DNA of 64,000 bases, from the NCBI GenBank assembly GCA_038030265.1, contig CM075941.1, positions 41,850,164 to 41,914,163 on the forward strand. Reading direction: 5' to 3'. A program made the translations under genes and the position numbers. Below are positions 1 to 64,000 of this stretch, piece by piece; positions within the stretch are counted from its first letter, which is position 1; each line of letters begins with the position of its first letter. The DNA is from Corythucha ciliata (taxonomy: Eukaryota > Arthropoda > Insecta > Hemiptera > Tingidae). The notes under the pieces are model-generated. The model saw only the letters and a list, made by a program, of their open reading frames with translations, made no database searches and was not told where the DNA came from.

Positions 1-1073
1 CTGACTGAGAAAAATGCGGGCCAATTTTCAAGCATCCTGAAACCCCCCCTTAAGTATTTTCTGTACTTACAACGAAATTTAAAGCACGCGGACGAACGGG
101 TACAAACCTGAAACATCCCACTCACTAAACTAAAAGACTGAATACTGAAAGTGAAAGCGTAAAGGGTGACTCCCACCCCCACCCCGATTTTTTTCTGCCT
201 CAAGTCCTGGCTGAACTTTTTCGCTGATGAAGCATTTATTTTATTTTTTATTTTTCAGCGTACACTGAGCCCACTGTGTTTACTTGATGTAAGGCTCGAC
301 AAATTTTACTGTGGTCACCACCCAATTGTTATTTTCGGTGAACGTTGCAATCCTTACTCTGGCCCCTGACTAATATCATAAAACTTAAGCTGGGGTTTTT
401 ACTGTGGTCACCCCTTACCATAAGGGTAACAACGCCGCAATCAATAATGTCAACCACCAACGCCCGAAAGACGAGGACGCATCACTTGTTTTTACTGTGG
501 CAACTTCAATCATCGCTTGGGTCGCGCCGCATACTTTAGTGCTCTAAAAGTAGCGTGAACACCGGGCGCTACGGTAATATTCGAGCGCTTTGACCACCTT
601 AATAGAAGCGTAGGGGTACAGCGAAAGCTGTTGTGCCAAATCTACATTTTCCTATTGAACGAATAATTTTATACTGCAATAAAGGAGGAATAAATAATAT
701 TATTGAATTCTCGTGGGGAATATGTTGGGATTTTTTGCAGCGGTCCACAGCATTAACTAGTCTGACACCGGCGGTATTTGGTGCAGCACATTAAATTTTA
801 CCAATGGGTACCAATGAAATTTTACCATTGGGTACCAATGAAGCAGAAGCCATTGTCATGAGTAAACTTTACAGGAAAATTTCGGCTCGGTCTTTCCGTG
901 TATCTCGACTCGTTCAGGTAATTATTCTTACTTCATTTTTATACTTATTGAATTTACCTTCAAGTGCAGCAATATAACAACATTTCTGTGTGCTGAGATC
1001 AGGCTGTCCGAGGAACTATTCCGAAAGGGTTTTCATTTTATTTAATAAATTCTGCCTCAGGCTTGTACAGTTA
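1..1073. other. Non-coding flank with repeated TTTTACTGTGG motifs
   Basis: No coding exon is supported here. The stretch holds three copies of a motif close to TTTTACTGTGGTCACC (near 304, 397 and 488). The same core recurs inside the CACTA-like element at 3073-4919, so this may be the remnant of another copy. A short near-tandem duplication built on TTTTACCATTGGGTACC lies at about 797-840. The sequence TTA at 1071-1073 abuts the first Harbinger element. Confidence 0.5.
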
Positions 1074-3072
1074 GAGTGCCCGCGCACTAGGCAGCCTGGC
1101 TGCGGCAGCCAGGCTGCGGCAGCCAAAGTGTGGGCAGCCAAATAGAGCAGCCAATTGAGCAGCCGGATTCTAGTCAGTCGTTCCCGAGATGGAAGTGGAA
1201 GAGGTAATAATTGTTCACGCTTTGTCTCGCAAAAAAAGGAAAATGGAGAGAAAATATTGGATTCATCCTTTACTTACGGAGCCGACACTCCAAGGGTCAA
1301 TTTCAAGCATACTTCCGGGACCTACGACTACATTCAGATAAATTTTTCAACTATACAAGAATGTCAGTGAAATCATTCGACGACGATCATGGGCACCGAT
1401 ACTCGAATGCGAGCGTCTATAACTCCGGAGGAAAAATTAGTAATTACTTTAAGGTGAGTTCACAGAAAATAACTGTTTATTTTATATTACGCATGTTTAT
1501 TTAAAAAAAAATGCTAGCAATGCGCAAACAAATCAAGAACCTCGGAGGTTTGGTTAGCGTCCGATGATAACGTATCCGTTGGTGACAATGCTTGTAGTTG
1601 CCCCCTCGTTGTGCCATCGTTTTCACGCGAATAATCGTGGTGACGATTGTTGTGCCCTGATGTCCCCAGTCGATTATTTGTTGCAACAAATTCCTGATGT
1701 GGTGATTGATTGTGCACGATTGGGCGTCCATAGAAGGGTGGTGGGGGAACACTACCCGAGGCTGCTGTCCAATAACTTGACCTTCTCCGGTAGTCAGTGG
1801 CTGGATCTGAATAGGGGAATTGGCGAGGTGTAACTAATTCTGATCGTTGGGTTTCCACGTGAGGATTCTGGGCGTTCCTTATTATCTCCATCAATTCCAT
1901 TTTCGTTGACAACTTACGGTAATGAGCAATTTTTATGAAATCTTCCACCAGCGAAAGCATAAATAGTCGGTCAGCGTCCGTTTCATTGTTTTTTTCGCGT
2001 TCTTCCCTCAATTCAACACTTTGTTTCAAGATGGCTATAAGACTTTCGTCATCATTTTTTTTTTTTTCTTTTTGACAGGAGACGGTCGAATTTGAACGTT
2101 GACATCCTCCGCTTCGCTGGTATTGTCCGCATCAATGCTGGATTCTGTCGAATTATTTGTCACAGTTTTTCTTAGAAACTGCAGTTGATCAAAATAAATG
2201 TAGGAGCTCTTGCGGGAAGCTGCAGAGCCAATTTTCGTTCCTGATCTACGCCTTAATTCTCTGCTGAAGCTCGTCCTGATATTTTTCCACTTTTGTTGAA
2301 AAGATATTCCTGAAACAAAAGCATTCACACTATCTATTTACTTTCAAGTTACACAAAAATAAATTCTTCAACTAGATTCACGTAATTTTGGAAATTATTT
2401 GTCCAAAATGTTTTTTTCGTTCCAAAAACTTTTTTATTTGTGTTCCAGATACTTGGCAACAGGGTGTTCTATGACGGAGTTGCATCACAATTTTCGAATT
2501 GGGCATACTACTGTACGTGAAATAATTTATGAAGTGTGTTTGGCGATTTGGGAGAACATGAGACAGACAGCATATCCAGAGCTCAACGAAGAAAGATGGA
2601 AAGAAATAGCCAGCGGTTTTAATGAAAATGCCAATTTTCCCAACTGCATTGGTGCAATTGACGGGAAGCATATCCGAATAATCAAACCCAATAACTCAGG
2701 TTCCCTTTACTACAACTATAAACATCATTTTTCGATCGTTTTACTTGCTATGTGTGACGCTGATTATAAATTTACTTACATCGATGTCGGAGCATACGGA
2801 AAATGCAGTGACTCATCTATTTATAAGGAATCAGTTTTTCATAAAAAACTTGTCAATAAACAATTGGGAATACCCGAGAATCGCCCGATAAAAACCGATG
2901 GAATACCAATGCCATATGTCATTGTGGGTGACGAGGCATTCGGATTATCTGATAATTTAATGCGCCCTTATGGAGGACATACTTTAACTGACAACAAAAG
3001 AATATTCAACTATAGATTGTCTCGTGCTAGGCGGTTTATAGAATGCGCTTTTGGAATTCTATCAAATAAGTG

Positions 3073-4919
3073 CACGGAAAAACCAGGCTGAATTTTTTAT
3101 GTAAAATGTGCTTAAGGCCATCGTCAATGTTACTTCGACACATGCGAAAAACAAAGTGTCCCCTTAACTATCACAGCTACCCCGTAGCTTTTTCAAGAAA
3201 CCCCTAGTAAATTCTAACTTACTGGTAGTAAAATTTCCCTGAGCGCCGTACGAAAATTTAAACCATTCACTGATTATTCCAACAGGAAAGTATAGAGTTC
3301 TCCTTCCAATGGAAAAGTTGTGGGTTGACTTTTCGATGATTGATATACGACTTTGTTTTTAGTACTGTGGCCGAAAAATTGTACCTCCTGCTCTGACGAG
3401 ATGTGCTCTGGTTACACTTGCAACAAAACACAGCATGACGTGGTTCCACAAATTATTGGTGTGGCCAATGTAAAAAAAAAAGCGGTCTCCAGACCAGAAT
3501 GAATTTGAGGCGTTGTCTTCACGAACGCTTAAAGGGTTGCCACCGTAAAAATTGATGCTGCTCACTTGATTTGAAAACCCTATGTTACCACAGTAAAAAT
3601 TGAAGTGCCCTACCTCATTGTTTTCTGAGATTCTGGGTACACGGTACTGCCGTACAGTGACAGTGGCAATACTGCCAGTCTCCCACTCCTGTTCGAAGGG
3701 TCAGGAGTCGTTGTGGGGTTGTGCGAGCAAGTTTAGGTCGGCCACGCGTGCATTCATTCAATTCAATAGCTCGCTCGACGACCAGGAAACTCGCGCCACC
3801 CATTTTTTCAAATGCCTAGGTAAGCTTGAACCGTAGAAGTAAACATATACCCTATCAAGTTACGCATTATCTTAGAGCATATCTTCACTTTAACGTTTCA
3901 TTTTTCTTTGTAGAAAACACTTCATGTTGATGTTGCAATGGATTTCCTCGGCCTCCCTGAGTCTTGGGAGTCGGACTACCGCGACTACGCAGAGGAGCTT
4001 ATTGGTAAGTGAGGCTTTCAATACTATTTTATTCCTTCTTTCCCGTGATAAACACTACTAACGGCCTCAGCACATAGCGCGGACTGGTCCGCGCGCGAAA
4101 GTAAGTAAGTGGCGTGGCCTTAATGTGGGCGCTTTTATGACTTGATTCTTGTTCGGTGAGGGTTTATCAGTAGGCAGGAGGCACGCTTTTTGAAAAAATA
4201 GTAGTGTTGTTTGATTGAGCATCCCAAATCCTGCAAAAAACTTTGCATCATGGCTCTTGGGAATAAAGTGATCACGGCTGTTCTCCATTATTATTATTAA
4301 TTTATTTACTTCATCTATTTTATTTTTGTCGATCCAGGGTTGCAAAAATAGATGTATATGGAAGAATAAGAACGTCGAGATCCCTCATGATGGTTTTAAA
4401 AGACAACAGAAAGCCGATTTGGACAGAAAAGCCAAACGTAAACAGTGAGCAGATATACATTTAACTCCGTAATTTATTTATTACTTGTAACTTGAAACTT
4501 TATTTTGTATGAATTATAAATTCATATTTTTAATAAAACTTGTGATCAATTTCGATTGCTGTGTTTATCTTATATGTTGAACCTCAAAATTATGATCTGC
4601 CACCAACGCGTTATTTACAGCGTCCACCGTACATTTTACTGTGGCCTATTTCTCCGCTCTGTACGTGGTACAAGGTACAAACATTCAAACATTCATTTTA
4701 CTGTGGTATGCTACGAACTGATACTTCGTTACTAAAGTCAGATTTACCGTGGCAACCATCACATTCTATCGTCGGCTCTGCTTGGGCCCAATGAAAATTT
4801 ACCGTAGGGAATAAGGAAAGATTTTTGACGTTGAACACAGTATTGTTTACTTAAAAAATCTTACGTCCCTGGCGTACTGTGTCCCCACAGTAAATTTTAT
4901 CTGAAAAAGTTTTTCAGTG
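3073..4919. mobile_element. Non-autonomous CACTA (EnSpm)-like element
   Basis: Removing 3073-4919 plus one copy of the TG repeat rejoins the Harbinger transposase frame exactly (SNK then WRIFHRP), which fixes both boundaries. The ends are inverted: CACGGAAAAA on the left and TTTTTCAGTG on the right. The host dinucleotide TG is duplicated at 3071-3072 and 4920-4921. CAC ends, a 2-bp duplication and many subterminal copies of CCACAGTAAAAWTT (3541, 3590, 4634, 4694, 4741, 4792, 4885 in either orientation) fit animal CACTA elements. No transposase is present. It carries a small spliced open frame. Confidence 0.75.
3812..4448 (+). CDS. Candidate small three-exon cargo gene inside the CACTA-like element
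   Basis: I do not recognise the product. Exons fit splice signals: ATG at 3812 with exon 1 to 3819 (donor GTAAGC), exon 2 3914-4004 (acceptor CTTTGTAG, donor GTAAGT), exon 3 4338-4448 (acceptor GATCCAG) with TGA at 4446-4448 and an AATAAA near 4531. In this phase the frame is open for 69 codons and ends in a Lys/Arg-rich tail (DRKAKRKQ). Exon 2 is also open in a second, more acidic frame (MDFLGLPESWE) that runs into a stop early in exon 3, so the true frame is uncertain. It could be a captured host gene fragment or a remnant element gene. Confidence 0.4.
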
Positions 4920-5482
4920 TGGCGAATTTTTCATCGGCCAATGGACGTTCAGGAAGAAGTCGCAATTGCCATTGTAAAAACTTGTGTTGTTCTACATAAC
5001 TACTTGAGAGAAAGAGATGGCTACCGATTCAAAGACACATTACACGTAGCCGAAGAACTGGAAATTCCGGCTGGTACAGCAAGTAGAGGAAATCGAACAT
5101 CATATGCTTTCAGAGATTTATTTGCGGATTATTTTGTGAATGAAAATCCTCTTGAATGGCAAAATAGCGTGGTCTTGGGAAAGTAGCTATGTATTGTGAA
5201 TTCTTATTTTTTTGTTAAATTTCAAATTTAAATAAAAAATGTTAAGCATTAACAATAATTACTTACCGAGTTCTTTCTTTTCACTTTCTGACGAATCCTC
5301 CGCCACCATAGCATTCACTACTTCCTCCCACTGCCTTCTTTTGACATCTCGGTCACTATATGCTACCGATGAAGAGTCCCAAATCGCTCCTCGGATTTCA
5401 ATTTCCCTTATAAACTTTTCAGTATCGAACGACATCCTTCTTCAAAAGTTTTCATGTCAAGTGACTGACTGGTGGCTGCTTG

Positions 5483-5769
5483 CATAGAGATAATATAACT
5501 ACTAGAGGAGGCATTGAATGCGCAAACAAGTGTAAACTGGGGCGAGGATTAACGTCATCCGGATATCCTTGCGGCTCCGTAGTTCTCTTCCCATTGGCTG
5601 TCTCAAAAGGCGGGTCTTCAAAAAGTCCCCCTTCACACCATCCACATCCCCACAGGTACTTCCTCAAACAGTAGCAAGGGATTTTCGGTGCTAACTCAAG
5701 CTCTTGGTGACGTCAATCATGGACCGCTGCGCAATAGACAATTCAAGCTTTAGTTATATTATCTCTATG
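5483..5769. mobile_element. 287-bp MITE with 8-bp target duplication (hAT or P type)
   Basis: Inverted ends CATAGAGATAATATAACTA (left) and its complement (right) are flanked on both sides by the perfect 8-bp direct repeat GCTGCTTG (5475-5482 and 5770-5777). An 8-bp duplication is typical of hAT and P elements. There is no coding capacity. It landed in the GGCAGCC-rich subterminal repeat of Harbinger 1. Confidence 0.87.
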
Positions 5770-5932
5770 GCTGCTTGGCTGCTTTGACCAGTGCGCGAGG
5801 TTTCGGGCAGCCACTTGACTTTTGTCATATCTTTTTGGCTGCGGGCAGCCAGTTGGCTGCCGTGTAGTTGAACTAATTCTAGTGGCTGCCGCAGCCTGGA
5901 AATCTTGGCTGCCTAGTGCGCGGGCACCCATA

Positions 5933-6043
5933 GGTTCCAATGTAATTAACTGGCTGCCGCAGCCTGGCTGCGCAGCCAGGCTGCCACAGCCAAAGTGTGG
6001 GCAGCCAAATAGAGCAGCCAATTGCGCAGCCAGATTCCAGTCA
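5933..6043 (+). repeat. Second copy of Harbinger-1 left-end subterminal sequence
   Basis: Immediately outside the right terminus, 5955-6043 repeats in direct orientation the left subterminal block found at about 1100-1177 (GGCAGCCAAAGTGTGGGCAG, then the AGCAGCCAATTG and CCAGTCAG segments). This looks like the left end of a related element or MITE abutting the first one. Confidence 0.7.
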
Positions 6044-7085
6044 GAAAGAAATACGGAATTATCATCATTATAATTATATTTTTTAACTTAACCTCTTAAA
6101 CACAAGAATAACTTTTTACAATTACAAAGGATCTCTCATTGTTACATACTATTTACTACTGTTCAGAATTTTTAAATGTATTGATGGTGATGTAGCTAAT
6201 CATATACATGTAAGAATCCGATTGATCACTGAATTAATGTTCATGACTCAAACCAAACTTGATGCATTTTTGCCACCTCTGTCTTGAGTGAGGTTCCCCC
6301 TCGACGAGACATCGCTGAAAAAAGGAAAAAACGTCAGGTCTTGGTCAAATAAATTACGAGAGAGAGAGAGAGAGAAAAAAAATTTTTCGCAAGTCCCACG
6401 GTATTAGGGGTATCGGTTCCATATAACTCTAAAACAGCTCCGCTGTTGTTTCTATCCGTCACAGACGCTGTCACGTTGCGTTGGTGAGTGTCGAGCCGAT
6501 ATCGTATATCCCTGTAGTATGAAAGTCATCTAACTAAGAAGAAAAGGACAAAACAAATTCATAGAACTTACCTTTGAATATTTTGATCTACTGGCTCAGT
6601 CCCCGGGCAGTCGATGACGTCGGCGTCAGCCGTTGGATAATATTTAATTTCGATGCACTTTATTCACGACGAACATGGTACTAATTATCAGCAAAATATT
6701 AACGAATGTCCAGTACACAGCAGATCTTCGATGAGCAAACGGACAAGAGAAATAAAATGTTTTCGTAAGCGTGCTATGGAGTCCCTGTAGGAGATTGGGC
6801 CGCCTGGAGGGGGTCGGTTGGTTCAGTTAACCCAACTTTTCCTAGAATCTACCCAGCAGTTGGGGTGTTGGTACTATACACAGCAAAAGTACAATAATAC
6901 CTGTTGAACCAACTTAATACTAGGGATCGTTAACCTAACTACCAACAAAAAATTGGTTGAACGAACAACAGTGGTAAAGTAAAGTACCATCATTTTGCGT
7001 AAGTTCTGGGTTAAAGAAACTAATATTTCAATGGTTTATTCAACTTAAGTCATTTTACTTTCTTTGAGTGTTCACTTTACTGTAA
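6044..7085. other. No gene seen; AG microsatellite
   Basis: An (AG)n tract lies at about 6358-6376. The remainder is AT-rich with several GTTAAC/GGTTAA-type words around 6830-7060 but no convincing exon, domain or terminal repeat. Confidence 0.4.
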
Positions 7086-7224
7086 AGCCGCCTTCACATG
7101 CGAGCTGTGACAGCTTAAGCTTTGAGCTGTAGCCAATCAAAGAGCAACCCGCGTTTGAATTAATTATATTTCATTGGATACAGTTCAAAACCGAACTATT
7201 TTCAGATCATATGTGAAGCCGGCT
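7086..7224. mobile_element. 139-bp Harbinger-like MITE, TAA duplication
   Basis: The ends AGCCGCCTTCACATGCGA and the complement of AGCCGGCTTCACATATGA are inverted with a few mismatches. TAA flanks both sides (7083-7085, 7225-7227). Short length, no coding sequence and a TWA-type 3-bp duplication fit PIF/Harbinger MITEs. Confidence 0.65.
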
Positions 7225-7479
7225 TAAGAAAAGTAATTTCAACCTTGACTTTGGTAAAATTCTACTGACTTTGGTAGAATGCTACTAACCAAAATAGTTT
7301 AGTCCGGTCAAAAGCTAGAATTGTACTTATTACAATAATTTTGTTACGAACTACTTATTTCTGGGTTAGGTTTACTAAAAACCATTTTACCTAAGTATAG
7401 TAACTAAAATTTTTTTCCGTGCAGGGGTTGATCCTCTGATAGCAAACATTATGACTTTAGTAAATCTCAAGCAACTGAC

Positions 7480-7689
7480 CTGGCTCGCTAGAACTCCTTC
7501 AGCCTGGTAAGTCTTGTCAGGCGACGAAGAGCACCTAGCGATGCACGCGGGATGAACGCCTTCGCCATCTGAAAGCAATTTCCCTGTGAGGACAACGAGA
7601 CCGGCCGCTATAAGTTCTTCGGCCTCCTTGAAATTTCTAGATTTATGAATGCAAACGCTCACATCACAAATTTCGTCAATTCTCATCAT
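7480..7689 (-). CDS. Candidate first coding exon, unknown protein
   Basis: ATG at 7689 opens 70 codons ending at a possible donor (CCAG|GTCAGT) at 7480. The composition is protein-like (EICDVSVCIHKSRNF, EAEELIAAGLVVL, CIARCSSSPDKTYQA), with a small Cys cluster. No domain is recognised. Whether it belongs to a host gene or to a repeated element cannot be told. No downstream exon was identified. Confidence 0.35.
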
Positions 7690-8181
7690 TTTCGCGAAAA
7701 AAAAAAGTAAAAATAAATAAGCAAAAACGCACTAAAATAACAAAACTGAACTCAAGCTCCCTTGTAATCAAGAGGTTTGTTTACATTTGATCTGGACCAA
7801 TGATATATAAACCTGGTTTGCTCACAGAGGACTGGAGGGGCGTGGAGGGGGCAGGTCGTCCCCTGGTAAACAATCACCCTGACCCTCTCCTTGTGTAGTT
7901 ATGCTAATATGGCACTTATTTTGAAACTCCACCCCTCTCATCCATTATGGGAGCTTATTTGATGGCTATTATCAGTTGGTCTTTATCAGCAGTGATGAGC
8001 AATCCAGTTCTTTTATATGTCGTTGATCTGGACTGTATTAATTCATCTTCTTGCCATTGACACAGCGCTGGTGGCGCTGCTCGCCTCCAATCTCAGGGGA
8101 GAGGTGAGCATTTTTGTTGATAACCTGACGATGTAGAGGTAAATTCAAGGTTCCAAAGGTGTACTTCGGCGGGCTACTAAT
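7690..8181. other. No gene seen
   Basis: AT-rich sequence with no supported exon. It leads into the GAAAAGCGCC motif cluster that flanks the MULE fragment. Confidence 0.4.
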
Positions 8182-8426
8182 GAAAAGCGCCAATCCTGTT
8201 TTAATGATGGATGAAAAGCGCCAACAGGTTGACGTGAGAAGTTATGAAAAGCGCAAAGTAATGTACTCGAAAAACGCCAAGAAAAATACTCGAAAAGCGC
8301 CACAAAGACAGGTAGAAAAGAGAAACGCAATTACACTGATTTGGTCATAAATTTATTGACACAACGAAGGAATTGAATAAAACGAATTGAATAAAATTCA
8401 TAGTCAAAGTCGTCGGTCGTGCGAGT

Positions 8427-9230
8427 TTAAAGGACAACTTGTTTTCGTATGCCCACTTTCGTGATGTACTCCAAAGCGCTTAGTTCGCCTGAAACGTATT
8501 TCGCGTGCAAACGTAAGATGGCACAATCCTTGCGAACTTGACGCTTACGTTTACGTGTTGGTTCAGCCGAATTCATTTTCACGTAAGTCTCGGATTGAAA
8601 TTTGGCTAGACAATCAATTACCTCGTGTATGGAGCAGTGAGGTGATTGAAATTGATCCTTGATATGCCTATGAAATGCCTCAGCTCCGTTAGTAGTCCTA
8701 GGGGCCTCAGTGATTGGAGGGGAGGCCCATAATTGTGGGGGGAATGAACTTCGAGGACCGATATACGTTTCGGCGACATACTGAACGAATAGCCCCACTC
8801 TTTCATCGGGAGGTACTTCTTGTAATAAATCGAGAAAAGCTGATTCGACGTCATAGTGGGGAAGATATGACAGACCAAAGAACGTTTTTAAAAACGTGCC
8901 AATATTAGTATTCGTTGCATACTCGCCCTTCAATCCTAAAGAAGTAATCCGCCGAAATAGAGACTGTCCCAAATGGAAAGTGCAGCACATAGTATCAGTC
9001 AGAGGGAACGCACTGTGAGCCGCCGCCTCAAAATCTAAGATAACGGTTTTAGGCGAAAATTGGTAGCCATACATGTTGCATAAATCACTGATGAATTTCA
9101 ATGTATATTCGTAGCAAGCTGTACTTTTATTTGGAAGAAAACAAAAAGCAAGTTGATAATAAGTCCCATTCGTGAACAAGTGCAAAGTATATAATTGCAC
9201 AAAAACACTTGCACAAAAACTAAACAAATC
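8427..9230 (-). pseudogene. MULE transposase, N-terminally truncated
   Basis: The minus-strand frame shows MULE transposase hallmarks in order: FVQLYTLHLF, VILDFEAAAHSAF (Asp), CCTFHLGQSLFRRI, then a long spacer and TNGAEAFHRHIK (Glu). It finishes with a basic tail (RKRKRQVRK) at 8427. The first catalytic segment (a DGTF-type motif upstream of FVQLYTLH) is missing and replaced by an unrelated hydrophobic stretch, and no plausible start lies upstream. A 50-bp tandem duplication (9267-9366) lies close to the broken end. Frame integrity over ~260 codons suggests a fairly recent truncation. Confidence 0.75.
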
Positions 9231-9266
9231 CAACAAACGCAAAGCAAATCCAACGTAAGCAAATAA

Positions 9267-9366
9267 TGTATTTACAAGTCCACTGTTCAATCACTCGATT
9301 CTCCTTTGCCTCTGATTGTATTTACAAGTCCACTGTTCAATCACTCGATTCTCCTTTGCCTCTGAT
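9267..9366. repeat. Perfect 50-bp tandem duplication
   Basis: The block 9267-9316 (beginning TGTATTTACAAGTCCACTG) is repeated immediately at 9317-9366. Confidence 0.95.
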
Positions 9367-9959
9367 TGCCTCGATCGTAATGGCGCTTCTAATACACCTG
9401 TACCAACAGCTCTTTGCGCTATTCATACACCTTACCTTGCCGACTTTTTTGGCGCTTTCAATGTGCATTCCGGCCCTGAAAGAAACAGATTGGCGCTTTT
9501 CAGTGGCACCGCTGATTACAGTCCACAAGTCTAGCGTGCGCGGGAATATGAGTACAAGTCATGATTCACAGTTTTTCAGAATTGCCAGTTGAATAGCCTC
9601 GCGAGTTTTTCGCTTCAAAACTGATTTGTACCAATACTGGTGCCTCTTTGCCTAGCATTATTGCCCTAACTTTAATAAAACATTATGTTTTTAAAGACTA
9701 AATGGTGAGAAATACTCCGTTTGGTCATAATAATTAATTATTGTGACTTATACTATAACCCTCGAAGAAGATTTGTGACTTGTACTATTGTACACTCAAA
9801 ACTCAATGAGCCACAAACATTCTTCATATTCTCGATTTTGAGCATCAGGACCAATGCTATATCACTGACGAGCTGAGAGGAGAACTGGGAAAAACGAACA
9901 ATAAAGAGTAGACAAAGGACATTACGACATATATTAAAAACACAGATGGAAAAGTCATG

Positions 9960-12619
9960 CGTGTCTGAAGTTTTCAAATTTTTATAAAAATCGTGAAAAA
10001 AGGGGTTTATTAAAGGAAGTAAATCTATTAAGTCTTTTTTTTCTCAACGGAAATATGCAAAGTATTTTGTTAGCACTTATTTGGTATACTAAGTCATCCC
10101 CTTCGTGATTTCTCCTTACAAGGCTTAAAGTAGAAAACGGATCCTCTTCTTTCAGGCTGTTTTTAAAATAAATAACTCAAAATTCTTTTGTGTAGCGGAA
10201 CCATCTAGCACTGCGCCATAGAAATGAATTTCCGTCCCTATCTTTGTTTCTAAGAGCTAGATTGGTTTTTAAAAGGCCAGCAAAGTCCCAAAAATCGGAA
10301 TGCTATAGTTCAATTACTTCAAATTTAGTCTTCTTTCCAGTACTTCGCACAATATTGTACCAGTCATTCGGATGCGAAATGGGTATTTTTAGTTTTTTTT
10401 TGTTTTTCGATAAGACCGTGGTCAACGTCACATTCCATATGGCTATGACCACTTACCATGAATTTGTGGTCAATGAATTTGGGTTTGCCCTCATTACTGT
10501 CAGGAACATATCGGCAACGTGAGAATTTTTGTTTTGGCCTCCACATGTGTCAGAAAACAAAACGACCCTTTTGACTTCTGGTGGGAGAGAAATCAGTTCC
10601 TTGAAAATGCAAATACCGATTTGGTTGCCACCACGGCCACCTTCCGCTTCGTGCCACATGAAGAATTTAACGCTACCCGTTCGAATTTCGTGCAAAGTCA
10701 AATTGAAAGTCCACAGTTGCATTTTGTAGAAGGCAACTGAAGAGTTCAAGTATGGAGTCGGCAAACACTGCTGCAAATCAAATGTGTAGCAGCGCATTGC
10801 ATTGTCAACTGCCGCCAGCTTTTTTGCTTTATCCTTTTCCAGGAAAGCTTCGTCAGCGGCAGCGTGATGGGCATCTATTTCTTTAGTGATGGCTTCTTTT
10901 TCGACCTCGTCTGACAATTTCTTTTTCAATTGTAGCGTATCGCACTTGTGGCACGTATTAACTTTCGGCGCTTTGAAAGACAAATTAAGGTTATGAAATT
11001 CTCTTTCATAAATTTTCCTTGAAACGTATTCCGTTCTTCCTTCACGGTAGAGCTGGTACATTATGTTCAAATTTAAATGGGGAGGAAGATATTTTTTTGA
11101 ACTTTTTCGACGAGTGTAGTGGGACTCATAAAGGGGGAAAGAATTAATATGGTCTTGCACGTGTTTTATCGTATCTTGGCTATGCTTATTTGCCGGAGGA
11201 GCCACACCCCTTTTATCGTCGTCTGTATGTCCCGAAGTACTGGAAGGGCTATTTCTTATCGCAAGAGTTACAAACATTTGTGTCTCGTCCAACGTTCTCA
11301 TGAAGCAACCCCTACACACCCGAATTCTGTCCCCTCTTACTTTTAAGTGAAAAATATGCGCCGCATTCCGATTTTTGTCTTTTGTGGGATCAACTCCTCT
11401 TTTCCGAGACGTTTGCGTTGTCTTTGTCTCAATTAAATTTGCTATAAAAGCTACCCGTTTATTTCTGCTTCCCAACGCCCAGTGTTCATTGTGAATCAAC
11501 TGCCTAACGTCTTCGGAAATCTTTTCGCGACAATTGTTTCGGCATGCCATCAAATCTTTCATCGCGCGTTCCCTTTTTATATTGCCAGATACGCATGTGT
11601 AGGATCTGCCAAAATTTCTTTCTTGCTTACGTTCTGCTCGCTTTTTTCTGGTATGAAGCTGCGTACGATGTGTTTCACAATTATCGTCATTTCGAGTTTG
11701 GATCGAGTCGTCGGGGGGTTTGAGAGTTCGGGTTCGGGTTTCAGATTCGGTCGTGGTGACGAAAGCATCTCCAATTTTACTCCCGATTCCTTCAGCTGCT
11801 GTTTCTATGCTGCTGTTAGCTGCTGGTGCAAAAAAAAGTATTAATATACGAACTTAAAAGTGTTTTAAAATATTCTTACTAGTTTTCTCCGGTGCTGCTG
11901 AGCTCAATGATTTTACACTTGACGTCTCTGTTGGTGTGACGGATCCGTCATTCGTCGCAAGATGAGAATGGCTGCTATTAAATTTGAGCAACACATGCTC
12001 ACTAATAGAACTCTCAATATCGGTCAACGAAGTAAAATTCGCGTTTTCATCGGTACCGACCAGAAAATTGTCTTCTTGAATTCCTATGCCTATATGGTTA
12101 GATGGAAATTAATTTTGCCATCTGGCTTGTTTCAAGAATAGTTTAAAAGTAGTTCAACAATTTGCGCAAGCGCAAATCCAATTTTTTAGTATGCAGTTTG
12201 CTGGATCACTTGTGACCACAGAACTGTTCCAAACTGGGATTTAAAGCTAGCTATAACAGTTCTCTACTGAGAGGGTAGAAAACTTACCAAAAGCATCGAA
12301 AGGTTGCATTAAAGTTCCGTCAATGATTAAAAAATTCGCTCAATGATGAAAAATGGAAACATTCGCCCTGGTTTTGAGCATTCAGGGCATCTCGAAGAAT
12401 GTTGCTGATTCCGTCAGTTCCTGAACCAGGTACTTTAAGCAGAAGAACGTATAAATACAAATAAAGAGAGCCTTTAATCGTATAAAGATACTCTTACTTG
12501 TTTTCACAGACACTGAGCTTGCTGAGTTTAGATTCGTCGTCTCCAAGCTCAAATCATCACCAATTATTTCGTTGTTTGGCGGGGTGGGTAGAGCAGTTCT
12601 TTCATCTTTTCCATGGAAT
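9960..12619 (-). pseudogene. Multi-exon transposase-like gene (arthropod repeated family, possibly Sola type)
   Basis: A long minus-strand frame (about 11828-10453) carries motifs of a family seen in many arthropod genomes: CHKCDTLQLKKKL, FDLQQCLPTPYLNSS, VAFYKMQLWTFNL, then MWHEAEGGRGGNQIG and LFSDTCGGQNKN. Reading continues after frame changes near 10460 (HKFMVSGHSHMECD) and 10390 (ISHPNDWYNIVRS), then through a TAG near 10305 (HSDFWDFAGLL), with a tail reaching about 9960. Upstream exons are likely at about 11829-11570, 12080-11886 (ending at GTAAG) and 12618-12499 (FHGKDERTALPTPP). I infer a cut-and-paste transposase-like protein; the Sola assignment is a guess. It is broken by at least two frameshifts and one stop. 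Confidence 0.6.
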
Positions 12620-13050
12620 CTAAAAAAAAATTCGAACACAATTATGAGAGCTGAGTAAAATACAGAAAACATCATCCAAATGCTTGATTCCCCTCCAACA
12701 TTCATGAGGCATACGCTCTTAGCATCGCGAGCAGCGTTCATTATTTTCCCGCAAATTGTAACACCCCCCCCCCCCCACGATTGATAATAAAGGCACTTGC
12801 CTCGTTGACCATAACGTAAAAAACTGACGCAAACCATAAATACGTTTGCCAGGTTATGGAACATCTTACTGTTTGAAATTTGGAAATAATGCAACCGGAT
12901 GATTTTAATGGAACTTTGGCAGATTTCTGAAACTCACTAATGACTAATGAATCACTGTCACGTGGAGTTGGGCGTCAAAGTCTCAAAATCAAATGAGGGA
13001 ACGAGCCATACAGTGATGATCACGATGCCAATAAGAAACAGTTCACTTAC
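12620..13050. other. No clear gene; poly-C run
   Basis: A minus-strand open stretch crosses this area but has no recognisable domain and includes a C13 homopolymer at about 12764-12777. It may hold intron of either neighbouring minus-strand gene. Confidence 0.35.
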
Positions 13051-13167
13051 CGATGCGACTCTCTGTCGATGCTTGACAACTTGACGATTTTCCGAGCTAG
13101 TGAACTCATAGCTCATGCTAATGCTAACAATAACGGCAGAAAATACCGCACTTTTCATCAATCTCAT
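13051..13167 (-). CDS. First exon of a putative secreted protein
   Basis: ATG at 13167 starts MRLMKSAVFSAVIVSISMS, a good signal-peptide profile (basic start, hydrophobic core, small residues), followed by a polar basic stretch (ENRQVVKHRQRVAS). It ends in phase 0 at a strong donor (TCG|GTAAGT). Following exons were not identified. The exon at 12618 would need a different phase, so they are not simply joined. Possible host gene; family unknown. Confidence 0.45.
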
Positions 13168-13776
13168 CAGAAATGAATGTTATAATGAAGAAGCAGAGTG
13201 AGCGCTTCAGTACATGTCATTGAGCGCCAACGCTAGCGGCGTGCTCCGAACAGTATAAGTCAAGTTATACTGTTTGAACCGACGCAAAAAACTAGGCTCC
13301 TTCTGCTCGTTTTGATATAAGTTGACATGTACTTGTGTTCCCGACAGCATGATGAGCCCTTGCTACTTGTACTGTTTTGATTCCACCATCATCGAGAAAG
13401 CTTTGACTTATATTATTTAGACCAAAAAGAGCGTTCTCCGACGAGTTGATTCATGTTTTAAACTCATTTGACCCAATTTTGGACTAAATACTCTTTTTCC
13501 CGCGCACGCTAGAAGTGATAAGTCGACCAGTGAAGACCACCCGGTATGTTGGCTGAAAGTTAGGTCCATCATTCTGAAAGACATCTGTCAGATGACCTGC
13601 GCCCGACCGTGTTAGGACAGGAGGTGAGCCCGATGGAGGGTTAACACGGGACAAAAGCTGGGCCCCACTTGGTACCACTTAGAAGTTAGCAATCATCAGC
13701 ATAAAGCCAAAAAAGAACAATTCGTCCTTGTCATGTAAGCCTTATTTTATTTGCAGTTTAGGACGTCTTGCGGGAT

Positions 13777-14327
13777 TCATCCGTAAAATCTTCCGGCATG
13801 AGTGACAGTAACCAAGAAAAGCGCTGAGAAACCAGACAAACGGGTAATTCAGAGTAACGTAATGAAACGAACTTCTGTGTTTAACTTACCGCACATGAGG
13901 AAGGCGTTTTGGTTCTTTTCCTCGTTCTTTCCGTTGTGATAAAACCTTAATTGAAACGCTAAGTACAAGTAGTCTTTTTTAAAAATCGGTAAGCGCTTGT
14001 AGAAGGAAAGCGAATTAGCCAACTGTTTCATATCTTCGAAATGTGAATCGGTAGCGAGATAACAATGATATGCCTTGGCGTAAGGACCTTTTTTCCTTAG
14101 TTGTATCGGCTGGATACCACCTAGACAAACGTTCAGAAGTCATTGGACCCTATTCCCACCGCATAGGTTCATCGGGCCCGCTTTTGCTTACCCGGTAGTT
14201 TCGCAATCGCGCCCTCATTAGTTCCCACAATCTTGACAACATAACCGGTTAGTCCGTCGTTAGGACAAGTTGTCTCGAGTAAAAACAACGCTGTACCATT
14301 TGCCACACCGTATAGCGCAGTCCCACC
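13777..14327 (-). CDS. 3' part of an unrecognised host-like gene, three exons
   Basis: Three minus-strand exons join in consistent phase: 14327-14192 (acceptor AATTACAG, donor GTAAGC), 14120-13890 (acceptor TTTGTCTAG, donor GTAAGT) and 13823-13777 (acceptor GGTTTCTCAG), ending in TGA. An AATAAA signal lies about 25 bp downstream. The readable part is about 137 residues, starting GGTALYGVANGTALFLLE and ending HAGRFYG, with Cys in TTCPND, YHCYLAT and FLMCALF. The 5' exon(s) were not found. No family was recognised. Three clean junctions plus a poly(A) signal make this one of the better candidates for an ordinary host gene here. Confidence 0.55.
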
Positions 14328-14330
14328 CTG

Positions 14331-17280
14331 TAATTAATGGAAAATATAATTCGTTAAATGCGGACTATCATTTCCAATATTTATTTGAAGCTAGTCTGAA
14401 TTCTCTAGCTAGTGATGGCTGAGCCCAAGATAAATACAGGGTGGAAGGGGATAAGTGTGACGAAAAATTATGGGTGAAAATAGACCTCATTTGCAACCAA
14501 AATCATACTTTTCCACACCATGGTCCGAAAATCAAAACCCTTCGAGATATGATTTTTCTAAAGATTTTCAAGGCTAACATAACTTTTTTCAACAAAATGC
14601 GAGAAACTCGCTTTCAATTTGAATTTTTGCAACTTTTGGCGATGGATTCGGAAAGAGCACACTTTTTTCTGTCTGGATTAGCCATTTTCCATAAAAATTA
14701 ACTGTTTTATGTGCTCTCAAATGCGACTCAAAAGTCGAGCAAATCGGGGATTTTAATTTTGTAAAAAAAAAGCCCCCCTTTGTCCACGCTAAATCTGAGT
14801 GTATGGACGACGATTCAGACAAATATATTCAAAGAGTCCTTTTTAAAAATAGTCATGAACGTTTTCTTGGTTGTTTTGTGATTTGTCGTCAGAAATGAAG
14901 ATTTATTAGAAAAAATAAAGATTTTTCTCTTCAAAATCGCTTGTTTGATGCACTCACCTTTGTCAACTGTGCCTATATGGCCCATATGCTAAGTCGTTCC
15001 TCGAAATGTCCTCGACACCACTCCAACGTCCAACCTTACTCGCAAACTGTAGAATCACATGTTATTTTATAATTTTTCCAGTTTGTAAGGGAGCTTTGAA
15101 GTTCGAGGAACGTCTTGGCATACGGGCCTATTGGTGAATGAAACTATCACTACCTGCGCTAAGGCACTATAAAACACGAGTACTGCAACACGCAAATCGG
15201 CGCCATACTTGGTCCCTCATATGATTGTAATACGATGGGGAAGCGAGATTCGATTTTTCAAAGGTAATTCGACTCATAACAAATAAGAAGGTTAGAACCC
15301 ACCTCACCCCCTTTCAATGTTTAGAAGAAGTAAGGAGGAGTCTAGTCTCCAACTTTTGCCGTTTCGTTTAGATATTTTTTGTGTTGGTTAAAGTGAATAG
15401 TCCCTCGCCTTTTTATTTATTTATTTTTTCGGAGATTAGAAAAATGGCTCGTGAACTTGGTGCCCGGCGAAGTAAAGGCTCACAAAGAAGGAGAAGCCAG
15501 CTTTAAAAAAAAACCATGTTGATATTGTTCTACGATGATCGTTGTAGATTGCAGTCATCGCAGAAAAACTGTAGCGGCTGAATTGAATACGAATATGTCA
15601 AAGAAGAAAGGGCAGTCGTTTCTGGTACACCGAACACTGAATCCCACCAAAAACTTTAAAAAAACACACACAGTGTAGTGAGCTCAACGGCCAGAAAATA
15701 AGTTTTCATGGGTGATGGTGATACTCACAGTTTCACAAGTGCTGTACACCGTACCCTGTGTCTCGAGTTTGCTTGTCACCCGAAAGTCATCAATTTCGAC
15801 TAATCCCGGAAGAAACCAAACCCGACATTCGTGTGCTTTTGACGGTGGTCTCTGGAGGGTGTAAATGTGTCGAACACGTCTGTTATGACTTCAAAAGCAT
15901 AATTTATTACAATCAACTCATAAATAAACGATTCAATTTGACTACATGAAGTGTTTTTACCGTGAGCTGCGCCGGAGTGAAAAGACATTTTGGTTATCTA
16001 GAATTCTAGAGAGAGGTGAGGAAAATAATGTTCATCTGAAGCCGGACGGATTCAAAAAATCAAGTAGCCCCTGTCGATTGCGAATCAGGTCTTCCCGACA
16101 CTAATTATTACGTAGAGAAACTTAAAAAATATGTGAAAAACACTGAACTGCCTTAAAACGTGGGATTTGTATCAATAACGTCAAACTGTCCTAGGGGTGG
16201 ATGATAAGGTGATAAGGTTTATTATGAGTCGAAACTTCCCCGACGTATTATCACCTGATCTCATAGACAAATAGGACATTTTTATTTATTTCGATCGCGT
16301 TCCGCGTTTGTTTGCTGTTACGATGACAATTTTTTCATTCATGATATTGTGTTTACCCTAACGACTGAGGGACCAAATATGGCGCTGAAATCCGTGTTGC
16401 AGTACCTGTGTTTTAAAGGTTCTCTACCTGCGCGTGTAGTGTTCTTGATAGCGTAAGCGGTATTTGTCATCAATTTGAGGGTTACTGTCACAGGCATTGC
16501 TGATAGTGTAAGAAGGATTGATAACTCAGTTCGTATCGTTGTTTGATCTTGAAGAGCTCGTGAATAACTTCACATCTCACTTAATCTGGCTGGGGTTTTA
16601 AAATTCTTTGGTGAGTAAATAGGTACATCAAACGTGTTCACATTAAACATTCGGAAAAGAAAGGTCTTGAAATGTAATCCACCTCCTGAATCGAAAAGAA
16701 TTCGTGGGCACTGGGTTATAGCTAGCAAAATTATTATAATTTTTTGTTGTTAGTGCTACGACCCAATTTATTTATACTTACGGTGGCTGAGAGCTCACAA
16801 AATAGCTATTTTTCAGTTGACTGGGTGTAAAGTTATTTCATTATCAGCGGTTCCTTCCATCTCAAGACCTTACTACTTCCGAAGTTGTTCATTCGGGAGG
16901 CGTCTTTTTACTGTAAATTTTGATGAATACAGATTCATCACCATCAAAATCTAGGAATTTCACAGATGGAAGAAAAGGCTACGATGCTAACCATATCAAC
17001 ATTGGCATTAGACGGGACGAAGAGGACTCAAAGGAGATATTTGAGCTTTGCATGCAGTCGTCTGCGCTTGAATAATCCTAATAAATGCTCTTAAATGGTT
17101 ATTTTCGGCATTCTAAACTATACCCACATGTATCTGTACGGGGGGAATAATAATAACAATGACAGATACAAGTTATGGATCACACCAATACCGACACTGA
17201 TGTTGAAGGGTATAGTCGAGACGAGGTGCTCGGGTAAATTTTATTAATTAATAAAAAGTATAAAAATAAGCACGAAAGTA
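14331..17280. other. Long intergenic or intronic stretch; imperfect inverted repeat
   Basis: No exon is supported. About 15153-15235 and 16367-16445 are inverted imperfect copies (shared words GAGGGACCAARTATGGCGC and GTGTTGCAGTAC), with weaker inverted similarity continuing inward (TATGAGTCGA). The enclosed 1.1 kb has no open frame of note. The stretch could contain the missing 5' exon of the 13.8-14.3 kb gene. Confidence 0.4.
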
Positions 17281-17282
17281 TA

Positions 17283-18950
17283 CTATATGGGTCATTCTAC
17301 AAAAATACCTAAATTTCAGTCCCGGCATTGCTGCAACTTTTCTGTTGCGTTTTTTCATATATTTTTTTTATTGTTCGGTACTTGGTTATGCCTGACATAA
17401 ACTCATTCGAACATATTCTTCATAACTAACTTCCATCGGCGTGCAATTTGAATTTAAATAGTCGAAAATTGTCTCCTTCACATGTCCCCAGCCATGAGTA
17501 TGATACTTTACTGGCCTAAAATAGTACTACATTGGTTGTGGGGAAAAAACGTGACGGGGAATTGTTCTCCAGAAGGACCTGTAGTTTTTGATACATAATG
17601 AATGAACTCAAAAGCTATTGTGTATCCAGCGTAAATGCGGAAAAACCACCTGTCCCGAGGGTAAAACCTATCTCCCTCACATTTTTTCTGTTGAGTATCG
17701 CTACTCTTCTCCAGATTTTTTAAAAACCCGGTCGACTCTATCATAGGGGGGCTCATATCGTGGGCGTACAAGGAAAATCCACTAAGTCCAAAATTAGAGT
17801 TTTGAGATAAATGGGTTTTAGTTTTTTAGGCGGAATGTAAATTCAAGTATTGACAATATTGTTGTAGAAATATTTTTATTAATTAAATTGAAATCACTTA
17901 ATTAGGAACTGTCAAAAAGTAATAGGAATACTGAATTAGGAAATTACGAAACTAGATATTCACTGGAGCCTCGGTAGTGGGAAAATGAATATTTTCATCA
18001 TTGTTGGCTGAGTTCTTCGTTATCGACTTCATTTTCGACTACTGGTTTTATGGGCTTGGGGACCCGCGTACTATTGGAGACCACTTGGAAGGTCATAATG
18101 AAGCTTTAAACTCATTTTGAGAAAAAATGGACTTAGTGGATTTTCCTTGCACGCCCACGATATGTTCCACAATTTCCGCTCCTGTATTGTGCCGGGGAAA
18201 ATTGTGACGTCCGACTTGTCACGGTTTTTCACCAAAAAAATTGGCATTGACATTTTTAAATCTATCTCCCTCACAGCCTTTAAAAAAGCGAGTGGTAGGT
18301 ATTCTTGATATTAAAACGAGTCTAAATTTCAAGCTGTACTGGTAAACACAAAGTATGAACACTTGGCGTTGAATTTTGAAATGTCTGGGCCCAAAAAAAG
18401 CTGATTTCATCAACAATCTATCTCCCTCATACCTATCTCCCTCATTTATCTCAATATGAGGGAGATAGAGTTTGGGTGGACCGCTTTTTAGAAGCGCTCC
18501 ATTTAACCATCTTTTTCGGCAAATCATGACCTGCCAAGAACTCCCCGCGATCTTATCAAGAAGCAGAAGGCATATTTGTAATTGTAGTGCGGTTTAGTCA
18601 AGAGGTTTAGACAAGAAAAGGAAAAAGAAAGAATTTGAGAGGCTATGGCGTTTAATAAGAGTGAACAATATCCTATGTCCTAGCTGCAGAACAACAAAAG
18701 AAAGAACAGCTAAAACATCTATCTGGGACATCCCCGGAAAAAATTATATTTCCGTCTTTCTCATACTCCTTCTGTAATGGAAATCGCGAGTTCGCCATAA
18801 AGACGGTGAATTACGATTGCATATTTTCTATACGCACTCGGAAGCTTCATGTAAAGCAAAATGAACCAGATTTTTTTTTTAATTCAAGATTTTGAATTCG
18901 ACGAAATTGGAGGTCTGAATTTAGGTATTTTCGTAGAATGACCCATATAG
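17283..18950. mobile_element. Non-autonomous Tc1/mariner-type element, TA duplication
   Basis: Inverted ends begin CTATATGGGTCATTCTAC (17283) and close with the complement at 18950. Similarity extends ~36 bp through a CCTAAATTTCAG segment. TA flanks both ends (17281-17282, 18951-18952). There is no transposase. Internally, a block near 17752-17790 recurs inverted at 18131-18170, and CTATCTCCCTCA recurs at about 17668, 18260, 18417 and 18432, and inverted near 18457. Confidence 0.8.
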
Positions 18951-18952
18951 TA

Positions 18953-19800
18953 AGTAAGCGCCTCGAACCAAGAATGGAATAGAACAAGGCACGATATATG
19001 AGAGATATGTAAACAAACTATCCTCCTCTGTCATAATTATTGGTAATCCAGTTGAAATGAACGAGTGAGAGGACCCGCATTGCGACGAACTTCGGTAGTC
19101 AAGAAGTGGGAAGAAGAAAGGGCGAAATAAAAAAGAAGGCATTGAGACCGGGAGTTTTTGGGCCACCACCCGAGCTCGGGGAAAGTCGTCTCGACGGTGA
19201 CAATGCTAGTTTTATCCTTAGCAAAGGATAAAACCGTGAGGAAGAAGGGACGTTTCAGGGGCAATATGAGAAAACGAGCGAGCACCGGTCTTTTCTCTAT
19301 TGTGCCCCGACGCCATCCAATTACTGATCGCCGGTCTCCGGGCGTTCGCTGTGGCTCTGTTGACTCTGTTGTTGAGCTATTGTTCCATCGATGGCACACC
19401 CGTAGGTCGGTTTTTAGGGGGTAGGCTGGGTAGGCGACCGCCTAGAGGGGCCCGGCTTGGAATAAAAATGGCCGCGTTGCAAAACTTCAGACTTGTACAG
19501 CGCTTAATGAGCACTTAGTCTTTTGCGGTTGCAAAACTGTCAATCTAGCTCAGCGCTGAGTGAGACTTTAAAATCTAACAAAACACGTCCCATCGCGATA
19601 CGAATAACCGTTGGAAAATTCCAGTAAGCACTTAATTCAACACGAGCCCCGAGTTTTCCAACGCAACCAATAATTACAAAATAATCGTATCGAGTTGTAA
19701 TGGCACTCGGCTTAATTTTTGAAATTTTGAGACACTTCTGTTGAAACGATTAAAAATCGTGTCTAAATGCCCAAGCCCAGAAAATAATGATTTTTAATGG
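18953..19800. other. No gene seen
   Basis: Mixed sequence, including a locally GC-richer part at about 19150-19480. Open stretches occur but show no domain, splice pattern or terminal repeat that I can support. Confidence 0.35.
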
Positions 19801-19804
19801 AGAA

Positions 19805-20130
19805 AAAATCCGGGAAATTTGGCTTTTACCAAGCAAAAAATCCGAATAATTTGGTTTTTAAGAATTCAGCCCCACGAAATTGGCTTTGAAGGCGCCTTAT
19901 CCACAGAAAGGGGTCTTGAAAGATCCAAACATGTGAAAGTGAAATTGGCGTATTTGAGCCAAACACCCGAAATGCCCATTTTAAATAGCCAAATCCAAGA
20001 AATTTGGTTGGTGGACAATTGGGCAATCTGCCCAATTGACGCTTTAAAGGGGCAAATCCTGGAATATCCATTTTTAAAGATCCCACGAAATTGCTTTTTC
20101 GAATGAGGGAAACCTCGCGAAATTGTCTTT
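19805..20130. repeat. Degenerate ~30-bp tandem array, family A
   Basis: Diverged units built around AGCAAATCCCACGAAATTTG and a GGCTTTTAA segment recur about every 28-32 bp. An inverted, equally diverged relative lies at 29520-29720. Confidence 0.5.
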
Positions 20131-21123
20131 TGAAGAAGACATAATTACGAATAGGCCAGTCAACAAGAACAATAAAATCGAAATTAAACGGCTAGTTCCG
20201 ATTTTTTAGTATGTTTTTAGGACCATCACCGGTAGTGTAAATCCCAGTTTTCAGCTTCGAAAGACTTGTGCTACTTTCGTGGCACTCGAAAAACCGCGAA
20301 ATGTTTGCACTTTTTTCGGCGTTTTCACTTTATCTCCTAAAATATGAATTTTAAGGTAAAATATACGAAATACGTTAAAAACCACATACAATTTGCTTCA
20401 ATTTGAGACCTAACGTAGCTCTGTAGGTAATATAGTAACCAAGATACAGCTCCTCGAATTTGGATTTATTTGTCCAAAAAATGAAAATTTTACTTTTGGT
20501 CAACTTTCGACCCGAATTTTGGCTAAAATACTGATCCTACTAGAAAAACCGAGTCGAGAGAAGTTGTAGAAAATTTAATTATGTTCCATTTAAGCACACA
20601 ACGATGTCTGAAGACCAAATGGTTTCATCAAAATCCATAAAAAAAACCAGAAAGGGTAGAAACTGCATTTTTCTAAAAATGAATCTGTTAAGCTCCCACC
20701 ATGGTTTGATGGCCATTAAGTTACATCAAGCTCGAAATTTAGTCAGTGGTACCCCTTCGTTAGTCCCACTTGGGATAGAAATGCCAATTGCGAATAAAAA
20801 AGGCCAGTTGTCGTGGACTAAACTCGGGTGTGTTGGCCTCGCTAGAAATTGAGAAAAAGTGCTAAAAAAAAGAGTCCGTGCAACCTCGGGTGTGCACCTA
20901 CGACAAGGAGAAGCGATAGTAAAAAAAGGGCCAGGTAATTGTGAACGTGAGAGCGAAAAATTGGGCCCTAACTTGGAGCATAAAACTATTTGAAGACTCA
21001 TAGGGGCATAAGTTATATAAGTTATAATTTTACATAAGTTATCCCCGCATAACAACGGGATCGGCACATGTTCCCTTTCCTCCCACTCTACCGGTCCATC
21101 ATCGGCTGCTTAAGGTTCTCCCG
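20131..21123. other. No gene seen
   Basis: AT-rich sequence without a supported exon or mobile-element end. A short ATAAGTTATA-type repeat lies at about 21004-21045, just before the following gene remnant. Confidence 0.35.
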
Positions 21124-21822
21124 ATGTATGATTCTTATTCTCACTATAAGCGTCCGTGGACAGGGAAAAAGAAACAACTTGTGGGGAATGTGGTGTTTGG
21201 GGAGTCGATCATAATAAAAATGGCACAAGAGAAGTTGCTGGCCAGTGACGGCAACAAATGTCTTATTGCCCACCAGTGCTCCGCATTCAATAGCCAGGGG
21301 ATTGAAATGAAGAAGGTAGTCGAGGATGCAGACTTTGAAATAATCAAGGTGGCCACTGACAAAAGCTCCTCACACGAATCTGTGGTGAAAACAGAGAGGA
21401 TGTAGACCTACTCGTCCTTTTCAATGATTTGGGCTCAGCCGTGAAGAATGTTTTCTTCCAGAAAAGTGGCAGAGGTGACGATGGTTTTTACAAATATATT
21501 GTTAACGCAGGCAGTGGAGGCTATCTTCTGTGCGTCACCCCCGTGTAGAGCGATAAGGCATTTTACTCCAGCTTCCGCGATGGCTTGTTGGGTCGTATTT
21601 TTTTGAAGGAACACTTCAGCTGTGATGACAAGTCGAGGATTTTTTGGATTGCGCTCCACAACTTGTTCTTTCCGTACCAGAAAAGGGCAGAGGTGGTATC
21701 ACAGCCGGTGAAAGCGTGGAGAAACGCGTGGAAAACGATTGAAGGAGTTTGCCGAAAACTGCATGGTAACATCGTCACCTCTGCCACTTTTCTGGAAGAA
21801 AACATTCTTCACGGCTGAGCCC
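21124..21822. pseudogene. HAFTGCDTTSA-family gene with an internal in-place inversion
   Basis: The plus strand at 21124-21430 reads a conserved-looking stretch (KMAQEKLLASDGNK; after a frame change, REDVDLLVLFNDLG). The next part of the same family reads on the minus strand instead, from 21805 down to about 21484: FHAFLHAFTGCDTTSALF, then QKNTTQQAIAEAGVKCL. The switch is bounded by 53-bp perfect or near-perfect inverted repeats at 21431-21483 and 21770-21822. The simplest reading is that the middle of the gene was inverted between these repeats. Proteins with HAFTGCDTTSA recur in insect and cnidarian genomes; I cannot name their function. At least one additional frame change is present. Confidence 0.6.
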
Positions 21823-21999
21823 AAGGGGGCTTTTTGGATCTTTTTGTACGTTGTAACTATCTTGGGGTTGTAGAATTTTCATAATGAAGGCAAAGAAATG
21901 AAAAATCTTCTTCCACTTGCTTTTTTTGAACTATCGTGACCGCGGGTTTGGTAACGCCATTATTTTCAAACGAGCCAACGAATAAAACACAACCGGTGT

Positions 22000-22560
22000 T
22001 GATACTTTTAGGGCACGAATCTGTTTTTAGGGCGTATAGAGTAAATTTTTTGCAATTTTTCGGGGGCGAAGTAAAGGCGGGAGTGCTCAGTTTTGGCCAT
22101 TCTTAGCGCGCTTTTGCCATTTTCATGGCGGGAGTCGTCTGTATAGGCATTTTTAGGGTGCGAATCGTCAGTTTTTAGCCATTTTTAGAGTGCGTGGAGC
22201 CAATTTAGCTGTTTTTCTGACGCCAAGTATCCAGAAAGCCAAAGCCACTTTTCGTGCGCGAATGGCTGATTTAGTCATTTTTAGGGCGCGAATCATGTAC
22301 TTTTTGGGTATTTTCATGGCTCCCTAATCGTACCCGTCTAGCAATTTATAAGGCACGAGAAATCAGTTTGGCTACTATTAGAGCGACAATCCTCAGTTTT
22401 GCTATTTTTAGGTCGTAAATATTAAGTTTAGTCATTTTTAAGGCGCGAAAATATTCATTTTTTGGTGCGACTATAGTCAGCTTAACCGGTTCTTTGTAGG
22501 AATACCTAGATTAGCTATTTGAAGGATGCGAGTGGCTATCAAGCCATTTTTTTGTAGAGC
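22000..22560. repeat. Degenerate ~30-bp tandem array, family B
   Basis: Diverged units built on TTTTTAGGGCGCGAATCGTC and CAGTTTTAGCCATT recur through this stretch. A second array of the same family lies at about 49110-49930. Individual units are poorly conserved, so boundaries are approximate. Confidence 0.6.
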
Positions 22561-22890
22561 AAAGCATGCAATTTCTGAAACCCCTGCCTTTTAAGCGAAA
22601 CCTGAATCGTCGTCTCCACCGGCTGCTAGGGGGCCCCCCGATAGTTCTCGCCTAGGGACCCCGCGAGGGCTGGAAACGGCCCTGCAACGTAATAATGCGA
22701 AACTTCAAGAACCTGTTGGCCCTTTTCTCTTGTTGGAAAGTCGTTTTTTAGTTCAATCGGGTCAAAGTAAATTGAAGGCTCCAAATCGAAAAGCAGCCTT
22801 GCCTTGAAATGTCGATTTTTTCATTTTTACACATTCTCCTGGGCTCAGTGAATAAAATCCCCTTGTACTAATATACAGTCCGAAAATTTA

Positions 22891-23229
22891 AGGTCCCTAC
22901 ACACGTTCCGACTCGACCGTCCTTACCTAGGATCCTAAGCTATAGGATCCTACGGTTGGAACGAGTAGGATAAAATGTTGCGTAGGATAAAAAATCATGT
23001 GTGCACCTCGGCAGAAAGGCGTATTCGGGGCCTCGAAAAATGGTCAGCCTCGTCTACGTCTCGGCTGGCCACTTTTTTTCTCGGCCCGGAAAAGTGTGCC
23101 TTTCATGTCTAGGTGTACAATATACTATTATATATAGAAAGGACGGTCTTGTCGGAAGGTGTGTGTAGCACGTCCTACAGCTTAGGATCCTAGGGTAGGA
23201 TGGTCGTGTCGGAACGTGTGTAGAGGCCT
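22891..23229. mobile_element. ~340-bp Harbinger-like MITE with ~50-bp inverted ends
   Basis: The left end AGGTCCCTACACACGTTCCG and the right end (complement of AGGCCTCTACACACGTTCCG) match over about 50 bp, both running into CCTAGGATCCTAAGCT. The left flank is TTA and the right flank TAT, an imperfect TTA duplication. No coding capacity. Confidence 0.7.
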
Positions 23230-24209
23230 TATGGGTGTTCGAAAAAAATTTCATGTGTTGGCTGTTTTAATTCAAAATACATGGGGAGAAATCATTTTCT
23301 AGGCAAGGATATTACTTCCATGTTCCCGTAGGGAGTGGAAGTAGGTATGCGTTGTTGGTGAAATAAAAATCTAAACTATCTATCCAAAATTTCGTCAGAT
23401 AAGTTCTTGAAATGAAGATGCCCATTTTTGCTAAACGTTCTTCAGATGGATGCGTTTAGAATCCCTTCCAACTATTTTTTCGTATGCGTCCCGGATTTCG
23501 ATGAAATCGGTTCACCAAAGAAAAAGTTAGGTATAGCTATTCAATTTTGTATAGTTGTTCCCGCGGCTTCCACTGTGCTATGCGGTCGAGAAAAAACGCG
23601 CATGAGAGCTTGATGTGGGACTTTTCTGTAGTCAATACTGACGGTTGCAGAAATATTTCAGAAAAACGAACAAAATGGCCCTTAAAACCACAGTCCAGCT
23701 CGTGCAGTGCCAACAACCGACGTGAAATCTTAGGGATTTTTTTTTTTTTTACAGTGGAAGGAGGTGGATCAGAAAGAGATTGCACCAAAAATTTATCAGA
23801 TTTTCTACTTTCCAGGCTTCAGTCAATTTTCCGTTAGGTTTTACTTACCTGCTTCTGTTTCAACCAGAAGACGAAGGAAAGGAAAAAAGTGGTGCGGAAC
23901 TTTCTAGCGTAAAACTGTGTGCTCTTCAAATTTGGTTTATAGGTGGCGAACACACTAGAGAGATACGACATCGTTTCGATATCGCCGACGCAACTTAACA
24001 GCGCTTAGGACAGATAGAAACAACTGGGAAAGTTTCAGAGTGACGTGGAAACGATATCGAAACGCCAGAGTATGAACGCGGCCTTACACGTTCCCAAGTG
24101 GCAAATCGACCTCATTCGGACGAGAAAAACGTTCTTCTTAGAAAAACGTTCGAAACGGAAAACGTAGAAAAACGTTAACGTGACGTATGCTGGTCACATT
24201 CACGCCTTA
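23230..24209. other. No gene seen; weak inverted repeat near 23940-24090
   Basis: Inverted words around CGATATCG (TCGTTTCGATATCG near 23972, GATATCGAAACG near 24054) and a right end GCGGCCTTACAC suggest another decayed MITE at about 23940-24090. The rest has no supported feature. Confidence 0.35.
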
Positions 24210-24453
24210 AGGCCAGGTCACACCTATCATGCACGCTTCCGATCCGACACCGATCATGCATTTTTTGATAGGTGTGGGGACCGTAATAGGCGTTAATACC
24301 GAATAATTCACGGCTGTTACGCTTCTCAGCCCTCTCAAATTGCCTTTCCAACCCAAATATAGTCTAACCGTTACGAGGGTTTCCACAGTCTCCGACCCGA
24401 CATGCATGATCGGTGTCGGATCGGAAGCGTGCGTGATAGGTGTGACCTGGCCT
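24210..24453. mobile_element. 244-bp Harbinger-like MITE, perfect TTA duplication
   Basis: Inverted ends starting AGGCCAGGTCACACCTATCA match over ~54 bp, with the inner part reading CGATCCGACACCGATCATGC. They are flanked by TTA at 24207-24209 and 24454-24456. No coding capacity. Confidence 0.85.
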
Positions 24454-24662
24454 TTAACTGCCACTCTTGTCAACACAATTCATTCGAAATAAAAACAATC
24501 AAAGAAAAAAGAAAAAAATGCACGGCCACAATCATTCGAACTCGTAAAAATGCGCAAATACGAACTTACGGATTGTGACGGTATGGGAAACCTATGACTA
24601 TGAAATCGAAACCTTTCCATCTCCCCTCTTACTGTTTGCCATATACCCGCCCACCCCGAATA

Positions 24663-24840
24663 TAACTAGATATATTACCTCTATGGAGGAAAGGCTCAAT
24701 CTTACTCCCATAGCTGGCAAAGTTACGCTCTCAATAGTTGCCGCGTGAAATCTCAACTCACCACCCACAACGCACGGTCTGACGACAGAGAATGGGAGAG
24801 CCGATGAGTCACACCCGCCTAATTTCAAGTCGCAAAGTTA
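24663..24840 (-). mobile_element. MITE fragment related to the copy at 50.8 kb
   Basis: Read on the minus strand, this matches the element at 50765-51047 through the blocks GGTGTGACTCATCGGC, TCTCCCATTC and TTTGCCAGCTATGGG. It lacks one clear terminal repeat. Confidence 0.5.
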
Positions 24841-24966
24841 CTTGTGCCCTTCTTTTACATGCCCGTCATGGACGACAACGATTTTTCCAAGTCCCCAAAC
24901 CTAACCCCCTGATCCGATCTCATACCGGTGATAGCCCGCACCTCGGGTAGATTAAAATTAGCTGGG

Positions 24967-25597
24967 TCATAGCGCGTAATTACCGAGATATAATCCCGGA
25001 TGTTTGAGTAAAATTCGTTCCCTTTTACCGGGTAAATTATACTTATCTAGTAAAACTGTTGCCGTCTGAATTATCTTGGCATTTCGAACTTCGTCTTTAT
25101 TCTCCACTTTTTCACATCCACTTTCTTCAGGATCATCTTTTCCCTTTTTGAGGCCGGTCGGATTCCTCTCTCCTTGTGAGGCGCCGCTCGGCAGTTCCTT
25201 CTTATTGTCTTTCATATATCTTTTTAAATTGGCTTCTATGATACCATCAAATTTGTCACATGACACCGAACACAATTTATCGGGGGCGATCTGGCAGGCT
25301 ACACGTGCAACCACCATTACCAGAAGAAGGCAAACCACGCTGCTACCCCTGCTGGAGAAGAGAAGAGGAAACTAATAGAGCGAAGCTCCAGGCAGTTTTA
25401 TTTTTTCCCTTGGAAAAAATGTAAACTTTTAAAATGCGAGTTTTAAGTTTTTCCAGGGGAAAAGTAAAGATGTAACTAGAAATCAATTTAAAACTCGTCG
25501 TCACGTGCGCTAAGCGTTGATGCGCTGATAGGAAAACCCAGCTTAAAACAGTTGGAAAATAATTAGACAAATTATTAAAAGGTTACCTTCTGAACAT
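24967..25597 (-). CDS. Small putative secreted protein, two exons
   Basis: Exon 1 is tiny (25597-25587, ATG then donor AG|GTAACC). Exon 2 is 25348-24967 (acceptor CCAGCAG). The join keeps phase and gives MFRRGSSVVCLLLVMVVAR, a convincing signal peptide. The predicted total is 130 residues. The mature part begins around QIAPDKLCSVSCDKF and is rich in Lys and Glu (MKDNKKEL, KKGKDDPEES). No family was recognised. The two close Cys near the mature N-terminus and small size resemble orphan secreted proteins of arthropods, but function is unknown. The donor is weaker than consensus, so the first exon is the least certain part. Confidence 0.5.
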
Positions 25598-25606
25598 TGC
25601 GGAATG

Positions 25607-26225
25607 TTAGCTTCTGCGAGTTGAGATGATGAACGGGGAATTTTGAAGAATCTGAATTGGCACTAGAAATAATCTGAATGTTCAATTTTATTCAAATCAC
25701 ATGTTTTGTAATGAGCCAATAACAGTAGCACAGGTGTGGAAAAAATTGAAGTCGAAAAAGTTGGGTCATTCCACTCACCTTATTCTAAGGCCCGGCGCAA
25801 ATTGGACCCAGCTATTGGCGATTCAGATTATCACTTGCAGCGCTAGCGTCGAGGTGCAATGGCGGAAAAGAGCCCTACTCTTACCACCAACGTAAGGGGT
25901 AAATAATGAGATTTTGCAGTTTTTAAGGAGTTTAAAATGTTTTCCGTCTGAACTATTGCCACACTTGATTGAAAAATGAATTTGCGGTTACGACCTTTCT
26001 TCGATCGACCTTCTACATTTCGGGAACGTAGTGAATTTAGTATCCTAGTTTGTACCTATAGTGGACAGTACGTAGTCATTATCTCTTTTTGTTGTCTCAT
26101 AATGTTGCCTATGTGAATCTCATCAAGGAGCTTCAAAGAAGAGGAAGTGGAATTAAGCACCAATATATGTTGTATATGCGGCCAAATAGAGGACGCCAAG
26201 GCGTAGGCCGCCGTTGATGAAAGGG
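25607..26225. other. No gene seen
   Basis: Upstream side of the putative secreted-protein gene. No further exon or repeat is supported. Confidence 0.35.
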
Positions 26226-26300
26226 CAGGGGTGCCCAAACGAGGGCTCACGGGCCAAAAAGTGGCCCGCTGACTCAGGTGAGCCTTTCACAATGGCCCGC
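26226..26300 (+). mobile_element. hAT-type terminus fragment
   Basis: CAGGGGTGCCCAAACGAGGG followed by GGCCAAAAAGTGGCCCGC is the style of end seen in hAT (Charlie-like) elements. No matching opposite end was found nearby, so this is a fragment. Confidence 0.5.
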
Positions 26301-26439
26301 CCGTTGCATACAGTGGTTGGATAATGTTGGTACAGTTTAATGTTGGATTTTGGCGCCCTTCGGATTTTTGTGGAAATGGAAATCGCTACAATTCGCACCT
26401 CCTCCCCCCCTCATCACCCACTTAATCCAGAACAAAATG

Positions 26440-27500
26440 GAAAATAACGCTAATTTGGGACTGAAATTGAGATGAATGGCTGATTAACGGCTGAAATTAT
26501 TGAAAAAAAAAATAACTGATTCACGGCCATATTAAGAAAAAGTGCTAAATCACGGATAACGTTGAGAAAACTTCTCGGCAAAAATTAAGAAAAAGCTCTA
26601 AAATCGCGGATAACGTGTAAATTACAGTCATTTGCGTTTAAAATTACGAAACACGCTAATTAACGGATAAAATAATGAAAAATCAATGATTCGTGAATGA
26701 GAGACAGCGCCAATTCACGCCTAAAATTACGAAAACATGAATTCTCGGCTTATTCAGAACGCAAGTTCATGGCTCAAACTGCAAAAAAACGCTAATTCAT
26801 AGCTAAAAGAAAGCGAAACAAATCGCTAATCCGGAGCTAAAATTAAGAAAAGTTGCTAATTCATGGATGCAATAGAGAAAAATCACTAATTGTAGCGGCT
26901 GAAATAAAGAAAAACACGAATTCTCTGCAAAATTCAGATAAATCGCTATAATTCACGGCTAAAAGGGTGAAAAATCGCAAAAATGACAAAAATTGCTAAG
27001 TCGCGGCTAGGATGGAGAAAATCTGCTAATTTATCGATAAAATTGACTAATTCGCGGATTAAATTGAGAAAACGTAAATTCGCGGCTTCTGATTGTAACT
27101 TCGTGCCAGAAAGTGAAAAAAATCGCTAATCCGCGGCCAAATTTCAGAAAAATCATTAGGAAGTTTGCGGAGAAAATTGGGGGAACTCTTAATTCGTTGA
27201 TGAAACGTAGAAAAATCCCTAATTAGCTGCTAAGATGATGGAAAACGCTAATTTGCGGCTCAAGTAAAGAAAAATGGATGTTTATTGCGTTAAATTGAAA
27301 ACATTTGCTAATTCACAGAGCAAATGGCAAGTCGCGGTTTCTCGAGACAACTTCGTGGCTAAAATTGGAAGATTTAGCGTCAAGTCACGGGTAAATCACA
27401 TTGCTCTTTAGCGGCTTAAATCAGGAAAAACACAAATTCTTTGCAAGGAAAACCGCTAATTCGCGGCTAAAATGGAGACAAATCGCTAATTCATGAATTG
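26440..27500. repeat. Degenerate ~30-bp tandem array, family C (about 1 kb)
   Basis: Diverged units close to CGCTAATTCGCGGCTAAAAT followed by TGAGAAAAAT recur every ~30-34 bp (for example near 26800, 26833, 26865 and 27460). A short relative is at 58540-58690. Confidence 0.75.
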
Positions 27501-28883
27501 ACTGTTTTTATCCATTGGAAGGCTACACCGGTTCCTGGGGTGAAATTCGCTTTCTTTGCCGAATAGGGTAAACTCATGAAATTGCGTCTTTTAATGCGCT
27601 AATTTTACTCGAAAACTCAACCACTTAGCTAAAAAACTAACACTTATCCATAATCCGGCTTGTTCCAGCTTATTCAATTCAAACAAGGCATTTGAGTCTC
27701 AAAAAGTCTCTAATGTGACTAGTAAAAATTTTATACAGAACTCCTTCAATAACTCCTTCAATTACCCTCCTGTGGCCTACAGGAGGAGAATTAGACCCCC
27801 AGCTGTGATGGACACCATGGTCTGTTTTTGGGGCTAAACAACCCTTTTTAACCGGAAATTCGCGAAGACATTTGAAAACTTATTGCGTTTTTTATTTGCA
27901 CAATATTCTGCATAGGGAAGGGGGATTTTTCCATCCTTGAAGGATGGAAGAAAAAATCTCTGGCAGTGCGAAATTCTCGGTAAATGGAAAACGCCATCAT
28001 GATCTCACCGCGAGTTCTTTCATTTTATCTCAATTATTCCTCGATGATGAGTTTATTGTTAATAGAAAATAGTAATACCAACTAATATTTCAAAGAAATG
28101 AACTTTAAAAATCCTAAAAACTCATAAAAAAGAACAAAAACCACGTTTCCTCATAAGAACCCATGGAGAGTCTACCGCTCTCCCTACTTCGGTGGGGCCG
28201 CCACCAGAGCGCATTTGGTTAATCTGAATCGCCAATAGCCCGGCCAAAGATTGAAGAACATCGAATCTCCACCTAAGTTCTCACTGAGAGCTTCCCCTTA
28301 CCCCTTCCATTGTACAGCCGTTTACCTCCTAAAGTTTTGAAACTTCTTATCACTCGGGGATCGCGGTTCACTGATCTTTCTGACTACAACTGGTAGATGT
28401 TTTGATTTGTTAAATTTTGTCAAGAATCCTTATTTTTCGTGCTCAAATACTAAAATGTTTCACTTTTCCTTCGGTCTTTCGGCGGAAGGGTTGATGTTTA
28501 AACGTACCGTGGAATTCATTGTTTGTGCAATTCCTTCCGAAGCTATGAGGCTGAGTTGCCGAAGTGAGTAAGCCAACATGATAATTATTTTCCTATTTAT
28601 TTTACAATCTACGCATCGTTATCCTTGGTATGATTCCTATTTTTGGTTTTAGTACCGGAAGAACGTCCTTTGTCGAGACAAACCTTCTCAAAACGCGTCT
28701 TTAACCAGGAAAACTACAACCCGATTGCTCGACAAATCTGTTGAAGCCTGCTTCGTTAAATTGAAACGTTCCTGGTCCGAGCGACGGAAAATAGCCACAA
28801 ATTCTACTTTTACATAGTTATCTGTTGTTTTTTTGGTGAAACTATCGGGATTTCACGGAATTCTCAAGTAAAAGTCTTATTAA
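27501..28883. other. No gene seen
   Basis: No supported exon. Some imperfect inverted words occur but no element ends. Confidence 0.35.
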
Positions 28884-29013
28884 GACCCCCACACACGGGT
28901 TGTCTTGTCTTTGACTCGAACTCGAAGCGTTTCAATGTCGAACACGAATGCAATTTACAGAAGCCCCTTTCGAGTTAGCGTCGAAAACAAGACAAACTGT
29001 GTGTGGAGGGCCC
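28884..29013. mobile_element. ~130-bp Harbinger-like MITE
   Basis: The ends AGACCCCCACACACGGGTTG and the complement of GGGCCCTCCACACACAGTTT are inverted and run into TGTCTTGTYTT. The left flank is TTA; the right flank is TAT. Short, non-coding, same style as the other MITEs here. Confidence 0.6.
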
Positions 29014-29519
29014 TATATGTTTATTTGCCGTTCTAAAAAGTTATCTACTTGCCTGTGTGGTATCCATGTCTGACTGTTTTCTTTCTGAATACATGTTTGC
29101 ATTTTTTACTTGACTGGATGTTTTCGTTGAAACTGACCAGACGAGGGCCAACAGTTTTGCTTTTGGGGGGGCAGCAAAATAAGTCCCTTTGCCACTTGGC
29201 AAACTTTAGCGTAGCCACAACCTAAAAACATTCATTTCGTCTTCAAGAAACAAGGGCCGGGTCTCCTACCTAACTCGATTTTTGCCAGGTAAGATAAGGT
29301 CGAGCGCCAAGAGCGGGGTTCATAATGCACAGTCTACTCGGAGAACAATACAGCAATTTCCCTTTTCACCCACTTAATCACTCCCACACACCGCCACCGA
29401 TTATACTAAAAAGTAGGAACTTCACACCACCACAATCCAGATCGTTAGACCGACAAACCAAACAATTTGGCTCACGGTCTGATTCAAAACTAATCATAGG
29501 CATGTGGCACTTTCAAAAA

Positions 29520-29720
29520 CAAAAATCGCCATTATTGACTCTCACAAACGCCAGATTTGCGGATTTTTCCTCTTCCAAATCTTTTGGTGGATTTGTCTCG
29601 TTAAAATCGTAATTTCGTGAAATTTGCTTGTTCAAACTCCAAATTTCGTGGGTTTTGCTCTTTCAAAAACCTCTTTTACTGAATTTCACTCTTTCAGAAC
29701 CTTTATTACATAAAATTTAT
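29520..29720. repeat. Degenerate ~30-bp tandem array, family A (inverted relative)
   Basis: Units like CAAATTTCGTGGGTTTTGCT plus CTTTCAAAA recur every ~30 bp. The reverse complement resembles the array at 19805-20130. It runs into the end of the DDE_3 remnant. Confidence 0.5.
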
Positions 29721-30545
29721 TTATATGACAAAGACCAACGTCGAAAAGCCAGAGCAGTTCATCCACCAAGGGGGGGGGGGCGGTTTCATCATTGCACAAA
29801 TCAATTTCTTTCTCCCTAAGTGATGTACCAACACTATTTCGAGCAAGATCGTTCTTGATGGCTCCCCACACCAACTCAATCGGATTTAAGTCGGGGTGAT
29901 AAGGAGGGAGACGCAGAGGTATGTGACCAAAAGATCGGATCAAGTCATCCACCACGAAGGATTTCTCGATGGGAACGCTTCTCACGAGTTCGAGAAGTTC
30001 TGCTTTCGTTGATGTTTCGCAGAACTCGATGCCATGCTGGGAAAGCTATTCGACAATCACGCGCTTAAGGCTGCCGGAATTCGGCTTTTCGTTTCTTTCG
30101 AGGCAATGATAACTCGCGTTGTTCATGACTATGACACTGCCTGCCGGCACGTTGGGTAGGAAGCACGTACTGAGCCATTTCGAGAAATTCTCAGCATTCA
30201 TGGACGTGTGATAGTCCCCTGAAGTACTTGAGGATTTGAAAATCAGGAGACCGTCTCTAACGAAGCCTTGCTCCCCACCTCCATGAACAACAATAAGTCG
30301 ATTGCCCTTGCCTGAAATATAAAATCACGAGAAACTATTTTCATGCTAAAGAAATGAAGAATCATCAGCTCACCTATTTTATGAGTAGCCCCCAATTCGT
30401 CCTCCGACTGCCAACAGGACGTAACGTTGTGGGCCTCTTGTACGTACGTTTCATGCAGGAAGACAATATTCTTGCTGGCCTCTCGATGTTTTTTTATCTC
30501 CCTCAGGTAGGAGACCCTACGGGCTGCAATTTCTGGCCGCTTAAT
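29690..30545 (-). pseudogene. DDE_3 (Tc1/mariner-related) transposase remnant with lost catalytic Asp residues
   Basis: Two minus-strand exons are readable: about 30545-30374 (donor AG|GTGAGC) and 30311-29700 (acceptor TATTTCAG). Motifs of this DDE endonuclease family are clear: SYLREIKKHRE, NRLIVVHGGGEQGF, GDYHTSMNAENFSKW, SVIVMNNASYH, then LPPYHPDLNPIELVW. The first catalytic Asp (usually DETY) reads HETY and the second (usually MDNASYH) reads MNNASYH. Only the Glu of NPIE remains. There is also an in-frame stop after KRVIVE (near 30049). Neither end of the element was found. Confidence 0.75.
29768..29781. repeat. Poly-G run
   Basis: A G homopolymer interrupts the DDE_3 remnant and is a likely site of length error. 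Confidence 0.7.
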
Positions 30546-30735
30546 TAGAATTTAGTGTCAGACACAAATTTCCTTGGTGTACACGCCAAGGTACACACAA
30601 TTTTCCTTGGTGTGGTGGACACAAACTTCCAGACATTTGAATCGGAGTTTATACATCGAAGAAATTTATGTCTCACACTTTACACTTTTGTCCAGAGAGA
30701 AGTGTCGCTGGACACTTCAGTGTAAACGCACCTTA

Positions 30736-30885
30736 GGCCCGATTTCACCAACTTCCTAAACCAAGATCAACAACTAATCGCGATTACAATGTAAACACTT
30801 ACATCAGAATTCATATGGGTCGCTATATTGGCAAATAATCACGATCAACTTTAAACGAGATCAATTTTATTGGTGAAAATGGGCC
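30736..30885. mobile_element. 150-bp Harbinger-like MITE, perfect TTA duplication
   Basis: The ends GGCCCGATTTCACCAA and the complement of GGCCCATTTTCACCAA are inverted. TTA flanks both sides (30733-30735, 30886-30888). Non-coding. Confidence 0.82.
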
Positions 30886-31273
30886 TTAATGTATTTGAAC
30901 ATGCGCAAATCGGCATCTGGGGGTTCACAAGAAAAGCGTCACGTTCTTGGTATTTTTGACGATTAATATCGCTTTCTTTGGTCCTTGGATTTCAAAACTA
31001 TCAGTGCTTTGAAGAAAAATGAATTGAAAGTGCAGTACATGCTGATAAATTCGGGTTTTAGGAAGAAAACGTTCATTTAAAAAATCAATCAAAAATAATT
31101 GAGTGAATAGGACTTTTTCACTTTATTTCCAGAGAATCATCCCACAATTTTAGTGCATTTCATTCAAAAAATGCACTATTGGTCTCGCCCTGATGGTCGC
31201 ACATATGGGTTGTGATACTTTTTTTTCACGTTTCAGAACCCCTAGAACACGAATCCGAGGTCGGTTCGATTTG

Positions 31274-31274
<1 letters not shown>

Positions 31275-31316
<42 letters not shown>
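31275..31316. repeat. (TA)n microsatellite at a mariner insertion site
   Basis: About 21 TA units directly abut the left end of the mariner-like element, which inserts at TA. Confidence 0.95.
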
Positions 31317-31320
<4 letters not shown>

Positions 31321-33772
31321 GTTTCGCAACCAGTCGTGAATACTGAAAGAGGTGATACAACAGGTGATTTAGAGTCGATATTGTTCTTTTCGACTTTTTC
31401 GAAAACCCATTCGTTCCCGAGATATCGATTAAAATCGATATTTTTGGACATTCGTTACTTTTCCTCATTTAAGAGGGCGTAGCGCCAATACAAAAGCAAA
31501 AAAAACAAAAACTAATCAGGTCGTTGGAAAGAGCGCAAAATGTCCTTCAAATTTGTGTGCTAAAATAGGAAAAATACCCCCTCCAACGATAGTAAAATTA
31601 GCCCAGAACTTAACGAAAATCCTTTTCTATTTTTTTCCGTTACTGTTCAAAGCGTGTTAACTTTCTTAACTCAAGTGGCACGGAAGATTCAGATGCGCGG
31701 AAAAACTTCTGCATTCAGCTAGCTTTCGAATGGTATGCGACAATAACAAGCTATGATTTGTCTATCGCTGGGAATGCCACTGAAAATCCGAAAACGGATT
31801 GAAATCTATTGACGCAGTGCTTAAGTTCTGAAGTAGCTGTCTGACTACAGTGAGTGCAGGAAGCATAAATTTCCCAGAATAATCATCTGTAACGTGCAAT
31901 TGTTCTTTCGAGAGATTTTAGTTATCTAATAATATGATTTCATCGTTTCTTTCCTAAATTTTCCAACGTTAAGAACACACAGATCGTCACATTTTGTCTT
32001 TCGTTCGTTGATCCAGGTAACGTCATGACGTCTTTTTCAAACGAAGAGTACGCGGACATTGTTTATGTGTATGGGCTTGCTGATGGGAATAACTCGCTCG
32101 CACGGCGTTTGTATGAGGAGAGATTTCCAACACGTCGAATTCCTCAAGCTGACGTTTTTAGTAATTCGTTCCGTCGCTTCAGGGAGACTGGAACTTGCTC
32201 TCGTCGCCGCGTTGAAAGGAACAGGAGAATTCGACCTCACCGGGAGGAAGCGGTATTACAAGCGATTGAGGAAAATCCTCGTGCAAGTTTTCGGCAAGTT
32301 GCTCGAGACTATCGGGTGACTGCTAAGAGAGTTTGGTCGGCTCTGAAAGGGGAGAATATGCATCCCTTTCACTTCACCCCGGTACAGGGTCTGGAACCTG
32401 GCGACGAAATTAGGAGGGTACAATTTTCTCAATGTATCCTGGATAAGGATTCTCAGGACCCTAATTTCCTGAAGTCCATCCTTTGGACCGACGAATCCAG
32501 GTTTTCCAGAGAAGGAATAGTCAACTTCCACAACATCCACTTTTGGAGCAAAAAAGGGGAAAATCCTTGGGTTAAACGACCGACTTCGTTTCAAAGTAAA
32601 TTCAGCATAAATTTGTGGGCAGGAGCAATCGGTGAACACTTTATTGGGCCCTTTGTGCTGCCTGACACGCTGAACGGAAGCAGCTATCTGCGCTTTCTTC
32701 GAGAGGAGCTTCCCGGTCTTCTCGAAGATTTGCCATTGGAGATCAGGAGAGACATGACTTTTCAACACGACGGGTGTCCCGCTCACTTCAGCCGAGATGT
32801 AAGAAACTTCCTGAACGATTCGTTTCTATAAATTGGCCACCGCGTTCTTCCGACCTCACTCCTCTAGACTTTTTCGTGTGGGGACGGTTGAAGGAGATTG
32901 TGTATTTCGAAGAGGTACAAACAAGAGAAGATCTTATGCGCAGAACTGAAACCGCAGCAGGAATCCTCCGGCAGGAGTGGAGACTCGGCGTGACCACTAC
33001 TGAAGTCCGAAATAGGGCTAGAAAGTGCATCCAAAACAACGGCAGTCATTTTGAGCACCTCAATTGAAAGTTCTTTCACTTTTGGGAACGTTTTGTTTTT
33101 AACAATTACGTAATCAATCTTCTTCACGAAAATACATGATGGTGCAAGTACATCTGGAAATTTTGTTAAAAAGTTTCATTAGAATCTGGTCGAGTTATAG
33201 TAAAACAATCAATTTAATTATTGCGAATTGCGACTGCTTTAGAACGGCGGCTGGTTAGAAAATGAAGAAGCGCGTTAACCTATTCAAAGCAGTTTTTGGA
33301 TTTTCAGTGGCATTCCTAGCGATAGACAAATCACAGCTTGTTATTGTGGCATACCATTCGAGAGCTAGCTGAATGCAGAAGTTTTTCCGCGCATCTGAAT
33401 CTTCCGTGCCACTTGAGTTAAGAAAGTTAACACGCTTTGAATAGTAACGGGAAAAAATAGAAAAGGATTTTCGTTAAGTTCTGGGCTAATTTTACTATCG
33501 TTGGAGGGGGTATTTTTCCTATTTTAGCACACAAATTTGAAGGACATTTTGCGCTCTTTCCAACGACCTGATTAGTTTTTGTTTTTTTTGCTTTTGTATT
33601 GGCGCTACGCCCTCTTAAATGAGGAAAAGTAACGAATGTCCAAAAATATCGATTTTAATCGATATCTCGGGAACGAATGGGTTTTCGAAAAAGTTGAAAA
33701 GAACAATATCGACTCTAAATCACCTGTTGTATCATCTCTTTCAGTATTCACGACTGGTTGCGAAACACCCTG
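31315..33772 (+). mobile_element. Mariner-like element with ~490-bp terminal inverted repeats
   Basis: The left end TAGGGTGTTTCGCAACC and the right end (complement of CAGGGTGTTTCGCAACC) start inverted repeats that remain near identical for about 490 bp (31315 to ~31805, and ~33285 to 33772). TA flanks both ends. Between them lies one transposase frame with a single frameshift. Long TIRs of this size are uncommon for mariner elements, whose ends are usually tens of bases. Confidence 0.9.
32025..33067 (+). pseudogene. Mariner-type transposase with N-terminal helix-turn-helix, one frameshift
   Basis: ATG at 32025. The N-terminal ~60 residues (FSNEEYADIVYVYG, ARRLYEERFP) resemble the DUF4817-type helix-turn-helix that precedes DDE_3 domains in insect mariner-like proteins. 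The catalytic domain shows ILWTDESRFSREG (first Asp) and MTFQHDGCPAHF (second Asp). After a frame change near 32820 it reads WPPRSSDLTPLDFFVWG, where the third acidic residue is Asp, giving a DDxD type. The spacing between the second and third acids is about 31-33 residues, short compared with DD37D relatives. A small deletion at the frameshift, removing the usual aromatic/Gly-rich loop, would explain both. Confidence 0.85.
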
Positions 33773-33774
33773 TA

Positions 33775-34180
33775 TATATGGCCCCTCGCTTGTTAGCACG
33801 ATCACGGTCGCAATTTTTTACTTAGGGCAACCAAATTTGGTCTAAAAATCAATAGCGTGAATATCTCGGACGAGTTCGTGATCCAGATGAATCGGTCCAC
33901 GGGAACGGTGTGAAAGAGGGGTTTGAATTAGTTGAAAATTCGCTACCGCACGGCTGTTGCTGCAATTGCCCCCAAAATTGACTCGAGTAATGAGAAATGA
34001 ACGCGCTTTCGAATGAGACCTTTGTGAACCAAATCCGTTGATATGGCAGGGGAGTTCTCGGCGGAGGGGAGCTATTAAATAAACGCTATGCTTTACTGGA
34101 CCACCCAATTACCAAAACATTTCATTGAGATTGTATTTTGAGCCGTCTCTTTTATTTGATTTGGCGAAAATATGTGGTAA
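33775..34180. other. No gene seen
   Basis: Short intergenic stretch. The N-terminal part of the following piggyBac frame cannot be traced into it. Confidence 0.4.
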
Positions 34181-34901
34181 TTGTATAGTATGCAACCAGG
34201 AACGTTGCGGGAGAACCGTTCTAAAGGGTGTCCATTCAAAAAATTAACAAAAGGAGAGTTTTCCGAATTCTCCGACAATAATAAGAGATTGACGATAGTT
34301 CAATGGATGGACCGTAAACCGGTAACTTTAATAAGTTCGTTTGTGGGAGCTTTACCTGTGAGGACGGTACACAGGTACTCAAAAGAAACAAAAAAGAAAG
34401 AGCCGGTGTCTTGCCCCAACATAATCGCTCGCTATAATGAGCACATGGGCGGGGTAGATTTAGCGGGAATGCTTATATCATTATATACAACTAAATACAA
34501 AAGTAAGAAGTGGTATTTATCTATATTTGTACACATTCTACAAATATGTGTAAACAATGCATGGCTACTTTACCGTAGAGATATGGAAGCTCTCGGGAAT
34601 CAGAAACATAAGTCCCTGAAGCAATTTCGATGTGAGGTATCCGAAGGTTTAATGGTGAAAAATAAAATCGTACATCCTGGTAGGCCTTCAAAAAGTCAAT
34701 TAATACCAATTAATCGGAAAGCCTCAGCCGTGCAAAGACGTTAGATTTGACTGCGTCAGCCACTTCCCTGATTTCACGACTCAGGGAAGGTGCATCATGT
34801 GTAAAAATGGCAAAACCACTATAAAATGTTCGAAGTGCGATATTAGATTGTGCTTTGTCCCCAATAGAAAGTGCTTCACCGAATACCATATCAAAAAATA
34901 G
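34181..34901 (+). pseudogene. piggyBac transposase, C-terminal part with zinc finger
   Basis: The frame begins within a typical piggyBac motif (GTLRENRSKGCPF) and continues through WMDRKPVTLISSF, IARYNEHMGGVDLAGML, KSKKWYLSIFVHIL and VNNAWLLYRRD, the last third of DDE_Tnp_1_7. After a one-base frame change near 34742 the Cys-rich C-terminal finger follows (CIMCKNGKTTIKCSKC, LCFVPNRKCF), ending TAG at 34899-34901. The N-terminal two thirds, including the first catalytic Asp residues, are absent. No TTAA-flanked ends were found. Confidence 0.85.
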
Positions 34902-35462
34902 TTCGATCATCCAGATGATGTTTGCATAAGACACCGGCCTTATCTTTTTTGTACCAATCTTAAATATTTTTTTGTACTGTATTCTAATATTGGCTGTGTG
35001 GTTTTTATACTTTTTTAATTTTTTTTTATTACTATTATTATTATTATTATTTTTTATTGTATGTTTGTTTACTAAGGCTGTTCTCGGTATTTTGTTCCTA
35101 AAAACTACTTTGAAGTTTCGTTCCTAAACATTCTGTTTCAAATTTCAAAATTAGTGTTAGCAATAAATTTGTTTTTTATTTGTTTTATTTCCCAAATTTT
35201 TCATTTTCCTTGCAAAATTTCATTTGAATGAACACCTTCCACGGGCTGAATACATCAATTACGCTTCCAATGAATTGGCCATGTCCCACATAAATGACAT
35301 AACCATGGTTTCATTGAAATCTGAAGAGCAGGCAACGTCCTACATGAAGGACAGACCCTACAGACCCTATGTAGGTACCAATATTATTTTCATTGATTAT
35401 TTATGTTATTTTGACGAATAAATAGGTGAATAAACACAAGAAATATTTTTTCACTACACAAT
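34902..35462. other. No gene established; ATT microsatellite
   Basis: (ATT)n at about 35033-35054. A 65-codon plus-strand open stretch at 35224-35421 has ordinary protein-like composition (YINYASNELAMSHIND) but no recognised domain. Confidence 0.3.
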
Positions 35463-37310
35463 TTACGCCACCGCCAGGTTAAGGGTTAAACGTACGAAAC
35501 GCGTGAAATTGTCAATGATTGATAAAACATGTCTATTGCCGAATTTTGACCTTGGAAGGGGACCCATGTGGTCGATTGATAGGATTTGAAGTTTTCTTTC
35601 CGTTTTTATTGCGCCCACCAGGTATTTCTCATCGGTCCTCCCGTGTTTGTTTAACTGACACGTATGACAAGTTCTAATTACATGTTTTATTTTGTTTTTA
35701 AAGTGAGGGGTTATAAAGGTTTGCCGAAGGAAGTGGTGGCACTTCTGGACCCCTGAGTGAAGGAGTTTTTCATGAGCAGCTGATATGACTTCCTCCGCCA
35801 TAGCAGATGGCAAGAATATTAATTTTCTGTTTTCACATTGCTGATAAACAATCCCCTTTTCTTCACTGAAAACTCCTGGGCATTTCGCCCGCTTCTTTAG
35901 CAAAATCGGATCTGTCGTTTGGGCCGCGGGTATTTTGGCGAGTAAGTTGCGCTGGAAATTTTTTTGTACTGATATTTTGGCCGCCATTATTTTCAAACGT
36001 GAATCGCGCCCCGGGCACTGAAGGTCCATGGGCGGGTATCTACTGAGGGCGTCAGCAATGACATTTTGCTCTCCCGGTATATACTGAAATGTTAAATTTA
36101 GAATTTGGAGGTATAGAAACCACCGATTTAAACGTGGGGAGGGGTATTGGCAAGTATGCATGAAAGGTATAGCTTGATGGTCCGTCCGGACGACGCATAG
36201 ATGACCGCCGATGTATGAATAAAACTTTTTGCAGGAGTTCACTATTGCTAGTATTTCTAACTCTGTCACCGTATAGTTTTGTTGTGACGGCGAGAGGGTA
36301 TGGCTCGTAAATGCCAAAGGGCGTTTATTCCCCTGGTCGTCTACCTGATACAACAGGCCCGCCGTAGCAATCTTGCTCGAATCCGTCTCCAGAAAGAACG
36401 GTTTTTGGAAGTCCGGAAAACTAAGTTGGACGTCTTTGACGATCATCGACTTAATTGCTCAGAAAGCGGCTTCCGCCTTTTCCGACCATAGCCACGGCTC
36501 TTTTTTCCGCGTTAGCTTGAACAGTGGGGTTGCTACCTCCGACAGGGATGGCATGAAGCGGGCGTAAAAATTGACTATCCCGAGGAAAGATTGTACGGTT
36601 TTAACATTTGTTGGGGTTGGAAAATTTACGATTGCGTGTACTTTCTCAGGGTCCTTTTTTATCCTCTCTGTCGTTAATATGAAACACAAAATAGGGAGCT
36701 CCTGCCTAAAGAATTGACATTTTTTTATATTTAATGTAATGTTTTTGTTCGACAGATATCAAAAATTGTTTGTAAGTGCTTTAAATGCTCTTCCACGCCC
36801 CTAGAAAATACGAGGCAATCATCGACGTAACATTGTATGTTTTGGCTTAAACCATGTGGTATTAATCTACGGAAGGCCTTCTCAAGAGCCGCTGTCGATG
36901 TCCGAAGTCCGAAAGCGACCCTGCAGTACTCATAGACCCTGCCCCTGTGGCGAAATGCCGTGTATTTCCGGCTATCCGGATGCAAGCTGACTTGGTGAAA
37001 GGATGAGGTGAGGTCGAGGGTCGAAATGTGGGTGGTCCCATTAGCGTTCTGTATTATATGGTCGAAAGTTTGGGGTATGTCGTGCTGTTCCAGCATTCTT
37101 TGATTCAAAGTTCGTGCATCTAGTATGAAACGAACTGCATTATTTTTTTTGCGCACTACTAGGGCCGGATTTAGATAAGGACTGTCAGAAGGTTGAATTA
37201 TGCCTTGGGACAAAAGTCCCTCCATCTCAGCATCGACCTCCGCCTGATCGGCCGCTTTGATGGGATATTGAAAAAGTTTGAAAGGCTGGGTATCTTTCAA
37301 CTCTATTTTA
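35463..37310 (-). pseudogene. Gypsy Pol, C-terminal part: RT, RNase H, partial integrase
   Basis: Starts at the Harbinger insertion point (KDTQPFKLFQYPI). RT motifs: RFILDARTLNQ, STLDLTSSFHQV, CYVDDCLVFS (catalytic YVDD intact), then after a frame change near 36720 KKCQFFRQELP and VQSFLGIVNFYARF. An in-frame TGA follows EKAEAAF (near 36466). RNase H: FFLETDSS, TVTELEILAIV, YIPGEQNVIADALSR. The integrase H2C2 finger (HEKLLHSGVQKCHH, CHTCQLNKHG) and the first core Asp (ILSIDHMGPLP) are present, but the frame stops at 35463 before the rest of the core. It replicates the element by reverse transcription when intact; this copy cannot integrate by itself. Confidence 0.87.
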
Positions 37311-37673
37311 AGCTAGGGCCACACATGCGGCATTCGCCGAGTGCCGAGTAAAGTTTCGCCGAATCACGAATAGTGTGGCCGGGCACTCGCTATTCGCCGA
37401 GTGGCAAATATTCGTACTCGGGGGTGCTCCGCTTGAAGTCGGTCTTTTACCCGAGTCAAAGGAGGCGAATATTCGTGAAGTGACGAGCAAATTCCCCGGC
37501 CACACATTCGGCATGTGACTAAGCGATTATTTAGGGGGATGAAAACGAAAAAGAGGTGAAAGGAGAAAAAAAGGTGCTGAGTATTTTTTTTAATGTCCTT
37601 GCCCTTGGCTCCCTCCGTTTCACGTTTGTCATCTTCATTTCATCTGTGACCAGTGAGAATTATTTTCGTCGCC

Positions 37674-40094
37674 ATGGAGTGGACAAACGAATTAATTGTG
37701 CAGTTTCTAGAGTTATATGAAATGGAAGAACTAATTTGGAAGGCGTCGCATCCCAAGCACAAGCAGCGACACGATGTCCATGACGCGTGGAGACGATTGG
37801 AAAGTGGCATGGGGGGCCAATTTTCAATTCAAGAACTAAAAAAAAAAAAAGATTTCTTGATGGCATCGTTTAGGGGGTGCTTGAAGAAAGTGAAGGAGAG
37901 CAAGAGGAGTGGAGCGGGGAGTGACGAAGTTTACAAGCCAAATTGGTTTGCTTATGACATCATGGCCCGGTTTCTCGCTGACAAGGACACACCACGAGAG
38001 ACTATCAATTCAGAGGTGAGTTCAATAAAATTTATCACTTCTATGGAGTTATTGCATGCCCAAAATAAATTTATGAAAGACTTAAAATGTCGGGGAAGCG
38101 GCTGCAAAAATTGCCTATTTTTCTTTTTACTTGTTCTTGCCCGGATCGACCACTCATCTCGAGCACTTTTTTTTTCACCCATTTCCAAACTTACTTGGGG
38201 GAACATGGAAGTTAAAGGTGGCCCAACGTATAAATTGAGCCTTACTCCGTAACAAGGGGAAGAGTTTGACTTATAAAGTGAGAAATCATTTTCCAGGTTT
38301 ATTTCAAAAAATTTATTTCAATACCTTAACAAACAGTTAAGAATAAAAGAAAAAAAAAAAAATGAAACATATAAAAAACTTGGAAGTAAAAGCAGCGATA
38401 ATTAGGCATACTCGTCTTGCCATGGCACTCGCCCTGTGTCGACGAAATACTCAGCAAAACGCTCCCTTATTTCGCGTGCTTCCGTAGAAGCCCGTCGAGG
38501 AATTTTGGGGAGTGGTATCATGGAAGATGAATCGACGCTTTGTCGCCATGATCCATTCACCACATTTCCAGCGTTCTCCGAGTCTAGAGAGCCTGGTGGA
38601 GTGTACAATTGTCGTGATGTGTTGCTCCTTCTTAAAAAGTTGTGTAAGCAGACACAAGCCATCACCACTGCAGAAGCTTTATCGGGTTCCAGTAGCATGG
38701 GTTTTCTAAGAACCCGGAAAACGTTAGCCATTATACCGAATGCATTTTCGACTACTCTCCTCGCTCTCGAAAGTCGGTAGTTAAAAATACGATGTCTGCT
38801 TCCTTGATCGTGGAGGCCAGGAAAGGGCTTCATCATTCGCCGGCTCAGAGGAAAAGCGTCGTCGCTGACAATGACGTACGGCATCGGCTGTTCGATCCCC
38901 AGCAATTGGTGGTCCGAAGGAAAATTGAGCTGTTCCTCGTCGATTTTTCTGCACAGTAGGGTGTTCTTGTAAACAGCGCCATCGCTGAGCCTTCCTTGGC
39001 ACCCACATTCAGCGAAGAGGAAGCAGTAGTTAGCGTCCACTAGGCCCATAAGAACGATGCTGAAAAATTGCTTATAATTGAAGAAGTCTGACCCGCTTTT
39101 CCTTGGTGCCTGAACCATGACGTGTTTGCCGTCTAAAGCCCCAATGCAAAGTGGAAAATCCCAAATGTCTTCAAAACCTTGAGCAACATTCCTCCATTCT
39201 TCTTGTGAAGAAGGCATCTGAAAAAAAAGTAAAAAAAAAAGTAAACAGTACCTACTTAGGAAAGTTCACGAAACAAAATGAATTGTTCATTTTTTTTTTT
39301 TTTTCAATCGAGTTATTTTACAGCCTGCGTAAAGAAAACAAAATTCCACCTCATCTTAGCCCCCTCCGCCCTAGGTTGATAGCATGATATACGCAGCCAA
39401 TGGAGTTTTTTAAGAAGCGATTCTAGCATGGCATGGTTCATAATTTGATTTATTATCCTCTCAAGCGTGCGTTGTGATGCCAATTTTTCGGTTTCAGGAA
39501 CCGCTGTTCGCACCTAATGCTTCCAACGTCACGTCTCCAGAAATCGAAGTTCCCGACAACGACGATGCAAGAAGCGTTCTCGACTGTGAAGATGGTGCTC
39601 CTCAAACTTCTACCTCGAGACCGCCTGCTCGAAAGAAGAAAAGAGGAGCACAAGACGATGAACTTAAAGGAAAGATGGACAATGCATATGCAATTTTGCA
39701 AAATGCTGTGCAAAACCCAAAAAAAGAAAAAGACTTGTGCGACCTGTACGGAGAATTGATAGCGGTGAAGCTGAGAAATTTAGACGAGATTGCACGAGAA
39801 GTATCTATGAACCGCATAGACAATTTACTATTCGATATGAGAACCAACCAAAGACAATTCGGCGGGAATAATCTTATATTCTCTCAACCGAGTCGTGATT
39901 CATCACGATTCCAACATCACTATTATTCTGAAGCCCACGTATCAACCCTATCAAGTCCCTCACAACTGCACACAGCTTCAACTGTATCGCAGCAAATTTC
40001 AGCAACAGACACCGACGAAGAAAAGGCTTCACAAGAGGAGACTGGAAGGAACGAGCAACCTACAACCAATACCATGAACTTTACATCTCTTTGA
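37674..40094 (+). CDS. Harbinger MADF-domain accessory protein
   Basis: Two exons: 37674-38015 (ATG at 37674, donor AG|GTGAGT, phase 0) and 39498-40094 (acceptor CGGTTTCAG, TGA end), 312 residues. The N-terminal ~100 residues form a MADF/Myb-SANT-like DNA-binding domain (NELIVQFLELYE, LIWKASHPKHKQR, AWRRLES, KKDFLMASFRGCLKKV, YKPNWFAYDIM). A Ser/Pro/acidic linker with a basic patch (ARKKKRGAQ) follows, then a helical segment (YAILQNAV, LCDLYGELIAVKLRNLDEIAREVSM). Family members are thought to help the transposase reach the nucleus and the element ends. The 1.48-kb intron contains the last transposase exon on the other strand, and exon 2 lies in a transposase intron. Confidence 0.85.
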
Positions 40095-40913
40095 ATTCTT
40101 CTATTTTTCGTTCTTTTATACATACTTATTTTTTCGTTCTTTTATCTTTTTTTTTTTTTTTTTTCGTCTATATTTTCTTTCAATTGTTATTTTTACTTTT
40201 TGCAAGCCGATTTTAAAAATTGTAAATAAAAAAACTGATTTCTTACAATCTATAAAAATGCCAAGTTATAGTACTCACTCACCTTTACATACTCCTCCCG
40301 CAGTACATGTATTATAGCTTTGCATCCATCAGCTACGATTGTAGATATCAGCTGATGGGAGACTTTGAAAAGGTACTGGAGGCTTCGAAAACTGTCTCCA
40401 GTTGCCAGGAATCGGAGCGTTATCGCCAAGCGCACATTCGAGGCAACAGCTTCCCTCCACTTTGTATTCTTCTTAGCAATTAATGGCTCAACTTTCGACA
40501 GCAACAAATGGAAGTCTTCAGTTGACATGCGGCAAAAGTTAAAGAACTGCCCTGAAGTCGGCTCTCTAGACAAGTCAGCTAGCAAGCTGGATCCATCATA
40601 ACTGTGAATTAACGTTTACCCAGTGAAAAATTTATGGCATAAAAATAATTAATCGAGGAGCTTACTTTCAAATGGTATTGATTAATTTATCGAAATGGAC
40701 ACACTTATTACCTACGTCCACCCTCAAAGAGTTGCAAACACTTATGAAAATGAGCTCCACTGATATTGAAAAAAAAAAAATTTACCGTCTCCTGCTGTTG
40801 CTGAGTGACAGCATCCACCATCTCCTCCTAATGGCTTTTTTTTTCTTTTTTCTCAACACGTACCCTGCACTCAAAACAGTGAAGGAGGCCGCAGCAACAA
40901 CTACCTCGTCCAT
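38402..40913 (-). CDS. Harbinger transposase (DDE_Tnp_4), intact
   Basis: Three exons in consistent phase: 40913-40786 (ATG at 40913, donor GTAAAT), 40601-40283 (acceptor ATTCACAG, donor GTGAGT) and 39217-38402 (acceptor TTTTTTCAG), 420 residues. N-terminal motifs: AIRRRWWMLSLSN, SGQFFNFCRMSTEDF, LRFLATGDSFRSL with a helix-turn-helix-like stretch. Catalytic acids are present: Asp in CIGALDGKHV, Asp in GRLSDGAVYKN, Glu in RARRVVENAFG. Cut-and-paste nuclease with TTA target preference. No stop or frameshift is needed, unlike the copy at 1-5 kb. Intron 2 (39218-40282) contains exon 2 of the MADF gene on the opposite strand. Confidence 0.9.
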
Positions 40914-41103
40914 GACTGAACGACTGACGACTAAACATTTACTCGCCCAAGTACTCGTCTCTTTCCCGAGACGAGGAAAGGAGCTAGACGAATACAGCAT
41001 GTGTGGCCAGGGTGTTTTTACTCGCCGAATAGCGAGCCGAGCCACTCGAGACTCGGCAAATATTCGGCAATCGGCGAATACCGCATGTGTGGCCCTAGCT
41101 TTA

Positions 41104-41873
41104 TGTTCATAGTGAGGAATTAGCCCAGGAACTTCACTAAATATTTTCCTATTCTGACGCAGTAAGCTACAAAATCTGTCCTTTACGCCGTTTGGTACCC
41201 CTTTAATCGTTTGCCCAATTCGCTCTACTGTTTCGTCAAACGTCTCTTCTACATTCGTCTCCTTCCCCTTAAGTTGTCGGTGACTTTGTTCTTGTCCAAT
41301 GATCTGAATGGTTGGGGCCTCCCCTTCATACGGTTTGAAAGATAGCTGAAGGCTTTTTGAATTTATTGTTAGATGGATTAATTTTGATTTGAAATCTATT
41401 TGCCCCGCCCACTCTTGTAGCAAATTTACTCCCACAATAACATCATGATTTAATTTAGGCACTACTAGAAAATTACAGGTTGTTTGGAGTAACTGAATTT
41501 GTAGAGGGGTTTGAACTTGTAACTTTATGCGGGTTGATTTTTTGGACACAGCTGTTTTTATACACGTTCCTTGAACGGGGAGTGTTTCACAATTTCTTGA
41601 ATTTTTTAAATGTTTATTAAAGATTTCTTCACTAACTGCTGTGACTTGAGACCCTGTGTCAATCAAAGTTTGTGTTGACACCCCGTTTATCATTATGTTG
41701 ATAATGGGACACCCACATTTCCACCCTCTCCCAGCCATCAAACCCTCCTCCTCACTCTCCAAGTCACTATCCTCAAAGAGGTTTGCAATTTGCGGGTTCG
41801 TCTCCGACTTGTTATTGTTTACCACCTTATCGATGAACTCGCGAAAGGTTGTCCGTGGCTGTCTCATGTCGAC
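41104..41873 (-). CDS. Gypsy Pol, protease region
   Basis: In the same frame as the JAMM domain and directly downstream of it. A short linker (TTFREFIDKVVNNN, acidic LFEDSDLESEEEG) leads to a retropepsin-type protease: IINIMINGVSTQTLIDTGSQV (active site DTGS), HDVIVGVNLLQEW. The region continues to PGLIPHYEHK, where the nested Harbinger interrupts the frame at 41103; the RT resumes at 37310. The protease would cleave the Gag-Pol precursor. The active-site triad is intact. Confidence 0.85.
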
Positions 41874-42485
41874 CACGTCTACCGTGCAGTCTTCGTCTAC
41901 TCTTATGTGCGCCGCTTCTTCAAACAGTGGAGAGCACTCTTCATGTTAATGGAAACCCCGCTCGCGACATGTAGCAATAGCCTTCATACCCTCCTCCGTC
42001 AAAGAGTATATGCCAACTTCGTCATGCTTAGGCGCGCACACGATCGCGACGGATTCGGGTAGCATAATAAGCTGCAACGAGTAGGATGTATGCAAGTCCA
42101 CACTGGACAAAAAGGAACTCTGTGAGGGGTGAACATGTATCCAACCGCAGACGATCAGACCTGTAGAAGCCAGGTGCTCCGCGAGAAGGTGCTCTCCATG
42201 TGCCGTACACGAATTCGGCCCTCCCTCCTGCGGTGGCACGAAAAGAACCGAAATTCGGAGTACCCCACCTGCTCCCCGTTTACCTAAAAGGTACGCACAC
42301 GTTTCTATTCCCCTATCTGTATTTTTCTTTGCAGGTATTGAAAATTCGTCAATGAGTACTGCAGGAATCACCATTCTGTTGTAGGTCCGAGACGCTATTC
42401 CGCGCGTGCCGATTTGAATTCCAGGGTGAGAAGAATCACAGCGGACACCTTCTACTTTCCTTTTCTCCCCACCCCGCCCACCTAG
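41874..42485 (-). CDS. AMSH-type JAMM (MPN+) metalloprotease domain at the N-terminus of Gypsy Pol
   Basis: Counting from the ATG at 42374, the JAMM zinc signature is complete: Glu24 (RGIETCAYLLGK), His80-x-His82-Pro then Ser90-x2-Asp93 (GWIHVHPSQSSFLSSVDLH). The extra zinc site typical of AMSH/STAMBP is also kept: His95 (DLH), Cys136 and His142, and His144 just past a stop. The domain matches the full AMSH catalytic length (~165 residues) and runs on in frame to SPLFEEAAHIRV and VDVVDMR, which mirror the AMSH C-terminus. AMSH enzymes cleave Lys63-linked ubiquitin chains. A TAA at 41946 replaces the residue between His142 and His144. The frame opens 37 codons upstream of the ATG, at CTA 42485, the codon reached by a -1 shift from Gag. 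Confidence 0.88.
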
Positions 42486-42493
42486 TTTTTTGG
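42462..42493 (-). promoter_or_regulatory. -1 ribosomal frameshift site: A_AAA_AAC, UAG, then G-rich tract
   Basis: On the minus strand Gag ends CCA AAA AAC TAG. This contains the heptamer A AAA AAC in the zero frame, one of the canonical -1 slippery sequences. A -1 slip avoids the UAG and enters CTA GGT GGG, the open frame of the JAMM-Pol protein. Two bases further on come four G tracts (GG, GGG, GGGG, GGGG separated by single bases), able in principle to form an RNA G-quadruplex or other stable block. The inference of function is by motif and frame only. Confidence 0.75.
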
Positions 42494-43618
42494 AACAGCT
42501 TCTATTATTTTTTGGAACTCCGTCGGCCCTCCCCCGGCTTCCTCAACCTCCAAGGCTGACACTCCTTTCCTCGACCTATCTTGCCTTATGGGCGACTGTG
42601 ACCGGGCTCGACCGGCATACCTTCCTCCACTATCTCGTTCCCTCCAGTACGAGTTCCAGGGCCTACTCCCCCTCTGCTCCCCTCGCCTAGGATAAAATTT
42701 TCTACCGGAGTTCGGTGACCGCGCGACGTTCCCTTGACTCCTGGGGTCTTGCTTTGGTGTCTCCGTGGCTCCTGAGACTTTCTTCGGAGTCGACGCCGAC
42801 CGAGGAGGTGACTTCCCTCTCTCTAAAAAGTTACTTGACGAAAGCTGTCCATTATTCAAATTTATTCTCCCCACATACTCTAGGAACGTGTCTAATCTGA
42901 CAATATTCTGGAGTGTCACAACCTCTTCGACTGAGGAACCGAAGTGGGCCGCCAGAGTTCGAACCAGAAACGACTCATCGTGCGGTAGTCCCGCGTTCCG
43001 AAGTCTCTCTACTATGGACAGGACGTAAACTTGAGGATTTCGACATTTGCTAGAGTAAAACGTACCCGAGTACAACAGCTTTGAGAGGTACAGTTTATAC
43101 GTGTTACCAAGAAAGGCTTTCCCGAACTCCTCATAAAATGAAGGAAAATCTACCAACTGTTCTTGATAACTCAGGAACCAAGTCAAGGCCTTCCCCGAAA
43201 ACAGGCTCCTGACGCGCATTTTGAAAGGTATCACCGATAAATCCCAAGAACGGGCTAACACTCTCAATTTCTCAACAAATTGGAAAGGACAACCTTTTTC
43301 GAAATCGGAGAAATGAATATCCAGGCATTTCTCACTGCCGGCACGTTCCTTGAAGAGTGACGCAAGGCCGGTCAGTAGCTGCGTTACGAGGTCTTGACTT
43401 TGTTCACCTGCCCTTGGGATTACGTCCCTCTGCCCTGAAGAGGCGCGGGCTTCAACCTCATCTATTCGGTTCCGCAATTCACCCAACTTTTCCGCGGTAA
43501 TATTTGCCAAACGAGTGAGCTCTTCAAGTCGCTCTTCTTTTTCCCTACCAACGAGCTCTTCCACGGCGTTGCGAATCCCCTCGACTCCCTCCTGGGTCTT
43601 CTGTACCGTGGTGTTTAG
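42482..43618 (-). CDS. Gypsy Gag
   Basis: Open from 43618 (after an in-frame TAA) to TAG at 42482. No ATG occurs in the early part, so the start is a non-AUG codon or lies in an upstream exon. The N-terminal third is a coiled-coil-like stretch (REKEERLEELTRLANITAEK). The central part matches the retrotransposon Gag capsid family (FKMRVRSLFSGKALTWF, FPSFYEEFGKAFLG, LYLSKLLYSGTFY). There is no CCHC knuckle; instead the C-terminus is Arg/Ser/Gly rich (KFYPRRGEQRGSRPW, RARSQSPIRQDRSRKG), which may bind RNA. It forms the particle shell and is fused to JAMM-Pol in a fraction of products if the frameshift site works. Confidence 0.82.
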   Translation of the reverse strand, partial: LNTTVQKTQEGVEGIRNAVEELVGREKEERLEELTRLANITAEKLGELRNRIDEVEARASSGQRDVIPRAGEQSQDLVTQLLTGLASLFKERAGSEKCLDIHFSDFEKGCPFQFVEKLRVLARSWDLSVIPFKMRVRSLFSGKALTWFLSYQEQLVDFPSFYEEFGKAFLGNTYKLYLSKLLYSGTFYSSKCRNPQVYVLSIVERLRNAGLPHDESFLVRTLAAHFGSSVEEVVTLQNIVRLDTFLEYVGRINLNNGQLSSSNFLERGKSPPRSASTPKKVSGATETPKQDPRSQGNVARSPNSGRKFYPRRGEQRGSRPWNSYWRERDSGGRYAGRARSQSPIRQDRSRKGVSALEVEEAGGGPTEFQKIIEAVPKN

Positions 43619-44280
43619 TTAATTTATTTTCTTTAGTGGACTGTATTTGAATTCTAGGTACTGGTAAGCAGTAGGGAGAAGTATGTATAAAATTTAATTG
43701 TTTTTTTTTTTACACGGCGAAGAGTTAAGTGAATTACCATGCGGCACTGACCTGGAGTACTCAATTAAAGAGGTATCGTCGAACTATGAAGACGCGAGAA
43801 CTTGTCGTCAAATCGAATGCGTCACTTTGTTTTGTGCGAAAAGAGAGAAAAAAAAAGTCTCGTCCGAGCGACAGTTGGTGTAAGACTTAATGTTTTCCGG
43901 CCGACACGGAAGGAGAGAGAGAAAAAAAACTCTCTTCTTTCCCAGAAGAGCGCGGTACCGACCGGACTTCCGAAACAACATAACCCCCGCCGTGAAAGAA
44001 CTTATTTCACTAAGTTTGAAAATAAAGACAGTTAACAGTTGGGAAGGGGCTGGTAGCACGTTGTACAGGTGAAACCATAGAATATAAACCAAATGAAAAC
44101 ATTCAAACTGCTGAAAGGATTGAATTAGAGAAAACTAAACTAAAATAACGGAACTAAACTAAAATAATGAAGGAAGAAGAATGAACGAGGAGAGAGAGGG
44201 AGAAAATAAAATTTAACTTCGGAGAGAGTGAAGATGTAGAGAGAGAGTAGCTCAAAGAGTATCTCCGACCGGTAACGGAA
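43619..44280. other. No gene seen; possible LTR or leader of Gypsy/BEL elements
   Basis: Purine-rich stretches (GAGAGAG at 43915-43925 and 44200-44245) and an 18-bp duplication around AAACTAAAATAACGGAACT (about 44132-44168). It lies between the Gypsy Gag and the 3' end of BEL 1, so it probably contains LTR or UTR sequence, but no partner copy exists in the window to define an LTR. Confidence 0.35.
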
Positions 44281-47268
44281 TTATAACCGATGTAGCGGTC
44301 GAATTAGCGTCGTAGTCGGCGTTTTAATTTTGGCTACCCGAGCCACCCCGTCAAGTCCTGGATAAGTCTCCAGTATCCGCGCGATCGTCCATTGTTGCGG
44401 AGGAGAGTCTTTGTCTTGTAGTACGACAATCGCTCCGATCGGTAACGAAGGGGTTGAGGTCCACCATTTTGACCTAGGCAGGAGGGTTTGAAGGTACTCC
44501 AAGTGCCAGCGTTTCCAAAAGTGTCGGACGCACGCGGAGAGCATTTCCCAACGAGTGTTCATAGGGAACGACAGGGCTTCCCCATCTGGACGAGCGAGTA
44601 GAGGTTGACCTGTGAGGAAATGACCCGGAGTGAGGTAATCACAGTTGTCATTCGGATCCGGAGAAATGCTGCACAGAGGTCTCGAGTTTAAAATAGCTTC
44701 GATCCTGGAGAGTAAAGACGAAAATTCTTCGAATGTCAAGGCATGATTCCCAACGACGCGGACTAGATGGTGCTTGGCAGACTTAACCACAGCTTCCCAC
44801 AAACCTCCAAAATGTGGCGATGCTGGAGGAATGAAATGCCACTGGATATCGCGCGCGGACAAGTGGTCCGAAATGGCATCCTGATGTTGTGACAGAAAGT
44901 CGTAAACGTCCTTGAGACGGCGAGCTGCCCCGACGAAGTTTGTCCCACGATCACTATGAAGAACCCTAGGAAGACCCCGGCGGGAAATAAACCGATCTAG
45001 AGAGGCGAGGAATGCAGATGTCGACAGCTCCGTTACTAATTCAAGATGCACCGCCTTGGTAGCAGTACATACGAAGAAACAAATCCAGCATTTGTACAAG
45101 CGTGAAGTTCGACGTTTCGACTCTTTGTAAAGAAAGGGACCACCATAGTCAACGCCAACTTCAAGAAAAGCACGGGCCTGTGTTACCCGCATCGAGGGGA
45201 GCGGTGCCATCAAGGGTGTTTGAGGCTTAACTTTGAATTTGTAACACTGGACGCATTGGAAGGTCCTATTTCGGATTAACTGTCGGGATGAAACGATCCA
45301 GAAACGACGCTGTATGAGACTCTGAACTAATTGAATTCCTCCATGAAGAGTATACGCGTGGAAATGATCGACTAACAAGACTGCGAGATGAGACTTCTTC
45401 GGAATTAAAATTGGATGTTTTGAATTGAAAGGCAATGTAGAATTAGTTAGGCGTCCTCCTACACGAATGAGGCCATCCTCCGAGATGAACGGATTCAAAC
45501 GTTTGAAGGAACCGAAGTCCTGACGATCGTTGTGTAAAGATTCCAGTAAGACAGAAAATTTGTCGGCCTGAAGGATTTTGATGTAGGCCACTAAAGCTTT
45601 ATTGATCTCAGAAGTCTGAAGATGTCCTGATGGCCGTGGCTCCGAAGACGGACTTTTCGAAATTCGATTTTTTAGTCGATTAACGAATCGGAGAACCCAT
45701 GCCATTATCCGGTTAAGTCTAATGTACGACGAAAATTTATCGCACTGCTCGAGCAGGTCGTTGTGGCAATTTTGAGTTGCTAGAGAAATTGTCTTTCGTT
45801 CAAGAACGCCTGAAGTAGGTTCCAAATTCTGGATAGGCCAATCTGAAACCGGTAACTTGAGAAAATCCGGTCCATTCAAGTAGAGCGAATGTTCCAAAAA
45901 TTGCGAGGGCGTGAGACCTCGAGAAACACAATCAGCCGGATTAGAACTAGTGGGGATCCACAAGAAGGTTCGGTGATTTCCAGGATTTGGACCACCCGAT
46001 TTGCGACGAAAGTCTTTAGAAGATACGGAGGAGTTTGAAGCCACCACAGAACATTTTTTGAATCGGAGAAACAAATAATTTTGTTGACGCCGCTTTTTTC
46101 AATGAATGGCTGCAGAGTACGAACAACTTTGGCGGTGAGGAGAGCAGCACAAAGCTCGAGGCGAGGAATACTAATAGTTTTCAACGGAGCCACTTTACTT
46201 TTTGCCTTTAAAAGGTGAACGAATCTCTGCCCTTGTGCAGTCTCCACTAGAAAATTAACGACACAGCCAAACCCTTTCTCAGACGCGTCCGAAAACGCCG
46301 CCAACATACACGAAGAATTGTCCGTATAGGACAGAAAACGAGGAAGTGAGAACTCTTGTAGTTCTCACTCAATTTAGCCCACTCATTCCGGAGTGGAGGA
46401 GGCAGCGGATCATCCCAGCCCAATTTATGTAACCAAAGACGTTGCAGAAGCGATTTGATCCAAAATGTAACAGGACTTAAGTATCCATTTATGTCGAAAA
46501 TTCGAGCAATGACCGATAAAACAGCTCGTTTGGTGAAACCTGACTGAGAAGTGTCGACTACGTAGCTAAGGCTATCTGATTTCGGATTCCACTGGACCCC
46601 TAATATCTTAAAGGACGACGAAGAATCGAAGGATAACGGATTGTCCCGTTGAACTTCCGAAATGGTACTTAAGACGGTAGAGTCATTGCTGGCGAACTTG
46701 TGGAGCTTGAATCCTCCAAGAGAAAAGAGTTCGTTGAGTTCCTCGCAGAGCCGAATAGCACTCTCGGTTGTAAAGGCTCCCGAGACAATGTTGTCGACAT
46801 AAATATCGCCGCTGCACCGCGATGCGTTAGGAAACTGAGCACTGGAAAGAGCGAAGAGTTCGATAAGCACTCGTTGAGCCAAAAACGGAGAACTTTTCAA
46901 TCCGAAAGGTAACGTGGTCAGCTCGTATTCTTCTATGGGCAGGTAGGAGTCAAACCGCCAGAGGAAATGAACGAATTTCCTGTCCTCGGAAGAAAGCCGA
47001 ATTGAGCGAAACATTTGCTTGACGTCACACGAGATTGCGACCGGAAATAATCGAAAGTTATCAATGATCTGACCGATATTTGACTGAAGCGGTTTTCCTG
47101 GCAATAATAAATCATTTAGAGAATTAAAACCAGTAGTGTGCTCAGAACCATTGAATACGATTCGCAGTGAAGTAGTCGAGTTAGGTTTTGCTACCCCGTG
47201 ATGAGTCATCAAATAGTCACCATGGCTGTTGGTCAGAGATACGTGATCTGCATCAATGTGACGATTTT
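44281..47268 (-). pseudogene. BEL/Pao element 1: Pol (RT, RNase H, integrase), decayed
   Basis: Minus strand. RT part from about 47268: STTSLRIVFNGSEHTTG, FNSLNDLLLPGKPLQSNI, AISCDVKQMFRSIRL, LPFGLKSSPFLAQR, then IYVDNIVSGA, where the second catalytic Asp of YVDD is Asn. RNase H after a frame change near 46370: MLAAFSDASEKGFG, SIPRLELCAALLTAK, CFSDSKNVLWWL. Integrase after a further change near 46000: HPILIPKKSHLAVLLVDHFH, VDYGGPFLYKE, VLHSDRGTNFVGAARRL, PASPHFGGLWEAVVKSAKHH, ending RPLHRL at 44281. Gag, protease and the start of RT are missing. The breakpoint is near 47268, where a satellite array begins. Confidence 0.87.
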
Positions 47269-47338
47269 ATACCAAAACAGACGATTTCACGCCAAAGCTG
47301 ACGTGTTGCCCCATAACTGATGACGTTAACCCATTAAT
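47262..47338. repeat. ~20-bp tandem repeat, family D (short)
   Basis: Units close to GACGATTTTACCCCAAAACT recur every ~20-21 bp; the main array is at 48941-49105. Confidence 0.55.
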
Positions 47339-47340
47339 TA

Positions 47341-47700
47341 CCACTGTCCTTTTTTGAGGACACTCGAATTTCAGGCTCTCTACGCCAACGCATTTGATTT
47401 TTTTCCAAGACTTCATGCATTGAAATTTAGTTTAGCCCATTGGCCCCTCTTTTATTTTTTTGTGGAATTTTATCAAAAGTGGTTTAGCCAAAATTAAAAT
47501 TTTCATTTGCAAAAAGTGAAAAATTTTTGGCGAATTTTAAAATTCGCTCAAAGCCACCTCGCAATTTTTATACTTATATACGCCTACTTTTCTAATGAAA
47601 TAGAGTGCCCAGAACGCCATAAAAATGTGTTTCTCTCATTGACTCACACAACTGAGAAATTAACGATTTTTTAATTAGTGTCCTCAAAATAGGACAGTGG
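47341..47700. mobile_element. 360-bp MITE with CCACTGTCC ends, TA duplication
   Basis: Inverted ends CCACTGTCCTTTTTTGAGGA and the complement of CCACTGTCCTATTTTGAGGA, with TA on both flanks (47339-47340, 47701-47702). Each end is itself a small hairpin (GTCCT..GAGGAC). Another single end of the family lies near 48783 (CCACTGTCCTCGTTTGAGGA). Confidence 0.78.
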
Positions 47701-47702
47701 TA

Positions 47703-48940
47703 AATACCGGGGTAAACAGGTTCCCCCTCCTCGCCATATACTGAAGTAATAATTTGATTTGCTGTGAGAACTTGGAAGAGAGAAATTGTTGCAAAGAGCA
47801 TTATAAAAAAAAGAATCCCCCCCCCCCCCCAATACCTTCCATGATCTTTATCCGATCCCAGAAGCGAGCTGAGTCGGCGTGTGAAGACATTGGGGAATCA
47901 TGTATTATACTTGCCACAATTTGCCTTGAATTTCTACTGGTACATGGACAAAAATGTATCAATAAGTAATAGCCATAAAGATTGACACGATTGAGACAAC
48001 CGCCAAGGGAACAACATGCTTGTGGCCCAGCCAAATGTCTTCAAATTCTACAGTTTCATTATGGTCAGCTTCAATGATCACAGTTGTTTGGCCTAAAAAT
48101 ATATCGCATAACGGTCAAAAGCGACAAAAGTGGTACTGGACTACTGGTACCTTTTTACCAGGGTTCTACATCTAAGAAATGACGAATGGTAAACGCTCAT
48201 GTAGTACACAATGAGTCCCGCCCATGACGAAAAACAGGAATTGCTCGGTTTCGTGTGTGAAGTTTCTTTGACTTAAAACTTCGCTCGGACAAGAGCACCT
48301 TGGAACGTACTCTGTCAAGAAGCCGATTGTCCCAACCTTAGGACAGCTTCAGAACCGATGGCATCAGCCACTTTATTGCCAAAATAGAAACAACGCGAAT
48401 TCGTAACTCAAAGCGAAGAACGTTATTGCAAAAAATGCAACATTACGCTATGTAAAAAGCGCTTCGCTTCGTACCATGCGAAACAACGATTATACTGAAA
48501 ATACTTGTTTAATTGCCGTATTCTCTTTTTTGCTGGAATAGATACCTAGTGTCTTGCAAAATTTCAATCATGAATGATCCCGGAGTCATTATGGGCCGAT
48601 CACAGATAGGAGGGGGGCAGCGGAATCCCCCCCCCCCGGAGCTGGTCAAATCGCTCTTAACATCGTGGATGGGAGGGGTAGGCAGTTAGTGGGGAGTATT
48701 GAGGGGGAGGAGTTTCGATCACCCCCCTGAGAGAGGTCACAGATACCCCACTTGCCCGGAGGCTTGATACCCCATCATTTACCACTGTCCTCGTTTGAGG
48801 ACACCCCCCCTCTCTCCTTACAATAAGCAATAAAAATATAAAAACTGTCTGGTAGCATTACTACGATACCATACAACACGTATAAGCAAAAAAAAAATCA
48901 AATTTAGAAAAAAAAATAAGTTGGTAATTAATGGGTAACT
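47703..48940. other. No gene seen; poly-C runs and a lone MITE end
   Basis: C homopolymers at about 47817-47831 and 48630-48639, and the isolated CCACTGTCC end near 48783. No exon supported. Confidence 0.4.
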
Positions 48941-49105
48941 GGCCATTTTACCCCAAAACTGACTGTTTTAATTCCAAAACTTACGATTTCATCCCAAAAA
49001 CGTTCCTAAACTGAAGATTTTACCCTGAAACTTGCGGTTCCACCCCAAAAATATCACTTTACCTCAAAACTGAATATTTTACTTCAAAATTGATATTTTA
49101 CTTTG
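48941..49105. repeat. ~20-bp tandem array, family D
   Basis: Units such as TTTTACCCCAAAACTGA, with a variable last few bases, recur about every 20-22 bp. It passes directly into family B. Confidence 0.6.
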
Positions 49106-49930
49106 TTGGGCACTGCTTTTCAGGGCACATAGAGTAAAATTTGACGATTTCAAGGCTGGAATAGCTACAATTGCCATTTTTTGGGCGCTTAAAGTCAGTC
49201 TTTCCAGTTATAGGAGCAAACAGTACGTCCCATGTCAAGGCGAGATTAGCCGGGTTGGCCGTTTTCGGCGCTCCGAATGGTCTATTTTGCCATTTTCAGG
49301 GCAGGAGTCACTTGTTCAGGCATTTTTAGAGTTCGATTCGTCGGGTAATCGATTTCTAGAGCTCGTAAAGTAAATTCGGCAAATTCTAGGGCTCAAACAT
49401 AGTAATTTTAGCCATTTTAAAGACACGAATCGTCAGTTTTGCCATTTTCAGGGCTCAAATACTTAGTCCATCAAGCCAAGGCCATGAAGTTTGACCATTC
49501 CTGGTGCGCAAATTGTCGATTTTGCCATTTTCAGGGAAGGAATCATCTTTTTAGGCATTTCCAGGACACGTGAAGTCATTTTGGCCATTTTCAGAGCTTG
49601 ATTAGTCCGTCAAGCCAAAAGCGCGCATTATGGTCATATTTGGCTCAAGAATGGCCAGTCTGATCAATTTTAGCGCACGAATGGTCGATTTAGCTACTTT
49701 CGGGCGGTAGACATGATCTTTTTAGGCACTTTTCAGAAGTTCACCATTCGCCACCAATTTTTAGGGCGCGTGAAGTCCAGTTTTAGCCATTTTCAAAACG
49801 CGAATCGACAGTTTTGTTTTTTTGGGCGTGACTTTAGTTACTTTAGCCGTATTTATAGTGTAAATAGCTAGTTTTAACTATTTTTAGGCAGTGAAAAGGC
49901 TGTCAAACCAGTTTTAGTAGAGCGAACCAC
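49106..49930. repeat. Degenerate ~30-bp tandem array, family B (long)
   Basis: Diverged units of the GCCATTTTTAGGGCGCGAAT and GTCAGTTTT type, related to 22000-22560. Unit length drifts between about 28 and 45 bp. Confidence 0.6.
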
Positions 49931-50764
49931 AGCATCTCTCTAGCACCTCTCTTGAGCAAATACTGAATCCGCGTCTGTCTGCGAAAATGGTATTCTAGGA
50001 CGTAAAAACGGCGAATTTGGTCTTTGAATTATGTCACCCTTGCGATGTCCGTTTTGTGAGCGACAAAACCCGTTGAAATTTATTTGTTTCATTAGTGAAA
50101 TCCGTGAAGTTATTTTTTTAGTGAGCGCCGACGAAGCACAATGTGATTATCCTGAATGATTTTTACTATCAGAATGCATCTAGGGGTGGGCAACTGCCCC
50201 GCTGAATCTGCATTTTTGAGTCTAGGGGAGGCCAGCTGCCTAGCCCTGCTCCCCTCTGGCTAGGTAAATTCGTGCATTGCAGTTTTTGATCCATGACTCA
50301 CCTTCATGTTTCTTTCATGTTTGCATTTGAGGCCTTGGGTTCGCCGTTCTTAGGAGTTTTCCACGGATAAAGTTAGAAAAAGAATTATATATTTTTTTTA
50401 TAACCGATGCAAACAAAATTGATTTGCGAAATCGTGTCTCTCATTTGCCCTATTAATAGGCTTTGTTGGGTCTGGGAGTGAAATTCACACAGATATACCG
50501 GCGAGTCCGGTAACATTAGGCATTTGCTCAAACAAACTGCTACAGGGGGTCTGTCCTGTAAGATTTCAGGGTTCCTAGGAATATCCTTAAATCACATGTT
50601 GATGGTGAGGACGGGTAGAAACAAACAGTGATAGTGACATTAAAAAGCAATAGAACAGGCCCTCAGTAGTCACTTAAGTGACAAAATCACTGGTTTTTGT
50701 CACAGTGACTGCACAGTCACCGGAGCTAGTTGTCACTGTGACCGACAAAAGCTGTCACGTCACA
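49931..50764. other. No gene seen; GTCAC/GTGAC-rich palindromic patch
   Basis: At about 50669-50760 many GTCAC and GTGAC words form short palindromes (GTCACTTAAGTGAC; TTGTCACTGTGACC), possibly part of the adjacent MITE. No exon supported. Confidence 0.4.
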
Positions 50765-51047
50765 CCTCTAAAGTACGCGACACGAAATAAGGCGGGTGTG
50801 ACTCATCGGCCCTCCCATGCCCTGTTGCCACTCCGTGCATTGAGAGTGGTGATGTGGGGTGGGGTTTTACGAACGCTCACCGGCTCACAGCTCTCCAAAG
50901 TGACAACGATGGGAGCGCAACGTTGCCAGCTATGGGTGTAGACTTGAGCTTTTCATCGCGTCTTTGGGACTATAGTGCGCAACGTTGGTTTTTTAGTCGA
51001 TGAGTCACACCCGCCTTATTTCATGTCGCGTACTTTAGTGGATGACT
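50765..51047 (+). mobile_element. ~280-bp MITE with ~44-bp inverted ends
   Basis: Ends reading CTAAAGTACGCGACACGAAA and the complement of CTAAAGTACGCGACATGAAA continue through AATAAGGCGGGTGTGACTCA. No clear target duplication. A relative lies inverted at 24663-24840. Confidence 0.7.
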
Positions 51048-51135
51048 ACCATGGGCTTCTACACATGTGGTGGGGGGGGTGTAGGGCGAATAGAAGGGGC
51101 GGAGTGAAATTCAAGTTTCGAGCTTACGTGGACGT

Positions 51136-51620
51136 TGGACGAGAATGTCCGTCAGATGCTGCCCTCTGGCGTAGTTGGTGGGAATTACCTTCATATAGGC
51201 TGAATGGGGGGAACCCTTTTGAGCCCCTTCTCTGTGCCGTTTTTATGGGAGAACTAACTAACTGACCGTTGGGCAATCACCCTGGAATTCTGGAAAACTG
51301 GAATTATCGCTGGAAAAACTGTTTGTGTTCCGTCGGGAAATCCCAAAGTGAGCGGAGTCTGGATTACGCGAGTCTGAGTGCGTATCATATATTTTCTGCC
51401 GGTCGCCCGAATTCAACGCGAGTGGTTGACGTCGACCAGAGAGCTGAACTCTCACCCTGCCCAAGGTAAAGCTATTACAGATCCATATAATTGTGCCAAT
51501 TGTTCTCAATACTGCGTTCCTGAACGTAAATCAGGTGGTCCTCCCCTATGCTAAATCTGCTGAAACTTAAATCACCCCCCCTGTCTGAAATTCTGTCTGC
51601 CGGTTAATGGCTTACAACCA
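51136..51620 (+). repeat. 5' LTR of BEL element 2
   Basis: 485 bp, near-identical to 57827-58311. The first bases differ slightly (TGGACGAGAATG versus TGGACAAAAATG). Confidence 0.95.
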
Positions 51621-52219
51621 TTAAAGTGTTCCTCTCGAGCCGGATTAATTAAAATCAGCTAAGTGGATTTATAGACCACTCTGTAAAATTTGGATAAATT
51701 CTATAAAACTTAAATTCATTTCCTTTTTGCTTAAACTGTACTGGCACAATTCAAGTCCTGATTTTGTAACTGTTAACCACCTAACTAGCCTAAAAGGGTA
51801 TTGCTGTAGTTCTGAATTTAAAATTTACGCTAAATTAAGCGAAAAATCTGGGGTTAATTATTGGGATAGAGCTTAGCGCAGACGAGGGACGAAGGGGTTT
51901 TATTCTCGAAAAATATTCCTTTCCCCTCCCGCTTCACCCATCTTCGAGTTGGAAAGAGATTATAAACTGCAACTTTGCACCTCTGTGTACTTCTTTATTA
52001 CTTCTCTGGAAACATATTTCTCTCTCTTTCTAAATCTCAACATCTGGTTAGAAGGACGTGATTCTTCTCTTTTCTCACTTTTTTCTATTTCTGGGTCTTT
52101 CATTTTTTCCCCCCTTGGTGTGGGTCAGGAAAAAACATCTGTAGTGACCATTCCCTTTCTGACTAAAGGGCCTGCATTTTATTTTTTCTCTGAAAGAAAA
52201 TTTAAACTGATTTGTAAAA

Positions 52220-53116
52220 ATGGCAAAGGCATTTAAAGCGTCTCATACGCTATTTTCTGTGACTGTAGATGACTTGAAGGCCGTGTTTGATCTGTCAGTT
52301 CTGGCGTTGAGGGAAGGATCTGACAAGCGTGACCTTAAAAGATTTCTGGCAAACTGTGACGAGGTTTTTCCACTGTCTGAAACACTGAACTCTACCTTTA
52401 TTGACATGAAATCGGGTTATGCGGAATTGTCTGACGCGGTAAAGGAGGCTTTTCCTCTTGACCAACTGGAGACGTCTTTCGCTGAAGCAAAGACGTGGAC
52501 TCGAGAAATAAAGCTGGCTATTCGCGAGGTAACTGCTGCCAATACTGAACATGTTGATCGGCCTGACTCACCTTGTAGCACGAGTAGCTCTGCGAACAAT
52601 AATTCTTTGTTCCTTCCTAAACTGGAGCTTCCCAAATTCAATGGGCAGCTCAAGGATTGGTGGAGTTTTAAGATGTCCTTTCGTGAAGGCATTTTGAATC
52701 ACACCGGTCTGTCTGATACTCAGCGATTGCGGTACCTGAAGCAATCACTGTCTGGTGAGCCCCTCCAACTGATTAAAAATTTAGCTGACTGCGGGGACAA
52801 TTTAACTGTAGCTCTCGAGTTGTTAGAGCAGACTTACCATAAGCCTAAACTGTTGGCGGACACCTTTTTGAACGACTTGTTCTCACAACCACCTGCTGCT
52901 GAACGCGTGGAGGAGTTACGATCCTTTCTCGCAAAAACCACTGAGAGTTTACGATTGTTGGAGAAATTTGACTTCGCTCTCACGTCTGATTACCTGGTCT
53001 GTTACTGTCTCGTCCGAAATTTGCCTGCCAATCTGCAAAGGCTTTTTTCTCAGATGCATCCTGAACCACAAAATATAACATATGATGGCTTTTTGGCGTT
53101 TCTGTCAAGCCAGTGA
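52220..53116 (+). CDS. BEL element 2 Gag (DUF1759)
   Basis: ATG at 52220. A helical N-terminal region precedes the DUF1759 Gag core: LPKLELPKFNGQLKDWWSF, LSDTQRLRYLKQSLSG, ALELLEQTYHKPKLLADTF, SDYLVCYCLVRNLP. A TGA at 53114-53116 (CAG TGA AAT) stops the frame just before the knuckle region, which continues in the same frame. In most BEL elements this is one uninterrupted polyprotein, so the stop is either a mutation or a readthrough point. It supplies the particle shell. Confidence 0.85.
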   Translation: MAKAFKASHTLFSVTVDDLKAVFDLSVLALREGSDKRDLKRFLANCDEVFPLSETLNSTFIDMKSGYAELSDAVKEAFPLDQLETSFAEAKTWTREIKLAIREVTAANTEHVDRPDSPCSTSSSANNNSLFLPKLELPKFNGQLKDWWSFKMSFREGILNHTGLSDTQRLRYLKQSLSGEPLQLIKNLADCGDNLTVALELLEQTYHKPKLLADTFLNDLFSQPPAAERVEELRSFLAKTTESLRLLEKFDFALTSDYLVCYCLVRNLPANLQRLFSQMHPEPQNITYDGFLAFLSSQ

Positions 53117-56100
53117 AATGTGCTTGAGGCAAGCAACGCCCTTCGTGCTCAGCTGGATGTTCCTCCTCGAAAGGCCTCGAGTGGGCAAAGCCAAGCCCAA
53201 TCAAAGCGATACTCCCAGCAACGGGTAGCCGCCCTGGTGAAAACTGATAAAGCTGGTTCATCCTGTTCAATCTGTAGAGGTGATCACACTGTCAAGGACT
53301 GCTCTACGTTTCGTCACATGTCTGTGTACGACCGTCTTTCTGCCGCTAGGAAAGCCGGGTTGAGCTTTCGCTGTCTGGCACCGCATTCTTTCAAGGACTG
53401 TAAATCTGGGGCCTCGTGTTCTGCGTGTTCTGGTCCCCATCATGTCTTGTTACATCCTAGGAGCTCTTCTGCAGGTGGTGCTCCTCCTGCTGTTTCGAGT
53501 GCCGGTTCGCACTTGGCCAGGTCCGACGCTGCGTCGACCCCGCCTCCATCTTCAGCCTCTGAAAATCCCTCTGTCGCCCTTTCTGCCCTCTCCTCTGAGC
53601 GTCTGGCAGGAAGTTGTCGAACTGTGTCCCTGTTGGCAACCATTCAGGTCACTGTTACTGATACTGCAGGTAACACTCAATCTGTCCGTGCTCTGCTCGA
53701 TCCGGGTGCCGAGATGAGCATGATTTCCGAGAGCTGTGCTGCTCGACTGAGGCTTCCGCGCTCAAAATCTTCTGTTATTTTTTCTGGGGTCCTGAATACC
53801 CCACTGGCCACCTCAAAAGGACGTGTTCACTTTTGGGTGAGCTCTCGGAAGAAAACTGATCCTCGTTTGTGGGTTGATGCTGAAGTCCTCCCACAAAGGC
53901 ACCTTACCGGCAATGTGCCGGCTGTTCCTGTTTCTTCTGATATAGCGCGTCACTTCTCGGATCTGGAGTTGGCCGATCCTTGTTTTTATGAGCCCCAGCC
54001 GATTGATCTGCTCTTGGGCGTGAATGATTTTGCCCGAATTACTACTGGGGCTATTCGACCTCCGCCGTCTCCCGGCCTACCCATGGCATCTGGAACCATT
54101 TTTGGGTGGGTTTTGATGGGGGGACATCTGTTTGGGGTGGGTCAATCTGCTGCTCGCGTTCTGTTAACGGCTGTGTCTCAGCCTGACGTGAGCCCACTAC
54201 TGCAGCACTTTTGGGAGCTGGAGTCTGTTTCTGCTGTTTCTGTCGAGCCCCCTGAGGAGCGCCAGTGTGAGGAGCTGTACACCTCGACACTTGCTCGTCG
54301 CTTGCCCACCGGCCAATATTCTGTTGCCCTGCCGTTCAAGGAGGACCCCGCTGTTCTGGGGCAGTCTCGTGGCTTGGCTGAAAAGCGTCTTCTTGCATTG
54401 GAGCGGCGTTTTGTGCGTGACCCTGAGCTTAGGGCACGCTATACTGACTGTTTGGAGGAGTATATTGAGCTTGGTCATTTAAGTCCTGTTCAAAATCCCG
54501 CTGTTCCTGGATATTATATTCCCCATCATGCTGTGGTGAAAGGGGCTGGACCTTCCACCAAAGTCCGGGTCGTTTTCGACTCCTCGGCTAAAACTAGTTC
54601 TGGCAAGTCACTGAATGATATTCTGTACATTGGGAAACCCCTGCAAGCCGACATTCTGTCCGTTATCCTGAATTTTTGGTTACCACAAATCGTGTTTACT
54701 GCCGATATCAAACAAATGTATCGAATGATATTTGTCCATTCTGATCACCGACAATTTCAGCGAATTCTGTGGCGCCGCTCGCCTGATGAGCCCGTCCAGG
54801 AGTTTGAGCTCACTAGGGTTAGTTTCGGTGTGGCCTCTGCTCCATTCCTGGCGATTAGAACTTTGCATCAGTTGGCTGCAGACCATAAGTCTGAATTTCC
54901 TGAAGCTGCTGAGGTGCTGTTAACATCCACCTTTGTTGATGATATTCTGACGGGATGTTCGTCATTCGAGCAGGCTGAGTCACTGAGGACACAGCTTATC
55001 GCGTTATTGGCTAAGGGAGGTTTCGAACTGAGGAAGTGGACCTCAAACTGTCCTAATCTGTTAAAGGACATTCCTGCTGACCACATGGGCCCGTGTATTG
55101 GGTTCGGTGAGGATGAGGCTGTTAAGGTTCTCGGGATCCAGTGGGATCCTCTGTCCGACTGTTTCGGTTATAGGGTTGCGTTTTCTGATTCTGCCTGTAC
55201 TAAACGCGAATTACTGTCGGAAATTGCTCGCATATTCGACCCCGCAGGGTGGCTGGCACCACTTACTGTCAAGTTCAAAATTCTGATGCAAGAACTGTGG
55301 TGCTTGGGCTTGGGGTAGGATGAAACTCTCCCTCGATCTGTTCTGGAAAGATGGTCATCGTTTACTGCTGATTTGCCTCTTCTGTCACAGGTTAGAATTC
55401 CCCGACTTGTGATCCCTGCTGGTGCATCACTCCGGCAGATCCACCTTTTCTGTGATCGCTGCGTACGCAGCTGTGGCGTATGTGCGTGCGGCTGATTCGG
55501 ATCAGGTTGTTTCTGTTAGCCTGATTGCAGCGAAAACTAGGGTCGCGCCTCTGAAGCAGACGACTGTGAATCGTTTGGAGCTGGAGGGTGCTCTGTTGGC
55601 GGCCAAACTCTGGGAGATGCTGCGGGATTCCTGGCGTCTTGATGTGAAGGTCTCTGAGGTCTACGCCTGGACTGATTCCCGGGTGGTTTTGTCATGGCTT
55701 CGTACCCCCCCCCCACATCAGTAAAAGCAGTTTGTGGCCAACCGTGTGGCTGCTGTTACTGATCTTATCCCTCCTGAGAAATGGCGATATGTGGCGTCAG
55801 CGCAAAATGTGGCTGATTTGGCGTCGCGGGGCTGTTCTCCTTCTGAATTTCTCCATAGCACCACTTGGTTTAGTGGTCCTGACTGGCTTTCCTCTCCCCA
55901 GGATGAATGGCCTGCTGGAGAGGGGGACTCTTCTGGTGCTGCTCACAGTTTGAGCGATCTGCCTGAGGTTCGAGACCCCCGAATGGCCTTTGCCGCCCGG
56001 GTCGATACCGAGGTCGAGGGCGAGGTTCTCTGTATGGCCTTGGAAAAATTCTCCTCTTACCTGAAGGCTGTACGGGTGGGGGCAACTGTTCTGCGTGCTG

Positions 56101-57530
56101 TTCACAACTTTAAGTCGAAGTACCCCGCTATGCGGAGGTCTATTTCTGAAAATCCCCTCGATTACTCCGAAATTGCAAAAATGAAGGCTGTCTGGGTTCG
56201 ATACACCCAATTAAAATATTTCGCTGACGATCTGCTGGCCTGTCGCCTTGGTAAGCCCTGTTCCCGTCACCTTCAGCGTCTGAGCCCGTACAGGGATTCG
56301 AATGGTCTGATGCGTGTGGGGGGGAGACTGAGGAACTCCGATATTTCCGAAGAGGAAAAACACCCAATAATTCTGCCGAAGCACTGCCGCTTATCCCACG
56401 TTTATATCGATTATCTGCATCGCGTCACTCACCACGGCGGAAACTCTGTAGTCATGGCTCTGTTGGGACGCGAGTTCTGGGTGATATCTGCTAGGAGTGT
56501 GGTTAGACAACGCATTTTTCAATGCCTGCCCTGTTACCGGTTTAAGGCCAAACCCGTTACCCCTCTGATGGCCGACCTGCCTGCGGCCCGCGTGCGTCCG
56601 TCGCGACCATTTGCGCATACCGGAGTGGACTAGGCCGGTCCGTTTCTATTCAAGGCAGCTGCTGTTCGTTCCTCCAAAGTACTGAAGTGTTATGTGGCCG
56701 TCTTTGTGTGCTTTGCATCCAGAGCGGTACATCTCGAGGTGGTTACCTCTCTGTCTGAAGTTGCGTTTCTGGCGGCGTTTCAGCGTTTTTGCGCGCGCCG
56801 CGGCCTCCCCACTGCTGTTTACTCTGATTGTGGCACTAATTTCCAAGCCGCCTCCAAGCGTCTGGACGCTGGTGAAGCTTGGTTAAGAAATGTGGGGCGA
56901 ACTACTGAAGTGGCCGATTTCTGTTCTGCGAAGACTATTGAGTGGAAATTCAATCCCCCTGCTGCCCCACATATGGGTGGGATCTTTGAGAGCGCTGTAA
57001 AATCTATGAAGTCTCATGTGCGTCGCACACTTGGGGAAACTGTTCTGAATTATGAGGAGTGGGTCACTTTTCTTTCTGCTGTTGAGGCCGTGCTGAATTC
57101 TAGGCCCCTCGCCCCTCTCTCTTCTGATCCCACGGTTTTCGACGTTCTTACGCCTGGACACTTTCTTGTCGGGGGGCCGCTTCTGGCTCCTCCTGAGCGA
57201 AGTCCCTTGTCTGATCCGCGTAATAGTCGTGATAGGTGGGCTGTCGTTCAACGCCTTCGCCATGAGTTCTGGGAGCATTGGTCGGCTGAGTATCTGCGGA
57301 CCCTGCAGGCCCGTAATAAATGGTCACAGGATGTTCCTGGACCAGCTGTTGATGACCTGGTGCTCTTGCGTGACGAGCGGTTGCCTCCCCAAAGGTGGCC
57401 TATCGCCCGCATCACCCGGTTATGCCCGGGACGTGACAATGTAGTTCGTGTCGTAAAGCTGCGAACTGCTGAGGGAACTTATACCCGACCTGTGGTGAAG
57501 CTCTGTTTGCTTCCCCCTTCTGCTGACTGA
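53117..57530 (+). pseudogene. BEL element 2 Pol: knuckles, protease, RT, RNase H, integrase; stops and a frameshift
   Basis: In order: two Cys-rich knuckles (CSICRGDHTVKDC, CSACSGPHHVLLH), a DUF1758-type protease with active site ALLDPGAEMS (DPG rather than DSG/DTG), and RT (KVRVVFDSSAKTSSG, FTADIKQMYRMI, TFVDDILTG with intact VDD). Then RNase H (RLELEGALLAAKLW, YAWTDSRVVLSWL), integrase (CLPCYRFKAKP, VYSDCGTNFQAASKRL, PAAPHMGGIFESAVKS) and a DUF5641-like tail ending at 57530. Defects: TAG at 55316 (Trp position), a small deletion or frameshift near 55450, TAA at 55725, TAG at 56631 (GVD then AGPF). Everything else stays in one frame. Confidence 0.87.
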
Positions 57531-57810
57531 CTGATATCGTACATCACGTTCCCCTACTCTTGTATATACTGTAAATAATCTTACTTTTTGACTGGTTTTT
57601 CCTAGAACTTAATTTGATTTATTGACATGCTATTTAATTAGTGTTTATTCTGTAGACATTCTTGTCTAACTTCTGTTCTACTTGAAAATCTGTACCTATT
57701 CCTCTGTTGGGAATTCTGAATCATATCTCTCCTACCGCTACCTTCCCCGCTCCTGTAATACTCGCTTAGCGTCTGTCTGCGCTCATCTCTGTCTGTAGAA
57801 CGGGTGTCGT

Positions 57811-57826
57811 TCTAGGGGGGGGGGAA
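57811..57826 (+). promoter_or_regulatory. Polypurine tract of BEL element 2
   Basis: A run of G with flanking A directly before the 3' LTR, the position of plus-strand primer removal in LTR elements. Confidence 0.75.
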
Positions 57827-58311
57827 TGGACAAAAATGTCCGTCAGATGCTGCCCTCTGGCGTAGTTGGTGGGAATTACCTTCATATAGGCTGAATGGGG
57901 GGAACCCTTTTGAGCCCCTTCTCTGTGCCGTTTTTATGGGAGAACTAACTAACTGACCGTTGGGCAATCACCCTGGAATTCTGGAAAACTGGAATTATCG
58001 CTGGAAAAACTGTTTGTGTTCCGTCGGGAAATCCCAAAGTGAGCGGAGTCTGGATTACGCGAGTCTGAGTGCGTATCATATATTTTCTGCCGGCCGCCCG
58101 AATTCAACGCGAGTGGTTGACGTCGACCAGAGAGCTGAACTCTCACCCTGCCCAAGGTAAAGCTATTACAGATCCATATAATTGTGCCAATTGTTCTCAA
58201 TACTGCGTTCCTGAACGTAAATCAGGTGGTCCTCCCCTATGCTAAATCTGCTGAAACTTAAATCACCCCCCCTGTCTGAAATTCTGTCTGCCGGTTAATG
58301 GCTTACAACCA
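57827..58311 (+). repeat. 3' LTR of BEL element 2
   Basis: Partner of 51136-51620; followed by the duplicated GACGT. Confidence 0.95.
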
Positions 58312-58316
58312 GACGT

Positions 58317-58900
58317 GAATTTGAAGGTGTAAAGGGTTAAATAGCCGAAAAACGCTCATTCCCGGTTATCGTGGCGGGGGGTGGGGCTATTCTCTAACAA
58401 CAAGCAATACTTTTTTTGCCAGCCATGTGTCTATTTCATTCATTTGTTTGAATAAAATTAATGAAACAAACATAAATGACTGCGAAAAAGCTATTGCTTC
58501 GGAGTTGGAAAATAGACCCTCCATGAAATGGAGAATGAAGAAAATCTCTAATTCACGGTTTTAATTATGAAACATCGCTAATTCACGTCTTTAAATGGAG
58601 AAAAGCGCTAATCTGCGAATAAGGTGTGGAAAAAACGACGATTCGCGGCCAAAATTAAGAATAAGCCATAACGCTATACGTGGTGTAGAAAACCATAAGA
58701 TTTAATTCAATTGTTCAAAATTAGTCAATCAAATCTCCTGTTTTTTTATAATAGTGTATCACTAGAGAAAAATTGATCTTAAATTTTTTTGTGGTTAGAG
58801 TTTCTTGTGGTTAGATTTGTTTGAACTCAAGCACGTCCTTCGCGACCCCCCTGCCCTGTAGACGACACCTCAAGTTTTGAGGGCTGAAATTTAAATTAAG
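58317..58900. other. No gene seen; short family C repeat patch
   Basis: At about 58540-58690 several CGCTAATTCACG / GAGAAAAG units related to 26440-27500. This is also the sequence into which BEL 2 inserted. Confidence 0.45.
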
Positions 58901-59670
58901 TTTGTGTGGACCCCACGATACTTCTATGTTCCCGTCGTTCGCTTACGACATGCCTTTCACATGAAACAATTCCGACACGAGTGATTAATCATTAAAACTC
59001 ACCCATCAAAATTAATTAATTTGCCCTAGCCTGTCCTTAAGTTCTGTTCTCATAAAAATGCCAGAGTTCTAAAATTTGTTGGAAAGAACTCTATGTCTCT
59101 CAATATTCATCCCATGTCAACGATTGATGCAACAATAACACACACAAAAATATGAACACCCAAATTCTAACGACGTGACGAATAATGAATTTTGTAGCCT
59201 TATACTATAGTTCTCTTTAACGGTAACTGGATAATGCTTCATCTTGAATTAAATAGACATACAAGACGGCACATGAAAAATAAATAAATGGTTAATTATT
59301 GACTGAAAGCCTTTGAGAACGGAGTTTTATTTCCCTTTAATATACAGTCCACTACATCATCATTTTTGGTCATTCCGGACCGGATCTGAACAATTATTTT
59401 GATCAGTCCGATTTGCGAAGCAGATTAATCTTCGTTGAAGCAGACATCAAGTCACCAACGTCGAATTACCATCTCAATTTTTTTTGACGCGAACTCTTCG
59501 TCGAGCTCTTTTCGTCGTTGATCAATCTTCATCATCTCTTCAATTTTTGTTCAAAAATCATTTAGAACAACTTTTACTTCCGTTGCATTCAATCATTTTT
59601 TTTTCTAGACGCATAACCGCATCTTCGACGCGTGTATCCTTCACTTCGATCTATTCGCACTGTCATCGTA

Positions 59671-60978
59671 ATGGACATCGAGAGTCTCAAACGGCATCGA
59701 GCCGTCATCAAAGGTCAATTGACCAGATTCGCAAATTTTTTGCAGGGTAGTCATGAAGCGGACTCGGTTCAAATCACTGCACGACTCGAAAAGATAGAAA
59801 GTCTCTACAACCAATTCAACGAAATTCAATTTTCCATTGAGCAGCAGACCGAACCAGAGAATCTCACTATTCAGGAAGAAGAGCGTGAGTTATTCGAAAA
59901 TAGCTACTTCAATATCGTCGCATTGGCAAAAACACGTTTAATGTCGAATCAAACATGCCATCGCAGCAACAATGCATACGAGCCAACGCATCAGGAAGTA
60001 ACTAATCAAGTAAATGTAAAATTACCATCTTTAAATTTAGTTACATTTAATGGTAATCAAGAAGATTGGCTATCATTTTCCGATTATTTTACCTCTCTTG
60101 TCGATAAAAATGAATCTTTGTCGGACATACAAAAATTCTACTACCTTCGTTCGTCTCTTAGTGGTACCGCCCTCCAAGTGATTGAGGCAGTCGAGTTAAC
60201 GTCTAATAACTACAAGGTAGCATGGCAATTATTAAAAGATCGTTTCCATAACAAAACATTAATAACTAAAATTCACGTAAAATCCTTGTTCGATATTCCC
60301 TCCGTTCACCAAGAATCAGGAAACGAATTAAGGGAACTTTTAAATTCAGTCCTCAAACACGTTCGAGCTTTAAAAGCACTGGGTCAGCCCACAGAATCTT
60401 GGGATTCATTATTAGTACATTTAATCACGTCAAAATTAGATCAAACAACGTTTCGTGAATGGCAAAAAGAATCACCAACAAATGAACTACCCAGTTTTGA
60501 GGATTTAACTAATTTTTTAAGCCGTAAGTGCCAGGTACTTGACTCTATTCGTTCTGCAGATCAGTGTCAGCAGTTTGACAAAACACATTCATCCAAAAGT
60601 TCGAGCCAACCACATAATCAAAAATCAAATGCTCTCGTCGTGTCGGCCCATTCGTTTTGCCTGAAGTGTAGAGGACCCCATTCCATTTTTCAATGCAGTG
60701 ACTTTCTTTCGGATCCTGTTCCTGATCGAATCAAAACTGCCAAAGAATTGCAATTGTGTCTTAATTGCCTCCGTAAGGGTCACTCTTCATCTAACTGCAA
60801 AACCCAGAGTCGGTGCAAACTGTGTAAAAAACCACATAACACTCTTCTCCACCTTGGCAACAACCAACACAATTCCCAAGAAGGTAATCATAACAGAGAA
60901 TGCACGTCTCATATCGGCGTAATTAACATGCAACATCATACAAATTCACAAATAATTTTAGCAACAGCAGTTATATAA
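59671..60978 (+). CDS. BEL element 3 Gag with CCHC-like knuckles
   Basis: ATG at 59671. The N-terminal half is helical (ESLKRHRAVIKGQLTRF). The DUF1759 core follows (KLPSLNLVTFNGNQEDWLSF, SDIQKFYYLRSSLSG, AWQLLKDRFHNKTLI, WDSLLVHLITSKLD), then Cys/His knuckles (CLKCRGPHSIFQC, CLNCLRKGHSSSNC, CKLCKKPHNTLLH). TAA at 60976-60978 lies immediately before the protease in the same frame. Packs the element RNA into particles. Confidence 0.85.
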   Translation: MDIESLKRHRAVIKGQLTRFANFLQGSHEADSVQITARLEKIESLYNQFNEIQFSIEQQTEPENLTIQEEERELFENSYFNIVALAKTRLMSNQTCHRSNNAYEPTHQEVTNQVNVKLPSLNLVTFNGNQEDWLSFSDYFTSLVDKNESLSDIQKFYYLRSSLSGTALQVIEAVELTSNNYKVAWQLLKDRFHNKTLITKIHVKSLFDIPSVHQESGNELRELLNSVLKHVRALKALGQPTESWDSLLVHLITSKLDQTTFREWQKESPTNELPSFEDLTNFLSRKCQVLDSIRSADQCQQFDKTHSSKSSSQPHNQKSNALVVSAHSFCLKCRGPHSIFQCSDFLSDPVPDRIKTAKELQLCLNCLRKGHSSSNCKTQSRCKLCKKPHNTLLHLGNNQHNSQEGNHNRECTSHIGVINMQHHTNSQIILATAVI

Positions 60979-63900
60979 ATTTTTGATTTTCAAGGAAGCA
61001 AGTTAAAATGTCGTGCTCTTCTTGATTCGGGTAGTCAATTGCATTTAATCACAGATTCATTTTGCAAAAAGCTCAAGTTTGCCAAGAAACAGAGAAAAAT
61101 AGATCTTGTTGGCACAGGAGGATCAGTTCAGTCCAAGTCAAATTATTATGTTCAGACAAAAATGCAGTCAAGAGTATCGGATTTCTCGGCCTCCTTGCAA
61201 TTCAATGTCATTTCCAACATAATTAACAGAGCTCCAAGCACTTTTATAGATACGTCACATTTCGACTTCCCCCCGAACGCAACTCTTGCAGATCCTCTGT
61301 TTTATCGTCCACATGGTGTTGATGTTTTACTTGGAGCCGAAGTCTTTTGGGAGTTGATCGGTCTACAGAAAACCCAGCTTTCTCGAGAAGGTCCCATTCT
61401 TTATCAAACTTGTTTAGGTTGGGTAGTCGGAGGGTGCATTCAAAACCTCGATGGTTCTTCCACTGTAGAATCAAATTGCCTTCTTTCAGTAGTTAATCTG
61501 AAGCAGGACCCACTCAACTCAACACTCGAAAAATTTTGGACCATAGAAGACTTACCGAATAACAATACAAAAACATTCACAGGGGACGATGCATTTTGCG
61601 AAGACTATTATGAAAAAACAACCCTCCGTAGCTTAAACGGCCGCTACACTGTTAGCATGCCACTAAAACGATCCCCGTCAATTCTCAGTCACAGTAAAGC
61701 ATCAGCATTAAAAAGATTTTTATCACTTGAACGTAGATTGCTCAGTTCCCCGTCAACTTATTCCGGGTACAAATCATTCATGCGAGAATACGAAGGCCTA
61801 GACCACATGGAGTTAGTTGGTGAACTAGACTCTACTGACGTAGACAAAAATAGTTCATATGTCATTCCACATCACTGTGTCATTCGTGAATCTTCTACAA
61901 CGACTAAATTACGAGTCGTATTCGATGCTTCAGCTATCACTCCTTCCGGTCATTCATTAAATTCTATATCCTATGCTGGCCCTCAAATTCAGAATGATTT
62001 GTTTTCAATCATTACTCGTTTCAGAATTCATAAATTCGCTTTTACCGCCGACATTGAAAAAATGTACAGGCAAATCAAAATTGATCAACAACAAACCAAT
62101 CTTCAACAAATCATTTGGCGCGATGACCCGAAGGAAAGATTAAAGGTTTACAGGCTAAAAACCGTCACGTACGGAACTACTAGTGCGCCTTACTTAGCAA
62201 TCAAGACTCTGGAAAGATTAGCTCAAGATGACCACCACTTATATCCCGAAGCATCAAAGGTCCTTACCAGGGATTTTTACGTTGATGACGTCATGTCAGG
62301 TCATGATTCTTTGGAAAAATGTATTCAGCTTCAAAAAGATTTGTCTCAATTATTAAAAAACGGTGGTTTCAATCTCAGGAAATGGTCTGCTAATCACCCA
62401 TCGCTTTTGTCTCATTTTCCTCCTGAGTCAATCGAAAATCCTCAGTCCACATTGAGTTTTGATGACGACGAAAATACAGTCAAAACTCTAGGATTGCTAT
62501 GGAATCCTAAAAAAGACGAATTCTCTTTCTCAGTTAATTTACCGAAGCCACCAAATTCCTTAACTAAAAGGCACGTCCTTTCGGTAACATCAAAAATCTT
62601 TGACCCCCTCGGTTTGGTTGGTCCAGCAGTTTTGCTTGCCAAACTGTTTCTTCAAAATTTATGGAAATCGAAGGTTGACTGGGATACTTCACTAACTCCA
62701 GAACATGCAAAGGCATGGGATACCATCTACTCTTCTCTCAAAAATTTGAAGAATTTTACGTTGCAACGCTTTATTTTATTAGAAAACAACCAAAATTCAT
62801 TTTATTTATGTGGTTTTTCAGATGCTTCAACATGTGCCTTCGGTGCTTGTGTATATTTATGTTGCAAAGATCGTTCCGGGCAATTTAAAGCTTCGTTATT
62901 GGCCTCAAAATCAAGATTAGCCCCATTAAAAACAATATCACTTCCGAGGCTAGAATTATGCGGAGCTCTGCTACTCTCTCATTTGCTTCATAAAGTCAAC
63001 AACTCACTCACCCTACAGATTGATTCTGTTTTTTGTTTCACTGACTCCACAGTTGTACTTTCGTGGATAAAATCACCCTCGACAAACTTCAAAACATTCG
63101 TAGCTAACAGAATTTCAAAAATTCAAACTCTCAGCTGTCATAATTGGACCTGGGGGCATGTACGGTCTTGCGACAATCCCGCAGACTTTATTTCTAGAGG
63201 AATGTCATCTCTCAAGTTATTAGACAACAAACTGTGGTGGCACGGACCACATTGGTTGGCTAACGTTGAAGATCAACTACAAACAAATGCAGAGGAAAAC
63301 CCTAAAATTCTTCCTGAAATGAAAAATCAAGTTTTTTTTGTGGGGCTTGTCCAAAACGAGTTCATAACTGAATTAATCACAAGATTTTCAAGTTTAACAA
63401 AATTAAAGAACGTTGTGGCTTATTGCCTGCGTTTTAAAACAAAATTGACAACCAAGCAAAGAGGTCCCATAACTCCTTGGGAATCGCAACGTGCACTAAA
63501 TTTATTAATCCGTTTTGAACAGGAACATCATTTTAACCCTGAAATTCAAAACATCCGGTCTTCCGGTAACATAGCACCATCAAGCAAACTTATCAGTCTA
63601 AACCCATTTCTAGGACAAGACGATAGTCTGTTAAGGGTAGGTGGTCGTCTCGAAAATTCGGATCTAGACTTAAACCAACGTCATCAAATTTTAATTCCCG
63701 CGGAAAGCCCGTTAACCACCTTAATAGTTCGAGATGCTCACCTACGAACTTTGCACGCTGGTCCTCAGACTGTATTAAACTATTTACGACAGTTGTATTG
63801 GCCTTTGCGAGGAAAATACATCGTTCGGAAAATTGTTCGTCAATGCGTCATTTGTTTTCGTCACAACGCAAAACCTCTGTTTCAGCTAATGGGTCAACTT

Positions 63901-64000
63901 CCTCGAGATAGAGTCACTCCGTTAAGACCATTTCATACAACTGGCGTCGACTACTGCGGTCCAATTGCCTTCAGATATTCTAGACAAAAACGACCAATTT
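60979..64000 (+). CDS. BEL element 3 Pol: protease, RT, RNase H, integrase (partial, open to window end)
   Basis: In the Gag frame, directly after its TAA, with no stop seen to base 64000 (~1007 codons). Protease: CRALLDSGSQLHLI (DSG), GVDVLLGAEVFWELI. RT: KLRVVFDASAITPSG, AFTADIEKMYRQIKI, TTSAPYLAIKTL, FYVDDVMSGH (catalytic VDD intact). RNase H: CGFSDASTCAFGACV, LPRLELCGALLL, CFTDSTVVLSWIKS, CDNPADFISRGM. Integrase: LLRVGGRLENSD, HAGPQTVLNYLRQLYWPL, CVICFRHNAKP, TTGVDYCGPIAF at the window edge. This is the best-preserved Pol of the three BEL elements. Confidence 0.9.
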   Translation, partial: MFDFQGSKLKCRALLDSGSQLHLITDSFCKKLKFAKKQRKIDLVGTGGSVQSKSNYYVQTKMQSRVSDFSASLQFNVISNIINRAPSTFIDTSHFDFPPNATLADPLFYRPHGVDVLLGAEVFWELIGLQKTQLSREGPILYQTCLGWVVGGCIQNLDGSSTVESNCLLSVVNLKQDPLNSTLEKFWTIEDLPNNNTKTFTGDDAFCEDYYEKTTLRSLNGRYTVSMPLKRSPSILSHSKASALKRFLSLERRLLSSPSTYSGYKSFMREYEGLDHMELVGELDSTDVDKNSSYVIPHHCVIRESSTTTKLRVVFDASAITPSGHSLNSISYAGPQIQNDLFSIITRFRIHKFAFTADIEKMYRQIKIDQQQTNLQQIIWRDDPKERLKVYRLKTVTYGTTSAPYLAIKTLERLAQDDHHLYPEASKVLTRDFYVDDVMSGHDSLEKCIQLQKDLSQLLKNGGFNLRKWSANHPSLLSHFPPESIENPQSTLSFDDDENTVKTLGLLWNPKKDEFSFSVNLPKPPNSLTKRHVLSVTSKIFDPLGLVGPAVLLAKLFLQNLWKSKVDWDTSLTPEHAKAWDTIYSSLKNLKNFTLQRFILLENNQNSFYLCGFSDASTCAFGACVYLCCKDRSGQFKASLLASKSRLAPLKTISLPRLELCGALLLSHLLHKVNNSLTLQIDSVFCFTDSTVVLSWIKSPSTNFKTFVANRISKIQTLSCHNWTWGHVRSCDNPADFISRGMSSLKLLDNKLWWHGPHWLANVEDQLQTNAEENPKILPEMKNQVFFVGLVQNEFITELITRFSSLTKLKNVVAYCLRFKTKLTTKQRGPITPWESQRALNLLIRFEQEHHFNPEIQNIRSSGNIAPSSKLISLNPFLGQDDSLLRVGGRLENSDLDLNQRHQILIPAESPLTTLIVRDAHLRTLHAGPQTVLNYLRQLYWPLRGKYIVRKIVRQCVICFRHNAKPLFQLMGQLPRDRVTPLRPFHTTGVDYCGPIAFRYSRQKRPI

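What the first reader, a model, noticed from the sequence alone, without database searches (positions are those of the whole stretch)
41874..42485. Gypsy element that encodes an AMSH-type JAMM deubiquitinase-like domain at the front of Pol
Seen: between Gag and protease, on the same strand and in the Pol frame without introns, lies a full JAMM domain with Glu24, HxHP-x6-S-x2-D (His80, His82, Ser90, Asp93) and the additional AMSH-type ligands His95, Cys136, His142, His144. Known: AMSH/STAMBP enzymes with this second zinc site are Lys63-ubiquitin specific and act with ESCRT on endosomes. Inference: the element may counter ubiquitin tagging of its own Gag or Pol, or alter ESCRT/endosomal handling of particles. 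I know of OTU- and Ulp1-type peptidases in mobile elements, but not of an AMSH-type domain in a Gag-Pol. Novelty cannot be confirmed without a search.
Basis: partly seen in the sequence, partly recalled or inferred. Interest (0 to 1): 0.93.

Follow-up and report, generated by a model that had tools for sequence, protein, structure and literature searches.

The report
Retrotransposon lineage with built-in deubiquitinase
In one animal genome a whole group of jumping genes (Gypsy retrotransposons), some of them recently inserted, carries a captured copy of a cell enzyme that removes ubiquitin tags, built into the front of the protein that copies the element.

Summary
Confirmed, and larger than reported. 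On the minus strand at 41862-42377 lies an AMSH/STAMBP-type JAMM domain between a gag-like ORF and a DTG protease. The window copy is dead: an in-frame TAA lies between two zinc-site histidines, and a PIF/Harbinger transposon (37311-41100) splits protease from RT. It is not a lone junction: the same genome holds at least nine families of such elements, several copies with open Gag frames and 1289-1348-aa Pol frames; five LTR pairs are 99.7-99.9% identical. Order: Gag, -1 slippery A AAA AAC, JAMM, protease, RT, RNase H, integrase. RT rows at least 52% identical to the query have a JAMM upstream in 33 of 38; rows at 41-51% in 0 of 34. Four sister elements show Gag, slippery site and protease without JAMM. 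Zinc ligands are conserved while synonymous sites are near or at saturation. No other JAMM-Pol appeared in my protein, phage or viral-contig searches, nor a report in my paper searches; these have known blind spots. Best reading: a Gag-Pol-borne deubiquitinase that protects the element's own Gag/Gag-Pol from K63-ubiquitin-directed destruction; the function is inferred, untested.

The parts
42485..43618 (-). Gag-like ORF (378 aa, stop to stop)
   Evidence: Retrotrans_gag only E 0.09; homologous Gag frame in sister copy L038
42485..42491 (-). -1 slippery heptamer A AAA AAC directly before the gag stop (TAG, 42482-42484)
41946..42542 (-). Start of the Pol frame (-1 relative to gag), 198 aa up to the in-frame stop
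41862..42377 (-). AMSH-type JAMM domain (the part before the stop plus its tail after it)
41946..41948 (-). in-frame TAA that cuts the JAMM between two histidines of the second zinc site; the sister copy L038 lacks it
41415..41702 (-). retroviral-type aspartic protease (LIDTGS)
   Evidence: gag-asp_proteas E 2e-07, RVP E 5.6e-06
37311..41100 (-). PIF/Harbinger DNA transposon inserted in the element between protease and RT, TSD TTA, TIR AGCTAGGGCCACAC; DDE_Tnp_4 at 38405-39265
36737..37306 (-). RT fragment of the same element (63% identical to the L014 RT query)
   Evidence: C5:41886900-41887469
35486..36323 (-). further element-derived sequence, 96-97% identical to L038/L050

Best explanation
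A lineage of Ty3/Gypsy retrotransposons captured the catalytic JAMM domain of an AMSH-type deubiquitinase, without AMSH's N-terminal targeting part, between its -1 frameshift site and its protease. Shown by sequence: position, frame, conservation, association with one RT group, recent insertions. Inferred: the domain is made only in the minor Gag-JAMM-PR-RT-IN product, goes into particles at enzyme stoichiometry, is an active K63-preferring isopeptidase that needs no partner, and removes K63-linked ubiquitin from the element's own Gag/Gag-Pol and particles, so that they escape ubiquitin-directed selective autophagy or quality control before reverse transcription and integration.
For: Architecture in several families; an in-frame slippery heptamer in 23 of 24 loci, exactly A AAA AAC in 21; over 34 loci the catalytic Glu is E in 30 of 30 readable, the two catalytic His in 30 of 31 each, Ser 31 of 31, Asp 30 of 31, the second-site His 31 of 31, Cys 29 of 30, and the two His of GFHxH 28 of 30 and 29 of 30 (near-identical copies are included, so these are not independent events); Phe at the AMSH-LP F355 position in 31 of 31 (numbering recalled); nine checked residues invariant in six diverged families; between nine family representatives pS is 0.68-0.93, near or at saturation, against dN 0.36-0.89; JAMM and RT identities correlate (r 0.79, permutation p 0.0035, 8 families). 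AMSH/AMSH-LP cut K63 chains without partners, and Ins-2 with its non-catalytic zinc sets K63 specificity (PMC9313428, passages). In PEG10 the Gag-Pol form, not Gag, is degraded largely through the proteasome (PMC10076021, passages).
Against: No activity, expression or substrate data. Family F4 has His for the Phe of GFH (4 of 30 readable loci), and the T353 position varies (T in 13 of 31), so linkage preference may have drifted. Single loci have lost a ligand: L055 Arg for the first catalytic His, L021 Gln for the second, L035 Gly for Asp, L052 and L025 in the second site. The PEG10 precedent is proteasomal, and that paper says it is unknown whether ubiquitination is needed. JAMM is less conserved than RT (mean identity 40% against 58%). 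Within families synonymous change does not always exceed amino-acid change (L014-L037 dN 0.027, dS 0.024).
Confidence: 0.5

Rival explanations
1. The JAMM acts on host K63-ubiquitin signalling (for example innate-immune or stress signalling) rather than on the element's own proteins.
For: An AMSH-type catalytic core is expected to favour K63 chains (PMC9313428, passages), which also serve kinase activation and trafficking (PMC4276913, start of abstract and passages).
Against: It lies after a frameshift site, so is expected to be scarce and tied to Gag-Pol; a signalling antagonist would more naturally be a separate ORF (inference). No direct data.
Confidence: 0.15
2. It acts at integration: removing K63-linked ubiquitin from chromatin or repair factors at the new insertion, as was suggested for OTU/Ulp1 domains in DNA transposons.
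For: Ginger transposases carry OTU or Ulp1 domains and a DNA-repair role was proposed (PMC2836005, passages); JAMM lies in the same Pol frame as the integrase.
Against: JAMM lies next to the protease, at the far end of Pol from the integrase.
Confidence: 0.15
3. The domain helps ESCRT/endosomal handling or export of particles, like cellular AMSH.
For: Cellular AMSH works with ESCRT (PMC9313428, passages).
Against: No USP8_dimer/MIT domain beside JAB in the pieces scanned; no late-domain motif in 7 of 7 Gag frames; no env between Pol and 3' LTR in L012 and L014.
Confidence: 0.08
4. The domain is now mainly structural or a ubiquitin/Gag binder; catalysis is not what is selected.
For: Some copies have lost a ligand (L055, L021, L035, L052, L025).
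Against: Both zinc sites and the Glu are invariant in six diverged families and nearly so in the readable loci; the ligand losses are in single loci, several of them degraded.
Confidence: 0.12

Closest known systems
Ty3/Gypsy (Metaviridae) LTR retrotransposons
   Same: LTRs, protease-RT-RNase H-integrase order, 4-bp target-site duplication in L012, L014, L017, -1 frameshift layout
   Different: extra AMSH-type JAMM at the front of Pol; 7 of 7 Gag frames scanned lack a CCHC knuckle
AMSH/STAMBP and AMSH-LP
   Same: JAMM catalytic core with E, HxHP, SxxD and the second zinc site; fold
   Different: no USP8_dimer/MIT part in the pieces scanned; embedded in Gag-Pol
OTU and Ulp1 domains in Ginger, Mutator and Helitron DNA transposons (PMC2836005, passages)
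   Same: ubiquitin/SUMO peptidase captured by a mobile element
   Different: cysteine proteases in DNA transposons, not a zinc JAMM in a retrotransposon Pol
AlkB in orchid Gypsy (PMC9289625) and DNMT in dinoflagellate/charophyte retrotransposons (PMC5890265, abstract)
   Same: host enzyme domain captured by retrotransposons and kept
   Different: RNA/DNA modification enzymes, not ubiquitin; the orchid AlkB is in an additional ORF

Membership tests
Ty3/Gypsy LTR retrotransposon | Pol order protease, RT, RNase H, integrase | tested here: met
   Pfam on pieces of L014 and L012; L009 gives protease, RT and integrase (the stretch that would hold RNase H was not scanned)
Ty3/Gypsy LTR retrotransposon | LTR pair with short target-site duplication | tested here: met
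   repeat pairs in 6 of 16 loci scanned, of which five (L012, L014-L017) look like element LTRs; the L018 pair does not; 4-bp TSD read in L012, L014, L017, 3 of 4 bases in L015
Ty3/Gypsy LTR retrotransposon | Gag with CCHC zinc knuckle | tested here: not met
   0 of 7 Gag frames; some Gypsy-type Gags lack it (recalled), so I do not hold it as decisive
AMSH/STAMBP JAMM deubiquitinase, catalytic domain | Glu, HxH, SxxD catalytic set plus second zinc site (His, Cys, His, His) | tested here: met
   in the window copy the last His lies beyond a stop
AMSH/STAMBP, whole protein | N-terminal USP8_dimer/MIT region | tested here: not met
   no USP8_dimer/MIT match in the N-terminal Pol pieces scanned
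AMSH/STAMBP JAMM deubiquitinase | K63-linkage-specific isopeptidase activity | not testable with these tools
   needs an enzyme assay
Errantivirus/retrovirus (env-bearing) | env ORF after pol | tested here: not met
   195 bases between Pol end and 3' LTR in L014 and 97 in L012; other copies not measured

The most novel reading that the evidence does not exclude
A K63-type deubiquitinase has become a core enzyme of a recently active retrotransposon lineage: an element-encoded anti-restriction factor carried with Gag-Pol that undoes ubiquitin tagging of its own proteins, kept through the divergence of at least nine families.
Probability: 0.45. Interest if true: 0.88.

Novelty: new variant of a known kind. 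Interest (0 to 1): 0.8.

Why it matters
It would be the first retrotransposon lineage that I could find with a deubiquitinase inside Gag-Pol. Whether ubiquitin controls LTR-retrotransposon proteins in animals then becomes testable, with JAMM-bearing and JAMM-free sister elements in one genome as a natural comparison, and it points to ubiquitin tagging as a host defence that an element found worth disarming.

Tried and rejected
Chance join or assembly artefact: rejected, because the junction recurs in many copies and families. Host AMSH pseudogene or exon: rejected; Gag upstream and protease downstream recur. Readthrough of the TAA as a designed feature: rejected; sister copy L038 and the family representatives aligned have no stop there (the singleton L003 has one stop inside its JAMM). 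Spread beyond this genome: phage records, tblastn, no match; viral contigs, 41 pattern matches, none confirmed; proteins, three searches: 16 hits; 472 hits, 120 listed; none of the 120 lists an RT or protease domain, five lack USP8_dimer; length range set by a 916-aa Pol piece, 13 hits, none listing an RT or protease domain. These searches cannot see unannotated or masked repeats, and 352 hits were not shown. Papers: nine searches run, of which seven aimed at such captures and two at function; listings read; none listed describes a JAMM in a retrotransposon; Troyka (PMC12440569) and bdelloid elements (PMC5408684) have no JAB/JAMM mention. Subscription journals and Repbase are not covered. One or two captures: in one JAMM tree L005/L039 fall beside Planococcus AMSH (92/41), one clade not rejected (AU p 0.238); in an earlier, smaller tree one clade scored slightly better than the free tree (p 0.556); the RT tree nests L005/L039 with the others. 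Organism: six contig ends showed no telomere-like repeat; not identified. RNA stem after the slippery site: z -2.7 (F1), -2.2 (F4), -1.4 (F6), -0.8 (F3), -0.6 (F2, segment not starting at the heptamer), +0.5 (a sister without JAMM); suggestive only.

Full report
WHAT IS AT THE SITE. The segment codes on the minus strand. ORF 41946-42542 ends with an AMSH-type JAMM up to GFH, then TAA, and the frame goes on in ORF 40782-41945 with the JAMM tail and a LIDTGS protease. The best solved-structure sequence matches are STAM-binding protein (E 2e-35) and AMSH-like protease. An AlphaFold model from 34 sequences (mean pLDDT 72) matches AMSH-LP 2znr best (TM 0.67 by query). The Gag-like ORF (42485-43618) is in another frame and ends in A AAA AAC TAG. 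A PIF/Harbinger element occupies 37311-41100 with TTA duplicated; the uninterrupted site is present in the sister copy L038. An RT fragment of the same element lies at 36737-37306.

IT IS A LINEAGE. The window lies in a 400.9-Mb, 57-contig genome; that it is an animal is my inference from its BEL/Pao elements and gene content (recalled). The Pfam JAB profile gave 39 matches there, all of which I fetched. Eight rows are host genes that I read from their sequences as CSN5, PSMD14, Rpn8, eIF3f and eIF3h (names recalled), one (L008) I did not identify, and the other 30 are JAMM loci of this kind, ten or more of them in frames of 1027-1348 aa. A Planococcus AMSH query gave 48 matches, a lower bound; of its places outside I fetched four (L052-L055) and left the rest. 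In one search, pol is -1 to the upstream Gag frame in 23 of 24 loci (L025, a fragment, is the exception); in some degraded loci left out of that call (L002, L010, L023, L029) the upstream frame listed stands in another relation. In 17 rows a DTG/DSG motif follows at residue 246-322 of the Pol ORF. Nine reference families: eight are 31-55% identical to each other in the JAMM; the window family is 35-49% identical to five of the others (not measured against F4, F5 and L039). Five further singletons (L003, L021, L023, L025, L055) are 46-56% identical to the nearest reference.

DOMAIN ORDER AND AGE. Pieces of L014 and L012 give JAB, aspartic protease, RT, RNase H, H2C2, rve and SH3_Tf2-1; L009 gives the same apart from RNase H, whose stretch was not scanned. 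Direct repeat pairs were found in 6 of 16 loci scanned. Five (L012, L014-L017) look like element LTRs, with BLAST identity 99.71-99.85%; for the four of equal length the K2P distance is 0.0015-0.0029. The L018 pair (99.40%) has other edges and spacing and I do not count it. TSDs of 4 bp were read in L012, L014 and L017. These insertions are thus recent, and several copies have open Gag and Pol frames.

FRAMESHIFT. An in-frame A AAA AAN heptamer sits at the gag end in 23 of 24 loci, exactly A AAA AAC in 21. The JAMM therefore lies downstream of the shift and would be made only in Gag-Pol (inference from established retroelement biology; no frameshifting was measured).

GAIN ON ONE BRANCH. An RT query from L014 gave 119 scored rows of 6414 candidates. 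I compared 72 rows (41% identity or more; the 47 rows at 33-38% were left out of the script) with the 48 JAMM rows. At 52% identity or more, 33 of 38 RT rows have a JAMM within 6.5 kb upstream on the same strand; at 41-51%, 0 of 34. Rows are not copies: a broken copy can give two rows, and the 52% line was drawn after seeing the list. Of the five exceptions I looked at one, L061, which keeps a JAMM tail, so it is a partial deletion. Of five sister loci read, four (L056, L057, L059, L060) have gag, A AAA AAC (in frame by my arithmetic on the positions) and the protease with no JAMM in between; the fifth (L058) is uninformative. L060 shares the spacer before the protease with the JAMM families but lacks the JAMM: an outgroup from before the capture, or a loss. 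In an RT tree ten JAMM families form one group (96/96) against three other Gypsy RTs of the same genome, which are long branches. JAMM and RT identities correlate (r 0.79, p 0.0035, 8 families).

SELECTION. Between nine family representatives (36 pairs) pS is 0.68-0.93 while pN is 0.28-0.52; the closest pair by dN (F4-F5) has dN 0.36 and dS about 2.8, dS being poorly determined. Within families changes are few: L009-L010 dN 0.002, dS 0.040; L038-window dN 0.022, dS 0.070; L014-L018 0.007 and 0.016; L014-L037 0.027 and 0.024, no synonymous excess. Ligand counts are; 23 of 34 loci show all nine checked residues, the other 11 being fragments, unreadable in part or changed in one or more. L024 (the window copy) and L003 are counted as complete although a stop lies inside.

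ORIGIN. Eight of ten element JAMMs form a clade (100/99) in the tree with cellular AMSHs; L005/L039 fall by insect AMSHs with weak support, and one origin is not rejected. Among the rows whose sequence I saw, none was the host's own AMSH gene; four places (C7:3918152, C5:745314, C4:2433108, C5:39533110) were neither fetched nor paired with an RT row. A USP8_dimer search found nothing, but its controls found nothing either, so absence is not shown.

FUNCTION. AMSH and AMSH-LP cut K63 chains without partners, and Ins-2, held by a non-catalytic zinc, gives linkage choice (PMC9313428, passages). Conservation of that site makes a K63-type isopeptidase the most likely activity. For substrate I favour the element's own Gag/Gag-Pol because the enzyme would be made with them (inference). 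PEG10, a domesticated gag-pol retrotransposon gene, shows that the frameshifted form can be singled out for degradation, largely proteasomal (PMC10076021, passages). The ESCRT reading lacks the companions that I tested for.

NOVELTY. Known kin are OTU/Ulp1 in DNA transposons (PMC2836005, passages), AlkB in orchid Gypsy (PMC9289625, abstract and section 12; JAB is not among the domains named in that section for 121 angiosperm genomes), DNMT in retrotransposons (PMC5890265, abstract) and extra ORFs in bdelloid elements (PMC5408684, passages). Seven paper searches aimed at such captures and the sequence searches named above showed no JAMM in a retrotransposon. I rate it a new variant of a known kind.

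Noticed in passing
G000 as a whole: No cellular AMSH gene was recognised among the matches to an insect AMSH whose sequence I saw, although other MPN genes (CSN5, PSMD14, Rpn8, eIF3f, eIF3h) turned up; intron-split exons may have been missed and four places were not examined.
   Followed up: partly
44281-47266 (-): A BEL/Pao element Pol (RVT_1, Peptidase_A17, rve, DUF5641) lies directly upstream of the Gypsy gag.
   Followed up: no
L055 (C50:5200-8200): A further JAMM family with Arg in place of the first catalytic His in an otherwise open frame; possibly an inactive JAMM.
   Followed up: no
L060 (C3:52190880-52192480): A sister element with the spacer typical of JAMM families but other sequence where the JAMM would be.
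   Followed up: no
window 31308-31795 and 33292-33779; 51136-51620 and 57827-58311: An inverted repeat pair (98%) and a direct repeat pair (99.4%), the latter perhaps LTRs of another element.
   Followed up: no
Gag frames of seven families: No CCHC knuckle; an Arg-rich tail instead in several, which may serve RNA binding.
   Followed up: no
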